From Thermoplasma sp. (lineage in GTDB: Archaea; Thermoplasmatota; Thermoplasmata; Thermoplasmatales; Thermoplasmataceae): DNA of 49,174 nucleotides. The stretch lies in contig NZ_VYIJ01000011.1 of assembly GCF_008709555.1 (NCBI RefSeq), positions 1 through 49,174 on the forward strand, given 5' to 3'. Below are positions 1 to 49,174 of this stretch, in pieces (position 1 is the first letter of the stretch; each line of letters opens with the position of its first letter). The notes below the pieces were generated by a model. It did no database searches and was not told the DNA's origin. It was given only the letters and a program-made list of their open reading frames with translations. The position numbers were made by a program, and so were the translations under genes.

Positions 1-1
1 T

Positions 2-58
2 GATCCACAAGAATTAGAAAGTCTGAAGGATACACTCTTCAAATTGTTCGAAGAATAA
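2..58 (+). CDS. C-terminal end of an unidentified protein (partial)
   Basis: An open frame enters from the left edge and stops at TAA 56-58. It encodes only the last 18 residues, ending LFKLFEE, too few to assign a family. The same frame stays open after the stop as far as 427, so this tail and the next gene may be parts of one interrupted reading frame. Confidence 0.35.
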   Translation, partial: DPQELESLKDTLFKLFEE

Positions 59-109
59 CTCCGGGATCTCCTTGGAAGTCAGAATGGGAAGAATGTTAAT
101 AAAACCGTA

Positions 110-427
110 TTGGAATTGGTCTCCGTATTATGCAGTCTCTCCAGTGATGACCCTTCCAGTCTCATGAGAAGAGTTTTCGATACCATCATCAAGCAGAGGG
201 AGGCAGGCGAAAAGATAGGCTTAAAAGCCGATCTCTTCATGGATTTGTACAAAGAGAACAAGGAATGCTTCCGCGGAGAACAAATGATAATGGATCTACT
301 GAAAAAATATGTGAAAGATCTGAGGAAAGAGTCTATTGATTCGTACAAGGACTCCATTCTTATGGATAGTTATAAAAAGCAGGCCGACGCTTTAGAATCT
401 ATATACAAGGCGCTTACAAAGAACTAG
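110..427 (+). CDS. small hypothetical helical protein
   Basis: The frame encodes about 105 residues from a TTG at 110. There is no ATG in this frame between the preceding stop at 56-58 and 110, and no clear ribosome binding site, so the start is uncertain. The product is highly charged and looks all-helical (for example LMRRVFDTIIKQREAGEK), with no membrane segment or signal peptide. I do not recognise the family. Because the frame upstream of 110 continues without a break from the stop at 56-58, it may be the second part of a gene broken by a nonsense mutation, or a coupled downstream gene with a non-ATG start. Confidence 0.45.
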   Translation: MELVSVLCSLSSDDPSSLMRRVFDTIIKQREAGEKIGLKADLFMDLYKENKECFRGEQMIMDLLKKYVKDLRKESIDSYKDSILMDSYKKQADALESIYKALTKN

Positions 428-611
428 TTAGTAAAGCGCGAAAGGTTGCAATGCATGCCAATGATCTATCTGATGTATGAAATTAATACGGTGTATTTTT
501 CAGATCGAGCGTATACCATCCACCAATGATACAATCATTATGGCTCAGGTTTAAATTAAAAACAATTGATATTAATTACGGAAAGTGTAAAGCATTGAAC
601 TTTTAGAAGTA

Positions 612-698
612 TGCCGGGATCGGGGATCGAACCCGAGACCTCCGGATTTCTCAGTTTAACTTATGAGTCCGGCGCTCCTCCAGCTGAGCCACCCCGGC
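612..698 (-). tRNA. elongator tRNA-Met (CAU) with a 14-nt intron
   Basis: On the minus strand the sequence folds as a complete cloverleaf. The acceptor stem is 692-698 with 613-619, with discriminator A at 612, and there is a normal D arm and T arm with TTCGATC. The anticodon stem CCGGA/TCCGG carries loop CTCATAA, giving anticodon CAU. An extra 14 nt (648-661) sits between positions 37 and 38, the canonical archaeal intron site. The mature tRNA would be 73 nt without CCA, which is not encoded. The anticodon stem lacks the three G-C pairs of an initiator, so this is elongator Met. tRNA-Ile2 (CAU) is the alternative but fits less well with what I recall of Thermoplasma tRNA-Met. Confidence 0.93.
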
Positions 699-705
699 AT
701 CGTAT

Positions 706-1353
706 TCAGTTCTGGGCTATGGCCTCTCCACCCGGAGCAGGCTCATTCTTCTGCGGTTCCTGCACTCCAGACAGAGAGACAAGCTCTGATTTCCTTATCT
801 CTATCTTTCTGAGCGGATATATGTTCTTGGTCGCCTCTACCATGTCATTGTATGCGTCATCGCCTATAAGATATCTCACGAAATCGGCATAGCTCAGTTG
901 AGATCCCTTTGATACTATGAAGGACGTGAGAGCCTTCCTGATCTCAGACTTCTTTGTATTTGTGAGCTTGCCATCGCTTACGACGACAATCTTAACGGTT
1001 ATGATACTGCCGTCGGAAGTTTTTACATCTTCTATGATGTCGATTCTCTCCTTTCTGCGTCTCACAAGCCTTCTTATGTAATCATCGCCAATGTAATGGC
1101 CGATAAATATCGTCTTGCATTTTGTTCCTTCACAGCCTGTGATCCTGAATAGCGCCTTTTCATTTGATTTTTTAAAGTTCCCCGTGAGATCCGATATGGG
1201 AACCTCTACGATCCTATTTACCATTGAATCAGCATCTTCGCCCAGCGCCACGGTTACCTCTTTGGAACCAAGATATGGCGGAGACTCTACCGTATACCAT
1301 GTTTTCTCCTTCCACTTTTCTTTTCCTTTCTTTTGTGCTTTTTCGCCAGCCAT
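706..1353 (-). CDS. rps3ae: 30S ribosomal protein eS1 (S3Ae)
   Basis: This 215-residue protein is a full-length archaeal eS1/S3Ae, a small-subunit protein found in archaea and eukaryotes but not bacteria. Visible family features are the basic lysine-rich N-terminus (KKGKEKWKEKTWYT), the segment VPISDLTGNF about 55 residues in, and the C-terminal part YPLRKIEIRKSEL. The ATG at 1353 is preceded by GAGGG at a good distance, supporting this start and a short leader. A TATA-like TTTAATTTA lies near 1403-1412. Its 3' end is only 8 bp from the tRNA-Met gene on the same strand, so the two may be co-transcribed. Confidence 0.95.
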   Translation of the reverse strand: MAGEKAQKKGKEKWKEKTWYTVESPPYLGSKEVTVALGEDADSMVNRIVEVPISDLTGNFKKSNEKALFRITGCEGTKCKTIFIGHYIGDDYIRRLVRRRKERIDIIEDVKTSDGSIITVKIVVVSDGKLTNTKKSEIRKALTSFIVSKGSQLSYADFVRYLIGDDAYNDMVEATKNIYPLRKIEIRKSELVSLSGVQEPQKNEPAPGGEAIAQN

Positions 1354-1518
1354 CTAATCCCTCATGCACACTTAACGTGAATAGAAGGGTAATAATTGCA
1401 CTAAATTAAACCTTTCGTGCCTTGTTGTGATCAGTATGGAAGGATGATTGATTGGTGAGCTTTGAAAAAAGGGAACGCTCGATCACGATACCTGGCTGTA
1501 GGCCGGCTTTAGAAGAAT

Positions 1519-1974
1519 CTACTCCACGGAATTTATGCTATCCATCATTTTTGAGAGAACATAATTTGCTGTGTCCAGATCCGATTCTGAAAGACCGGCC
1601 AATGATCTCTCTATGAAGTCAAAATGTTTCTTTTTGGCCCCCTCATAGGCTTCTTTTCCATGATCCGTAAGTGATATCTTTATTATCCTTCTGTCTGTTT
1701 CTTCCCTCTTCCTCATAACGAGGCCCTTATCTTCCATCTTATCTATCACGCCAGTGACCCATCCTGGAGTGACATTTATGGCACTTGCTATGGTAGCCAT
1801 TGACATTGGGCCATTATCGGAGAGCTGCCTCATTATTGTAAACTCCGTGACTGAAAGGTTTATGCTGTTTAGGTCCCTCTCCGCCTTTTTGTACCAGAGT
1901 TTCCATAGATCAACGTAAAGGCGCCACACCTGGATCGCCTTTGAGTTGCAGGTCTTATCATTCATCCCCATCAC
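1519..1974 (-). CDS. MarR-family transcriptional regulator
   Basis: The product of about 150 residues has the winged-helix layout of MarR repressors. There is a helical N-terminal dimerisation region, an HTH around residues 55-85 (MATIASAINVTPGWVTGVI) and the wing sequence KREETDRRIIKISLTDHGK, which matches the family DRR-type wing motif. MarR proteins bind palindromic operators as dimers and usually release DNA on binding small phenolic or drug-like ligands; the ligand here is unknown. The GTG at 1974 and ATGs at 1971 and 1965 are all possible starts. The gene is divergent from the riboswitch-controlled transporter, and partial palindromes near its promoter suggest autoregulation. Confidence 0.88.
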   Translation of the reverse strand: MMGMNDKTCNSKAIQVWRLYVDLWKLWYKKAERDLNSINLSVTEFTIMRQLSDNGPMSMATIASAINVTPGWVTGVIDKMEDKGLVMRKREETDRRIIKISLTDHGKEAYEGAKKKHFDFIERSLAGLSESDLDTANYVLSKMMDSINSVE

Positions 1975-1984
1975 TCGATTTCAT

Positions 1985-2020
1985 AGCTTATATTATGCTT
2001 TATTACATATATTTTTGTAT
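1985..2020 (-). promoter_or_regulatory. marR promoter with candidate autoregulatory operator
   Basis: Reading toward marR, an AT-rich TATA region (AAAATATATG) lies around 2003-2014 and is flanked by TACA and TGTA arms. Just downstream, at 1985-1999, is the imperfect palindrome AGCTTATATTATGCT. It would overlap the transcription start, where an autorepressor is expected to bind. This is inferred from position and symmetry only. Confidence 0.35.
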
Positions 2021-2134
2021 CTAAAGGATTTTCAAGTAAGTTTTTTTGCATACTGAAATGCAGCTATGAAAGTTCATTTTTTAAACGCCAGCATAGGATC
2101 TCTATCCGAAAAGAGCTCGAAAAGTAGATAAAGG

Positions 2135-2143
2135 TATATATAA
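2135..2143 (+). promoter_or_regulatory. TATA box of the riboswitch-transporter gene
   Basis: TATATATAA at this position predicts transcription starting near 2165. That gives a leader of roughly 145 nt before the start codon at 2311, much longer than the leaderless arrangement of most genes here, and long enough to contain the TPP riboswitch. Confidence 0.6.
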
Positions 2144-2221
2144 TACATACGTGCCGATCGCTTGATCCATCCTGTGGAGCAGGCAAAACCTATCCATCTG
2201 GATGCGATCCAACATGAATTA

Positions 2222-2310
2222 GGCGAGGGGGAGCTCCCGACGGGGCTGAGAGGATCCAAGTGGATCGACCCCTGGAACCTGATCCGGGTAATACCGGCGG
2301 AGGGAATCGT
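2222..2310 (+). promoter_or_regulatory. TPP (thiamine pyrophosphate) riboswitch
   Basis: The leader contains the conserved THI-element blocks in order: GGGG (P2 5' strand), GGGCTGAGA, CGACCCC, CCTGATC, GGTAATACC and GGCGGAGGGA. The segment between CTGAGA and ACCCC carries an extra small hairpin (GATCC/GGATC), an optional P3a arm. P5 is CCGG/CCGG around TAATA. P1 can form from GCGA 2223-2226 with TCGT 2307-2310, ending at the base before the start codon. The Shine-Dalgarno-like GGAGGG (2299-2304) is part of the conserved core. TPP binding should therefore hide the ribosome binding site and switch off translation. Confidence 0.93.
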
Positions 2311-3585
2311 ATGATGAACGAAATGAAGAGAGATGGTGGGAGGCCAGATTCTGGCCGAGGATATAGCCTTAGAAATTTGCTTGTATCTGCTTCTGCTGGA
2401 ATGTTCATATGGGGAATAATAGCGAGCGTGGCCCCGCTGGCAACACAGTGGCCATTCATATCATCGCTTCCCAGAACTTATGAGGCAGTATTTCTTGCGG
2501 TTCCGTCGATATTTCTGCTTATAGGAGATCTGTCTCTTGGCAGGCTATCCGATCTCTTTGGCAGGAAAGTTGTATACATTTCAACAATCGTTCTATATCT
2601 CCTTGGTATATTCATAATCTACTTTGCATACTCAGTCGTCCCGCTTATAATCGGCATAGCCCTGGCTGAAATAGGCGTCGGTGGTGAGGAGGTAACAGCA
2701 CTCTCGCTGATTGCAGAGGATGTTCCTGTGAAGAACCGTGGAAGGTATCTGGTCCTGGTTCCAAACATGAACAATGTGGGAAGCTTCGTAATAGCTTTTC
2801 TCTTCCTCTATTTCTACTCATCAAGCATCCATACGCAAAAGATCTATTTCCTCATACTGGCTGTTGCCACGGTCTTTCTGGCAGTATACACAAGGTCTCG
2901 CGTGCCTGAATCGTTCAGGTGGCTTAAGGAGAAGGGCAGAGAAGAAGATGCATATGAGATAAGGCGAGAGATCGGCGTCGAAGATGAGGGAATATCGGTG
3001 AGGGAGCCAAATTATCTCTTTACGGTCATTTTCCTCGGTATAATAGGTATTTCACAGTATCTTACCTTCGGTTTGATGGCCTACATAATAGGCCCTTACT
3101 ACTTCTCCAGCGAACCCAATTTCACCAGCGAGATCATAGTTTATGCAATGGCTGGCGCATCAGTGGCCGGATTCATAGCGATGTTTCTTGTCAACATGGG
3201 AAGGAAGCGCTATTCCATGCTTTCATATTTTGGTGGAATGGTGACGATGATTCTGATACTGGCCCTGATCAGATACATATCATATCCAACCGTGTTCCTG
3301 CCGCTTCTCTTCATGAACATGATGTTTTCCGAGTTCGCATGGGCTTCCAGAACAACACTGGAACCTGAACTGTTCAGAACAGCACATAGGTCTTATTCGA
3401 TCGGTCTCGTACGTATCTTTCCTATGCTGGCATACATAGCGTCCATATACACGACCGCGTCGTTCTCGCTTGATCAGTACATAATGTTCAATCTTATACT
3501 GTGGACGGTTGGATTCATAGCCACCGTCATATGGGCAATCTATGGAATAGAGACGAAAAACATCAGCATGGATTTCAGCAGATGA
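2311..3585 (+). CDS. MFS transporter under TPP-riboswitch control, probable thiamine or precursor uptake
   Basis: The protein is about 424 residues from ATG 2311 and has roughly 12 hydrophobic segments. A typical MFS cytoplasmic-loop motif sits between TM2 and TM3 (GRLSDLFGRKVV), and a related one lies in the second half (NMGRKRYSMLS). A longer frame opening at GTG 2260 runs through the riboswitch core and is not the real start; ATG 2311 follows GGAGGG by 6 nt. The TPP riboswitch directly upstream makes uptake of thiamine or a precursor the best prediction. From memory, comparative work on thiamine regulons noted THI elements before predicted transporters in Thermoplasma. The substrate is inferred from context, not from the protein. 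Confidence 0.85.
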   Translation: MMNEMKRDGGRPDSGRGYSLRNLLVSASAGMFIWGIIASVAPLATQWPFISSLPRTYEAVFLAVPSIFLLIGDLSLGRLSDLFGRKVVYISTIVLYLLGIFIIYFAYSVVPLIIGIALAEIGVGGEEVTALSLIAEDVPVKNRGRYLVLVPNMNNVGSFVIAFLFLYFYSSSIHTQKIYFLILAVATVFLAVYTRSRVPESFRWLKEKGREEDAYEIRREIGVEDEGISVREPNYLFTVIFLGIIGISQYLTFGLMAYIIGPYYFSSEPNFTSEIIVYAMAGASVAGFIAMFLVNMGRKRYSMLSYFGGMVTMILILALIRYISYPTVFLPLLFMNMMFSEFAWASRTTLEPELFRTAHRSYSIGLVRIFPMLAYIASIYTTASFSLDQYIMFNLILWTVGFIATVIWAIYGIETKNISMDFSR

Positions 3586-3652
3586 AAAAGTTCATAGTCA
3601 GAATAGAATTAAATAACTATATTAGAATACTGCAATGGTATGAGGTATTGAT

Positions 3653-4249
3653 ATGAAGAGTATTGAAGAACTCTATAAGAGGGCCCTTGAGCTGAAAAAT
3701 AAGGGTATGAGCGATAAGGAAATCTCGACTGAACTTCACCTTTCGGTTAACACTGTCACATGGCTTCTCAGCAAGGAATTCCTCAAGGAAGGTGCGGTGC
3801 AGGACGTCAAGATCGGTTGGAGGAGCGTGGGCGTATTTGGATCTAGAATGATAAGCATAGCGGAGATAATGAGTGACATAATAAGAGAGGAGATGAACAA
3901 GAATTCATTTGAGGTGGATTCGATACTTGGCATAGCAATAAACGGCATACCCTACGCAACCCTTGTTTCGTATCTCATGGATAAGGAGCTGATAGTTTAC
4001 AGGCCGCATCCAGCCAGGAAAGAGGGTGTATTCAGCTCGAACTTTGCATCGGTTGAGGGTAAGCGGGTCGTCATAATAGATGATGTTGCCAGCACCGGCG
4101 AAACGATGAGACGCACTATAACGGACGTAACAAAGGAGGGAGGAAAGCCTGTTCTATGCGTCCTACTGGCCTCGAAGATGAGCGTCAACGATCTGAACGG
4201 TGTACCTGTGAGATCGCTCATAAGGACTCAGGTCATCGGAGGATCCTGA
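3653..4249 (+). CDS. HTH-phosphoribosyltransferase regulator (GfcR-like, PyrE-related)
   Basis: This 198-residue protein has two parts. Residues 1-50 look like a helix-turn-helix domain ([18 protein letters not shown]). Residues 60-198 form a type I phosphoribosyltransferase fold with the PRPP-binding signature [13 protein letters not shown] near residue 140. It is related to orotate phosphoribosyltransferase, but the HTH fusion matches the archaeal GfcR group, which in haloarchaea controls sugar degradation genes, probably by sensing a metabolite in the PRTase pocket. Thermoplasma uses an Entner-Doudoroff route, so a role in sugar regulation is reasonable, but a catalytic PRTase role cannot be excluded. 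It has its own AT-rich promoter region upstream (AATTAAATAACTATATTA). Confidence 0.8.
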
Positions 4250-4365
4250 ATCTTGAGGAACCTTCCCTGAAAAATACGATCTATATTTTCATTTTTACAT
4301 TCACCCTCGGCCATCTGATCTGGGGTGCATGAAAGTATTATTTATTGTCTTCTCATTCACAGCCA

Positions 4366-5889
4366 GTGATAAGGTTGTTCTGGGCAGACGCTTTGGTCAA
4401 GGACCTATCTGGGCCCCAGCGGGTCTCTACCGGCATATCCCCATCTGGTCCGATACATATTGGCAACATGCGTGAGATACTCACAGGTGACCTCCTGTAC
4501 AAGGCCATAGCGAAGAGGGAGCTCGAAGCTGATTTCATATACCTGTGCGATGATATGGATCCCCTTCGCAAGGTCTATCCATTTCTGAGCAGGGAATATG
4601 AGAAATATGTTGGATATCCTCTCAAAAATATACCTGCTCCTGAGGGTTCTGGTAAGTATTCAGATTACTATCTCGATCCATTCGTTCGTGTGATGAAGGA
4701 GGCCAATATACCAGCACGTGTCATAAAAACCTCGGACCTTTACGACAGTGGGATGCTGGCTCAGGCATGCGACATTGCGATAAATAATAGGGATAAGATA
4801 AAGGAAATACTCGAAACAGTATCCGGAAGGAAGATAGAAGGCGATTTCTATCCGTATGAGCCTCTGTGCGAGAAATGCGGCAGAATAAACACAACGACTG
4901 TGGTATCCTACAGCTATCCCTATGCAGAGTACGTATGCAAATGCGGGTATCATGGCTTTGCCGATGTGAGAAGGGCTGAGGGAAAGATGCCATGGAGAGT
5001 CGAATGGCCTGCGAAATGGTTCGCCCTGAAGGTCACGGTTGAGCCATTCGGCAAAGACCACGGCGCACCCGGGGGTTCGTATGATACAGGAAAGAGAATA
5101 GCCAGGGAGGTCTTTGGCATCGATCCACCGGTTCCGCTGATATACGAGCGCATAATACTTAAGGGAAAGGGCGCGATGCATTCATCCACCGGTCTGGCCA
5201 TAGCGGCGTCCGAGATAATGGAGGTTATACCACCCGATCTTCTCCGCTATATGATCGCCCGTGTAAACCCGGGGAGACACATAGATTTCGACCCAGGGAT
5301 GGGCATACTGGCGCTGGCAGACGAGCTTGAAAAGCTTCAGGATGCCTACTTTGGAAACAGAAAGGGCCTCGATGAGGATCAGACAGCCATGGTCGAATAC
5401 TCGCTGGTAAACAGAGACAGAAAACCGTATCCTGTTGACTTCAGGCATCTTGTGACTCTTGTCCAGATATACAGAACTGAGGATGAGATACTCAGAGCCG
5501 TCAGGATGAGCGCAACCTCAGATTTCGTGGAGGCAGATTTCAGAAAGGAGATAGAGTATGCAAAGAGATGGCTTGAAAGATACGCACCGGATAGCGTGAA
5601 ATTCAGGATCCTGCCGGTTGATCATGCTGTAGAAGTGAATGATAATGATCGCGCGATCCTCGCGGAGTTCATGAAGGACATCGATGCCATGCCATGGAAC
5701 TCAGAGTCTATACATAATAAGGTATACGAGATCGCGGAAAAATTCAAAATTTCTCCGGAATCTGTATTCACGCTCTTTTACAGAATATTCATAGGCAAGG
5801 ACAGAGGACCAAGGCTTGGCTATTTCCTCTTCAACCTCGGTAGGGATTTCGTTGAAGAGAGGATCAGGAATGTGATATCCGGTCACTGA
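4366..5889 (+). CDS. lysS: lysyl-tRNA synthetase, class I
   Basis: The enzyme charges tRNA-Lys and belongs to the class I LysRS typical of many archaea rather than the class II enzyme of most bacteria. The HIGH-type motif is HIGN at residues 31-34 within GISPSGPIHIGN. A zinc-type cysteine set (CEKCGR then CKCG) lies near residues 170-205. The KMSKS-equivalent loop is around KGAMHSSTG. I chose GTG 4366, giving a start MIRLFWADALV, because TATTATTTA at 4336-4344 lies about 26 bp upstream, as expected for a leaderless mRNA. TTG 4345 would add seven residues and overlap the TATA region. About 507 residues, normal for the family. Confidence 0.93.
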   Translation: MIRLFWADALVKDLSGPQRVSTGISPSGPIHIGNMREILTGDLLYKAIAKRELEADFIYLCDDMDPLRKVYPFLSREYEKYVGYPLKNIPAPEGSGKYSDYYLDPFVRVMKEANIPARVIKTSDLYDSGMLAQACDIAINNRDKIKEILETVSGRKIEGDFYPYEPLCEKCGRINTTTVVSYSYPYAEYVCKCGYHGFADVRRAEGKMPWRVEWPAKWFALKVTVEPFGKDHGAPGGSYDTGKRIAREVFGIDPPVPLIYERIILKGKGAMHSSTGLAIAASEIMEVIPPDLLRYMIARVNPGRHIDFDPGMGILALADELEKLQDAYFGNRKGLDEDQTAMVEYSLVNRDRKPYPVDFRHLVTLVQIYRTEDEILRAVRMSATSDFVEADFRKEIEYAKRWLERYAPDSVKFRILPVDHAVEVNDNDRAILAEFMKDIDAMPWNSESIHNKVYEIAEKFKISPESVFTLFYRIFIGKDRGPRLGYFLFNLGRDFVEERIRNVISGH

Positions 5890-5962
5890 CATTTGAAATC
5901 CCGCATGCATTTTTTCAGGGATATTAGAAAATCAATAATATCAGAAATAAATTAAGTGTGAG

Positions 5963-7606
5963 GTGGTTCAGATCAGGATACTTGTCAACTGCGCACTTCC
6001 ATATGCAAACGGGCCCCTTCATATAGGTCACATAGCAGGAGCATACCTGGGTGCAGATGTTTTTGTGAGGTACAATAGGCTCATCGGGAATGAAGTCCTG
6101 TATGTTTCTGGAAGCGATGAATATGGTACACCGATAACAGTCAGGGCTGAGAAGGAGGGAAGGTCTCCGAAGGAGATAGCAGATATTTACTACGAGGAGC
6201 ATCTCAGGACGTTTGAGAACCTGAATATAAATTTCGACATCTTCATGAGGACGACATGGCCCGAGCACTCGGAGAACGCTCAGGAATTCTTCCTCAAACT
6301 GTTGAACGAGGGATATATCGAGAAGGGAACGATGATAGCTCCATTTTGCAGGAAGATAGGCAGGTTCATGCCTGACCGCTATATCGAAGGAACATGCCCT
6401 TACTGCCATTATCCTAAGGCGAGAGGCGATCAGTGCGATAACTGCGGCAGGACGCTTGATCCACAGGATCTTATAGATCCCAAATGCATACTGAGCGGAG
6501 AGACGCCGGAGTTCAGGGAGACAGAGCATTTCTTTCTGAGGCTGGATCTTCTCGAAGAGAAGCTCAAGAGCTGGATCTCCACAAAGACCTACTGGAAACC
6601 AAACGTACTCGCATACACGCAGAATTTCATCTCCGGCGGGTTGAAAAAACGCCCGATCACCAGGGACATAGACTGGGGCGTCAGGATACCTCTGGATGGA
6701 TACGATACAAAGAGGATATACGTCTGGTTTGAGGCTCTGATCGGCTACATAACAGGGGCCAGGGAATACTCAAAGAGGATCGGCAATCCGGACCTCTGGA
6801 AGGAGTATTATTTCGATCCAGAGGTTAGGAACTACTATTTCATCGGAAAGGATAACATACCCTTCCATGCCTTAATATGGCCAGCGATGCTGATGGGTTA
6901 TGGTGGATTCAACCTCCCATACGATATACCTGCCAACGAATACCTGACGTTCAAGGGGCAGCAGTTTTCCAAGAGCAGGGGGATAGGTTACAGCGTAGAC
7001 GATCTGCTGAAAGCCGTTCCTGCAGATTACCTGAGGTATTACGTGGCATCGATACTGCCGGAGACCGGCGATTCAGATTTTTCCCTCGAAGAGCTTGTCA
7101 GTACAGTCAATTCGGATCTTATCGATAAATATGGAAACCTGGTGTACCGCATTGTGTCTTTCATAGACAAATACGGGTTGACCCTCGATCCTGTTGATGT
7201 CAATGGTGATGAGGAATTCCAATATGCACGAAGATCGTTTGAATCCTGGCTTGACGACCTTTCAGGTGTGCATGTGAAGCGGGCCCTGTCAAGATGGCTG
7301 GATCTGGCGATATATGCAAACGGATTTTTCAACAGGTCAGAACCATGGAAAACTGTGAAGAATGACAGGCAGAAGCTCAATCACGATCTTTACCTATCCC
7401 TGAAGATAACCGAGTTCCTGACCGTGATGGCGTATCCTTACATACCGTCGTCGGCTATCAAGATATGGGATATACTGGGTATACCGTTCAGTATTGATAG
7501 TTCGTACAGCCATCTGTATGAGATGCATGGGTTTTCGGTTCACAGGGGTTCGATCCCGTTCGAGAAGATCGATCTCGAAGCCGTATCTTCAAAATTAAAT
7601 AATTGA
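5963..7606 (+). CDS. metG: methionyl-tRNA synthetase
   Basis: This class I synthetase charges tRNA-Met for initiation and elongation. HIGH is at residues 20-23 (GPLHIGHIAGA). The KMSKS motif appears as QFSKS at residues 334-338. The connective-peptide zinc knuckles are visible (CPYCHYPKARGDQCDNC, around residues 143-160), and the anticodon-binding helical domain follows. At 547 residues it lacks the C-terminal tRNA-binding EMAP/Trbp111 extension found in some MetRSs. The GTG at 5963 is the only good start before HIGH. It follows lysS by 73 bp with AT-rich sequence between, so it may have its own promoter. Confidence 0.94.
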   Translation: MVQIRILVNCALPYANGPLHIGHIAGAYLGADVFVRYNRLIGNEVLYVSGSDEYGTPITVRAEKEGRSPKEIADIYYEEHLRTFENLNINFDIFMRTTWPEHSENAQEFFLKLLNEGYIEKGTMIAPFCRKIGRFMPDRYIEGTCPYCHYPKARGDQCDNCGRTLDPQDLIDPKCILSGETPEFRETEHFFLRLDLLEEKLKSWISTKTYWKPNVLAYTQNFISGGLKKRPITRDIDWGVRIPLDGYDTKRIYVWFEALIGYITGAREYSKRIGNPDLWKEYYFDPEVRNYYFIGKDNIPFHALIWPAMLMGYGGFNLPYDIPANEYLTFKGQQFSKSRGIGYSVDDLLKAVPADYLRYYVASILPETGDSDFSLEELVSTVNSDLIDKYGNLVYRIVSFIDKYGLTLDPVDVNGDEEFQYARRSFESWLDDLSGVHVKRALSRWLDLAIYANGFFNRSEPWKTVKNDRQKLNHDLYLSLKITEFLTVMAYPYIPSSAIKIWDILGIPFSIDSSYSHLYEMHGFSVHRGSIPFEKIDLEAVSSKLNN

Positions 7607-7662
7607 TATATTATCTTTATAATTCAACAAGAATAACGCATTCCCATAATATTTCAGTTATG

Positions 7663-7746
7663 TTTATATAACATGAATGTAATATAGAAACAGGGCCGGC
7701 GTCAAAGTTGATTTTTTCGCCGATCCCACTTTGAAGAGGTTAAGAG
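7663..7746 (+). promoter_or_regulatory. promoter and structured leader of the APC permease gene
   Basis: TTTATATA at 7663-7670 predicts transcription starting near 7690-7695. The leader then holds CGGCG 7697-7701, CAAAGT 7703-7708, CGCCG 7718-7722 and ACTTTG 7728-7733. The first pairs with the third and the second with the fourth, an interleaved order that would make an H-type pseudoknot. A ribosome binding site AGAGG (7735-7739) follows immediately, before ATG 7747. The pairing is read from sequence; regulation is inference. Confidence 0.45.
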
Positions 7747-9195
7747 ATGGTGCGTAGAAGAAGTGGACTGAAAAGGAACTCCATAGGCATAATGCAGGGC
7801 ATCTTTCAGTCGATGGGACAGGTGGATCCTGCTGCTGATATCGCGATACTGCTCGTCGCCACATTCTCCATTGCCGGTTCTAGGACGATACTTTCTGTGA
7901 TCTTTGGATGGTTCGTCTATGCCATATTTATGGTTACACCGTATCAGTTCTCGAAGTACAAGGCGAATGCGGGAAGTTACTATGCCTTTGCGGCAGGATC
8001 CACAGAGGGCGGTAAACTGGGGCCTGTTACCGCGCTGAGCTTCATGTACTATGATATAACGGGAGCAGCTTTCGGTATACTCGGGCTTTAATCATTTATA
8101 TTTTTCATATCCCCAAGGATAACGGCCATACCATACATCTGGATACTCTTTGCCGGTGCATTCACGGCCTACATAACCATAGTCACATACATTGGGATAA
8201 AGCCTTCACTGGGATATAACGCTGTTGCAGGGCTTGCCGAAGTATTGTTCCTTGTGATCGGAGCTGCAATCATAATACTTAAGGTTGGGCCGCACAATTC
8301 GATTGTGCCATTCACGCTCCCCAGCAATCTTGGTGTGGGTTTCTCCGCCATAATGTTCGGTGCAGTCTTCTCAATACTGGATTTCACCGGTACAGGCATA
8401 GTCACAACGGTGTCGGAAGAGATAAAGGATCCGAAGAAGAACATAGGCAGATCCATACTCTACGCCATGATACTGACGGCCATAGCCATAATACCGGCCA
8501 CGTACGCCTTGACAGTTGGATGGGGAATAAACAACATCGGATCATTTGCAAGCGCTCCTGATGCGGGAATAATTGTTTTCGGCAAGTATCTGGGCCCAAT
8601 AGGCGTCATACTTCTGATAATATTCACCGTCAACAGCTATCTCACAAACGGTGTGTCCAAGGCAACAGCGGTTGGCAGATGGTGGTATTCGGCTGCCAGC
8701 GATAATGTGATATTTCCAAAGTCACTGGCCAGAGTGCATCCGAAATACAGATCGCCTTATATGGCTATCATAGTCTGGAGCCTCACGTCCTTTGTGCTCG
8801 ATGTCCTTATGGGGTTGTATTTCGGGCCTAAGATCGCAGCCTTCATACTTGAAGCAGGAACGAGAATATCGATAATCATAGTACATATAATGGCGAACAC
8901 GTCTCTCACCTATTACACGAAGCGTATCGACAGGTTTGAATTCCTGAAGCATGCGCTGGCACCAGCTGTTGCGACAATCATAGGGCTAATAGTCATATAT
9001 TTCACGGTGTCAAACATCTGGGCGAAGTGGATAACGAATCCGGATCCAGTTAACGATGCATACTTCGCATCGTTCATAATAACTATACTTTGGGTAGTTG
9101 TGGGAGGCTTCATAGTTACTATGTATTATTCAAGAAGGAAGCCAGAGATCCTTAAGAGTGCAGGTGAATTTGACGTGGAAAACGCAAAAGTTTAA
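7747..9195 (+). pseudogene. APC-family amino acid permease interrupted by an in-frame TAA
   Basis: Two open frames, 7747-8091 and 8092-9195, lie in the same reading frame and are separated only by TAA 8089-8091. Together they give a permease of about 483 residues with some 12 membrane segments. The N-terminal part has the family's TM1 region (GIFQSMGQVDPAADIAILLV). Translation after the stop is immediately membrane-like (SFIFFISPRITAIPYIWILF), so the break is a single codon with no frameshift. The second part has DFTGTGIVTTVSEEIKDPKKN, typical of APC transporters. It could be a recent pseudogene, a readthrough gene, or a sequencing or assembly error. The start is supported by AGAGG 7 nt upstream. 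The substrate cannot be told. Confidence 0.75.
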
Positions 9196-9377
9196 TTTAA
9201 AATTTTTGAAGCTTTTTTAATTGTTATCGGTATGACATTATTTTCGAATTCGAGCATTGCTATGTCAACAGGATCTATTATGTTTTTCGGGACGTCAATG
9301 ATCACAGGAGCACCCATGGCAATCTGAAGAGCTCTTGCACCAATAATCCTTGCCTTCTCAAATTTTGTATACTTCAT
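9192..9377 (-). CDS. rpoK: DNA-directed RNA polymerase subunit Rpo6 (RpoK)
   Basis: This 61-residue protein is the archaeal homologue of eukaryotic Rpb6 and bacterial omega, which stabilises the largest RNA polymerase subunit. The signature is almost complete: [18 protein letters not shown], then the IA(M)[13 protein letters not shown]-terminal block. Its length is normal for archaeal RpoK. It is the last of a minus-strand run of genes (UPF0179, egsA) but is separated by about 130 bp, which may hold its own promoter. Its stop codon overlaps the stop of the convergent permease. Confidence 0.95.
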
Positions 9378-9509
9378 AGAAATCTGGTAAAAACTACATT
9401 AAAAAGCTCTATAATAGCTTTGCTATCGTATCATCAACATAATGACAAATAAGCGGATCGATATGAACGATACGTCGCAACCATTAACCTATCTTCGCCT
9501 TTTGAATGG

Positions 9510-9956
9510 TTATTTGTATGTGATCGAAACCTGCTTCATCTTGTATCCTTTTGGACAGCTTATCTCCTTTCCTATGGACTTGACCATAACCTTTGAATCG
9601 GGTTTGAAATAATGCAGGTTGCATTTTTCTATGTTTGGGCATGTTATGTAGTCACAGTTCATAGATTTGAGTGATATTATTGCACCCTCCTGTATTCTCT
9701 TGCTGTCCTGAACGTTCACGTAGTCTTCCAGTTCCTCAACCTCTACAGTATTAACTTTGTCACCGCTGAAAATTATACAGGGATTTACCTGTTCCCTGAC
9801 CTTCGTCACCCGGTACCTGTGACCCTGCTCAAGGTTGAAGCATACGTTCTTTACCCTGCAGTCAGAGCAGGCCGCCAAAGGACCGGCGAAAACAAATTCA
9901 AGACCCTCTTTTGCTATGTTGCTACCTATAAGGCTTATCTTTGGCAGAGTTCTCAC
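9510..9956 (-). CDS. UPF0179 family protein
   Basis: The 148-residue protein matches the archaeal UPF0179 family, whose function is unknown. It has cysteine groups that look metal-binding: CSDCRVKNVC near residues 30-39, CDYITCPNIEKC near 101-112, and a later C before PKGYK. No membrane segments are seen. The GTG start at 9956 lies one base beyond the egsA stop (TGA at 9960-9958), so translation is probably coupled to egsA. The pairing with a lipid-backbone enzyme gives no clear functional hint. Confidence 0.85.
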   Translation of the reverse strand: MRTLPKISLIGSNIAKEGLEFVFAGPLAACSDCRVKNVCFNLEQGHRYRVTKVREQVNPCIIFSGDKVNTVEVEELEDYVNVQDSKRIQEGAIISLKSMNCDYITCPNIEKCNLHYFKPDSKVMVKSIGKEISCPKGYKMKQVSITYK

Positions 9957-9957
9957 C

Positions 9958-11016
9958 TCATATTATTCCAGTAAGTTCCAGGGCCTTAACAGCTGCATCG
10001 TAAGACATATCGCTCTCACCCAGAATTGTGTATCTTTCTGGTCTTATGGAGTGTGCGGTTCTCAACGCGTTTATCACCGTCTCATCATTTATACCGTAGT
10101 CTCTGGTTCTTATGGATATCCCTAAAGTATCAAAAGCCTCTTTTATCTGCTGCCAGTTCTCATCGTGCAGATACATGGAAATGACCGTACCCATGGCACA
10201 CATCTCGCCATGGAGCATGTTTTCTACACCAGCCGCCTCCAGAGCATGGGCAAACAGATGCTCGCTTCCACTCCCAGGTCTAGAATTCCCAGCGATGGCC
10301 ATGGCCGTCCCGGAGGCCAATATGTTTTTCGTGACAAGCCATACAGAGGATTCCTCGTACTTCTTTATTTCGTTTATCTGGGAAAGAACCTCCTGTGCTG
10401 AATACTCTGACATGGCCGCGGCGCTGGAGCTGAACTCCTCGCCCTTGAGCCTGTGTGCCAGCTTCCAGTCCTTGACCGCGCTGAGGTTGGATATGACATC
10501 TGCTGCACCAGCTGCCAGGTATCTGTAAGGGGCCTTTATCATAACTGCAGTGTCAGCGATTACTCCTATGGGCATTGCGCCTTCTTCTGAATAGGATACC
10601 CCATTTCTCCTGAGCGATGCCCTTGGTGATGCTATGCCATCATGGCTTGGTGCGGTCGGAACGCTCACAAAAGGAAGTTTCCTGTCGAACGCGAGTTTCT
10701 TTGCCAGATCTATCTTCGCCCCACCACCAACACCTATCACTATGCCTGCCTGAAAATCGAGTGATTCGGATTCAAGTTTTTCTAAGGTATCATAATTGGC
10801 ATTTCCTACTAGAAAGGCTCGAACTTCATAGCCATACGTTTCAAGGAGATCATGGACCTTTCTTCCAGCAAGTTCGTAGGTTATATCCCCTGATACGATA
10901 ATCGCATTTCTATTCCTGCAGTTTTCCCCAACAACGTCAACGATGTGATCGAGCACGTCATGCCCTATATACACATCCCTGGGGAAGTGCATCGTCCTGA
11001 ACTTCTGGAATTCCAT
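9958..11016 (-). CDS. egsA: sn-glycerol-1-phosphate dehydrogenase
   Basis: The enzyme reduces dihydroxyacetone phosphate to sn-glycerol-1-phosphate, the backbone of archaeal ether lipids, and is a hallmark of archaea. The 352-residue protein has the NAD(P)-binding segment GVGGGAKIDLAKKLA near residues 95-110, followed by PTAPSHDG. Metal-site residues of the family appear in AAGAADVISN, GSGSEHLFAHALE and HGEMCAMG. The ATG at 11016 lies about 25 bp downstream of a clear TATA box (AGATTTATATC on the minus strand, around 11038-11048), so the mRNA is probably leaderless. Confidence 0.95.
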   Translation of the reverse strand: MEFQKFRTMHFPRDVYIGHDVLDHIVDVVGENCRNRNAIIVSGDITYELAGRKVHDLLETYGYEVRAFLVGNANYDTLEKLESESLDFQAGIVIGVGGGAKIDLAKKLAFDRKLPFVSVPTAPSHDGIASPRASLRRNGVSYSEEGAMPIGVIADTAVMIKAPYRYLAAGAADVISNLSAVKDWKLAHRLKGEEFSSSAAAMSEYSAQEVLSQINEIKKYEESSVWLVTKNILASGTAMAIAGNSRPGSGSEHLFAHALEAAGVENMLHGEMCAMGTVISMYLHDENWQQIKEAFDTLGISIRTRDYGINDETVINALRTAHSIRPERYTILGESDMSYDAAVKALELTGII

Positions 11017-11121
11017 TAGAGGAACAAACTATCAGGGGATATAAATCTTTCAGTGCATAGTACACGCCGGGAGATTTTAGACGATATTCGTAAAATTTAT
11101 AAAAAATGCGTAATTGGAATA

Positions 11122-12000
11122 TTATTTTTTAGCCGGAATCTTTGCTATCTCCTGGTCTATCTTCCTCTTCTGATCCGGCGTTGGTTCAAGCATCGGTATC
11201 CTGTACCCGCCCTTTATATTGTTTATCTTGTAGAAAGCATAATAATAACCTGACGGAAATGTCGCTTCATTTATGGTGTACATCAATGGGTTGACCTGGT
11301 TCAACTGTATCTCTTTTGCCTTTCCTGCATTCCCTGCAATGAACTCCCGGTACAGGTCTGTTATGTATGGTGATATATTTGAGAGGCCGCAGACTCCGCC
11401 GCTGGCACCTATGGAAAGGGACAGAAACAGCAGATCATCCTGTCCCTGGAATATGTCAAATTTCTGGCTCTTGTGTCGGATTATCCTTGAGAAGAATCGC
11501 ATGTCGCCGGAGCTGTCCTTTATGCCCTTCACGTTCGAGAACTCTCTTGAAAGTTTTTCCAGGAGGCTCTCGCTGATCCATGATCCAGAGAGCTGCGGTA
11601 TGTTGTATATGAACAGATCGTTTGATGCAGCCGATATCACGGTGGAAAAGTGCTTGTACATCCAGTCTTCGTCTGGTTTGATATAGTATGTTGGCATCAG
11701 CACCCTTACCTTTATGCCTATATCCTCGGTGTATTTCGAAAGCTCTACAGATTCCTGAGTTGATGAGGATCCAACGCCGGCATATACCTCCATCTTCTTA
11801 GAATGATCCCTGACAAAACTCAGGAATTTCTTTTTTTCTTCCTTACTGAACATTGGAAACAGGCCGGTCGATCCCATGGGGAAGAGGCCATCAACGCCAA
11901 AGCTCGCAAGTTCATCGATGAGAATTTCAGTTGCACTGTAATCTATATCGCCATTGGCGCCCATGGGTGTTATCATGGGCGTTATGATACCCTTGTACAT
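11122..12000 (-). CDS. kdgA: DapA-family aldolase, probable 2-keto-3-deoxygluconate aldolase
   Basis: A 292-residue member of the N-acetylneuraminate lyase/DapA family of class I aldolases. Family residues are visible: GSTG at 43-46, tyrosine 132 in FIYNIPQ and the Schiff-base lysine 161 in VKGIKDSSGD. Archaeal members close to this are 2-keto-3-deoxygluconate aldolases of the non-phosphorylating Entner-Doudoroff pathway, the main sugar route in Thermoplasma. The presence of IPQ rather than the DapA-type PSR/PGR supports a keto-acid aldolase over dihydrodipicolinate synthase. The exact substrate is inferred. It has an upstream TATA-like ATCTTTAAC near 12025-12035. Confidence 0.78.
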   Translation of the reverse strand: MYKGIITPMITPMGANGDIDYSATEILIDELASFGVDGLFPMGSTGLFPMFSKEEKKKFLSFVRDHSKKMEVYAGVGSSSTQESVELSKYTEDIGIKVRVLMPTYYIKPDEDWMYKHFSTVISAASNDLFIYNIPQLSGSWISESLLEKLSREFSNVKGIKDSSGDMRFFSRIIRHKSQKFDIFQGQDDLLFLSLSIGASGGVCGLSNISPYITDLYREFIAGNAGKAKEIQLNQVNPLMYTINEATFPSGYYYAFYKINNIKGGYRIPMLEPTPDQKRKIDQEIAKIPAKK

Positions 12001-12041
12001 AGCTGCAAATCACCAGAAAGTAGTTAAAGATTGCCAACGTT

Positions 12042-13022
12042 TCAGGATCCTGCCTTCGTTGTTTCAGTTGACTTATCGCTCTTGGCAACGTAATCAAGCT
12101 CTATCGCCCTCTTGAGATTTATCCTGTACCCTATGTAGCCAAGAACGACTACGGATATTACGACAAGGAAAAACGGTAGGCCTATGGTGTCCAGGTTGTG
12201 TATCTTGATCCCTGTGATTAACTGGTAATCCCAGAGGGCAGGGAAGATCAGCGTTGCTACTCCAGCTATCACGAAGACCAGACCACCGTATGAGAGCACG
12301 AAGTGGCTTATGCCTCTTGCAACATACGCTATGCCCTTCACAGTGAGGTTCTTCTTGTTCGTTAGCCACAGCCCGAATGCCGTCCCTGCCAGGACCTGCA
12401 TAGTCATGGTTCCAAGGCCGAACATGAGGCCTGGAACGAAGCCGAGGTATATGGGCATGTTGGGAGCTATGACGAAATATATGATGAGCGCGAAGGCTCC
12501 GAAACCGAACCCAGCGATGAGGCCATGTACAAAGGCCAGCTTCAACGGAATTGGCCTGTACTCCCCATCTACCTTCGTCATTATGGGATTCTCCATGTGC
12601 TCAAGCTCCATCTTCTCCTTCTCCTCGTGGCCCTTGTGTATGCCAAAGAGATGGTAGATAGATTCCTCTATGATGTGTACGTGAGGATACTTGAGTTTGT
12701 TTGCTATGTAGAACCCACTCAGAGCCATCACAAGGCCAACCACGATGTAAACTATGCTGTTGAAGTATGGAACGAGCATGAAACTGGCAAGAGCGAGTGC
12801 AGCTATCTCGGACATTATTGCCCTCTCAAGGGTGAATCCGGAGGAGAACAGTAGACCGGCTTTGGCACCACCCTTGGTGGAATAGCTCCCAACGGCATAG
12901 GAAAATGTTATGGGCCATGTGTGCTCATCAGGGGTTATACCATGAACAATCCCAAGCAGATACGATATCAAGATGGCGGCGTATATTCCTTCGTAGGTTG
13001 GGTTCCACAGATTGATTATCAT
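12042..13022 (-). CDS. multi-pass membrane protein, probable NicO/RcnA-like metal transporter
   Basis: A 326-residue integral membrane protein with about seven or eight hydrophobic segments. The first segment carries HGITPDEH (residues 27-34), resembling the HX4DH metal motif of nickel/cobalt permeases and RcnA-type exporters. A histidine- and glutamate-rich loop (HVHIIEESIYHLFGIHKGHEE) and a second HG motif (FVHGLIAGFGFG) also suggest metal handling. Whether it imports or exports, and which metal, cannot be read. A TATA box and an inverted repeat TTTAG-N7-CTAAA lie just upstream of the start and would suit a metal-responsive repressor. Confidence 0.6.
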   Translation of the reverse strand: MIINLWNPTYEGIYAAILISYLLGIVHGITPDEHTWPITFSYAVGSYSTKGGAKAGLLFSSGFTLERAIMSEIAALALASFMLVPYFNSIVYIVVGLVMALSGFYIANKLKYPHVHIIEESIYHLFGIHKGHEEKEKMELEHMENPIMTKVDGEYRPIPLKLAFVHGLIAGFGFGAFALIIYFVIAPNMPIYLGFVPGLMFGLGTMTMQVLAGTAFGLWLTNKKNLTVKGIAYVARGISHFVLSYGGLVFVIAGVATLIFPALWDYQLITGIKIHNLDTIGLPFFLVVISVVVLGYIGYRINLKRAIELDYVAKSDKSTETTKAGS

Positions 13023-13054
13023 AGTTTAGCATCATACTAAAATATTTAAATATT
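13023..13054 (-). promoter_or_regulatory. promoter and candidate operator of the metal-transporter-like gene
   Basis: AT-rich AATATTTAAATATT at 13041-13054 can act as the TATA box for the minus-strand gene starting at 13022, giving a leaderless mRNA. Between it and the start lies a perfect inverted repeat, TTTAG 13025-13029 and CTAAA 13037-13041 with 7 bp between. A protein bound here would block transcription initiation. Confidence 0.45.
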
Positions 13055-13101
13055 TTGAATAACGTTTCAATATAATGGAAAAGTTAACTAAATGCTAAAT
13101 T

Positions 13102-14040
13102 CTACATATCTGGATCTCGCCCGCCCTCACGCCTTACCCTCACTTCATATTCCATCAGATCCTTACTTTCATAAACATTTTCGAATTCTGTTCTCGCATC
13201 CTGAAGGAGAACTGAGGTATCCGTTATACGTGGGCTGTAGTGATATAGAAAGAGCCTTCCGACTCCAGCCTGCTTGGCTATCCTGGCCGCCTGTCTTGAC
13301 GAGGTGTGCCCAAACTCGTTTACCATGGGCTCGAAGCTGGAATCTGTAGTTGTGTCATGTATCAGGACATCAGCACCTCTGGCGAACTCTACCATTCGAT
13401 CCATGGGTCTAGTATCACCAGTGTACACTATTCTTCTCCCCTTTCTTATACCGCCGGATATATCGTCTATTCTGTATTCATTCCCCCGGTATGTGTACAC
13501 TCCATTCTCACGTATTTTCTCAATGATCCTCGATGGTATGTTTTTCTCCTTGGCCTTTTCAGGGTCTATCCTGACAAGATCCTTTTCCTCTATGCTGTAT
13601 GATATGGCGGGTACGGGATGATCATTGAGCAGGGTCCTTATGACGAATTTTCCCATATCATAGGCCCTGTCTGGTTCAAGTTCATATATCTTGAGTGGGA
13701 AGTGAAGGGTGTAATAACCCACGTTCAACGCGTTTGAGAGGATCTTTATGGCCCCCTGCGGTCCAAATACGTTCAGAGGCTTAGATCGATTGTTGAAAGA
13801 CATGCTCTGCACAAGGCCCATTATGCCTAGAAAATGATCACCATGGAAGTGTGTTATAAATATGTTGTCTATATCCATAAATGAGGTTGAGCTCTTCATT
13901 ATCTGCCTCTGCGTACCCTCCCCGCAGTCGAAGAGATTCAGAACGTCATCCACCTTCACGCCAACACCAGGCATAGCACGTAATGGTGTTGGCCAGCTGC
14001 CACCGGTACCGTAAAAGATTATCCTTATGTTAGAAGCCAT
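13102..14040 (-). CDS. rnz: ribonuclease Z (tRNA 3' endonuclease)
   Basis: A 312-residue metallo-beta-lactamase-fold nuclease that cuts the 3' trailer from pre-tRNAs. The zinc motif HFHGDH is at residues 64-69, preceded by LLFDCGEGTQ-type sequence (LNLFDCGEGTQRQIM). Further motifs are NDHPVPA, the TGDTRP aspartate loop and a late HTSSRQAA block. This is the short RNase Z form usual in archaea. It fits the need here, since CCA is not encoded in the tRNA genes of the window. GGAG lies about 8 nt upstream of the ATG at 14040. Confidence 0.95.
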   Translation of the reverse strand: MASNIRIIFYGTGGSWPTPLRAMPGVGVKVDDVLNLFDCGEGTQRQIMKSSTSFMDIDNIFITHFHGDHFLGIMGLVQSMSFNNRSKPLNVFGPQGAIKILSNALNVGYYTLHFPLKIYELEPDRAYDMGKFVIRTLLNDHPVPAISYSIEEKDLVRIDPEKAKEKNIPSRIIEKIRENGVYTYRGNEYRIDDISGGIRKGRRIVYTGDTRPMDRMVEFARGADVLIHDTTTDSSFEPMVNEFGHTSSRQAARIAKQAGVGRLFLYHYSPRITDTSVLLQDARTEFENVYESKDLMEYEVRVRREGGRDPDM

Positions 14041-14121
14041 CGATCTCCAATTCCAGTATTCTACTATTATTTTTCCATTAAGAAATCGATAATGAATTAT
14101 CCGGTATAAGCATGCGGATCT

Positions 14122-14940
14122 ATGAAGGTTGGACGATGCAAAGTTGACGGAACAGAGCGGCTATTCACCGTTGATGGAAACGAGATCAGGTTGATAGACG
14201 GGATATCCAACATAAATGAGTTCATAGCCTCGTATGGGAAAGATATATCCTCCAGGGGCTATGATGGTGAGATCGTCTATTTACCTGCTGTGAATCCAGG
14301 CAAGATTTTCCTTCCCGCGGTGAATTTCCGTTCGCATTCGGAGGAATCAGAGACAAAATTTCCGCCAAAGCCATATTTCTTCACCAAGTTCTCAAATGCG
14401 CTTGTTGCTCATAACGGCGCAGTGCACAGGCCAAAGGAGATAGAAAAGCTGGATTATGAAGGCGAGATAGGAATAGTGATCGGAAAAAGAGGCAAGAGAA
14501 TTTCTGTAGAAGAAGCAGAGGATCACATCTTCGGTTTCACCATAGTTGATGATGTGAGTGCAAGGGATCACCAGTTTCCAGAGATGCATCCATACGGTTA
14601 CAACTGGGTGCAGGGAAAGGCGTTCGATGATGCCCTTCCTGTAGGTCCGTACATAGTGACGAGGGATGAAGTGAAGTTTCCCCTGAAGATTGAGACCCGA
14701 GTCAACGGTGAGCTGCGTCAGTCTGGAACAACGGATGATATGGTATTCAGCGTGGCACAGCTGATATCAACGGTATCGCAAACCATAACGCTGGAACCTG
14801 GCGACCTCATAACCACGGGTACACCAGCCGGCGTTGCCGCCTTCACAGCTGCCAGGTATCTTTCAGATGGCGATACGGTATCGATCAGCGTAAGCGGCAT
14901 CGGAGAACTATCGCACAGAATAGAAGACGAAAAGAACTGA
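14122..14940 (+). CDS. fumarylacetoacetate hydrolase (FAH) family protein
   Basis: A 272-residue FAH-superfamily enzyme. The C-terminal catalytic domain begins near residue 65 (GKIFLPAVNFRSHSEE), with metal ligands in DYEGEIGIVIG (E-x-E type) and DDVSARDHQF, the substrate loop KAFDDALPVGPYIV and the late motif GDLITTGTPAGV. Family members include 2-hydroxyhepta-2,4-diene-1,7-dioate isomerases, acylpyruvate hydrolases and, in some archaea, 2-keto-3-deoxy sugar-acid dehydratases. The exact reaction cannot be told from sequence. It stands alone and converges with the acyl-CoA synthetase gene. Confidence 0.85.
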   Translation: MKVGRCKVDGTERLFTVDGNEIRLIDGISNINEFIASYGKDISSRGYDGEIVYLPAVNPGKIFLPAVNFRSHSEESETKFPPKPYFFTKFSNALVAHNGAVHRPKEIEKLDYEGEIGIVIGKRGKRISVEEAEDHIFGFTIVDDVSARDHQFPEMHPYGYNWVQGKAFDDALPVGPYIVTRDEVKFPLKIETRVNGELRQSGTTDDMVFSVAQLISTVSQTITLEPGDLITTGTPAGVAAFTAARYLSDGDTVSISVSGIGELSHRIEDEKN

Positions 14941-14965
14941 TCAAATAAAAGCCAAAAAAGACCAC

Positions 14966-14990
14966 AGGATCAGCATTTATCGCTGATCCT
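14966..14990. terminator. bidirectional hairpin terminator between convergent genes
   Basis: AGGATCAGC (14966-14974) and GCTGATCCT (14982-14990) form a perfect 9-bp stem with a 7-nt loop, in the 58 bp between two convergent stop codons. It is followed by T-rich sequence on the plus side (CAAATTTTTATAG) and by TCTTTTTTGGCTTTTATT on the minus side. Archaeal termination mainly needs the T tract; the hairpin may add RNA stability. Confidence 0.6.
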
Positions 14991-14998
14991 TCAAATTT

Positions 14999-17080
14999 TT
15001 ATAGCATTATCCTTGCATCAACCACTATCGCGCCATCCTCACTGACGATCATAGGATTTGCGTCTATGCCCTTTATCTCCGGATGGTCATACGCAAGCCA
15101 TGAGAACCTCACTATCTGATCGACAACTGCGTCCACATTTAAAGGACCCCTGCCTCTGAACTTCTGCATCATCTTTCCTGCAACCGTGTCCCTTATCATG
15201 TCATAGGCTTCCTTTTCGCAGACAGGCGCAACCCTGAACGATACATCTTCAAGAACCTCTACCGCAGTGCCACCCAGCCCGAACATCACGGTGGGTCCAA
15301 ACGTGGGATCATTTACCGTTCCTATGATGGTCTCCAGATCACCCTTGAACATCTCTTCCACCACGACGCCATCGATCTTTGCCTGTGGGGCGTTTGCCTT
15401 CACATTTGATATTATTGTGTCGTATGCCTTGAGAGCCTCGTCATCGCTTTTGACGTTCACTATGACACCACCGACATCGGTCTTGTGTACTATGTCTGGG
15501 CTCTGTATCTTCAGTACGACTGGATACTTGAAGTCCTTCAGAAGAGTTTTAAGTTCATCCCTGCTTCTGGCAAGCTCTGTCCTGTTAACCTTTATTCCGT
15601 AGGATTCGAATATCTCCTTGGATTCTAGTTCATTCAGGCTCTTTATTCCAGCCTCTGCGTATTTCTTAAGTTTGTCTCCGACTCCGTCACGTTTCAGATC
15701 CTTTGGTCTTGCCGGGCCAAGGCAGATGAGATCATTCATCCTCTTGTGGTTTCTTAGTGCAGCCATGGCCTTAACAGCTTTGTCGGGCGAGTCGAACGTG
15801 GGTATTCCATTCTTTATAAGGTAAAGCCCAGCATTCTTCGAATGTTCTCCGCCGATAAAACCAGCGACAACAGGTATCTTCCTGTTTGATGACAGAACGC
15901 CGTTTATTATGCCCTTTGCGGCGTCAGAAGGATCCAGGTTCGCAACCTCGCAGTATAGCACCACAAGTCCGTCGACGCTCTCATCTTCCATCACGGTTTT
16001 TATCGTGTCCGCATAGATCTCAGGGGTAGCCATTGCGCTCATGTCTATGGGATTCTTTGTGCTACCGAACGACGGTATGACCTGCCTTATCTTTGCCTGA
16101 AGATCGTCCGATGGAGTCTGCAGCGGTATCCCTGAGAGTTCGGCCTGATCCGTGGCCAGGACCCCAATGCCTCCGCCGTTTGTCACAACCATAAGGTTGT
16201 CTCCCGTCATTGATGGCTGCAGTGATAGCGTAAGGGAAAGATCAAACAGCTCCTCTATGGAATTTGCACGGACAACTCCCGCCTGTTTAAGAGCACCATC
16301 GTATACACGGTGAGATCCGGCCAGTGATCCCGTGTGGGAAGCTGCTGCAACCGAACCATGCTTGGATATCCCAGACTTAAGCATTACTATTGGCTTCTTT
16401 ATTGCTCTGGCGGTGTCTATGAATCTCCTGCCTGCCTTGAGGCCCTCTGTATAGAGGGATATGCACGATACATTCTGGTCATCGGCAAGGAATGAGACCA
16501 GATCGGAAAAGTCAAGATCCGCCATGTTCCCTATGCTTATTAGGAAACTTGTGCCGGTCTTGTTGCTCCATGTCATCGCATCCAGGCCGACTATCAGTGC
16601 ACCGCTCTGTGACACCATCCCTATTGTTCCTGGATATGGCAGATATGGTGCAAATGACGCGTTCAGCTTGAGAACATTGTTCATCAGGCCGACCACGTTA
16701 GGGCCAAGTAGCCTCATGTTGTATTTTTTGCATACAGCAACGAGATCATCCTCAAGATCCTTCCTTCCAACCTCTGAGAAGCCTGATGCAACGACTATGA
16801 TACCAAAAACTCCTTTTTTTCCGCATTCTTCTGCCGCTTCAGGTGTGTGTTCTGCAGGTACCGATATTATCGCAAGGTCTACCTTGTCCGGCACATCTCC
16901 AATGCTTGGATAAACCGTGTAACCTAAGATGTTTCCGCCCTTACGGTTAACAGGGTAAACCTTACCCTGATATCCGCCTTCCTTGAGATTCCTCACTATC
17001 TGATAACCAATCTTCGTCTTATCAGCAGACGCACCAATCACGGCTACTGATTCAGGATAGAACAAGCTTTTAAGATCCAT
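14999..17080 (-). CDS. ADP-forming acyl-CoA (acetyl-CoA) synthetase, fused alpha-beta
   Basis: This enzyme converts an acyl-CoA, ADP and phosphate to the free acid, CoA and ATP, conserving energy at the substrate level. About 693 residues combine the alpha part (CoA-binding Rossmann domain, starting YPESVAVIGASADKTKIG, then succinyl-CoA-ligase-like domains) and the beta ATP-grasp part (VVLKIQSPDIVHKTDVGGV onward). The phosphohistidine loop is AAASHTGSLAG near residue 255. The C-terminal DANPMIV matches the family. I start at ATG 17080; a TTG at 17095 adds five residues but has less support. The acyl specificity is unknown. TTAAATATTAAAA at 17117-17130 is the likely promoter. Confidence 0.92.
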   Translation of the reverse strand: MDLKSLFYPESVAVIGASADKTKIGYQIVRNLKEGGYQGKVYPVNRKGGNILGYTVYPSIGDVPDKVDLAIISVPAEHTPEAAEECGKKGVFGIIVVASGFSEVGRKDLEDDLVAVCKKYNMRLLGPNVVGLMNNVLKLNASFAPYLPYPGTIGMVSQSGALIVGLDAMTWSNKTGTSFLISIGNMADLDFSDLVSFLADDQNVSCISLYTEGLKAGRRFIDTARAIKKPIVMLKSGISKHGSVAAASHTGSLAGSHRVYDGALKQAGVVRANSIEELFDLSLTLSLQPSMTGDNLMVVTNGGGIGVLATDQAELSGIPLQTPSDDLQAKIRQVIPSFGSTKNPIDMSAMATPEIYADTIKTVMEDESVDGLVVLYCEVANLDPSDAAKGIINGVLSSNRKIPVVAGFIGGEHSKNAGLYLIKNGIPTFDSPDKAVKAMAALRNHKRMNDLICLGPARPKDLKRDGVGDKLKKYAEAGIKSLNELESKEIFESYGIKVNRTELARSRDELKTLLKDFKYPVVLKIQSPDIVHKTDVGGVIVNVKSDDEALKAYDTIISNVKANAPQAKIDGVVVEEMFKGDLETIIGTVNDPTFGPTVMFGLGGTAVEVLEDVSFRVAPVCEKEAYDMIRDTVAGKMMQKFRGRGPLNVDAVVDQIVRFSWLAYDHPEIKGIDANPMIVSEDGAIVVDARIML

Positions 17081-17095
17081 AGATGATAATCGCAA

Positions 17096-17472
17096 CTCTC
17101 GGAAAAATGTTTTTATTTTTAATATTTAAGGGTCATCGGACTTTCATGTGGGTCCACCTGGCAATAATGTTGAGATAGCCTCAGATAACAGTGGATATTT
17201 AATAAAACGTTTGAAATCCCTGTACTAATCATCCTTGGTTACACTGCCAACATATCTGTAAGGCGTTTTGGCGATGCATCCTGATCGAAAATTACCCACA
17301 TAAAAGTGTGAAGAACCATATTTAAATTAATCATATTAAACTATATTTATTAGAATTAAAATATTAAATATTTGCAATATCCTATACTTGCGATGATCAA
17401 TAATCTGATTTTCAATCTTAAAATATGTATTTAAATCAAGATATTTTCAATGATAGATATTATTTATCAATC
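17096..17472. other. gene-free AT-rich stretch
   Basis: No open frame of note and no RNA fold was recognised. It holds the acyl-CoA synthetase promoter at its left side. From 17310 to 17460 there is very AT-rich sequence with several TATA-like runs (for example AACTATATTTATTAG, AATATTAAATATTTG). These may serve as promoters or the trailer of the next minus-strand gene. Confidence 0.5.
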
Positions 17473-18096
17473 TCAGAGCTGAAAAGTCCTGTTCCTTATA
17501 GCCTCAATGAATTCTTGGTTCAGACCAGCCTTTGAAAGATAGTACCAGCCAGGTATTATAGACCTGTTTATGGCATCCATTATTATATCGTAGATTGGAA
17601 CATATCTTGATATGTTCTGATATCTTGTGCTGAATACCCACGGTGGTATGTCAAAGTAGTTCTTTATCTTGCCGGGAACAGCCTCACGAAGAGTCTCGTT
17701 AAGTATTGACGCCACCTTCTCGTTGTAATACCATTTATTGACAACAGGCCTCTCATAGTACTGTGGTGGCGAATATATTTTCCACAATAGTCCGAACATG
17801 GAGATCTCTCCACCGTAAATCGCGTTTCCTCCGAAATCATCGATCATCGTAAGCGGAGCCGTCTCCTCCATACCAGTCTCGACGTTTATGATCTTCACAT
17901 CCGTTTTCCTGTAGTTGCCCATGTACTTTATAACGATCCTGTCCAGAGATTCGGCCTCAGACTCACTGATATCTCTGTCATTCTGATATTCGTCCATTAT
18001 ATACGGATATTCTCCCACAGAGCTGTTAAGTATCAGCTTCAGGTAATAATCATACCTGTCTATGGACGTCTCCAAACACCTCCTAGACAAGCCCAC
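17473..18096 (-). CDS. hypothetical protein, family not recognised
   Basis: The frame encodes up to 207 residues, soluble in appearance, rich in tyrosine and acidic residues in the first half and with aromatic-rich motifs such as WKIYSPPQYYERP and IPPWVFSTRYQN. I do not recognise a family and see no membrane segment. GTG 18096 has GAGGGG 7 nt upstream. A stronger ribosome binding site, AGGAGGTG, lies at 18084-18077 inside the first codons, followed closely by an in-frame TTG at 18075, so the true start is uncertain. The gene has no same-strand partner nearby. Confidence 0.55.
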   Translation of the reverse strand: MGLSRRCLETSIDRYDYYLKLILNSSVGEYPYIMDEYQNDRDISESEAESLDRIVIKYMGNYRKTDVKIINVETGMEETAPLTMIDDFGGNAIYGGEISMFGLLWKIYSPPQYYERPVVNKWYYNEKVASILNETLREAVPGKIKNYFDIPPWVFSTRYQNISRYVPIYDIIMDAINRSIIPGWYYLSKAGLNQEFIEAIRNRTFQL

Positions 18097-18229
18097 ACAT
18101 ATGCCCCTCGCACATCTCTACCCATACCACAGACAGCTCAGAAATGCATGTATTCATATACTGCATACTCACCTTACTTAATATAACGAATATTCATATA
18201 TAAATGTTAATGATTAGCAATGAACACAA

Positions 18230-18241
18230 TCTTTAAATAAG
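18230..18241 (+). promoter_or_regulatory. TATA box of the Toprim gene
   Basis: ATCTTTAAATAA here resembles the other strong promoters of the window. It predicts transcription starting near 18257-18262, which constrains the start of the Toprim protein to that point or later. Confidence 0.5.
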
Positions 18242-18256
18242 AACGGAAGATGTGCA

Positions 18257-18646
18257 ATCACGTCTGCCAGAAACAGATTTCTGGAGCTCATAGAAAAGTA
18301 TAGAGTAAAGAATATAAGCATTCCCATAGTTGTGGAGGGTCGAAACGATCTGAAATCACTCAGGAGGCTTAGATTCAATGGTGAGATTCTTATTCTTAAC
18401 AGAGGGACGTCCCTGATAGAGTTCTCTGATACCATAGCCAGAAAGTACAGGAGGATCATACTTCTTACCGATCTCGATACGAAGGGCTGTGATCTCGAAC
18501 GCAGGATGAATCAATATCTGACTGGTATAGGTGTCGATATAGATGTTTACCTCTGGAATTTCCTCAGGAAGAATGTACCAATAAAAACCATAGAGGAGCT
18601 GCCCTCGGAATACGAGCGGCAATATGAGAAGGGGCTACAGGCATAA
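18257..18646 (+). CDS. Toprim-domain protein (UPF0292 / RNase M5-like), start codon unclear
   Basis: The product, about 120-130 residues, is a stand-alone Toprim domain: IPIVVEGRNDLKSL carries the conserved glutamate, and LLTDLDTKG carries the DxD pair. Toprim proteins bind Mg2+ and act on nucleic acids; this small archaeal group is related to 5S rRNA maturase M5, but its target is unproven. The only standard start codon in frame, GTG 18332, lies inside the first beta strand and would destroy the domain. The frame is open upstream with clear protein-like sequence (FLELIEKYRVKNIS). I give the left end near the predicted transcription start; an unusual start such as CTG 18281 or ATC 18257 is possible. 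Confidence 0.65.
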   Translation: MTSARNRFLELIEKYRVKNISIPIVVEGRNDLKSLRRLRFNGEILILNRGTSLIEFSDTIARKYRRIILLTDLDTKGCDLERRMNQYLTGIGVDIDVYLWNFLRKNVPIKTIEELPSEYERQYEKGLQA

Positions 18647-18833
18647 AATTGCCTGTGTGAATCTGTGTACGCGTGTTCCTATTTTATATTTTTATGCGTG
18701 GCCAATATGATCTACATCATTTAACAATGAACTGAATAAAATCTGGATGTATCATACAATCGCCAATTGCCTGTAGAATTAAAGAATCAAGCGCCACTGA
18801 TTATTTAGAATGTGAGAGAGCATAACCAGAATC

Positions 18834-18887
18834 TTTAAATAGAGATATGAAATGAGTGGATGGTCTTTCTAGAGACGTTCTAGAGAC
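18834..18887 (+). promoter_or_regulatory. ssb promoter and tandem repeat in its leader
   Basis: TTTAAATA at 18834-18841 predicts a start near 18860-18865. Immediately after are two direct copies of TTCTAGAGAC (18867-18876 and 18878-18887), spaced by 11 bp, one DNA turn. They lie between the predicted transcription start and ATG 18903, and could be an operator or a leader element. Confidence 0.45.
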
Positions 18888-18902
18888 AGGATAGTAAGTA
18901 GT

Positions 18903-19343
18903 ATGGAAGATATAACGAAGATAAAGGATCTAACACCCTCCTCAAGGAGAGTGAATGTGGTTGGAAAGGTTTTGTCTGTTGGAGAACCAAAAACAATACA
19001 AACGAAGTTTGGAGACCAGAGATCTGTAACAGAAGTAACCATCGGAGACGATACGGGAAAGGTTATACTGTCCCTTTGGGGCGATCAGGCAAGCCAGGCG
19101 AGAACCGGTGAGACCCTAGCCATAGGGAACGGATATGTTTCTCTCGTAAGGGGTCACATAAGGCTCAACGTTGGCAAATACGGTTCATTAAGTGTTTCTG
19201 ATGAGGAAGTAACAGAAGTGAACGAAGATTTCGACGCAAGCGAAAAGGAATACGAGAACAATTTCCACCGCTCCGGACCACGCAGAGACAACTTCAGGCG
19301 TGGCGGCTACGGTCGGTCAAACAGAGACGAAGAAGAAGAGTAA
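18903..19343 (+). CDS. ssb: single-stranded DNA-binding protein (OB-fold SSB)
   Basis: A 146-residue protein with one OB fold (about residues 15-100: VNVVGKVLSVGEPKTIQT to VGKYGSLSVSDEEV) and a flexible, charged tail rich in Arg, Gly and finally Glu (RRGGYGRSNRDEEEE). This is the single-OB plus acidic-tail layout of crenarchaeal-type SSB, which protects ssDNA and recruits partners through the tail. It converges with the DNA ligase gene with only 4 bp between stops. A tandem 10-bp repeat lies just before the gene. Confidence 0.9.
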   Translation: MEDITKIKDLTPSSRRVNVVGKVLSVGEPKTIQTKFGDQRSVTEVTIGDDTGKVILSLWGDQASQARTGETLAIGNGYVSLVRGHIRLNVGKYGSLSVSDEEVTEVNEDFDASEKEYENNFHRSGPRRDNFRRGGYGRSNRDEEEE

Positions 19344-19347
19344 TTTT

Positions 19348-21114
19348 TTAACTCTTCTCCTCCGTTATAGTCTTTTTTTGTTCCTTATACATTTCAAGGA
19401 TCTCCCTTGATGTTGTTGAATCTTCAGGTTTCTTATCATCGCGCCATTTTCCAGTGAATCTTGGAAATCTCACTGAGAGCCCAGAATCTTTCTCTATTTC
19501 ACCGTAGGCACAGGTATGTATCGGACTTACCGTTATCTCAGCACCGATAACCTCCATCACCACGGATGGATAGAACCAGACATCAGGCTCAAGGTTGCTT
19601 ATGACACGTGCAGGCTTCTCCTTTGATACGTAATTTTCGAACCTCTTTGGAAGAGAAAAGAGAACATCGTCGGAGAACCCAGATCCCAACTTGCAGACCG
19701 TTTCGAAGGTGTCGTTCTTATCATTGTATGTTGCGAGCAGCAGCGCTCCATAGGTACCCTTTCTCCTTCCGTGTCCATAAAATGCGCCTACAACGGTAAG
19801 ATCCAGCGTGTCCCATAGCTGTGCCTGATAGTCTCTCTTGAGTTTTATCCATAGCCATCCGCGGGCTCCGGCCTTATAGAAAGAATCGGGAGACGTGCTC
19901 TTGGCAACAAGGCCCTCGCATCCATCCTCTATGGCGCTGTTGAAGAAGCGATGCACCTCGGCTGGATCACCCGATTCTATCCTCTTAGCAAGCCTGAAGC
20001 TGTCGCTCTCATTGAACAATGACTCGAGCACCCTTCTCCTTTCAGAGTACGGTGTTTTCGACAGATCCTTGCCGTTGAGATAAACTATGTCAAAGAGAAA
20101 TACAGTTATCGGTATCTCAGACGATACCTTGTCCAGATCGTACTTCCTTCCACGTCTATGTGATATGACCTGAAACGGATAGAGTTCACCGGTATCCGGA
20201 TCGTATGGCACAGCCTCGCCATCAAGGATTGCGGACTCAACCTTGAAGGTCTCTGAGGCGGCCTTCGTTATGTCCGGAAACTGATCTGTTGTTTCCTCAT
20301 TTCCCCTGGAGAAGAGTCTCACTTTCCCCTTTTCAATATGAGTTTCTGTCCTCATGCCATCGTATTTGTATTCAAACGCGCACTTACCCCCCATCTTGTC
20401 TAGTATCTCTTCAACGGATCTGAGGCGTTCAGCGAGCATCACTTTGAATGGGATCATGGGTGTTGGGCCCAGCTTCAGTATGTCATCTATGTTTCCCTTC
20501 TTTAGTTCAGACGCTATGTAGCCCAGGTCCGGATGAAAGTTGAAGGCATTTTCTATATCTTCTGCGTACTTCTCATCAGCGAATGCCTTCACTATGGCAT
20601 CAAGTATTGTGGCATCAGATATGCCAATTCTGAGCTTACCGGTTATTATCCTGGTTATGTACATTATCTCCTTTGGGGTGCTGTTCAGGAAAAGATCCAT
20701 GTACGCGTCTATTCTGGCCTTTGTACTCCCAGAACCGGAGGATCTGGCCATCCTCATGAGCGTATCATGTATGTATTTCACCGTGATCTCCTCCTGTACG
20801 AGGGGTTTAAGGCTCCTCTTTTCTGCTATTTCTCGAGCTATAGTTCCTATATCTCCGACCTTGGCGTAATCCTTGGATATGTCCTCTTCTGATATGTTGG
20901 AAGCCATGGAGAGCGCCTTTATGATGAGCTTATCGGACATCTGTGTTTCAATACCCAGATAATCCGGGCCAAGTTTTCCCTCAACGAGGTATACGAGCAG
21001 GGGCAGATCCTCGTCAGCGGATCTTAGCAGGTTCACAAGAAGATCCGTGAGCTCTAGCCGTTTGGTGGTGTTTTCCATCTTTTCAAATGTATCAGCAACA
21101 GCAGAAAATAACAT
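19348..21114 (-). CDS. lig: ATP-dependent DNA ligase
   Basis: The enzyme seals nicks during replication and repair. The product is 588 residues from ATG 21114, with an N-terminal DNA-binding domain, a nucleotidyltransferase domain with active-site motif KYDGMR (Lys 250), and a C-terminal OB fold with motifs GLVAKS and [10 protein letters not shown]. The open frame extends 66 codons upstream, but the ATG at 21114 sits about 24 bp from the TATA box CTTTATATATC (21134-21145), so a leaderless mRNA starting there is favoured. It is divergent from cysS. Confidence 0.95.
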
Positions 21115-21133
21115 GTATAATGATATACCAGTT

Positions 21134-21212
21134 GATATATAAAGGCTATCAAAGTCATCGAGATCCAATTCACATTTTCTGCATCTCAGAAATTCATGAT
21201 CAATATATATAT
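21134..21212. promoter_or_regulatory. divergent promoters of lig and cysS
   Basis: Two TATA boxes face away from each other in the 127-bp spacer. GATATATAAAGG (21134-21145, read on the minus strand) serves lig, and AATATATATA (21203-21212) serves cysS. Both give starts at or very near the ATGs, so both mRNAs are expected to be leaderless or nearly so. Confidence 0.6.
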
Positions 21213-21241
21213 CATGAAGACCGATTATGGAATGATCATTA

Positions 21242-22600
21242 ATGCGGATGTACAACACTCTTACGCGCGGCATTGAGGAATTTACGGAGATGCACAAAGG
21301 ACGCATTAACATGTTTGTGTGTGGCCCAACAGTGCAGGATCATTTCCATATAGGGCATGCAAGGACATACATATTCTTCGATGCAGTAGCCAAATTCCTC
21401 AGAAGCCTGGGTTATTCTGTCTTCTATCTCCAGAATATAACGGATATAGATGACAAGATAATCAACAGGGCCAGAGAGATGAATATTGAACCGCATGAGG
21501 TTGCGGAGATATATTTCAGAGAATTTCTCGAAGACATGTCAGCGCTTAAGGTCAACTCTGTCAATTACTTCGCAAAGTCAACGCTTTACATACAGGAAAT
21601 AATATCGCAGATAAACCGCCTCATTGAAGGTGGTTATGCCTACGAAACGGCCGACGGGGTTTACTTTGAGGTGAAGAAGTTCTCAGATTATGGCCAGCTT
21701 TCCAATCAGAGCCTTGATCAGATAATACACGGATACAGGGTTGCAGTGAATGAAAACAAGAGAAACCCTGAAGACTTCGTTCTATGGAAGAAGAGGAAAC
21801 CCGGGGAGCCTTACTGGGATTCACCCTGGGGACCGGGAAGGCCAGGATGGCATATAGAGGATACTGCCATCACCGAGACCTACTTTGGGCCGGAATACGA
21901 TATCCATGGCGGTGGTTCGGATCTAATCTTTCCGCATCATGAGGCCGAGATAGCACAGATGAGGGCTATAAGCGGAAAGAAATATCTCTCCCATTATTGG
22001 ATACACACCGGCATGATAAATGTGAATAACGAAAAGATGTCTAAATCCCTGAAAAACTTCATCACCATAAGAGAGGTATTGAAGGAGTACAGGCCGGAGG
22101 ATCTCCGCTACGCGCTTCTCAACGCAAATTACAGGACACAGCTTGACTTCTCCAAGGAACTCCTCGAGGAATCAAGAAAACAGGTGGAATACCTGAACAG
22201 CACGTTCAGAAAACTTGCTGGCGTATCAGGATCATCGAATCTATCGGTGGATCCGTCCTCCATCATAAACAGGATGGTGAATGAGGCATCTGACGACTTT
22301 GATTTCAGGTCTGTATTCAGGGACCTTCTTGACTTCGCGGGTGATCTGAACAGAGAGATAGATAATTTGTCTAGGTCAAGTGCGCAGGATGCCATGAGAG
22401 TTTTCATGTGGGTGGATGGATTTGCCGGTATACTGTTCCCAGAATCTGCGACTCTCACTGGCATCGTGAACGATCTTATAGAATTCAGGAAGAGGCTCAG
22501 GGCCGAAAGGAAGTTTCAGGAGGCAGATCAGATAAGAAACATACTCACGGGAAACGGCATACATATAGAGGATACGGGCGAAAAAACCATATGGTGGTAA
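21242..22600 (+). CDS. cysS: cysteinyl-tRNA synthetase
   Basis: A 452-residue class I synthetase charging tRNA-Cys. HIGH is at residues 36-39 ([10 protein letters not shown]) and KMSKS at 265-269. Zinc-site residues are present: Cys27 in FVCGPT, and the [15 protein letters not shown] block that supplies histidine and glutamate ligands. Two ATGs (21242 and 21248) are possible starts; the second gives MYNTLTRG, a common family start. Its presence means this organism charges Cys directly rather than only by the SepRS/SepCysS route. Its cognate tRNA-Cys (GCA) is at 48549. Confidence 0.95.
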
Positions 22601-22800
22601 ATCAACTCTGAAACATCGATAAACTGTGTCCGCATCATCGCCAGATTCCACGCCGTATCTCCATCCATATCTGAGCCGATGAAAACTAACAGCAGGTATA
22701 ATGAATCGTCAGATCGACGCGTGAGGGGGAGGAACTCTGAGGTAAATATTCATACATATTTAGCATACGATACCATAATTCCATTAAGAAAGATAGATTA
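22601..22800. other. intergenic stretch with promoter for the nicotinate phosphoribosyltransferase
   Basis: No gene is seen. AT-rich sequence TAAATATTCATACATATTTAGC (22743-22764) is the best promoter candidate for the downstream gene. It implies a leader of more than 100 nt, unusual for this window. Most of that leader is the foldable element described next. Confidence 0.4.
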
Positions 22801-22874
22801 GCAGAGATGCACCCATTGGGAAAATGCTATTAACGGCGTGCAGGATGACAGGTACGCCCTGATTGCACCTCTGC
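22801..22874 (+). promoter_or_regulatory. candidate structured RNA leader upstream of nicotinate phosphoribosyltransferase
   Basis: GCAGAGATGCA (22801-22811) can pair with TGCACCTCTGC (22864-22874) at 10 of 11 positions. The stem encloses a small CCC-ATT-GGG hairpin (22812-22820) and a GGCGT/ACGCC hairpin (22835-22839 with 22854-22858), giving a three-way junction. CCTGAT 22858-22863 is also complementary to ATCAGG 22900-22905, which offers an alternative fold. It ends 59 nt before the start codon. No known riboswitch class was recognised. Confidence 0.4.
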
Positions 22875-22932
22875 CATTGCCGAGCTGGAATGGAAGATGA
22901 TCAGGTCATGCATAGGGATTGGAGTTGAGATC

Positions 22933-24111
22933 ATGAATGTGTTCAACATAGCAGATGATGAAGATATAAGGAATGGATTGGCCTCTGATGTCTATTTCGA
23001 GAGAACCATAGCAGCAATCGGTGAAAGATGCAGGGATCTCAGGGTAGCCATGGAGGCCACTGTATCTGGTCCGCTGGATACATGGATAAACTTCACTGGA
23101 CTGGACGAGGTCGTAAAGCTCCTTGAAGGGAAAGATGTCGATCTTTATGCAATACCTGAGGGTACGATTCTGTATCCGAGGGACGCAAACGGTATGCCGG
23201 TGCCTTTTATAAGGGTGGAGGGCAGGTACTGCGATTTTGGTGCTTATGAGACGGCCATCCTGGGTTTCATATGCCAGGCTTCCGGAATATCTACAAAGGC
23301 CTCAAAGGTGAGGCTAGCTGCCGGGAACCTTCCATTCTTCTCTTTTGGGATAAGGAGAATGCATCCTGCGATATCGCCAATGATAGACAGATCAGCTTAC
23401 ATAGGTGGGGCAGACGGCGTTTCAGGCGTCCTCGGGGCTAAGCTCATCGGCCATGAACCCGTTGGAACCATGCCCCATGCGCTCTCCATAATGCTCGGTG
23501 ATGAGGATGCATGGAGGCTAACTCTGGAGAACACAAAGAATGGCCAAAAATCAGTGCTTCTTATAGATACATACATGGACGAGAAATTTGCCGCGATAAA
23601 GGTAGCCGAACTATTCGACAGGGTTGATTATATACGGCTGGACACCCCCTCGTCAAGGAGAGGGAACTTTGAGGCCCTTATAAGGGAGGTAAGATGGGAG
23701 CTCGCGCTACGCGGAAGGAAAGATATAAAGATCATGGTATCTGGCGGTCTGGATGAAAACACCGTGAAAAAGTTGAGGGAGGCCGGCGCAGAGGCATTCG
23801 GAGTTGGCACTTCTATCTCATCTGCCAGGCCATTCGATTTTGCCATGGACATAGTGGAAGTTAACGGAAAGCCAGAGACGAAGCGGGGAAAGATGTCAGG
23901 TAGAAAAAACGTCCTCAGATGCAGCGCATGCCACCGCGTTGAGGTAGTGCCCGCCGACATTCAGGAGAAGAAATGCGTCTGTGGAGGGGAAATGAAAAAC
24001 CTTCTAGTGAAATACCTTTCTCACGGGAAAAGAACATTTGAATATCCGAAGGCAGATGAAATAAGATCCAGATCTCTGATGGAGCTTGAATTCTTCAGAG
24101 ATCAGCAATGA
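22933..24111 (+). CDS. pncB: nicotinate phosphoribosyltransferase
   Basis: The enzyme joins nicotinate and PRPP to form nicotinate mononucleotide for NAD salvage. The 392-residue product closely resembles the structurally studied T. acidophilum enzyme as I recall it. Visible blocks are [16 protein letters not shown] near the N-terminus, the phosphate-binding [10 protein letters not shown] and GVGTSIS, and a C-terminal zinc knuckle [10 protein letters not shown]...KKCVCGG. I start at ATG 22933 because GGAG lies 8 nt upstream; the frame extends to 22897 but without support. The leader contains a possible regulatory fold. Confidence 0.93.
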
Positions 24112-24251
24112 TCTCTTCAAATTAAAAATACGGTTTTCCAGAATCTTTAGAGTCTTCCGGATCAGCCCACATAAACGATAAAAACGATCAGGACACGTAC
24201 ATACGCTGGTCTTTAATTCAATGACGGCTTCAAAATATCGCCGTAATTTCA

Positions 24252-24437
24252 TCAGAACATTTTCTTTTTTATTGCCGCGGTGACCTTATTTTTCAGGTCT
24301 TCGTTTATTTCCGTTATGTTGTGTGCAGTCTTGGCATGTTCCACGATCTTAGGCATCAGTTCATCGATGCTCTTTTCCGAGGCTTCAAAACCACAATTCA
24401 TACCAATATCGGCGCATTTAAATACATATTTTGCCAT
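24252..24437 (-). CDS. DUF1059 family small protein
   Basis: A 61-residue protein with the pattern FKCADIGMNCGFEASEKSIDEL then VEHAKTAHN, matching DUF1059. These proteins resemble small zinc-finger-like domains (two cysteines plus H..H) and have no settled function. The length is complete for the family. It follows the small YHS gene on the same strand, with a 33-bp gap; a shared role in metal handling is possible but only inferred. Confidence 0.8.
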   Translation of the reverse strand: MAKYVFKCADIGMNCGFEASEKSIDELMPKIVEHAKTAHNITEINEDLKNKVTAAIKKKMF

Positions 24438-24470
24438 GAATTTATAACCTATACAAGTTAATAAAGTTTT

Positions 24471-24608
24471 TTATCTTGTATATTTTATAGGATTCTTATC
24501 AAACTCCACTTTGCAGTGTTCACTGCAAAAATAGTAGTCCTTTCCGTTGTAGGACGATCTGAATTTCGCGTTCTTATCCACCTTCATACCACATACCGGA
24601 TCTATCAT
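24471..24608 (-). CDS. small YHS-domain protein
   Basis: A 45-residue stand-alone YHS/TRASH-type domain: MIDPVCGMKVD, then YYFCSEHCKVEFDKNP. The cysteines are thought to bind copper or a similar heavy metal. The frame extends far upstream, but the ATG at 24608 lies at the start of the domain and just inside the shared promoter region. It is divergent from a copper-type P-ATPase that carries the same domain at its N-terminus, so it could be a metal sensor, a soluble metallochaperone, or a source of that fused domain. Confidence 0.82.
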   Translation of the reverse strand: MIDPVCGMKVDKNAKFRSSYNGKDYYFCSEHCKVEFDKNPIKYTR

Positions 24609-24694
24609 ACATCCTAATGTACAGCATACGTTTAAAAATATCCCATGCAAAATGCACAGAATAGCCTTAACTTTACCAAGGCAATTGATCCGCC
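24609..24694. promoter_or_regulatory. divergent promoter of the YHS gene and copper ATPase
   Basis: The 86-bp spacer has one strong AT box, TTTAAAAATA (24631-24640), usable in both directions. TGCAAAATGCA (24646-24656) is a symmetric element just downstream of it on the ATPase side, where a metal-responsive repressor could block the start. Single-spacer control of both genes is inferred. Confidence 0.5.
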
Positions 24695-26713
24695 ATGGCG
24701 ACCGATCCAGTATGTGGAATGTACGTTCCAGAAACCTCAGATCTGTACATAGACAAAGATGGAACCAGGTACTATTTCTGCTCCAAGGCATGCATGGATA
24801 AATTCATGGAACCTGAGAAGCAGGGAAGGAATCTTGCAATAAAGCTGGCGATTGCATGGATATTCTCGATCCCCGTGATGGTCCTTACCTATATCTACAG
24901 CGGTGTGTTTCATGACATTCTGCTGTTGATCCTGTCCATTCCGGTTGTATTCTATTCAGGCACACAATTCTATCCTGGGGCCATCAGCGCCATACGATCC
25001 AGGAGCGGGAACATGGATCTTCTTGTATCTCTGGGTGTTCTAACCGCTTTCTTCTTCTCCGTCTTCGTCTCATTCTTCCCGCATGCCATCCCGCACTCGA
25101 TGGTTTATTACGATTCATCAGATTTCATCGTTTCTCTCATACTTACTGGATCATACGTGGAGAATTTGACGAAGAAAAAGGCCAGTGATGCAGGAAACAG
25201 GATCATATCACTCATCCCTGATAATATGCATCTTGTCCATGATGGTGGTATCCATGATGTCAGATCCTCTGAGATAGTTCCAGGAGACCTCATAGAGGTG
25301 CGTCCAGGGGAGGTTGTACCAGCTGATGGTGTCGTGGAACGCGGGTCAGCTGATATAGACGAATCCATGATAACGGGTGAATCCCTGCCTACCCATAGGG
25401 GCCCGGGTGATTCAGTTTCATCTGGTATGAAGAACCTGAATGGCAACCTGGTGATAAGGGTGCAGGCTGTCGGTGCCAATTCCACGGTTGGTAAGATTTA
25501 TTCATTCATAAAGATGGCCTCATCAGGAAGGACGAAGATACAGAGGCTCGCAGACATATTCTCCTCCTACTTTGTTCCCGTGGTTTTGCTGGCGGCAACT
25601 ATTTCATTTCTCTTCTGGTTTTTCTATCTGAGATCAATAGGTGATCCATACTTCATAGAGGTGGCAATACTTTCCTTCGTGTCGGTCATAGTCATAGCAT
25701 GTCCATGTGCAATCGGGCTTGCCGGACCTATAACGCTTTTGATAGCTTCGGAGAGTTCCTTCGGTGTGGGTATTCTGGTAAAGAACACAGGCGCAATGGA
25801 CAGAGCAACGAAGATCAACAGGGTTGTGTTTGATAAGACCGGAACGCTGACCCTGCCTGAGATGTATGTGCTTGAATATTCGGGCGATCCAAAAGCCCTG
25901 GAGATGGCCGCAGCCATTGAGTCTCACTCAAACCATCCGGTAGCGAGAGCTATAGTGGAGTATGCAGGTTCAGTTTCGGAGCTTGAAGTCGATCAGGTCA
26001 TAGAGACCCCTGGATACGGCATAGAGGGTAGATGCAACGGTCATTCGGTATCAGTCGTATCAGATGATAACGGAGATCTTAGGATAAGGGTGGATGGAGT
26101 CGATCGCGGTTTAATTGTGGTTGGTAGCAGGATCCGTCCTGAAGCAAGGGAAACGATAGCGGAACTGAAGGCCAGAGGTATGAAAATATCCGTGCTGACT
26201 GGAGATAAGAACAGAAGGTCAGTATCGGTCGTGGAATCGGTCGGTCCTGATGAGATATACACGGGGCTGAAGCCAGAGGAAAAGGCCGAAATTATCCGTA
26301 GTTACCAAGAAAAAGGAGACTATGTCATGTTTGTTGGGGATGGTATAAACGATGCAGTTGCCATGGAACAGGCTGATGTGGGTGTTGCAATGGGTTCCGG
26401 TTCTGATATAACAAGGAACCAGGGAGACTTTGTACTTTTGAGAAACGATCTCAGGGCCATACCCGCCATACTGGATATATCATCCAAGACCATATCGAAG
26501 GTGAAGCAGAACATAATATGGGCCATATCATACAACTCAGCGCTGATACCTGTCGCCGCAGGTGTCCTTGTTCCGGTCTTTGGTACAGGCATATACTCAT
26601 TTCTTCCCATACTGGCTGCATTTGCGATGGGCATGAGCTCAAGCACAGTTGTGCTTAACTCACTTAGATTGAAAGGAAAAATAGAAAAAAACCAGTATTA
26701 TGCGGGATCCTGA
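24695..26713 (+). CDS. copA: P1B-type heavy-metal (Cu+) ATPase with N-terminal YHS domain
   Basis: A 672-residue membrane ATPase that exports copper or a related ion. In order: a YHS domain (1-45; DPVCGMYV, YYFCSKACMDKF), membrane segments, the actuator motif ITGESLP, the transport-site CPC at 336-338, DKTGT with phosphorylated Asp380, the nucleotide-binding SHSNHPVA (HP motif) and GDGIND from residue 548, then two final membrane segments. CPC with an asparagine in YNS of the penultimate segment fits the Cu+ class. A YHS domain in place of the usual HMA domain is a known but less common variant. Its stop is 2 bp from the convergent oxidoreductase stop. Confidence 0.93.
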   Translation: MATDPVCGMYVPETSDLYIDKDGTRYYFCSKACMDKFMEPEKQGRNLAIKLAIAWIFSIPVMVLTYIYSGVFHDILLLILSIPVVFYSGTQFYPGAISAIRSRSGNMDLLVSLGVLTAFFFSVFVSFFPHAIPHSMVYYDSSDFIVSLILTGSYVENLTKKKASDAGNRIISLIPDNMHLVHDGGIHDVRSSEIVPGDLIEVRPGEVVPADGVVERGSADIDESMITGESLPTHRGPGDSVSSGMKNLNGNLVIRVQAVGANSTVGKIYSFIKMASSGRTKIQRLADIFSSYFVPVVLLAATISFLFWFFYLRSIGDPYFIEVAILSFVSVIVIACPCAIGLAGPITLLIASESSFGVGILVKNTGAMDRATKINRVVFDKTGTLTLPEMYVLEYSGDPKALEMAAAIESHSNHPVARAIVEYAGSVSELEVDQVIETPGYGIEGRCNGHSVSVVSDDNGDLRIRVDGVDRGLIVVGSRIRPEARETIAELKARGMKISVLTGDKNRRSVSVVESVGPDEIYTGLKPEEKAEIIRSYQEKGDYVMFVGDGINDAVAMEQADVGVAMGSGSDITRNQGDFVLLRNDLRAIPAILDISSKTISKVKQNIIWAISYNSALIPVAAGVLVPVFGTGIYSFLPILAAFAMGMSSSTVVLNSLRLKGKIEKNQYYAGS

Positions 26714-26715
26714 AT

Positions 26716-28587
26716 TCATATACCCGCAATTATTTCCGGTTCTATGTCCAGTTTCTTCAGTATGTTCGGATCGGGCTTGCCGTCCTTGGATAACCCAAGT
26801 TGGGTAAGATATTCGTTTCTCAGCGTTTCGTAATCTATCGAAACGCCAGCCGTGGGTCCGGCCTTTAGTGGCGGATATCCCATAACCCTGCCTGGTGGTT
26901 TTATCTCGTACTGGTTGATGCCCTGCTTAGCGTTGAAGAGGTGCCTCGCCATCTGTATTCTCCACCCTATGTTTACAAGATCATCCTCGGTCATATCCCA
27001 TCCGGTTATGGCCTTTATGAGATCCGTGTACGGATAGCTGTTTGGCCATATGTTCGTTGAGAACAGGCACATGCCGGTGGAGTTCAGTATTTCCTGGCCT
27101 GCAACAGAGAGCAATTGCCAGTAGGCCTTTCCGTGGTATTCGTACCTAGGTACCTTAGCCCAGCTCTCCTTGTGCTTGAATGGAAGGACAAGCTTGAAGC
27201 CCTCGTTGAAGCCGATGCCTCCTGCCGTGTGTCTTCCTGGGGTTGCATCTGATATATACGTGTTTCCAAGGCTTGGCATGAGTCTTGGATCGTGCATTGG
27301 AAGGTCCTGGCCGCCGATCTCCATTGCAGATTCCTCGGCACCTTTACCTATAACCTTTGCCGCGTATCTCTGACCCATTCCGAGTATTCTTCCTATACCC
27401 TCTCCCTTACCTATGAGCTCGGTCAGCTTGACCTCAGCATCAGGGTTCCCGAAGCCTATCTTGAAACCTATGTCTTTTTCGGTCAGTATCCCACGTTCGT
27501 ATAGCTCGTTTGCGAAGGCTATGACTGCACCTGTTGTTATTATGTCCAGCCCGTATCTGTTGCACAGTTCAAACGACATGGACATGGCGTCCAGGTCAGC
27601 GATCAGGTTCAGGCCACCGAAGGCACCGGTACCCTCGTATTCAAGGCGATGACCTTCGACCGTTCCATATCTTGTCTCTCTCTTGACATGTCCACCGCAT
27701 GCGAGGGTACACTGTGCACAGCCATAGGATTTCAAGACATCTTTCCTTATCTCTTCACCGCTGATCTTCTTCGCGTTTTCCTCTCCAAAGTCCACTATAC
27801 CAACGCCAGCCCAGTTTTTTATCGGTGTATCACCGTTGAGATGGGAAGATTCAGTTATCTGTGTGGTACCGAACATATGCCATGGATTCACAAGATTCAT
27901 AGAGTTTCTGAACTGTATCTGCGCTTTCTTGATGGTCTCCATCAGCATCTTCTCATCATACACCGGTACCTTCTTCGTTCCACGCGCGAACACTCCTTTG
28001 AGCTTTTTGGATCCCATGACGGCGGCAAGTCCGGATCTACCCGATGCTCTTCCATACTCGTTCATTATGGCTGCAGCATACAGCATCTTTTCTCCTGGAA
28101 CCCCAATGACCATGGCCTGCCCTTTGGGGTCGATCTTCTTCAGCTCAGTTTCAGTTTCATAGGCATCCTTGCCCCACAGGCTGCTTGCATCCTCTATGGA
28201 GTATTTATCATCAATTATCTTGATGTAAACCGGACGCTTTGCTATTCCTTTCACAAAAAGTGCGTCGAAGCCAGTATTCTTAAGTTCAGGTGCAAACTTC
28301 CCACCACAGTTGGAGTCACCCCAAGTTCCTGTCATGGGTGATTTGCCGACTACCTCCAACCTTCCGCCAAGAGGCGCATTATGGCTGTTGAATACGCCTG
28401 TGACAAATCCAAGTATATTGTCGGGACCAAGTGCGTCTATCTTGCCCTTTATCTCCCTGTTCAAAATATATGCACCAAGGCCAACGCCTCCAAGATACTT
28501 TCTGTATACTTCCTCAGAAATTTCTTCAACCCACATTTTTTCATTAGTAAGGTCAGCCCAGAGGATCTTGCCGTTCATTCCGTACAT
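26716..28587 (-). CDS. tungsten-dependent aldehyde:ferredoxin oxidoreductase family protein
   Basis: A 623-residue member of the AOR family, which oxidises aldehydes to acids with ferredoxin using a tungsten- or molybdenum-bispyranopterin and one Fe4S4 cluster. The N-terminal GKILWADLTNEKMWVEE and GFVTGVFNSHNAPLGGR blocks are typical. Cluster ligands are CAQCTLAC near residue 290 and probably the cysteine in TGMCLFS near 495. A pterin-binding region includes EYEGTGAFGGLN and the DATPGRHTAGG motif. The substrate cannot be read; glyceraldehyde oxidation in the Entner-Doudoroff route or amino-acid-derived aldehydes are options. Only the AOR gene is present; no obvious partner ferredoxin gene adjoins it. 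Confidence 0.92.
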   Translation of the reverse strand: MYGMNGKILWADLTNEKMWVEEISEEVYRKYLGGVGLGAYILNREIKGKIDALGPDNILGFVTGVFNSHNAPLGGRLEVVGKSPMTGTWGDSNCGGKFAPELKNTGFDALFVKGIAKRPVYIKIIDDKYSIEDASSLWGKDAYETETELKKIDPKGQAMVIGVPGEKMLYAAAIMNEYGRASGRSGLAAVMGSKKLKGVFARGTKKVPVYDEKMLMETIKKAQIQFRNSMNLVNPWHMFGTTQITESSHLNGDTPIKNWAGVGIVDFGEENAKKISGEEIRKDVLKSYGCAQCTLACGGHVKRETRYGTVEGHRLEYEGTGAFGGLNLIADLDAMSMSFELCNRYGLDIITTGAVIAFANELYERGILTEKDIGFKIGFGNPDAEVKLTELIGKGEGIGRILGMGQRYAAKVIGKGAEESAMEIGGQDLPMHDPRLMPSLGNTYISDATPGRHTAGGIGFNEGFKLVLPFKHKESWAKVPRYEYHGKAYWQLLSVAGQEILNSTGMCLFSTNIWPNSYPYTDLIKAITGWDMTEDDLVNIGWRIQMARHLFNAKQGINQYEIKPPGRVMGYPPLKAGPTAGVSIDYETLRNEYLTQLGLSKDGKPDPNILKKLDIEPEIIAGI

Positions 28588-28864
28588 GCTTCATCATAAC
28601 GATTTATTCTATTTTAACTTTTAGCGTTCTCACACGAAAAATGCAACGTTAAGGTTAAATTTTTCATGTTCAAATGATCTAATCCTGATCGCTAATTTCT
28701 CCCATTGATCATATAATCCAAACACGGTTGCAACACCATCAGTGACCTTTTAGGGCGATCATGCAATTCTGCTTTCTATTCCCAGACAGCAAATATCTTT
28801 AAAGACCAATTCATTGGGTGGTCAAGTGAAATTTCGATCAGATGGATGTTCGGGAGAGCCTGTG
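28588..28864. other. intergenic region with promoter and palindrome
   Basis: No protein gene was recognised in most of this stretch. ATCTTTAAAG at 28794-28803 is a good plus-strand TATA box. Directly after it are nested inverted repeats: CCAAT/ATTGG around TC (28806-28817) and GACCA/TGGTC (28804-28808 with 28819-28823). They lie where transcription would start, so a repressor site is plausible. Confidence 0.45.
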
Positions 28865-28975
28865 ATGAGCTTTGATATCATTGCAGTCGGATCTGCGTCT
28901 ACGATCCTGAAGCAAGAGCAGGTATTGGAGGGGTTTCAGAATGGTATTGGATGCTTCATGCGTCTTCTGCAATGA
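28865..28975 (+). CDS. small upstream ORF overlapping the HIT gene
   Basis: ATG 28865, preceded by GGGAG, opens a 36-codon frame ending at TGA 28975 and overlapping the HIT gene by 35 bp in another frame. Its N-terminus, MSFDIIAVGSAST, resembles the first strand of PfkB-type sugar kinases, so it could be a remnant of such a gene. It could also be a short translated leader. Nothing shows that it is functional. Confidence 0.3.
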   Translation: MSFDIIAVGSASTILKQEQVLEGFQNGIGCFMRLLQ

Positions 28976-29384
28976 GATAATAAGCAAAAGAAATGCGGCA
29001 ATTGTGGCAGAGAATGATATGGTTATTGCATTCATGGATAACGCTCCGGTAGAACCTGGGCATATACTTGTTATTCCAAAGGAGCATTTTGAAAACATAT
29101 TCGATATTGATAACAGGTACTACTTAGAAGTGCAGCTAATGGCCAAAAGGGTGGCAAAAGCGGCCATGAAAGCCATGGGGGCTGATGGTATAAATATAGG
29201 GCAAAACAACGGCTGGTGTGCAAATCAGAGAGTCATGCATTTCCACGTGCATGTGATACCCAGATGGTGCGACAAGCCCTTCAAATGGGGAAGGTTGAAT
29301 GTGTCATTTGAGGAACTTGTTGATACCGCGAAGAAAATTGCAGATGTCTATAAGGATATGGAGAGAAACAAAGATTTCGACTGA
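28941..29384 (+). CDS. HIT-family nucleotide hydrolase/transferase
   Basis: A 147-residue histidine-triad protein. It starts with CVFCNEII (zinc-type cysteines), then NAPVEPGHILVIPKEHFEN, and has the catalytic HFHVHVIPRW. HIT enzymes hydrolyse nucleoside phosphoramidates, dinucleoside polyphosphates or adenylylated products; the substrate is not readable. ATG 28941 has GGAGG 9 nt upstream, a rare clear ribosome binding site for this window, consistent with a leadered mRNA beginning near 28825. Confidence 0.9.
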   Translation: MVLDASCVFCNEIISKRNAAIVAENDMVIAFMDNAPVEPGHILVIPKEHFENIFDIDNRYYLEVQLMAKRVAKAAMKAMGADGINIGQNNGWCANQRVMHFHVHVIPRWCDKPFKWGRLNVSFEELVDTAKKIADVYKDMERNKDFD

Positions 29385-29391
29385 TCCCATA

Positions 29392-29844
29392 TTATTTTCT
29401 GCATACTTTCCTCATCCTGTAGGCATTCCTTGATCCAAGATAATATTCCCTGTAATACCCATTTAGAAACTCTGTTATTTCGAAGCCCATTTTTCTGTAG
29501 AACAATATTGCCTCATTGTTTTTCTCGCGAACTTCGAGGATTATACTTTCGTATCTTTCGCAGGCGATCTGCATGAGCATCGACATCATCCTAGTTGCAA
29601 CTCCAGACCTCTGGAAATCAGGATCCGTTGCGATGCTCTCTATATCTATTGATCCCCCCTCGGCTGGAAGTGCGACCAGATAGCCACATATGGCAGAACC
29701 TATCTGTGCGACCAAGCTTATTGCCTCAGGATCCTCAAGCACGATCCGGAGATACCGTTTGGAATATGGGCCCACGGTGAATGCTCTTTTTTCAAGTTCA
29801 GCTATCTGATCCAGATCGGATCTTCTGTATCTTCGCAGTATCAT
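29392..29844 (-). CDS. rimI: RimI/Ard1-type N-alpha-acetyltransferase
   Basis: A 150-residue GNAT enzyme that acetylates protein N-termini (and in some archaea ribosomal proteins) with acetyl-CoA. The acetyl-CoA-binding motif is DPDFQRSGVATRMMSML (Q/RxxGxG/A), then ILEVREKNNEAILFYRKMGFE and a tyrosine-rich end. The frame extends upstream to 29970, but ATG 29844 begins the conserved ILRRYRRSDL sequence. A perfect 17-bp palindrome lies 10 bp upstream of the start. It converges with the HIT gene and is divergent from ribL. Confidence 0.88.
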   Translation of the reverse strand: MILRRYRRSDLDQIAELEKRAFTVGPYSKRYLRIVLEDPEAISLVAQIGSAICGYLVALPAEGGSIDIESIATDPDFQRSGVATRMMSMLMQIACERYESIILEVREKNNEAILFYRKMGFEITEFLNGYYREYYLGSRNAYRMRKVCRK

Positions 29845-29853
29845 TGAACCCCT

Positions 29854-29870
29854 TATCCATTGTATGGATA
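29854..29870. promoter_or_regulatory. palindromic operator candidate in the rimI-ribL spacer
   Basis: TATCCAT-TGT-ATGGATA is a perfect inverted repeat with 7-bp arms. On the minus strand it sits between a TATA-like CATAAAAATAC (about 29876-29886) and the rimI start, overlapping the expected transcription start. Confidence 0.45.
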
Positions 29871-29963
29871 TAGCAGTATTTTTATGAAGTGTAGCGTAAG
29901 GTTTCTGCAATATGATACATATACAGGTGAAACGTTTATCTACAATCTCAAAATAGCGCATCA

Positions 29964-30392
29964 ATGACAAGAGTCATGGCCACGGGCGTCTTTGACATCA
30001 TACATCTTGGGCATATACATTATCTTAGGGAATCCAAGAAGCTTGGAGATGAGCTTGTCGTGGTTGTCGCCAGGGACTCTACGGCAAGGAAGAATGGCAA
30101 GATACCGATATTTGATGAAAACTCAAGACTAAAACTTGTCTCAGAGCTGAAACCTGTAGATCGTGCAATTCTCGGCCATGAGGATGATATGATGAAGACC
30201 GTGATAGAGGTTATGCCAGATGTAATAACCCTGGGATACGACCAGAAGTTCAACGAAGCAGATCTCAGAAGAAGACTAGAGCAAATAGGAGTTGATGCGC
30301 GTATCATCAGAATATCGAAATACGATGGAAATCTCAACAGTTCTTCAATGGTGAGAAAAAAGATAATGGAACTAATAGGAGAAAGAATATGA
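29964..30392 (+). CDS. ribL: FAD synthase (archaeal RibL)
   Basis: A 142-residue nucleotidyltransferase of the cytidylyltransferase family. It has the catalytic HxGH (HLGHIHYL), preceded by MATGVFDIIHLGH, and a C-terminal ISKYDGNLNSSSMVRKKI in place of the usual ISTT/S motif. Archaeal RibL transfers AMP from ATP to FMN to make FAD. The size and motifs fit RibL better than glycerol-3-phosphate cytidylyltransferase. The ATG at 29964 is likely leaderless. It is divergent from rimI across a 119-bp spacer. Confidence 0.85.
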   Translation: MTRVMATGVFDIIHLGHIHYLRESKKLGDELVVVVARDSTARKNGKIPIFDENSRLKLVSELKPVDRAILGHEDDMMKTVIEVMPDVITLGYDQKFNEADLRRRLEQIGVDARIIRISKYDGNLNSSSMVRKKIMELIGERI

Positions 30393-30400
30393 TGAACTCC

Positions 30401-31273
30401 TTAATTGGGATCGATAAGCCCAGAGATTTTTCTAAGATCTCCAGCAGTAATTTGTATCTCAGCGTACGCGTTATGTGGATGTATGCTCTCGTCGCTTTCT
30501 GAAGAGACCCTTATTTCAGCTTCATCTGGGAGCGGTAGATCCCTAGCAGCCTGATACGCTATTTCCCTAACCACGTCTTCCACAAATTTCGGATTTTTAT
30601 GCGCCCGATATACCAGATTACCCTCTTCGACTCTTTTGAGTAGAGAATCCAGGGGTTTGCCCTGGACCTTTTCTATGACCCCTGCAATATCCCACATGTC
30701 CACTCTTCCGCTCCTATTATCGACTATGATCTTTGTTATGTTTCTTTGGTTGTGAGTTATTGTGGGAATTGATGATAGTGCCTCTGTCAGATTCGGGTTC
30801 TCAATGCTTATGAGTGTCCTTGTGGTCTCCATCGCACAGGGACATGCGGTCATGCTTACGTAAGATATACCTATCTCGTTTTTCAAAATCTCCTTTCTGC
30901 TCCGTATCGTATTCACGTACATCTGATATTCGAGATACCCTTCCTTATCCTTTTTATAATATCTTATATCAATCTTACAGTGGGCCCTTTCGGAATAATT
31001 GAATCTCAACAGCGCTTCTTCGCATATTTCGAGGCCTATATCACCTATTTTATCGGTAGGCGACATGTTATTCAGAACCTTCTGTATCGATTCCACCGCT
31101 CGAGACATATCTGCCCCTTTTCTCTCCGGTGGTATATTTACGAACAGGTTAATGGTGAGGAAGGCAAAATCGTCGCCTTTCTTCAATGGAAAATTTATTT
31201 TTTTTACCCCTACTTTTTCAATTCCTACTTTTATCTTTGGGGTTTCCTTCTGGACATCTAGGAAATCGATCAA
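30401..31273 (-). CDS. mptA: GTP cyclohydrolase, MptA/FolE2 (type IB) family
   Basis: A 290-residue member of the COG1469 family, which opens GTP for pterin or 7-deazaguanine synthesis. Recognisable blocks are the conserved cysteine region SMTACPCAMETTRTLIS near residue 145 and IHPHNAYAEIQ near the end. In archaea this activity feeds methanopterin-like or folate cofactors and archaeosine (tRNA G15). Which one applies here is unknown. Its start overlaps the prefoldin gene stop by 4 bp (31270-31273), so the two are translationally coupled. Confidence 0.88.
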   Translation of the reverse strand: MIDFLDVQKETPKIKVGIEKVGVKKINFPLKKGDDFAFLTINLFVNIPPERKGADMSRAVESIQKVLNNMSPTDKIGDIGLEICEEALLRFNYSERAHCKIDIRYYKKDKEGYLEYQMYVNTIRSRKEILKNEIGISYVSMTACPCAMETTRTLISIENPNLTEALSSIPTITHNQRNITKIIVDNRSGRVDMWDIAGVIEKVQGKPLDSLLKRVEEGNLVYRAHKNPKFVEDVVREIAYQAARDLPLPDEAEIRVSSESDESIHPHNAYAEIQITAGDLRKISGLIDPN

Positions 31274-31644
31274 CTTGTGGCACCTTTCTTATTCTCCTGA
31301 TTATAACGCTCACGTATGGCGTTCTGCAACTCCTTATATTTTTCCTCTAGGGATTTCTGCTGTTTCTCTAGCGTCGATATCCTGATCTTTGCAAGTTCTA
31401 TCTGTTCATCAAGTTCGTCGACTAGTTTCTTCTTGTCCTGTACCTTATATAGAATAGATCCAACAGTACGGTATATGGGTGTGTTATCATCCAGCTTATT
31501 GAGTTCATCTAGAGTTTTCTGCATCTCCTTAAGACTAAGATCAAGCTGATATCTCTGTGTAGCCAGTTTTTCAATATTTTCTTCTAATTCCTGCGCCTGT
31601 CGCAGCTGGTTCTGCAGATATGCGCTTATATTGGGTTCAACCAT
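31270..31644 (-). CDS. pfdB: prefoldin subunit beta
   Basis: A 124-residue chaperone subunit made almost entirely of a long antiparallel coiled coil (heptads through ENIEKLATQRYQLDLSLKEM and KKLVDELDEQIELAKIRIS) around a central hairpin (DDNTPIYRTVGSILYKV). It forms a hexamer with prefoldin alpha and delivers unfolded proteins to the thermosome. It overlaps pcc1 upstream by 8 bp and mptA downstream by 4 bp, forming a three-gene operon. The pcc1-pfdB order is common in archaea. Confidence 0.93.
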   Translation of the reverse strand: MVEPNISAYLQNQLRQAQELEENIEKLATQRYQLDLSLKEMQKTLDELNKLDDNTPIYRTVGSILYKVQDKKKLVDELDEQIELAKIRISTLEKQQKSLEEKYKELQNAIRERYNQENKKGATS

Positions 31645-31858
31645 TGATCAATCCCTCCACACTATCCATCACATGAAAGAGTCTCGCAATTGAGGACAAT
31701 GAAGTTCTCAGCGATCCTGTATCAGGTGCTTCTATATAAATGTAAAAATCACCTTCGTTTCTGCCTATTGAAACCTTTGCCCTTCCATATTTTCCTTCGA
31801 TATCTGGTTTCAGTATTACGTATTGTGTTTCGTTTAGAAATAATTTTACACTTATCAA
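31637..31858 (-). CDS. pcc1: KEOPS complex subunit Pcc1
   Basis: A 73-residue protein with the Pcc1 fold: an N-terminal strand (MISVKLFLNETQYVIL), then a strand-rich centre and the C-terminal helix motif LRTSLSSIARLFHVMD, equivalent to the conserved S(x)R segment. Pcc1 is the dimerisation subunit of KEOPS, which makes t6A in ANN-decoding tRNAs with Kae1, Bud32 and Cgi121. The best start is TTG 31858. The position upstream of prefoldin beta is a conserved archaeal arrangement and supports the call. Confidence 0.85.
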   Translation of the reverse strand: MISVKLFLNETQYVILKPDIEGKYGRAKVSIGRNEGDFYIYIEAPDTGSLRTSLSSIARLFHVMDSVEGLING

Positions 31859-32035
31859 CTGCAGATGGATATTTTCATCGGTTATCTAAATTACGTATAT
31901 GAAAAAAGAAACGAACAATGAATACTGGAAAAAAATTTCTGCGTTAAGATATCTTATGTCGTATTGCCCCAGATCTTCATTCACCATCCAGAATATGAAC
32001 ATCTGGAGAAGCCACAATACATTGCAACCGATCAG

Positions 32036-32046
32036 TTTTTTATATG
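32036..32046 (+). promoter_or_regulatory. TATA box of aglB
   Basis: TTTTTTATATG at this position lies about 27-30 bp upstream of ATG 32072, so aglB is probably transcribed without a leader and independently of the divergent pcc1 gene. Confidence 0.6.
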
Positions 32047-32071
32047 GAGATTTGATTAGAGGTTTCGCTAT

Positions 32072-35000
32072 ATGTTTGAAACTGTGGAAAGAAATGAGAA
32101 CAAATTTGACCTTTCAACGATATTCAAGAGGTATGAGACAGAGATAATACTTGGAATAATCTTTGTCTTCTATCTCTTTATGGCAAACTTCTTTTCCTGG
32201 TCGCAGGCCTTTGCTTACCCATTTCTCAACAACTCGGGTGGCAGTGATCCGTATTTCAATTATTATATTATACAATACATATTGACGTATCACACCCAGC
32301 TCCTGCATGAGCTGTTCTTGAATTACCCGGTGGGTTCAGGAAACCCAAGGCCGCCATTCTTCCATTGGATGATCGCATTCGTAGCCACGATATTGTCTCC
32401 TATATTTGGTGTATATAAGGCGGCATATTATGCGTTTGCTGAATTCGATGCGGTATTTGGAGCCCTTCTAATAATACCTGTGTATCTCATGGCAAAGGAG
32501 GCTTTCGGCAAGAAGGCGGGCATAATAGCGGCTTTCCTTTATGCACTAATGCCGGGCAACCTCTCTGCAGGCATACTCACTGATGGAAGGATGCACACAC
32601 CTGAACTCCTCTTTGCATTTCTCACCATATACTTCTTTGAGATGGCGCTGAAGAACGCCAAGAAAGGAATATTCATAGATAGTCTCCTGAATGTGAGATC
32701 GTACCTTCCTTCAATAATTTCATACTACACAAAGAATAAGAAGGCTACAATCTACGCTCTCCTCTCTGGCGCATCCCTTGGCGCATTGATGCTCTCGTGG
32801 CAGGGATATGCGTATATACAGGTAATAGTGCTTATATATGTGGTTGTCCAGGCCGTCATTAACCTACTGACAAGAAAGCCAACTGGTTATCTCACATACG
32901 CAACCACATTATCTACGTTCCTTGGCCTTGCCATGGGTGCATACTACTATTACGGATCTGGCTTGCTTTCAGGATGGTTCACGCCAGAAGCTGAAATGGC
33001 TGTTCTTGGCATAGCTTTCCTGCTCTTGATAAATATCATCGGAAGGAAGCCATGGATAATAACTGTACCATTGACCATAGCGGTGTCTCTGGCAGGATTC
33101 TTTGTTCTGCTTAAATTAGAACCATCAACCATGAACACGCTCATCTCTGGAGAAGGCTACTTTATAAAGACAAGAGTTTATACGACCATCGCAGAGGCAG
33201 CGCCGCTTCCGCTCGGCGAATATATTAACAGCTTCGGCGTAGCACAATTCGTTTTGGGCATGAGCGGAATTGTATACGTGATATACAAGTATGTCAAGGA
33301 GAGAACCGATGTACTGATGTTCATCCTCGTTTTCTCCATAGTCTCAATATACATGAGTTTCGAGGCGGCTAGGTTCAACATCACAGCCGCACCTGCATAC
33401 GGTATACTCGGTGGAGCAGTTCTGATATATTTCATAGACATGGCAAAACTGACCGAAGTGAGGAAGAGGAATCTCGGCAGTGCCACGCTTAAGAAAACAC
33501 TAAAGGGAAACATCAACTGGGTCCATGCAAGCTTCGCAGTCATACTGGTGCTGGTGCTCGTCATACCCTCTGGCATAGGCATGGTGAACGCGGCAATTCC
33601 AGAGAACAGCGCTTCAACTGTTAATTCACAGATATACAATGAACTTCCTGCCTTCCTCAGGGCGAACAATTCCAGCAACGCGCAGTATTTCGGTTCGTCA
33701 GGTTTTTACATAGATAATGCATCTCAGCCCCTGGCCCAGTCATTCGCATGGCTGGCTACACAGAATACAAATGTGCCTATAGACCAGAGGCCTGCTTACG
33801 TTAACTGGTGGGACTACGGCTTCCAGGAAGTGGTTGAAGGCCAGCACCCAACCGTTGCAGACGACTTCCAGCAGGGATATGTCCCAGCTGGTCAGATCCT
33901 GCTCGCTGGAAACCAAAGCCAGATCCTCGGTGTAATGATAGCTAGGCTGATCAAGGGTTATGAGGTCAACCACCACACCTTTGCCCCTATAAACTCAACG
34001 CTAACGCAGTATTTAGGATACGCCGCTGCTAATACCGTATACAGGGCATACACCGATCCGGCTTCATTCACCTCTACGGTTCTTTCGAACACAACCATAT
34101 ACGGTAATTTCATAAATTCATCGACTCCAGATAACATCTACTACGGGTTCCTGAGGGGGTATCTGGCTAGTTCTTTCAGCCTGAACACCCTTAATAGTTT
34201 GTACACTGCACTTGAAGACGCAACTGGCTACTCAATCCAGTACATACAGATAGATCACAATCTGTTCCCATTTTCAGGCGATAATCCAGGAATATTCTAT
34301 GCTCCAGCCTACCTTACGGATCAGGCTACATATACTTATGATGGAGAGATAGTTCCATACACATATTATCAGATATATGCCTCGACCGATCAGGGAACGT
34401 ATCCACTCAATCAGCTTCCAACAGATGTTACTCCTGTTGGCTTCAACATCACCTATACGCCGGCCTTCTATAATACCTCTATATACCGGTTCCTAGTTGG
34501 ATATCCCCCATCCGCGGTTGGACAGACGAATGGAATTCCTGGAATATCATACGGGGTTGGTCAATACGAAATAATGCCAGCCTGGAACATGAGTAACTTC
34601 GAGCTTGTCTACCTTGGTGTTCCATACAATCCATATAACAATACAACTGCGCATCCAAACGCCTGGAAGATAGTCCCGATACAGGAAGCGTATACCCTTA
34701 CATCTGAAGGCAAAGGTAAGGCCCAACTCCTTCCGCCGCTATCAGAGATATATAATGGTGCGGACCCGATAGTGGCATATTACCCGGGTGCCTACATCAG
34801 CGGCAGGGTCACGACAGAATCAGGCAATGGTGTTGGGGGCGTATATGTCACCATATTTGACCAGTATGGAATACCGCATCAGGAGGTCGTCACCAATTCA
34901 TCAGGATACTTCAATCTGGTCGGTCTGCCCGGTAATGATACGGTAGTCATAAGTACGGGCACGATCGATCATCTAACCATGATAGGCTCAAATGTTATAT

Positions 35001-38000
35001 CTTACTGGAAGGTTGATGTTACTCAGGCTCAGGCTGAACACATCTCGACATCCTTCAACCTGACAACAGGTTTACCGGATTATTATTTGAGTCATAATTT
35101 CGTCATAAATAACACGACTGTAAGCGGAAATATAGGATACAGCTACAGGTCATCTTACAACTCCACTTCGACTGTTCAAGTTAGCAGTGGAACTGTGATA
35201 CTTCACAATTCAACATACAATTACACGGTAAGCACAAGATCTGCTAACGGTTTCTACGAGTTCAGAGGTATACCTCCTTATGATTACTCGATTTCTGTCA
35301 TATTAAACGGTCATTACTACGGAAATATACTCACTGCAAACACATCTGTTGGTGGATCATACGTCTACAATGCATATGTGCCCATGAATACTGTTAACCT
35401 GACGGTTTTATTGGGCAACGCACCCATGAGCCATTTCTCCATTTATGTCAATGGAACTAAAGACAGCAATGCCACATATAAGGATGGGCATTATTTGATA
35501 TATCTGCCATCAGGCAATTACACCATATCAGCAAGATCATCCAACGCAACGACAGGGGATATACGGGAGTCACTGCCTGGATGGAATTCCTATGTTAATG
35601 TTTCGTTGCCTGCATACATGGCGGTGCGGGTCTCAGGTCACACAACCAACCTGACCAAACTGGAGTTCCTATATGATGGAAACTATGACAACGTAACGGC
35701 CTCTCTGAACGTTACGAATGGAAGCTTCAGCGTTATCATACCTTCAGGTTCGTACACATTGTACGGAACAGGAAACGGACATGCATTCCTTGCAACGTAC
35801 ATGTTGACTTCAGATGCCAATATCAATATCACGGGAGTTCCAGCAGAGACTGTGAGTCTAGAATCGAACATAACAAATCTGTCTATAAGTTCAGGTTATT
35901 ATTCAATTGTCTCTGGAGAGTCTTTCCTGTATTATCAGTACAGTGGCAGTTCCCAGTTCAACCTGAGCCTGCCATCAGGTTACTATTCAATATACTCTGC
36001 CAGTGTTATTGCTGGGCAGAGCTATTCCTCAATCCTCAAGCTACCGCTCACAAAGAGCGTTTCATATCAGATGCATCTGGTAAATTCAACTTCGGCTGGT
36101 CTTGTGCTCTATAATGCAGGGATCAGCGCTTCATACAGCAGCAACTCATCGGTGAGAAATGGCTATATAATGTTATATTCCTATAATACACCCATAGAGG
36201 CTGTACCGATAATCACCTCGGGATATACTGATATTGTTTACTCACTGAACACTGGTAATCCTCAGATAAGGATAGTATCGCCTAACTTCTACAATTATAC
36301 CGTGACTAACGTATCGTCTGCGATGACCATAGGCCTCACCCCTATTAATGTACCTGTATCCATGACGATCTATAATGCATCCCAGCCGGCTGACTTCAAT
36401 GGATACGTTGACCTAATGGGCCCATACAGCTATAACCTCTCAATGATTAATGGTGTCATAGTAGGGTCCGTATTCCCCGGCATATACAGCCTAGAGTTCC
36501 ACAATTCAACAAACATCATAAAATATGGGAATTATCCCATACTGGCATCCAGATCCATATCCCTGCAAGTGGCTATATATGCAAACGTCTCAAGCAAAAT
36601 AAGCAATTTATATCTCTTCTCGGCCCCTGGCACCATGGTTAAATTTGGAATAATTCCGGTTGGAACATACGAGGAGTATTACTACAGTGGTTCAAATTAT
36701 TCACTTTCTAATGTTAATATAATGAGGAATACCGAGATAACCAACATATCGACGCAGGCTGGCTATTACCTCAATCTAAGTAACGACCTCGGCATATCTG
36801 GAGTCTACAGCGTATATGGAGATGGATTTAGGCTGTCCGGGCTCAGTAATCTCGTGCTTCCTATGGCTAAATACGAGGTATCATTCTCTGGGAGCTTCTC
36901 AAACTCTACGGGTTCTTTCTATGCCAACGGCACGGCCAACGTAACACTCAGTTCAAGCATGAATGAAACATTAAACCTTACAGTATCACAGGTCCTAACG
37001 AACTTGCATGTGAATACTGGAGTTCCATATTCAAGGGTATACCTGTACTATAACGGATCATTATATAAGTACTCCAATGCAAACGCTACGGGCGTTGCGT
37101 TATTCAATGTTCCCACCAGAGATTATACGGTTTATGCACTAAACAGATCAGATAGCAGTGGGTACTTCGGATATGTATCGATCGCTCCCTTCAAGAATTA
37201 TGAGGAATATAATGCAAGCATGGTAAGGGCCTATATGGTATACATGATGACTGCAGTGGATGGAGTTCAGAGATATCTGAACGTCACGATAACTTCGGGC
37301 AATGCATATCTCACCGTGAACAGCTCCATTTCATATGTTTATCTTCCGGTAGGCAACTATACATTCTCATCTCAGATAACTAGCACAGAGTCCTTCCCAA
37401 CTGAGACGGTCAGCATAACATTTGCAAGCTCTTCGACTGTCTATGTTAATGCGCTTTCATACGTCAATCTCAATCTTGAGAAGGAAAAGGTGTTCTCCTT
37501 CTCGGTGAGCCAGATCTCAAAGATAGAAACATTCGGCTACAGCCTGAATAATGGTACAGTAATATACCATCCATTGACCTATAATTTCACGGTGATGAAT
37601 ACAGGAAACTCGATGGTGAACATAACCCTTTCATCAGGCAATTCCAGCAGTTTCGCCATGGTGTTCGCTGCAAAGAATATGACCGGCGGAAAACTGGAGC
37701 TTATGCCGGGCCAGGAGGAAAACGTTACAGTAAATATAACTCCACTTAAGATGATGAATTCAGGCCAGATCAAGATACCCGTCAATATAAGCTATACTGG
37801 CGGTAATACCACAAAATACCTGTACGCAGAATTTCCATCAGTTACTTCCTTCACCGTATCGTCTGGAAGCAGTGCCGTGAACGGCACGGATCTAGAGCTG
37901 CCTATAATAATAAACAATACAGGAAATACCAACATCACAGTCAATCTAACTATACCATCCTCTGAGATAGCTAACATCTCTGAACTCGATTACTCTGTGC

Positions 38001-38317
38001 ACTACCCTGCCAGCATCTCAGTTCCTGCATATTCCTCAAGGGTAGTCAACATAACGCTCGTACCTACTTCACCCACACCGGCCCCGCAGGTGTCGGTGAT
38101 CGTTAACGTGAGCGGATACGGTTCATTACATAAGGTCACGATCACAGGCACGTATCCCCAGCTATCCAAGGCGAGTGTAACGGCCAGTGGAAATGGTGTA
38201 ATAAATAATTACACCGCAGATCCATATCTTAGCCTGATCATAGGTCTGATACTCATAGCGGTTACTGTCGTTGCTGGACTTAGCATATCCGCATACAGGG
38301 GGAGGCGTAAGAGATGA
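32072..38317 (+). CDS. aglB: giant AglB/STT3 oligosaccharyltransferase with a long repeat extension
   Basis: The catalytic subunit that moves a lipid-linked glycan to Asn in N-x-S/T. About 2081 residues. Residues 1-520 are multi-pass membrane, with GGSDPYFNYY near 55 and TDGRMHTPE near 170 (acidic metal motifs) and TTIAEAAP near 370 (TIXE-type motif). WWDYG at 579-583 starts the soluble sequon-binding domain. From about 907 (AYISGRVTTESG) comes an extension of some 1,140 residues: tandem beta-sandwich repeats ending in PSG-Y-type strands, then two CARDB/NEW3-like segments near 1835 and 1943, a membrane segment at 2051-2073 and a basic tail. The extension is dense in N-x-S/T. Usual archaeal AglBs have roughly 600-1000 residues. 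Its stop overlaps the next start. Confidence 0.92.
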   Translation: MFETVERNENKFDLSTIFKRYETEIILGIIFVFYLFMANFFSWSQAFAYPFLNNSGGSDPYFNYYIIQYILTYHTQLLHELFLNYPVGSGNPRPPFFHWMIAFVATILSPIFGVYKAAYYAFAEFDAVFGALLIIPVYLMAKEAFGKKAGIIAAFLYALMPGNLSAGILTDGRMHTPELLFAFLTIYFFEMALKNAKKGIFIDSLLNVRSYLPSIISYYTKNKKATIYALLSGASLGALMLSWQGYAYIQVIVLIYVVVQAVINLLTRKPTGYLTYATTLSTFLGLAMGAYYYYGSGLLSGWFTPEAEMAVLGIAFLLLINIIGRKPWIITVPLTIAVSLAGFFVLLKLEPSTMNTLISGEGYFIKTRVYTTIAEAAPLPLGEYINSFGVAQFVLGMSGIVYVIYKYVKERTDVLMFILVFSIVSIYMSFEAARFNITAAPAYGILGGAVLIYFIDMAKLTEVRKRNLGSATLKKTLKGNINWVHASFAVILVLVLVIPSGIGMVNAAIPENSASTVNSQIYNELPAFLRANNSSNAQYFGSSGFYIDNASQPLAQSFAWLATQNTNVPIDQRPAYVNWWDYGFQEVVEGQHPTVADDFQQGYVPAGQILLAGNQSQILGVMIARLIKGYEVNHHTFAPINSTLTQYLGYAAANTVYRAYTDPASFTSTVLSNTTIYGNFINSSTPDNIYYGFLRGYLASSFSLNTLNSLYTALEDATGYSIQYIQIDHNLFPFSGDNPGIFYAPAYLTDQATYTYDGEIVPYTYYQIYASTDQGTYPLNQLPTDVTPVGFNITYTPAFYNTSIYRFLVGYPPSAVGQTNGIPGISYGVGQYEIMPAWNMSNFELVYLGVPYNPYNNTTAHPNAWKIVPIQEAYTLTSEGKGKAQLLPPLSEIYNGADPIVAYYPGAYISGRVTTESGNGVGGVYVTIFDQYGIPHQEVVTNSSGYFNLVGLPGNDTVVISTGTIDHLTMIGSNVISYWKVDVTQAQAEHISTSFNLTTGLPDYYLSHNFVINNTTVSGNIGYSYRSSYNSTSTVQVSSGTVILHNSTYNYTVSTRSANGFYEFRGIPPYDYSISVILNGHYYGNILTANTSVGGSYVYNAYVPMNTVNLTVLLGNAPMSHFSIYVNGTKDSNATYKDGHYLIYLPSGNYTISARSSNATTGDIRESLPGWNSYVNVSLPAYMAVRVSGHTTNLTKLEFLYDGNYDNVTASLNVTNGSFSVIIPSGSYTLYGTGNGHAFLATYMLTSDANINITGVPAETVSLESNITNLSISSGYYSIVSGESFLYYQYSGSSQFNLSLPSGYYSIYSASVIAGQSYSSILKLPLTKSVSYQMHLVNSTSAGLVLYNAGISASYSSNSSVRNGYIMLYSYNTPIEAVPIITSGYTDIVYSLNTGNPQIRIVSPNFYNYTVTNVSSAMTIGLTPINVPVSMTIYNASQPADFNGYVDLMGPYSYNLSMINGVIVGSVFPGIYSLEFHNSTNIIKYGNYPILASRSISLQVAIYANVSSKISNLYLFSAPGTMVKFGIIPVGTYEEYYYSGSNYSLSNVNIMRNTEITNISTQAGYYLNLSNDLGISGVYSVYGDGFRLSGLSNLVLPMAKYEVSFSGSFSNSTGSFYANGTANVTLSSSMNETLNLTVSQVLTNLHVNTGVPYSRVYLYYNGSLYKYSNANATGVALFNVPTRDYTVYALNRSDSSGYFGYVSIAPFKNYEEYNASMVRAYMVYMMTAVDGVQRYLNVTITSGNAYLTVNSSISYVYLPVGNYTFSSQITSTESFPTETVSITFASSSTVYVNALSYVNLNLEKEKVFSFSVSQISKIETFGYSLNNGTVIYHPLTYNFTVMNTGNSMVNITLSSGNSSSFAMVFAAKNMTGGKLELMPGQEENVTVNITPLKMMNSGQIKIPVNISYTGGNTTKYLYAEFPSVTSFTVSSGSSAVNGTDLELPIIINNTGNTNITVNLTIPSSEIANISELDYSVHYPASISVPAYSSRVVNITLVPTSPTPAPQVSVIVNVSGYGSLHKVTITGTYPQLSKASVTASGNGVINNYTADPYLSLIIGLILIAVTVVAGLSISAYRGRRKR

Positions 38318-39087
38318 ACAGATACTTCATTATACCGGTCATGATCGCTACGTTCGTGTTGCTGCTGGCCGGTTCAGTGGCCAGTGCACAAACAGCTCCG
38401 TTTTACTCATCGCAGGTAAGCTATCCTTCGGATGTTGGCACAGGCCAGCAGTTCAACATAACGATAATTAGCACGGCCGGATTCAGCAATTACAATTTTA
38501 CCATATATATCGCAGGTACCAATCTTACCGGGATCAGCCCGACGAATACCATACATCAATACTATGCAAGCAAATACAACTATACTGCCACGATCACCGC
38601 TCCAGAAACTCCACAGACACTTTATCTGTACATAGTCACATCTGCCGATTTTGACGGCGTCCAGTACAACTATTCTGAGATGATAATGATCTCCGTGATA
38701 TCACCGATATACTTTCATGTATTCCTAAGTAATCCAACATCATATCTTGTGTATAACGTTACCGCTACATTCTACATCGATGGAGTGCCAGTAATGCAGA
38801 AGACCGTTCAGAAAATAATGCCAGGTTCAACTGTTGAGGTCAACGCCACCTATGTCAATCCAAACCTGGGACACGGATCGCATACATTGACTGTAACTCT
38901 GAACAACGCAAACATAAAGATAGATGGAAACTCTAACTCCATAAGCACGAGGTTCTACTATGGTACCCCTCCAGACTATAATTGGATATACTACGTATTC
39001 GCGTTTGTGCTTGTGTTCATGGTGGTTATGGTTCTAGGATCAGGCAGGGGAAGAAACCAGCCGAAATGGAAGAAATCAAAGAAATGA
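38314..39087 (+). CDS. secreted, membrane-anchored glycoprotein coupled to aglB
   Basis: A 257-residue protein with a signal peptide (MNRYFIIPVMIATFVLLLAG...SAQ), an external beta-rich domain rich in N-x-S/T sites (NITI, NFT, NLT, NYT, NVT, NAT), one C-terminal membrane segment (YYVFAFVLVFMVVMVLGS) and a basic cytoplasmic end. The ATG overlaps the aglB stop (ATGA, 38314-38317), so both are made from one mRNA. The family is not recognised. A partner of AglB or an abundant glycosylation substrate is plausible. Stop-anchor and signal-peptide calls are by eye. Confidence 0.8.
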   Translation: MNRYFIIPVMIATFVLLLAGSVASAQTAPFYSSQVSYPSDVGTGQQFNITIISTAGFSNYNFTIYIAGTNLTGISPTNTIHQYYASKYNYTATITAPETPQTLYLYIVTSADFDGVQYNYSEMIMISVISPIYFHVFLSNPTSYLVYNVTATFYIDGVPVMQKTVQKIMPGSTVEVNATYVNPNLGHGSHTLTVTLNNANIKIDGNSNSISTRFYYGTPPDYNWIYYVFAFVLVFMVVMVLGSGRGRNQPKWKKSKK

Positions 39088-39173
39088 TCAATTTTTATTC
39101 TTAAATGAAACTCTCCAAAACTCATTCTCGCATCATTTCCAATTTTCCACAGAATAACGGTTAGAGATAGTTA

Positions 39174-39860
39174 TCAGGTGCTGTTGGTTCCTCTCCTTTC
39201 CGCCGCACCTGTACCCTCTATGACATTCTTCAAAGTCACAAATTCCTTCTCATACACGTTCTTTCTGCTGAACTTAACTGGTATCCTCTTGATGGGATAA
39301 AGCCCGTTTATCTGTGCTATTCTAGCCGCCGAAAGGGCATTATCATGGATTTTATGGGGGGTGCTCGTGTTTTTTTCGTTCACGACCTCGATGGAGATAT
39401 CCATATCGGACAGTCTGTTAATTATTATTTCTCGGTTTGGTTTGTCTCCGTTTCCTATCTTGATCACTATATTCTCATAGCTGTAGCTCATGCTTATGGA
39501 ATCAACGAACTTCCTCACAGAGGACACGGTTGGACATTCAAATGCCTCAAGAAGCACATCATCCCCGAAAACAGCAATTCCTGGCTTCGGTCCGGGATCT
39601 ATCCCTATGATGAGATCCTTGAACATGGTCTTGTTAAGAAGCCTTGGTATAGCCCTTCTTATGCCATCTATACCATCCTGTGCCTTCACCTGGTCTGGAA
39701 GATCGATCTCATCTCTGATCGAACTCAGTATAACAACAACATCGTCTGGGATACTGCCCTTCAGATCAAGGCTGACAAAAGGTATCTTCCACAACCTAAG
39801 TTGTTTTATAACATCATGATAGAATCTGAAATCAGACGTTATTATACCAACCCTTGGCAT
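39174..39860 (-). CDS. archaeal RuvC/RNase H-fold protein
   Basis: A 228-residue protein whose centre begins with IIGIDPGPKPGIAVFGD, the first beta hairpin and catalytic aspartate of the RNase H/RuvC superfamily. Later acidic positions that could complete the site are in IKIGNGDKPNR and HDNALSAARIA. The N-terminal 85 residues (MPRVGIITSDFRFYHDV) form a separate alpha/beta region. Related archaeal proteins are annotated as predicted nucleases without proven function. It converges with the aglB cluster and is separate from recJ by about 75 bp on the same strand. Confidence 0.7.
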   Translation of the reverse strand: MPRVGIITSDFRFYHDVIKQLRLWKIPFVSLDLKGSIPDDVVVILSSIRDEIDLPDQVKAQDGIDGIRRAIPRLLNKTMFKDLIIGIDPGPKPGIAVFGDDVLLEAFECPTVSSVRKFVDSISMSYSYENIVIKIGNGDKPNREIIINRLSDMDISIEVVNEKNTSTPHKIHDNALSAARIAQINGLYPIKRIPVKFSRKNVYEKEFVTLKNVIEGTGAAERRGTNST

Positions 39861-39933
39861 TCATATAATTATCGAATCATCATTTAAATTTTTTGCGGTA
39901 AAATTTATATATAAATTTTCAACAATAATATTT

Positions 39934-41274
39934 CTACCTCGCCTTTACCGTTAACCTACCTATCTGGGATTCGACAACCTTTTCCGCGGCCTCAAGGAAC
40001 TGTATCTCCTTACCTTTTGGAATCACGGCACCGGCGGCAATATCATGTCCACCACCGGATCCGCCTACGGCTGCACTTGCTTCGCGCATCACAATGGATA
40101 GATTCAGCCCCCTGCTCACGAGCTTTCTAGTTCCGCGGGATGACACCTTGGTTTCGTCCTTTCCCACGCTGAAGCCTATTACCGGTTTCGATTGATCAGC
40201 CAGATAGAGCATCACTATACCGGATATTGCACCCGCCATCTCTGACTCCGGCGCATAGAAATAGGAGATATGTGCTGTGGTGAACATCTCTCCTAGCGAC
40301 CTGTAAGTGTAGTCAATTATTTTTGTCTTGAAGAGTTTCCAATTGGTTTCCATCTCCTGCTTGAAATCCTGATAGCCCAGGAAGTAAGCCACCGGAACGG
40401 AATTCTTACCCATCTTACCGTTACCATCTATGATCGATGACAGTTGCTTGGATGAATACCCAACGTCAAAGTAATAGAGATCCCCCTCAATATAGGAAAG
40501 GGCCTCATAGCCGGCCTTCTGTTCCAGCAGTTTAAGGCCAAGTGCATTTGCAAGAAGTCTCTTCTCGTCTTCAGAAAGATCCTGCGGCCTCTTTTCTGGA
40601 TCAACACCGATGGATTTTAGGAAGGATTCTGCGCTGTCCGGGAACCCAGTTATGTTCCTGAAGAACGGATCCGTGGAATATGTGAGCGAGTCTTTCAGGG
40701 TCGATCCCTCAAGATTCAGGGTATGATCCTTTCTGAACCTCGCCCCATACGATTCCACCAACTTCAGATTCAACCCTGATATACCACCTAGGTCCTGCTT
40801 GTCGGCGATAAGTCCACTCATGAAGAACGGAAACAGGTCTGCATTTTTTTCATCTATGACAAGCGCCATTATGTAGGACATGGTCGATCCACAGGCTTCG
40901 TGCGTCCCATCTATTCCATGATCCCTTGCGTTTATATTTATGCCCTTCCAGTTATCCTTTGTATAGAAATGATGATCCAGTACAACCACATTTTCCTTGT
41001 CAGGTATAAACCTGAGCTGATCGGACCCAGCATCCGCAACTATTGTGGGGTCGTCGGTTATCAGTGACTTGAATCCAGATTCGTTCAATTCCTTGATATA
41101 GCTCAGGTGAAACTTCTTGTTTAGTCGCTTGAGCATGTTTGTGAGTATGATCGCTGAGCTGGTACCGTCCCCATCATAATGCACTATTAAGCGCAAAAAA
41201 TCAGCACCAAGGATCAGATCCCTGGCCTTAGCGTACTTATCAAAAAGATCCTTTGGTAAGAGATCTTCAATCAT
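39934..41274 (-). CDS. DHH-family phosphoesterase, archaeal RecJ/GAN-like
   Basis: A 446-residue DHH protein. The metal motifs are [10 protein letters not shown] (32-41), VADAGSD near 79-85 and DHH at 100-102; the DHHA1 domain ends in [13 protein letters not shown]. Archaeal relatives are ssDNA/RNA 5'-3' exonucleases of the RecJ/GAN group, which bind the replicative helicase complex and are related to Cdc45. The metal ligands appear intact, so an active nuclease is expected. It overlaps the uS15 gene by 4 bp, a pairing also seen in other archaea. Confidence 0.88.
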
Positions 41275-41708
41275 CTCAGAACCTTACTTAGGTTCCATTT
41301 CTCGTCAAGTACTCCGGTTCTCTTGTAGTATTTAACCAGGCGGAGCATCTTGGCCATTATCAGATCCCTTCCCCTCTTGTTGGCCTGATCCTTGGGATTC
41401 AGTTCAACGTGTTTAGCAACGTTATTGTATCTCCTTATGAGGTTGCTTAGATCCTCAGGCACTTCGTCCTTCAGGCCCTTTTCTGCCAGTATCTTTCCAA
41501 GTTTTGTTCCAAGGACGGCCTTGACAGTCGGTATCCCATATTGATCCCTAAGCCTTATACCTATAACAGAGGGAGGTACACCAGATTTTTTGAGATTGAC
41601 TATAGTATTTACTATCTCGTCCTTGCTGTACTGTATCCAGGAAGGTTGAACACCGTAAACTTTCTTTGAACCTGATCTTCCTCTCTTCCTTGTATGCATT
41701 CTTGCCAT
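41271..41708 (-). CDS. rps15: 30S ribosomal protein uS15
   Basis: A 145-residue archaeal uS15 with the archaeal/eukaryotic N-terminal extension ([16 protein letters not shown]) and the conserved rRNA-binding block [19 protein letters not shown] at the end. It binds 16S rRNA in the platform. AGGTG lies just upstream of the ATG at 41708. The 4-bp overlap with the downstream RecJ-like gene indicates translational coupling of a ribosomal and a replication/repair gene. Confidence 0.95.
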
Positions 41709-41806
41709 TCTTACACCTGATTTTAACGCAATCTATAACCCGTTTATTTACTTTTTCCTTTATGACTGCGCCCGCAAAATATGGAATAAATGAAAATATT
41801 ATGTTC

Positions 41807-42097
41807 TCAACTCAGCTTTTCCAGTATTGCTGATAGGTTTGCGTATGTTTCATTCTTGGAAAGCAGTGCAATTAGTTTGATAAGATTATCTCGGTTTACC
41901 AGAATCTCCAGCATCGTGTCGCTGGTGAGAAATGAAGCTATGGCTCCTATGGTTCTGTCATCATCGAGAACACCCTCAACGACGTCGAGCAGTCCGAGTT
42001 TCTGGAGTTTCTGAGCTATTCTGGAGAGCTTCTGCATTATTTCTATATCCTCAGGCGTAATTTTGCTTAAATTATCCAATTGACTTAACAACGACAT
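41807..42097 (-). CDS. DUF1641-type protein next to sulfide:quinone oxidoreductase
   Basis: A 96-residue all-helical protein (VVEGVLDDDRTIGAIASFLT, LEILVNRDNLIKLIALLSK). The hydrophobic helix pattern and context suggest DUF1641, whose genes often adjoin sulfide:quinone oxidoreductases or formate dehydrogenases. Its start is 4 bp beyond the stop of the oxidoreductase gene, so the pair is an operon. DUF1641 function is unknown; membrane docking or assembly of the oxidoreductase is an inference. Confidence 0.68.
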   Translation of the reverse strand: MSLLSQLDNLSKITPEDIEIMQKLSRIAQKLQKLGLLDVVEGVLDDDRTIGAIASFLTSDTMLEILVNRDNLIKLIALLSKNETYANLSAILEKLS

Positions 42098-42101
42098 ATG
42101 A

Positions 42102-43334
42102 TCACCAGCTGGTCAGATATTTATCCATTGCAAGGTCGCCCTTGCTCCAGAGAAAATACCTTGTGAACAGAGTCTTCTTGAGATGGTTAGCCGGAGACGG
42201 CACCGCCTCAGAGAGATTACCTCCATAGAAGGTGGAATCCGCAACGGCCACGGCATAGTTACCGTATGGGCTATCTGCGACACATACTATCTTTGGATCG
42301 TAGATCTCCACTGGTACGGACATACCCATCCTATTAGCTATGTTTGCGGCTACTATTCTCGCTGTTTTCACTGCCAGAAAGGCCATCTTTGGCACTATGA
42401 GGGCGTTAACATCACCCACGGCATATACATTGTCGTACTTTACCGATTTCATGTCGGTATCTGTAAGGACAAATCCAACGTCATCCCCAAGCCCAGCATC
42501 CTTTACCAGTTTTTGTCCTGTGTATGGGGGCAGAATGAAGCTTATATCGGATGGCAACCTTCTGCCATCTTCGCTTATGACCTCCTTCTCAGTGACCTCT
42601 TTCAGCACAAAATTATCTACAAGTTCTATGTTCATGCCCTTGTACATTGCGGCGACGGTGGTCCTGCTTGTCCTTGAAAGATCGCTGAGATATTCCCCAG
42701 GCGAGTAAACGGTCATCTTTACCTTGTCTAACATATTCTTTGCCTTAAAGTAATCATAGAGCATTATTGACATCTCAAAAACCGGGCCCTCACATGCGGA
42801 ATCTGCAATCGGTGCATATCTGTCAGGGGTGCTGGTCGGGCGGTTCTTTGTATCCTGTATGAATTTTGCAGAACCTAGAGTTATATTTCCACCTTTGAAA
42901 TCCTTGAGTTTCTTCCACATGTTTTCGGCAAGATCCGCCTCGCACACGCTTGATCCATATTTGTCGAAACCTGCTATCATCTCACTTGCAAGATGCGAAC
43001 CAAGTGCTACCACAAGAAAATCGTACTTTTCCTTGTAACCGCCAGATCCTTCCCGTGAATACTCAACTAGGTTCTTCTCAGGATCTATCTTCGTGACAGT
43101 TCCCTGTATGTATCCTATACCCCTGTCCGGTAGAACCTGTGCCAGATCTATACGGAGATCCTCTGCGCGCTCCAGCCCTATCCCAACGTGTGGGAGAGCG
43201 GGTCTGAAATAGATGTACCTGTTTTTTTCTATTATTTTGATATCTGCTTTGTTTTTCAGATATCTCTTGAGGTCGTAGGCAGTCTGAAGACCACCAAATC
43301 TCCCACCAAGGATAAGAATCTTCACATCAGACAT
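42102..43334 (-). CDS. sqr: sulfide:quinone oxidoreductase family flavoprotein
   Basis: A 410-residue FAD enzyme that would oxidise sulfide and reduce membrane quinone. The N-terminal FAD motif is VKILILGGRFGGLQTAY, and a second ends in VYAVGDVNAL. The three cysteines needed by SQR are present at 131 (SSVCEAD), 181 (DSACEGP) and 351 (KIVCVADS), matching the spacing I recall for the Acidianus enzyme. A C-terminal amphipathic region (HLKKTLFTRYFLWSKG) can attach it to the membrane. The promoter TTTTTAAATAAAA lies at about 43350-43365. A sulfur-respiring, sulfide-exposed lifestyle fits. Confidence 0.85.
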   Translation of the reverse strand: MSDVKILILGGRFGGLQTAYDLKRYLKNKADIKIIEKNRYIYFRPALPHVGIGLERAEDLRIDLAQVLPDRGIGYIQGTVTKIDPEKNLVEYSREGSGGYKEKYDFLVVALGSHLASEMIAGFDKYGSSVCEADLAENMWKKLKDFKGGNITLGSAKFIQDTKNRPTSTPDRYAPIADSACEGPVFEMSIMLYDYFKAKNMLDKVKMTVYSPGEYLSDLSRTSRTTVAAMYKGMNIELVDNFVLKEVTEKEVISEDGRRLPSDISFILPPYTGQKLVKDAGLGDDVGFVLTDTDMKSVKYDNVYAVGDVNALIVPKMAFLAVKTARIVAANIANRMGMSVPVEIYDPKIVCVADSPYGNYAVAVADSTFYGGNLSEAVPSPANHLKKTLFTRYFLWSKGDLAMDKYLTSW

Positions 43335-43587
43335 GAATTAACTATCTTTCTTTTTTATTTAAAAATGATTTGTTATCAATTTTAACATAATATATAATAG
43401 ATGGTATTACTAATTTTTAGTTCCTAGAATTGGCAAATTTCAACTGAATTTCATCATCAGAAACGTTCCCAGAAAAAATCACATTCATGGTAATGGACAA
43501 ATTCACAATATTTCTATTCTGCTAGATGCATTTTAAGATGAGGATGAATTGTCTTCTAGAAATGGATGTTCAAAGATGATTTGCATA

Positions 43588-44376
43588 TCATTCCACGTTT
43601 GAATCAAAAACTTTAGTTTTTATGTTTTCCAACTTCTTGAAAATGAAGTAATTCGACTTGCCCTTTTCATAATGTACTATGGAAAACCCCATGCTGAATA
43701 GATGATTAAACGTCTCGGCCGCGGCATTCTTCAATTCTGATCCTGATGCACGGTCTTCAGTGAAATAGGACACACTTGGCGGCACGTAGAAGCCCAGACA
43801 CCCAGTCTCAGCGGGTATCCGTATATCCGTGTAGCGATCTGCATCGTTGACGAAGACGATATCATTGCATTCTCTATCGATTGGCAGTTTTATCCACCAT
43901 TCAGCAACTACCCTGTCGGTACGCATTCCCCTGTTTATGCCATCGTTCATGGTTCCGTAAAAATTCTTGATATAGGTACGAGTGATAGCACCCAACTTGG
44001 AAATATTGAAGTATGCATTGAGTGGATTGAAAGGATCAAACGTCCATGCTATCAGGTCGTAACCCATAGAACCGGCAAGTTCTCTCTGTTTCATCTTGAG
44101 TGAGTAGCCAACATTTGAATACTTCCTTCCCTCAACAACTCCAGCCATGTGGGAGTAAAGATACACTTTGCCATTTCTGAATCCCGGATATCCGAACGAC
44201 ATCCCTATTATCCTGCCATCATCATCGAATGCGCCCAACAAAAGGCCGCCATGGTACCTCATGGAGGCGATCGTATCTCTAAAGGCCCCATCCACGGAAT
44301 CCGTCTTCCAGGCTGATCTTATGACATTGAGGAAACCATCTATTTGATCTGGATCAACTATTCTTCTGATCTCCAC
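43588..44376 (-). CDS. GNAT-superfamily acetyltransferase (COG3375-like)
   Basis: A 262-residue protein with a GNAT-type fold: FLNVIRSAWKTD at the start, then GAFDDDGRIIGMSFGYPGF and a VVEGRKYSNVGYSLKMKQRELA segment in the acetyl-CoA-binding position. DLIAWTFDPFNPLNAYFNISKLGA is typical of the COG3375 group, which has no known substrate. The GTG at 44376 is about 20-25 bp from the TATA box CATTTATATATC (44394-44405), pointing to a leaderless mRNA. The function beyond the fold is unknown. Confidence 0.78.
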   Translation of the reverse strand: MEIRRIVDPDQIDGFLNVIRSAWKTDSVDGAFRDTIASMRYHGGLLLGAFDDDGRIIGMSFGYPGFRNGKVYLYSHMAGVVEGRKYSNVGYSLKMKQRELAGSMGYDLIAWTFDPFNPLNAYFNISKLGAITRTYIKNFYGTMNDGINRGMRTDRVVAEWWIKLPIDRECNDIVFVNDADRYTDIRIPAETGCLGFYVPPSVSYFTEDRASGSELKNAAAETFNHLFSMGFSIVHYEKGKSNYFIFKKLENIKTKVFDSNVE

Positions 44377-44397
44377 ATTCTAGAATGGCTTTGATAT

Positions 44398-44580
44398 ATA
44401 AATGGTCTTTCAGGCGGATCCTTAGCAAGGTCTGACATAAGCCTGCGAATTTGGCATGAGTATGGATAAGACTTTGAGACGAGAGAATTCTGCGATGAGA
44501 TATACAAGCTTTTCCTAACGATAGATGGCGTTATGGGGACCAAAATTATGGAGAAGTTATTGGTTATGGATAAGCTGTAA
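44398..44580 (+). pseudogene. possible gene remnant with an in-frame stop
   Basis: One plus-strand frame reads NGLSGGSLARSDISLRIW... to a TAA at 44467-44469 and then, still in frame, DFETREFCDEIYKLFLTIDG... to TAA 44578-44580. Both parts look protein-like and there is no start codon at the left. The family is not recognised. It may be a decayed gene end, or chance. Confidence 0.3.
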
Positions 44581-45029
44581 AACCATCCTACAGACTAGAG
44601 ATACGGGAGTGTCCCCAATGTAAAAATCGATTGACAGCATTCATACCTGTGCCATGATCAGGTGAAGGTTGCCACGGAATCGATGCCTGTAAGTAACTTC
44701 GCCTCTACGGTATATGCCCGTATATATAGAATCTTGACTGAAAAATGAAAATCCCTAGTTTGGCTTAGGAGCATCTCATTAGAGGAATACCTGTTAAGAT
44801 TGTGCGTGCATTATACGAATTTCCCATGGGCAGACCTCATCTGGCAAGGAACTTCCAAATTCAAGACTTGGACTAGCTCAATAAATTACAGAAGCCATTA
44901 TGATACATCTGATCGTTATAAACAGAGCTCTTCAAAAGCCATAAATCAGTTAGATTAAAATATGTCTGGTTAAAATTATGAAATGGTCGGCCTACTTTTT
45001 CAAAATATGGTGGGCTGTCTGATGATCAA
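44581..45029. other. gene-poor, apparently decayed region
   Basis: No intact gene was found. A short plus-strand frame near 44604-44660 includes ECPQCKNRLTAF, a zinc-ribbon-like fragment that could come from a dead transposase or other gene. The rest shows short frames in all directions. No terminal inverted repeats or target duplications were identified by eye. Confidence 0.35.
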
Positions 45030-46565
45030 TCAATCCTCTTCATCCTCTTCACTGCAGTTCTCTTCGATGAATTTCTCCAGAAACACCTTTGCTTTGCCCT
45101 CAGTGAGCTGAACTATATTGTTTACGAATTCGCACACCTCCTCGCGGTGTTCATCTATCCCAAGGAGTTTTTCCTTGCCCTTTTCGTAGCCCTCAAATAC
45201 ACCTGAATTGATAGCATGCATGGCATCAGTAAGAATTGAGAGATCATCATTTTCCTTGTCAAGACCGTCTAGGAAACTGTTCACGCTTTGGAAATCAGAG
45301 TTATCCATCAGCTTTGATACCCCTTCGAGTACGTTAGATATGATGTCCTCATCATCTTCACTATTCTCGATGGCAATCTTCAGGTATCTGGATGCAGAAC
45401 CAACATCATCTCTGTCCATGTATGAAAGAAACAGCTCGTAGGCGACATCAGGGTCCTCATCAAATTCGGACATGGCCTTGATAGATTCGTCAATCTTTCC
45501 AAGTTTTCGAAGCTGGGATCCATAGAGGCTGACATTGTAAGGGGTTCTGTCCAGCTCCATGAGTTCCTCCGCAGTATGCAGCGCGGCATTGTGGTCTCCC
45601 TTCTGATCTTCGGCCAAGTATTTGATCTCAAGTACCTCATCATCTTTCAGGCCGCTCTTATCTATCTCATCGATAAGGCGATCATAGGAGCCATCATCCA
45701 GGAGGAAGTCGAACCAGTATATCTTTGCCTCTCTATCAGCGTTAGCTTTGAGAAGGTCTTCATACGTCTTGTAGGCATCATCCTTTCTGTTTTGGTCATA
45801 ATATACTCTGGCAAGTGCATCATACAGAAAGGGTTCTTCCTTGTAGATCTTAATGAACTCTTTAAGGATGTCTTCAGCTGTATCGAAGGATCCCACACTC
45901 TTAAGGGTCTCGACAAGGGTGCCCACGTACTTAAAGTCCTCAGTATCCTTGAACGCTTCAAGTAACTCTTTGAGATAGCTTTCAATATCCTTCTGCGCAA
46001 GAAGTATGTTCAGCTTCAGATCATGTGCATCGGTGTTTTCCTTATCCTTCTTTATTGCTGTATTAACATTTTGAAGGGCCTTCTTGTAATCGCCTTCGTG
46101 ATACTCCATATCGGCAAGATCGAGATAGGCGTCTGGGTCGTTGGGTTGCATTTCTAGATATTTTTGAAGGTCTTTTTTTGCAAGATCGTACTCCTCGAGA
46201 TACTGCTCGGCCTTTGCTCTGTTATAGTAGGCGAATGGATAACTTGGATCCGCTTTTATGGCCTTTGCGGCTTCTGTCTTGGAGTCGTTGAATTTACCCA
46301 TTGATCCGTAGCAGATACTCTTGAGTGAATGGATCTCGGGATTGTTCTTTTCTATGTTTTCTGCAAAATTCAATACATCTAGGGCACTCTCGTAATCCCC
46401 CTTTCTATAGAGTGCATCGGCCTTTATCAGGTGATATGGAACTGATCTTGGACTAGCCTTTATGGCTTTTTCTATGTCACTTATTGCGCTATCATAATCG
46501 CCTGAATTTACCGCATTCTTTGCTCTGGTGGCATACTCTTCTGCATCATCTTTATTTGATATCAT
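45030..46565 (-). CDS. TPR-repeat protein
   Basis: A 511-residue soluble, acidic protein made of tetratricopeptide repeats. Clear units run from residue 7 onward (AKNAVNSGDYDSAISDIEKA, ADALYRKGDYESALDVL, RAKAEQYLEEYDLAKKDL, LADMEYHEGDYKKALQNV, LARVYYDQNRKDDAYKTY). The C-terminal third is more divergent and ends in EENCSEEDEED. TPR proteins are scaffolds for protein complexes; no partner is evident. AAGGTGA lies 6 nt upstream of the ATG at 46565. It has no signal peptide and is a single-gene unit. Confidence 0.88.
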   Translation of the reverse strand: MISNKDDAEEYATRAKNAVNSGDYDSAISDIEKAIKASPRSVPYHLIKADALYRKGDYESALDVLNFAENIEKNNPEIHSLKSICYGSMGKFNDSKTEAAKAIKADPSYPFAYYNRAKAEQYLEEYDLAKKDLQKYLEMQPNDPDAYLDLADMEYHEGDYKKALQNVNTAIKKDKENTDAHDLKLNILLAQKDIESYLKELLEAFKDTEDFKYVGTLVETLKSVGSFDTAEDILKEFIKIYKEEPFLYDALARVYYDQNRKDDAYKTYEDLLKANADREAKIYWFDFLLDDGSYDRLIDEIDKSGLKDDEVLEIKYLAEDQKGDHNAALHTAEELMELDRTPYNVSLYGSQLRKLGKIDESIKAMSEFDEDPDVAYELFLSYMDRDDVGSASRYLKIAIENSEDDEDIISNVLEGVSKLMDNSDFQSVNSFLDGLDKENDDLSILTDAMHAINSGVFEGYEKGKEKLLGIDEHREEVCEFVNNIVQLTEGKAKVFLEKFIEENCSEEDEED

Positions 46566-47131
46566 CTTGATTCACCTTATCTCTGACCTCTTCTCATTGT
46601 TCTCCTGAGAAGTTCCTGCTAGGCATCATAGGGAACCATAATATAATTCAGCCATGGCAGGCATAAAGTCGGGCTAGTCCTCCCTACTCATTTTTGTTAG
46701 CTTGGTTCCACAACGTCGATTCAATATTTAGGAGGGTTATTTAAATTTTGATACATGAGATACTGAAACAAGGTGGAAACATCGCAATAAGATTCTCAAA
46801 GTGAGCTATTCCTCAGCTAAAGCACCGGAGATTCCATTCAGTGAAGAAACACCTAGATGTACAGATATATAATAGACAAGCTGGGCGCTGCGATCTTCAT
46901 AGCCATATATTCTGATCGCACCACACCTATTTTGTAAATACAATTTTCAAAATGTTTATTGCGGTATTGTTGTATGAATTTTTCTACTAGAAGAAACCTA
47001 TGTATCTTAGGTCAGAAGATAGAGATTTACAGCTACTCTTAAACATCTAACATCCCTTAACTGATTCTCAGCTTAGGTCTCAAGGCATACCAACACGGAA
47101 CATCCATGATTATTACAGAAAAGGAACGCAA
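46566..47131. other. long intergenic stretch without a recognised gene
   Basis: Only promoters and short sequence repeats are seen. ATTATATTA at 46637-46645 (minus) is the likely TPR gene promoter. GGAGGGTTATTTAAATTTTG at 46731-46750 is another promoter-like run. An inverted repeat ACCTA-N7-TAGGT lies at 46996-47012, and its half-site context CTTAGGTC recurs at 47072-47079. No RNA family was recognised. Confidence 0.4.
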
Positions 47132-47620
47132 TCAATGCTGATCATTTTCTTCGGTTTGGAAGGGACAACCCTCAACTTCGGAACAGGTTCTTCCAAGACT
47201 CTTGAGCAGTGAAAACACAATTCCGATCCCCTTCTGGGTATCTTCATCCTTCATCTTGTCAAGTATGCCTTTCAAGCCTCCAACCGGTTCCACGTCTTCA
47301 GTCTTGATTGCTATCTCTACAGACTTGATGGCATTGGTGTAGTGTGGAAACATACTGAGATCTATTGTTGTGAGAGAGTTCATTATGACTTCAGAATTCT
47401 CTATAAGATTCATCAAAAAGCCACTAGAAAGCATCTTCTTAATCGCGCTGGTGACGTCCTCATCTGCTAGCATCCTGTAAATTATATCCATTATACCGCT
47501 CCTGTCCATTTCAACAATTATGGATAAGAGCTTCTGAACGGATGAATCAGCTGTGGGTTGATCGCGCTTTTCAGTAAGTTTTTCCAAGATATCGCCCCCC
47601 AAATTCAAATAAGTTTTCAT
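47132..47620 (-). CDS. DUF1641 family protein (second copy)
   Basis: A 162-residue helical protein with the DUF1641 pattern: SVQKLLSIIVEMDRSGIMDI, then VGGLKGILDKMKDEDTQKGI and GIVFSLLKSLGR, ending near a cysteine pair (CSEVEGC). Family members often sit beside sulfide:quinone oxidoreductases; this one does not. The start may be wrong: the overlapping frame upstream reads well (VLGEYFDENLFEFGG) and would join this one if a run of six G (47600-47595) were one base shorter. Confidence 0.75.
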   Translation of the reverse strand: MKTYLNLGGDILEKLTEKRDQPTADSSVQKLLSIIVEMDRSGIMDIIYRMLADEDVTSAIKKMLSSGFLMNLIENSEVIMNSLTTIDLSMFPHYTNAIKSVEIAIKTEDVEPVGGLKGILDKMKDEDTQKGIGIVFSLLKSLGRTCSEVEGCPFQTEENDQH

Positions 47621-47810
47621 CGAAATACTCGCCGAGCACTTCTTTTGATAGAGCTTTAGTGATTATCATAATATATAAAGTATCAATTGATATATTAATG
47701 TTGTTTGTTCTAGCAATGAGAATGATGATATGCTTCATTTCTATAGAGGATGTTTCCATCAACATTTGACAAAACAAGAAACATAATATCTCCGATAAAC
47801 ATCCAATGGC

Positions 47811-48479
47811 ATGCTTCATTTAGTCATCGCAGACGCCGAGTTAGAGACAATACCTGAGCAGATGCTAGAAGATCCATCCATAAGGCGGTTTGCCAAAAAG
47901 AGAAACAAGCGTATCGATAGGATAATACTCGATTCCAATTACATGCACACAGCAATAGATCGTTATTTTCCAAATGAATCCAAGAGACGTGGTAGGCCAG
48001 ACATAATATACCTGCTTCTGGAGATGACGCAGGAGTCTATCCTCAATCATAAGAATCAGCTGAGGACATACATCCATACCAGAAACAATCAAGTTATCCA
48101 TATAAGCCCCATCACAAGGATGCCTAAATCTTATAACAGGTTCATAGGGCTTTTTGAGGATCTTTTTGAAAAGAGGATAATAACAAATAACGGGAAGAAA
48201 CTTCTTTCAATGGAGGATTCAAATCTGCGCGATTTAATAGACTCAATAAGGCGCGATAGAACTATCCTCCTGCATCCTAAGGGTGAAATGAAGAAACCAT
48301 CGGAATTTATTGATAGATCAGACATTCTTGTCATAATCGGTGGATTCTCGGAGGGGGATTTCCTCAGCGATATTTCTTTTGTCCAGGAGAGATACGCGAT
48401 ATTCGATCAAGAGCTCACGATATGGTCCGTTGCGAATGAAATGGTAGCAAGTTATGAGAGAGCGATAGGATTAACATGA
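47811..48479 (+). CDS. nep1: rRNA pseudouridine N1-methyltransferase Nep1 (Emg1)
   Basis: A 222-residue SPOUT methyltransferase that methylates a pseudouridine in helix 35 of 16S rRNA and helps assemble the 30S subunit. Recognised blocks are RIILDSNYMHTAI, RRGRPDIIYLLLEMTQESILN, LRTYIHTRNNQVIHI and YNRFIGLFEDLF, followed by the C-terminal IIGGFSEGDF in the knot region that binds S-adenosylmethionine. Length is normal for archaeal Nep1. The ATG at 47811 gives the conserved LHLVIADAELE start. Confidence 0.93.
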   Translation: MLHLVIADAELETIPEQMLEDPSIRRFAKKRNKRIDRIILDSNYMHTAIDRYFPNESKRRGRPDIIYLLLEMTQESILNHKNQLRTYIHTRNNQVIHISPITRMPKSYNRFIGLFEDLFEKRIITNNGKKLLSMEDSNLRDLIDSIRRDRTILLHPKGEMKKPSEFIDRSDILVIIGGFSEGDFLSDISFVQERYAIFDQELTIWSVANEMVASYERAIGLT

Positions 48480-48548
48480 ATTCTATCGGCATTCTTGCTA
48501 TTTCAATGTGGAAAGGATAAAATATTGTTGAATAATTGCCGTTAGTGC

Positions 48549-48620
48549 GGATAGGTGGCAGAGAGGTCATGCGTGGGACTGCAGATCCCATCTACTAGGG
48601 TTCGAATCCCTACCTATCCT
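48549..48620 (+). tRNA. tRNA-Cys (GCA)
   Basis: A complete 72-nt cloverleaf. The acceptor stem is GGATAGG (48549-48555) with CCTATCC (48613-48619), and discriminator U is at 48620, as usual for tRNA-Cys. The anticodon stem TGGGA/TCCCA holds the loop CTGCAGA, with anticodon GCA. The T arm is TAGGG-TTCGAAT-CCCTA. No intron and no encoded CCA. The next gene downstream is an integrase, so the 3' half may serve as an attachment site. Confidence 0.94.
48601..48620 (+). other. putative attachment site in the tRNA-Cys 3' end
   Basis: Tyrosine recombinases commonly insert elements into tRNA 3' ends. The T-arm/acceptor half here (TTCGAATCCCTACCTATCCT) lies 49 bp before the integrase gene. The second copy would be beyond the window, so this is inference only. 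Confidence 0.3.
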
Positions 48621-48669
48621 TTTAATTAAATAAACGGATATCTTATATACCATTTCAGATTATCTACTT

Positions 48670-49174
48670 ATGACCCGTGAGCCGAAATATAAAAAATACA
48701 TTACAGAGGGTAGCCCTGAATTTAATCTGCAACTGAAAAGGTGGTATGAGAATCTGAAGGCACATTCAGTAATCACCGCAGAGACTTATTTTAGACACTT
48801 ACTTTTATGGTGCGATAGAGACAATACAAACCCTATGGAACTCTTAGAACTTGCAAGACGGGAAGATTTTAGATATAGGATCATGGACGTCATAAGGAGA
48901 TTTGAGGCAGAAGGCAAAGCTGGTTCATATATTTCGTATGCAGAGAAACCCTTGATTTCGTGGCTTAAATTCAATGGGATTAACGTAAAACTAAGTATCA
49001 ACATAAAAGATGAAAACCGCAATATCAGGTCAGAAAATGAGAGAGTGCCAAATAAGGAAGAATTGGGAAAGATATTAAGAATGGCTACTCCAAGAGCGAG
49101 GGTATCGGTTTCATTAATGGCGTATACAGGTTTAAGACCAGAAACATTAGGAGATTACGAGGGGACGGACTGTC
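48670..49174 (+). CDS. tyrosine recombinase/integrase (5' part, runs off the window)
   Basis: ATG 48670 opens a frame of at least 168 codons without a stop to the edge. The N-terminal part is a helical SAM-like core-binding domain (LKAHSVITAETYFRHLLLWC). The catalytic domain begins near residue 130 (RVPNKEELGKILRMA), and AYTGLRPETLG carries the first catalytic arginine. The second half with the HxxR and tyrosine is outside the window. Codon use looks more AT-rich than the neighbours, judged by eye. Its place immediately after tRNA-Cys suggests it belongs to an integrated plasmid, virus or island. Confidence 0.88.
   Translation, partial: MTREPKYKKYITEGSPEFNLQLKRWYENLKAHSVITAETYFRHLLLWCDRDNTNPMELLELARREDFRYRIMDVIRRFEAEGKAGSYISYAEKPLISWLKFNGINVKLSINIKDENRNIRSENERVPNKEELGKILRMATPRARVSVSLMAYTGLRPETLGDYEGTDC

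Follow-up and report, generated by a model that had tools for sequence, protein, structure and literature searches.

Archaeal oligosaccharyltransferases (OSTs) are described as proteins of about 900 residues. The archaeal enzyme has been described as single-subunit (PMC7226087); in A. fulgidus AglB, the metal is bound by Asp47, Asp161 and His163, and we take the roles of the STT3/AglB motifs from the same source (PMC8342417). N-glycans have been reported on surface proteins of T. acidophilum and modelled on pilin and archaellin sequons of its relatives, and an unordered exterior protein layer of ~20 nm, its identity reported as unknown, is present in two Thermoplasmatales (PMC12448462).

Here, we analysed a 49,174-nucleotide stretch of a Thermoplasma sp. 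genome (hereafter, the window; all features described lie on its forward strand). A single intact frame at positions 32072–38317 encodes an AglB/STT3 protein of 2,081 amino acids (aa), and we found no description of an AglB of such size in the open-access literature. At the level of sequence, the analysis establishes the fusion of enzyme and arm, the domain architecture and its distribution, the operon with a partner gene, selection on sequons and the persistence of the architecture after loss of catalytic motifs. The protein is clearly STT3/AglB by homology; for the architecture, the partner and a branch with an eroded core, no earlier description was found in the open-access literature.

Frame, catalytic core and metal site

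The same frame is free of stops in same-genus genomes at 61–84% identity, two of which are single-contig, and this recurrence excludes the assembly artefact that a preliminary description of the locus had named as a possible source of the fusion. Nor is the extension encoded separately in relatives, save perhaps in one genome (G006) in which the frame is broken into adjacent pieces of 1233 and 916 aa (locus L145), through either a sequencing error or a real split.

Residues 1–505 (32072–33586) form the multi-pass transmembrane GT-C/STT3 part, as delimited by TIGR04154, phmmer and hydrophobic helices. They are followed after the last core helix by the C-terminal globular catalytic region (aa 506–900; 33587–34771), which holds the WWDYG motif and 12 sequons. 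The TIGR04154 profile matches aa 27–625 at 181.9 bits, below a curated cut-off of 450 bits that is passed in 5 of 194 phylum genomes, the top-scoring genes being AglBs of ~930–1,000 aa. A. fulgidus AglB matches by phmmer over aa 18–602 (E = 1e-13), and in a profile search of the organism's own genome the STT3 family PF02516 scored 39.2 bits (cut-off 24.5), with the giant AglB as the only STT3.

Alignment recovered the STT3/AglB hallmarks, namely the first DXD Asp (Asp59, 32246–32248, equivalent to Asp47 of A. fulgidus AglB), the TIXE Glu (Glu375, equivalent to Glu360, in a TIAE motif at 33185–33196) and the sequon-binding WWDYG (aa 579–583, 33806–33820). The second DXD motif departs from the expected pattern: Arg173 (32588–32590) replaces Asp161 and His175 retains His163, an arrangement shared by 40 of 40 members of the window's protein family. 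Elsewhere in the class, several families carry Leu, Gly, Val or Asn at this place, and we found no description of the Asp161-to-Arg substitution in the open-access literature. On this alignment the window protein is homologous to STT3 but differs at its metal site; the core that had been called complete matches both TIGR04154 and A. fulgidus AglB, with one metal ligand substituted. Because N-glycans are reported in T. acidophilum and modelled in close relatives, the site has probably stayed active, its coordination being altered. A substituted metal ligand in the OST of N-glycosylating organisms makes the metal model directly testable.

The sequon-rich arm and the downstream gene

Beyond the catalytic unit, ~1,180 further residues form an outward-facing arm. 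It begins with a beta-domain block (aa 901–1140; 34772–35491) that is common to shorter AglBs of the phylum and includes a CarboxypepD_reg-like domain at aa 909–961 (PF13620, 33.3 bits versus a cut-off of 32.3), and continues as a sequon-dense tandem beta-sandwich array (aa 1141–2050; 35492–38221). AlphaFold2 modelled the arm as an all-beta chain with a terminal helix (mean pLDDT 64; core model, 49), and the PSG-Y-type domain-end motif occurs in 7 copies versus 0.09 expected, at spacings near multiples of ~77. The profile of the first block also matches repeatedly within relatives' arms, which makes the repeats homologous rather than just alike in composition. Foldseek of the arm returned generic tandem beta-sandwich matches (HYDIN and alpha-2-macroglobulin; TM ~0.1). 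A membrane helix of ~20 aa (aa ~2055–2073; 38234–38290), recognized from hydropathy and the AlphaFold2 model, ends the protein and is followed by the basic tail YRGRRKR. The preliminary description had anticipated the beta-sandwich extension, its recurring PSG-Y ends and the second membrane anchor, all of which are borne out, but its two CARDB/NEW3-like segments are not: Pfam gave only sub-threshold Ig-like matches at aa 1834–1996 and no significant CARDB within the 2,081-aa protein, and the significant CARDB belongs to the downstream gene.

The density of sequons noticed earlier also proved real. Between aa 901 and 2050 there are 63 N-x-S/T sequons versus 25.3 ± 4.2 in shuffles, a 2.5-fold excess over composition; the narrower claim of more than twenty in the first ~350 residues depends on where counting starts (19 in aa 901–1250, 22 in aa 940–1289). 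The transmembrane core has only three, and other window proteins tested carry 0.2–1.1 per 100 residues, apart from the product of the downstream gene at 2.7. Arm sequons favour N-x-T over N-x-S (41:22, P = 4e-5) despite Ser being more frequent than Thr, and their Asn residues are better conserved against the G004 genome (45 of 63) than those outside sequons (19 of 49; P = 0.001). Excess, Thr preference and conservation together are a signature of selection for N-glycosylation and support the view that the arm is under selection for carrying N-glycans. Two proteins with an intact core (L109 and L115) have an arm ratio of ~1.07, without excess. The same genome also encodes a surface ORF (L179:131-2164) with 34 sequons in 678 aa, with a CARDB-type domain plus helix at its end.

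The downstream gene (38314–39087), whose start overlaps the AglB stop (ATGA), encodes a partner of 257 aa with an N-terminal hydrophobic signal, a CARDB domain (PF07705, 25.5 bits versus a cut-off of 22.7) and a C-terminal helix. Neither this gene nor the eroded-core relatives figured in the preliminary description. The partner adjoins the giant in all loci read from the window's family, in 23 of 23 loci from elsewhere in the class (one of which has it as an ORF shortened to 179 aa) and in 11 of 11 eroded-core loci with room for the gene; a partner-family profile match was present in 244 of 250 class genomes, and in the loci read no partner was seen beside shorter AglBs. Partners of intact lineages are themselves sequon-rich (264 observed versus 102 expected). 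Giants in families f38, f41, f43, f55 and f56 have C-termini that match the CARDB-plus-helix half of the partner. We rejected this as Rosetta-stone proof, as this half matches many other surface ORFs just as well and is thus a generic anchor module. In families f47 and f55 (L126–L129), AglBs of 3,169–3,205 aa lack a partner gene, and an enlarged region precedes their WWDYG, which lies at position ~950.

Distribution of the giant form and the eroded-core methanogens

Comparing AglB lengths, as had been proposed, revealed that the giant is the rule among relatives of the window protein. It is present in 59 of 61 relatives' genomes, 51 with near-full-length single frames (2,033–2,134 aa), proteins of similar size occur across almost the whole order, and the core was found in 238 of 250 class genomes. 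Forms of 2,000–3,300 aa extend to many families of the phylum, methanogens included; other families have forms of 1,160–1,430 aa without the terminal helix, and a few have an ordinary AglB of ~930 aa. The preliminary description had linked the fusion to wall-less acidophiles, which finds no support because the architecture is spread over the phylum and includes methanogens.

All complete giants longer than 2,000 aa carry the terminal helix, 4–16 residues before the C-terminus. In a quick maximum-likelihood tree they cluster, apart from one 1,603-aa protein with an overlapping next ORF that looks like a broken giant, so the giant forms are apparently one clade. Profile matches place the first beta block also in AglBs of 1,030–1,400 aa, which suggests stepwise growth from core to beta block to long arm with anchor. 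In genus g18 (L146, L147 and L148), the arm is ~600 aa shorter (1,433–1,454 aa in total), and helix and partner are kept; full length is therefore not essential. We had considered these proteins as a natural split, but rejected this since the retained C-terminal helix marks them as shortened.

One family, f11, stands apart. Its genomes carry methyl-coenzyme M reductase, which makes it methanogenic, and we infer it to be Methanomassiliicoccales. Eleven of its 12 proteins (L160–L170 loci) have lost the first DXD Asp, TIXE and WWDYG in part or entirely, and the twelfth (G173) is intact. No second STT3 was found in the eroded-core f11 genomes, which have one STT3-like gene each. The proteins still reach 1,831–2,555 aa and retain the terminal helix and the partner. 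The sequon excess has gone from the eroded-core partners (24 observed versus 22.9 expected) and is small in the pooled arms (165 versus 128.6). Arm ratios are 0.9–1.7 in eroded-core proteins, against which intact lineages have a median near 2.3 (Mann–Whitney P = 5e-5; P = 0.003 when the comparison is with class members from outside the order). These P values overstate independence because the sequences are related by descent.

That arm, anchor and partner outlast the eroded motifs while the sequon excess fades points to glycosylation plus another role: an intact enzyme would glycosylate the arm and partner that belong to it, and both would also have a structural role independent of catalysis. 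Instead of being kept as a bare scaffold, the eroded core may have taken on a new purpose. A broader view, which we hold with some doubt, is that in much of the phylum the OST is a two-gene surface machine that f11 would keep as a catalytically dead, structural pseudo-OST after losing N-glycosylation. The family offers a natural experiment separating the structural role of the arm from glycosylation.

Possible roles and comparison with known systems

Our preferred though tentative interpretation, which we place a little short of an even chance, is a glycosylated surface scaffold around enzyme and partner with a dual-anchored arm. The outward side of AglB would have grown into a long, stiff beta-sandwich chain fixed to the membrane twice: the multi-pass core holds one end, a single helix the other. 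Together with the co-encoded CARDB membrane protein, the arm would surround the enzyme as a surface assembly, presumably a physical complex. AglBs with an intact core would N-glycosylate arm and partner, in cis or in trans and with sites presumably occupied by glycans, besides further clients such as archaellins and pilins. The basic role of the arm would be architectural, as a glycosylated spacer or scaffold that keeps the enzyme and its partner within the exterior layer. The earlier idea of an enzyme fused to its own glycosylated surface protein stands for the single fused protein and, as far as sequence can tell, for selection on its sequons.

Arm and partner could instead be accessory parts of the OST that, in the manner of non-catalytic subunits of the eukaryotic OST, capture, hold or position client proteins or the lipid-linked glycan for the catalytic core. 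The covalent fusion to the catalytic subunit, the single conserved partner and the placing of the first beta block, common to shorter AglBs, directly upon the catalytic domain all speak for such a device. It would, however, leave the persistence of arm, anchor and partner in 11 of 12 methanogen proteins with eroded motifs hard to explain, and the arm diverges far more quickly than the core (77% versus 94% identity; in the dN/dS analysis, synonymous sites of the arm were saturated) and varies in length. We consider this account unlikely, if still a serious contender, and favour the surface scaffold over it. It is rather improbable that the arm makes up a main structural part of the unordered exterior layer (~20 nm) replacing the S-layer in Thermoplasmatales. 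Such a layer has been reported, its composition given as unknown (PMC12448462), the arm lies on the outside, has an anchor at each end and is rich in sequons, and ~14 domains in a folded-back chain could bridge that thickness; yet the architecture also occurs in lineages without a known layer of this kind, other sequon-rich anchored proteins exist (L179) and codon usage shows no hint of very strong expression. The codon adaptation values, 0.593 for the gene and 0.574 for its arm, fall under the window median (25 genes) and a long way short of those of elongation factors and the thermosome (0.75–0.79), so that the giant AglB is probably not a dominant coat protein. The arm may nevertheless plausibly belong to the layer.

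Slightly less probable still is a fast-evolving glycan shield that guards enzyme and membrane against acid, phage or protease and leaves the partner without a particular role. It would account for sequon density and rapid divergence but sits poorly with arms in methanogens, with eroded-core lineages that retain the arm largely without sequon excess and with a conserved partner gene. That the protein is an ordinary AglB with a long neutral appendage is hardly credible: beta-sandwich arrays are common among archaeal surface proteins and the Foldseek matches are only generic (TM ~0.1), but retention is near-universal across the class, anchor and partner are constant and the sequons are non-random.

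An OST built as a doubly anchored surface protein of 2,000–3,300 residues, accompanied by a co-conserved partner and shared by a large part of the phylum, provides a concrete candidate for how a glycoprotein surface is organized in S-layer-free cells, whose surface composition is reported as unknown. Among known systems, A. fulgidus AglB (PDB 3waj/5gmy/7e9s) shares the multi-pass STT3 core, the first DXD Asp, TIXE and WWDYG, but the solved construct has 875 aa, without arm or C-terminal helix, and its Asp161 metal ligand is Arg in the window protein. The archaeosortase-system-associated OST family TIGR04154 is the best family match (aa 27–625), although 181.9 bits is well under its 450-bit cut-off. 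Eukaryotic OST accessory subunits (ribophorins and OST48) are likewise membrane-anchored, lumenal partners of STT3, a functional analogy only, as no sequence relation was found. Archaeal surface proteins with CARDB/Ig-like arrays share the beta-sandwich chain, the sequons and the terminal helix with a basic tail, and the CARDB-helix module of the partner ends other surface ORFs too; unlike these proteins, the window arm is fused to a glycosyltransferase.
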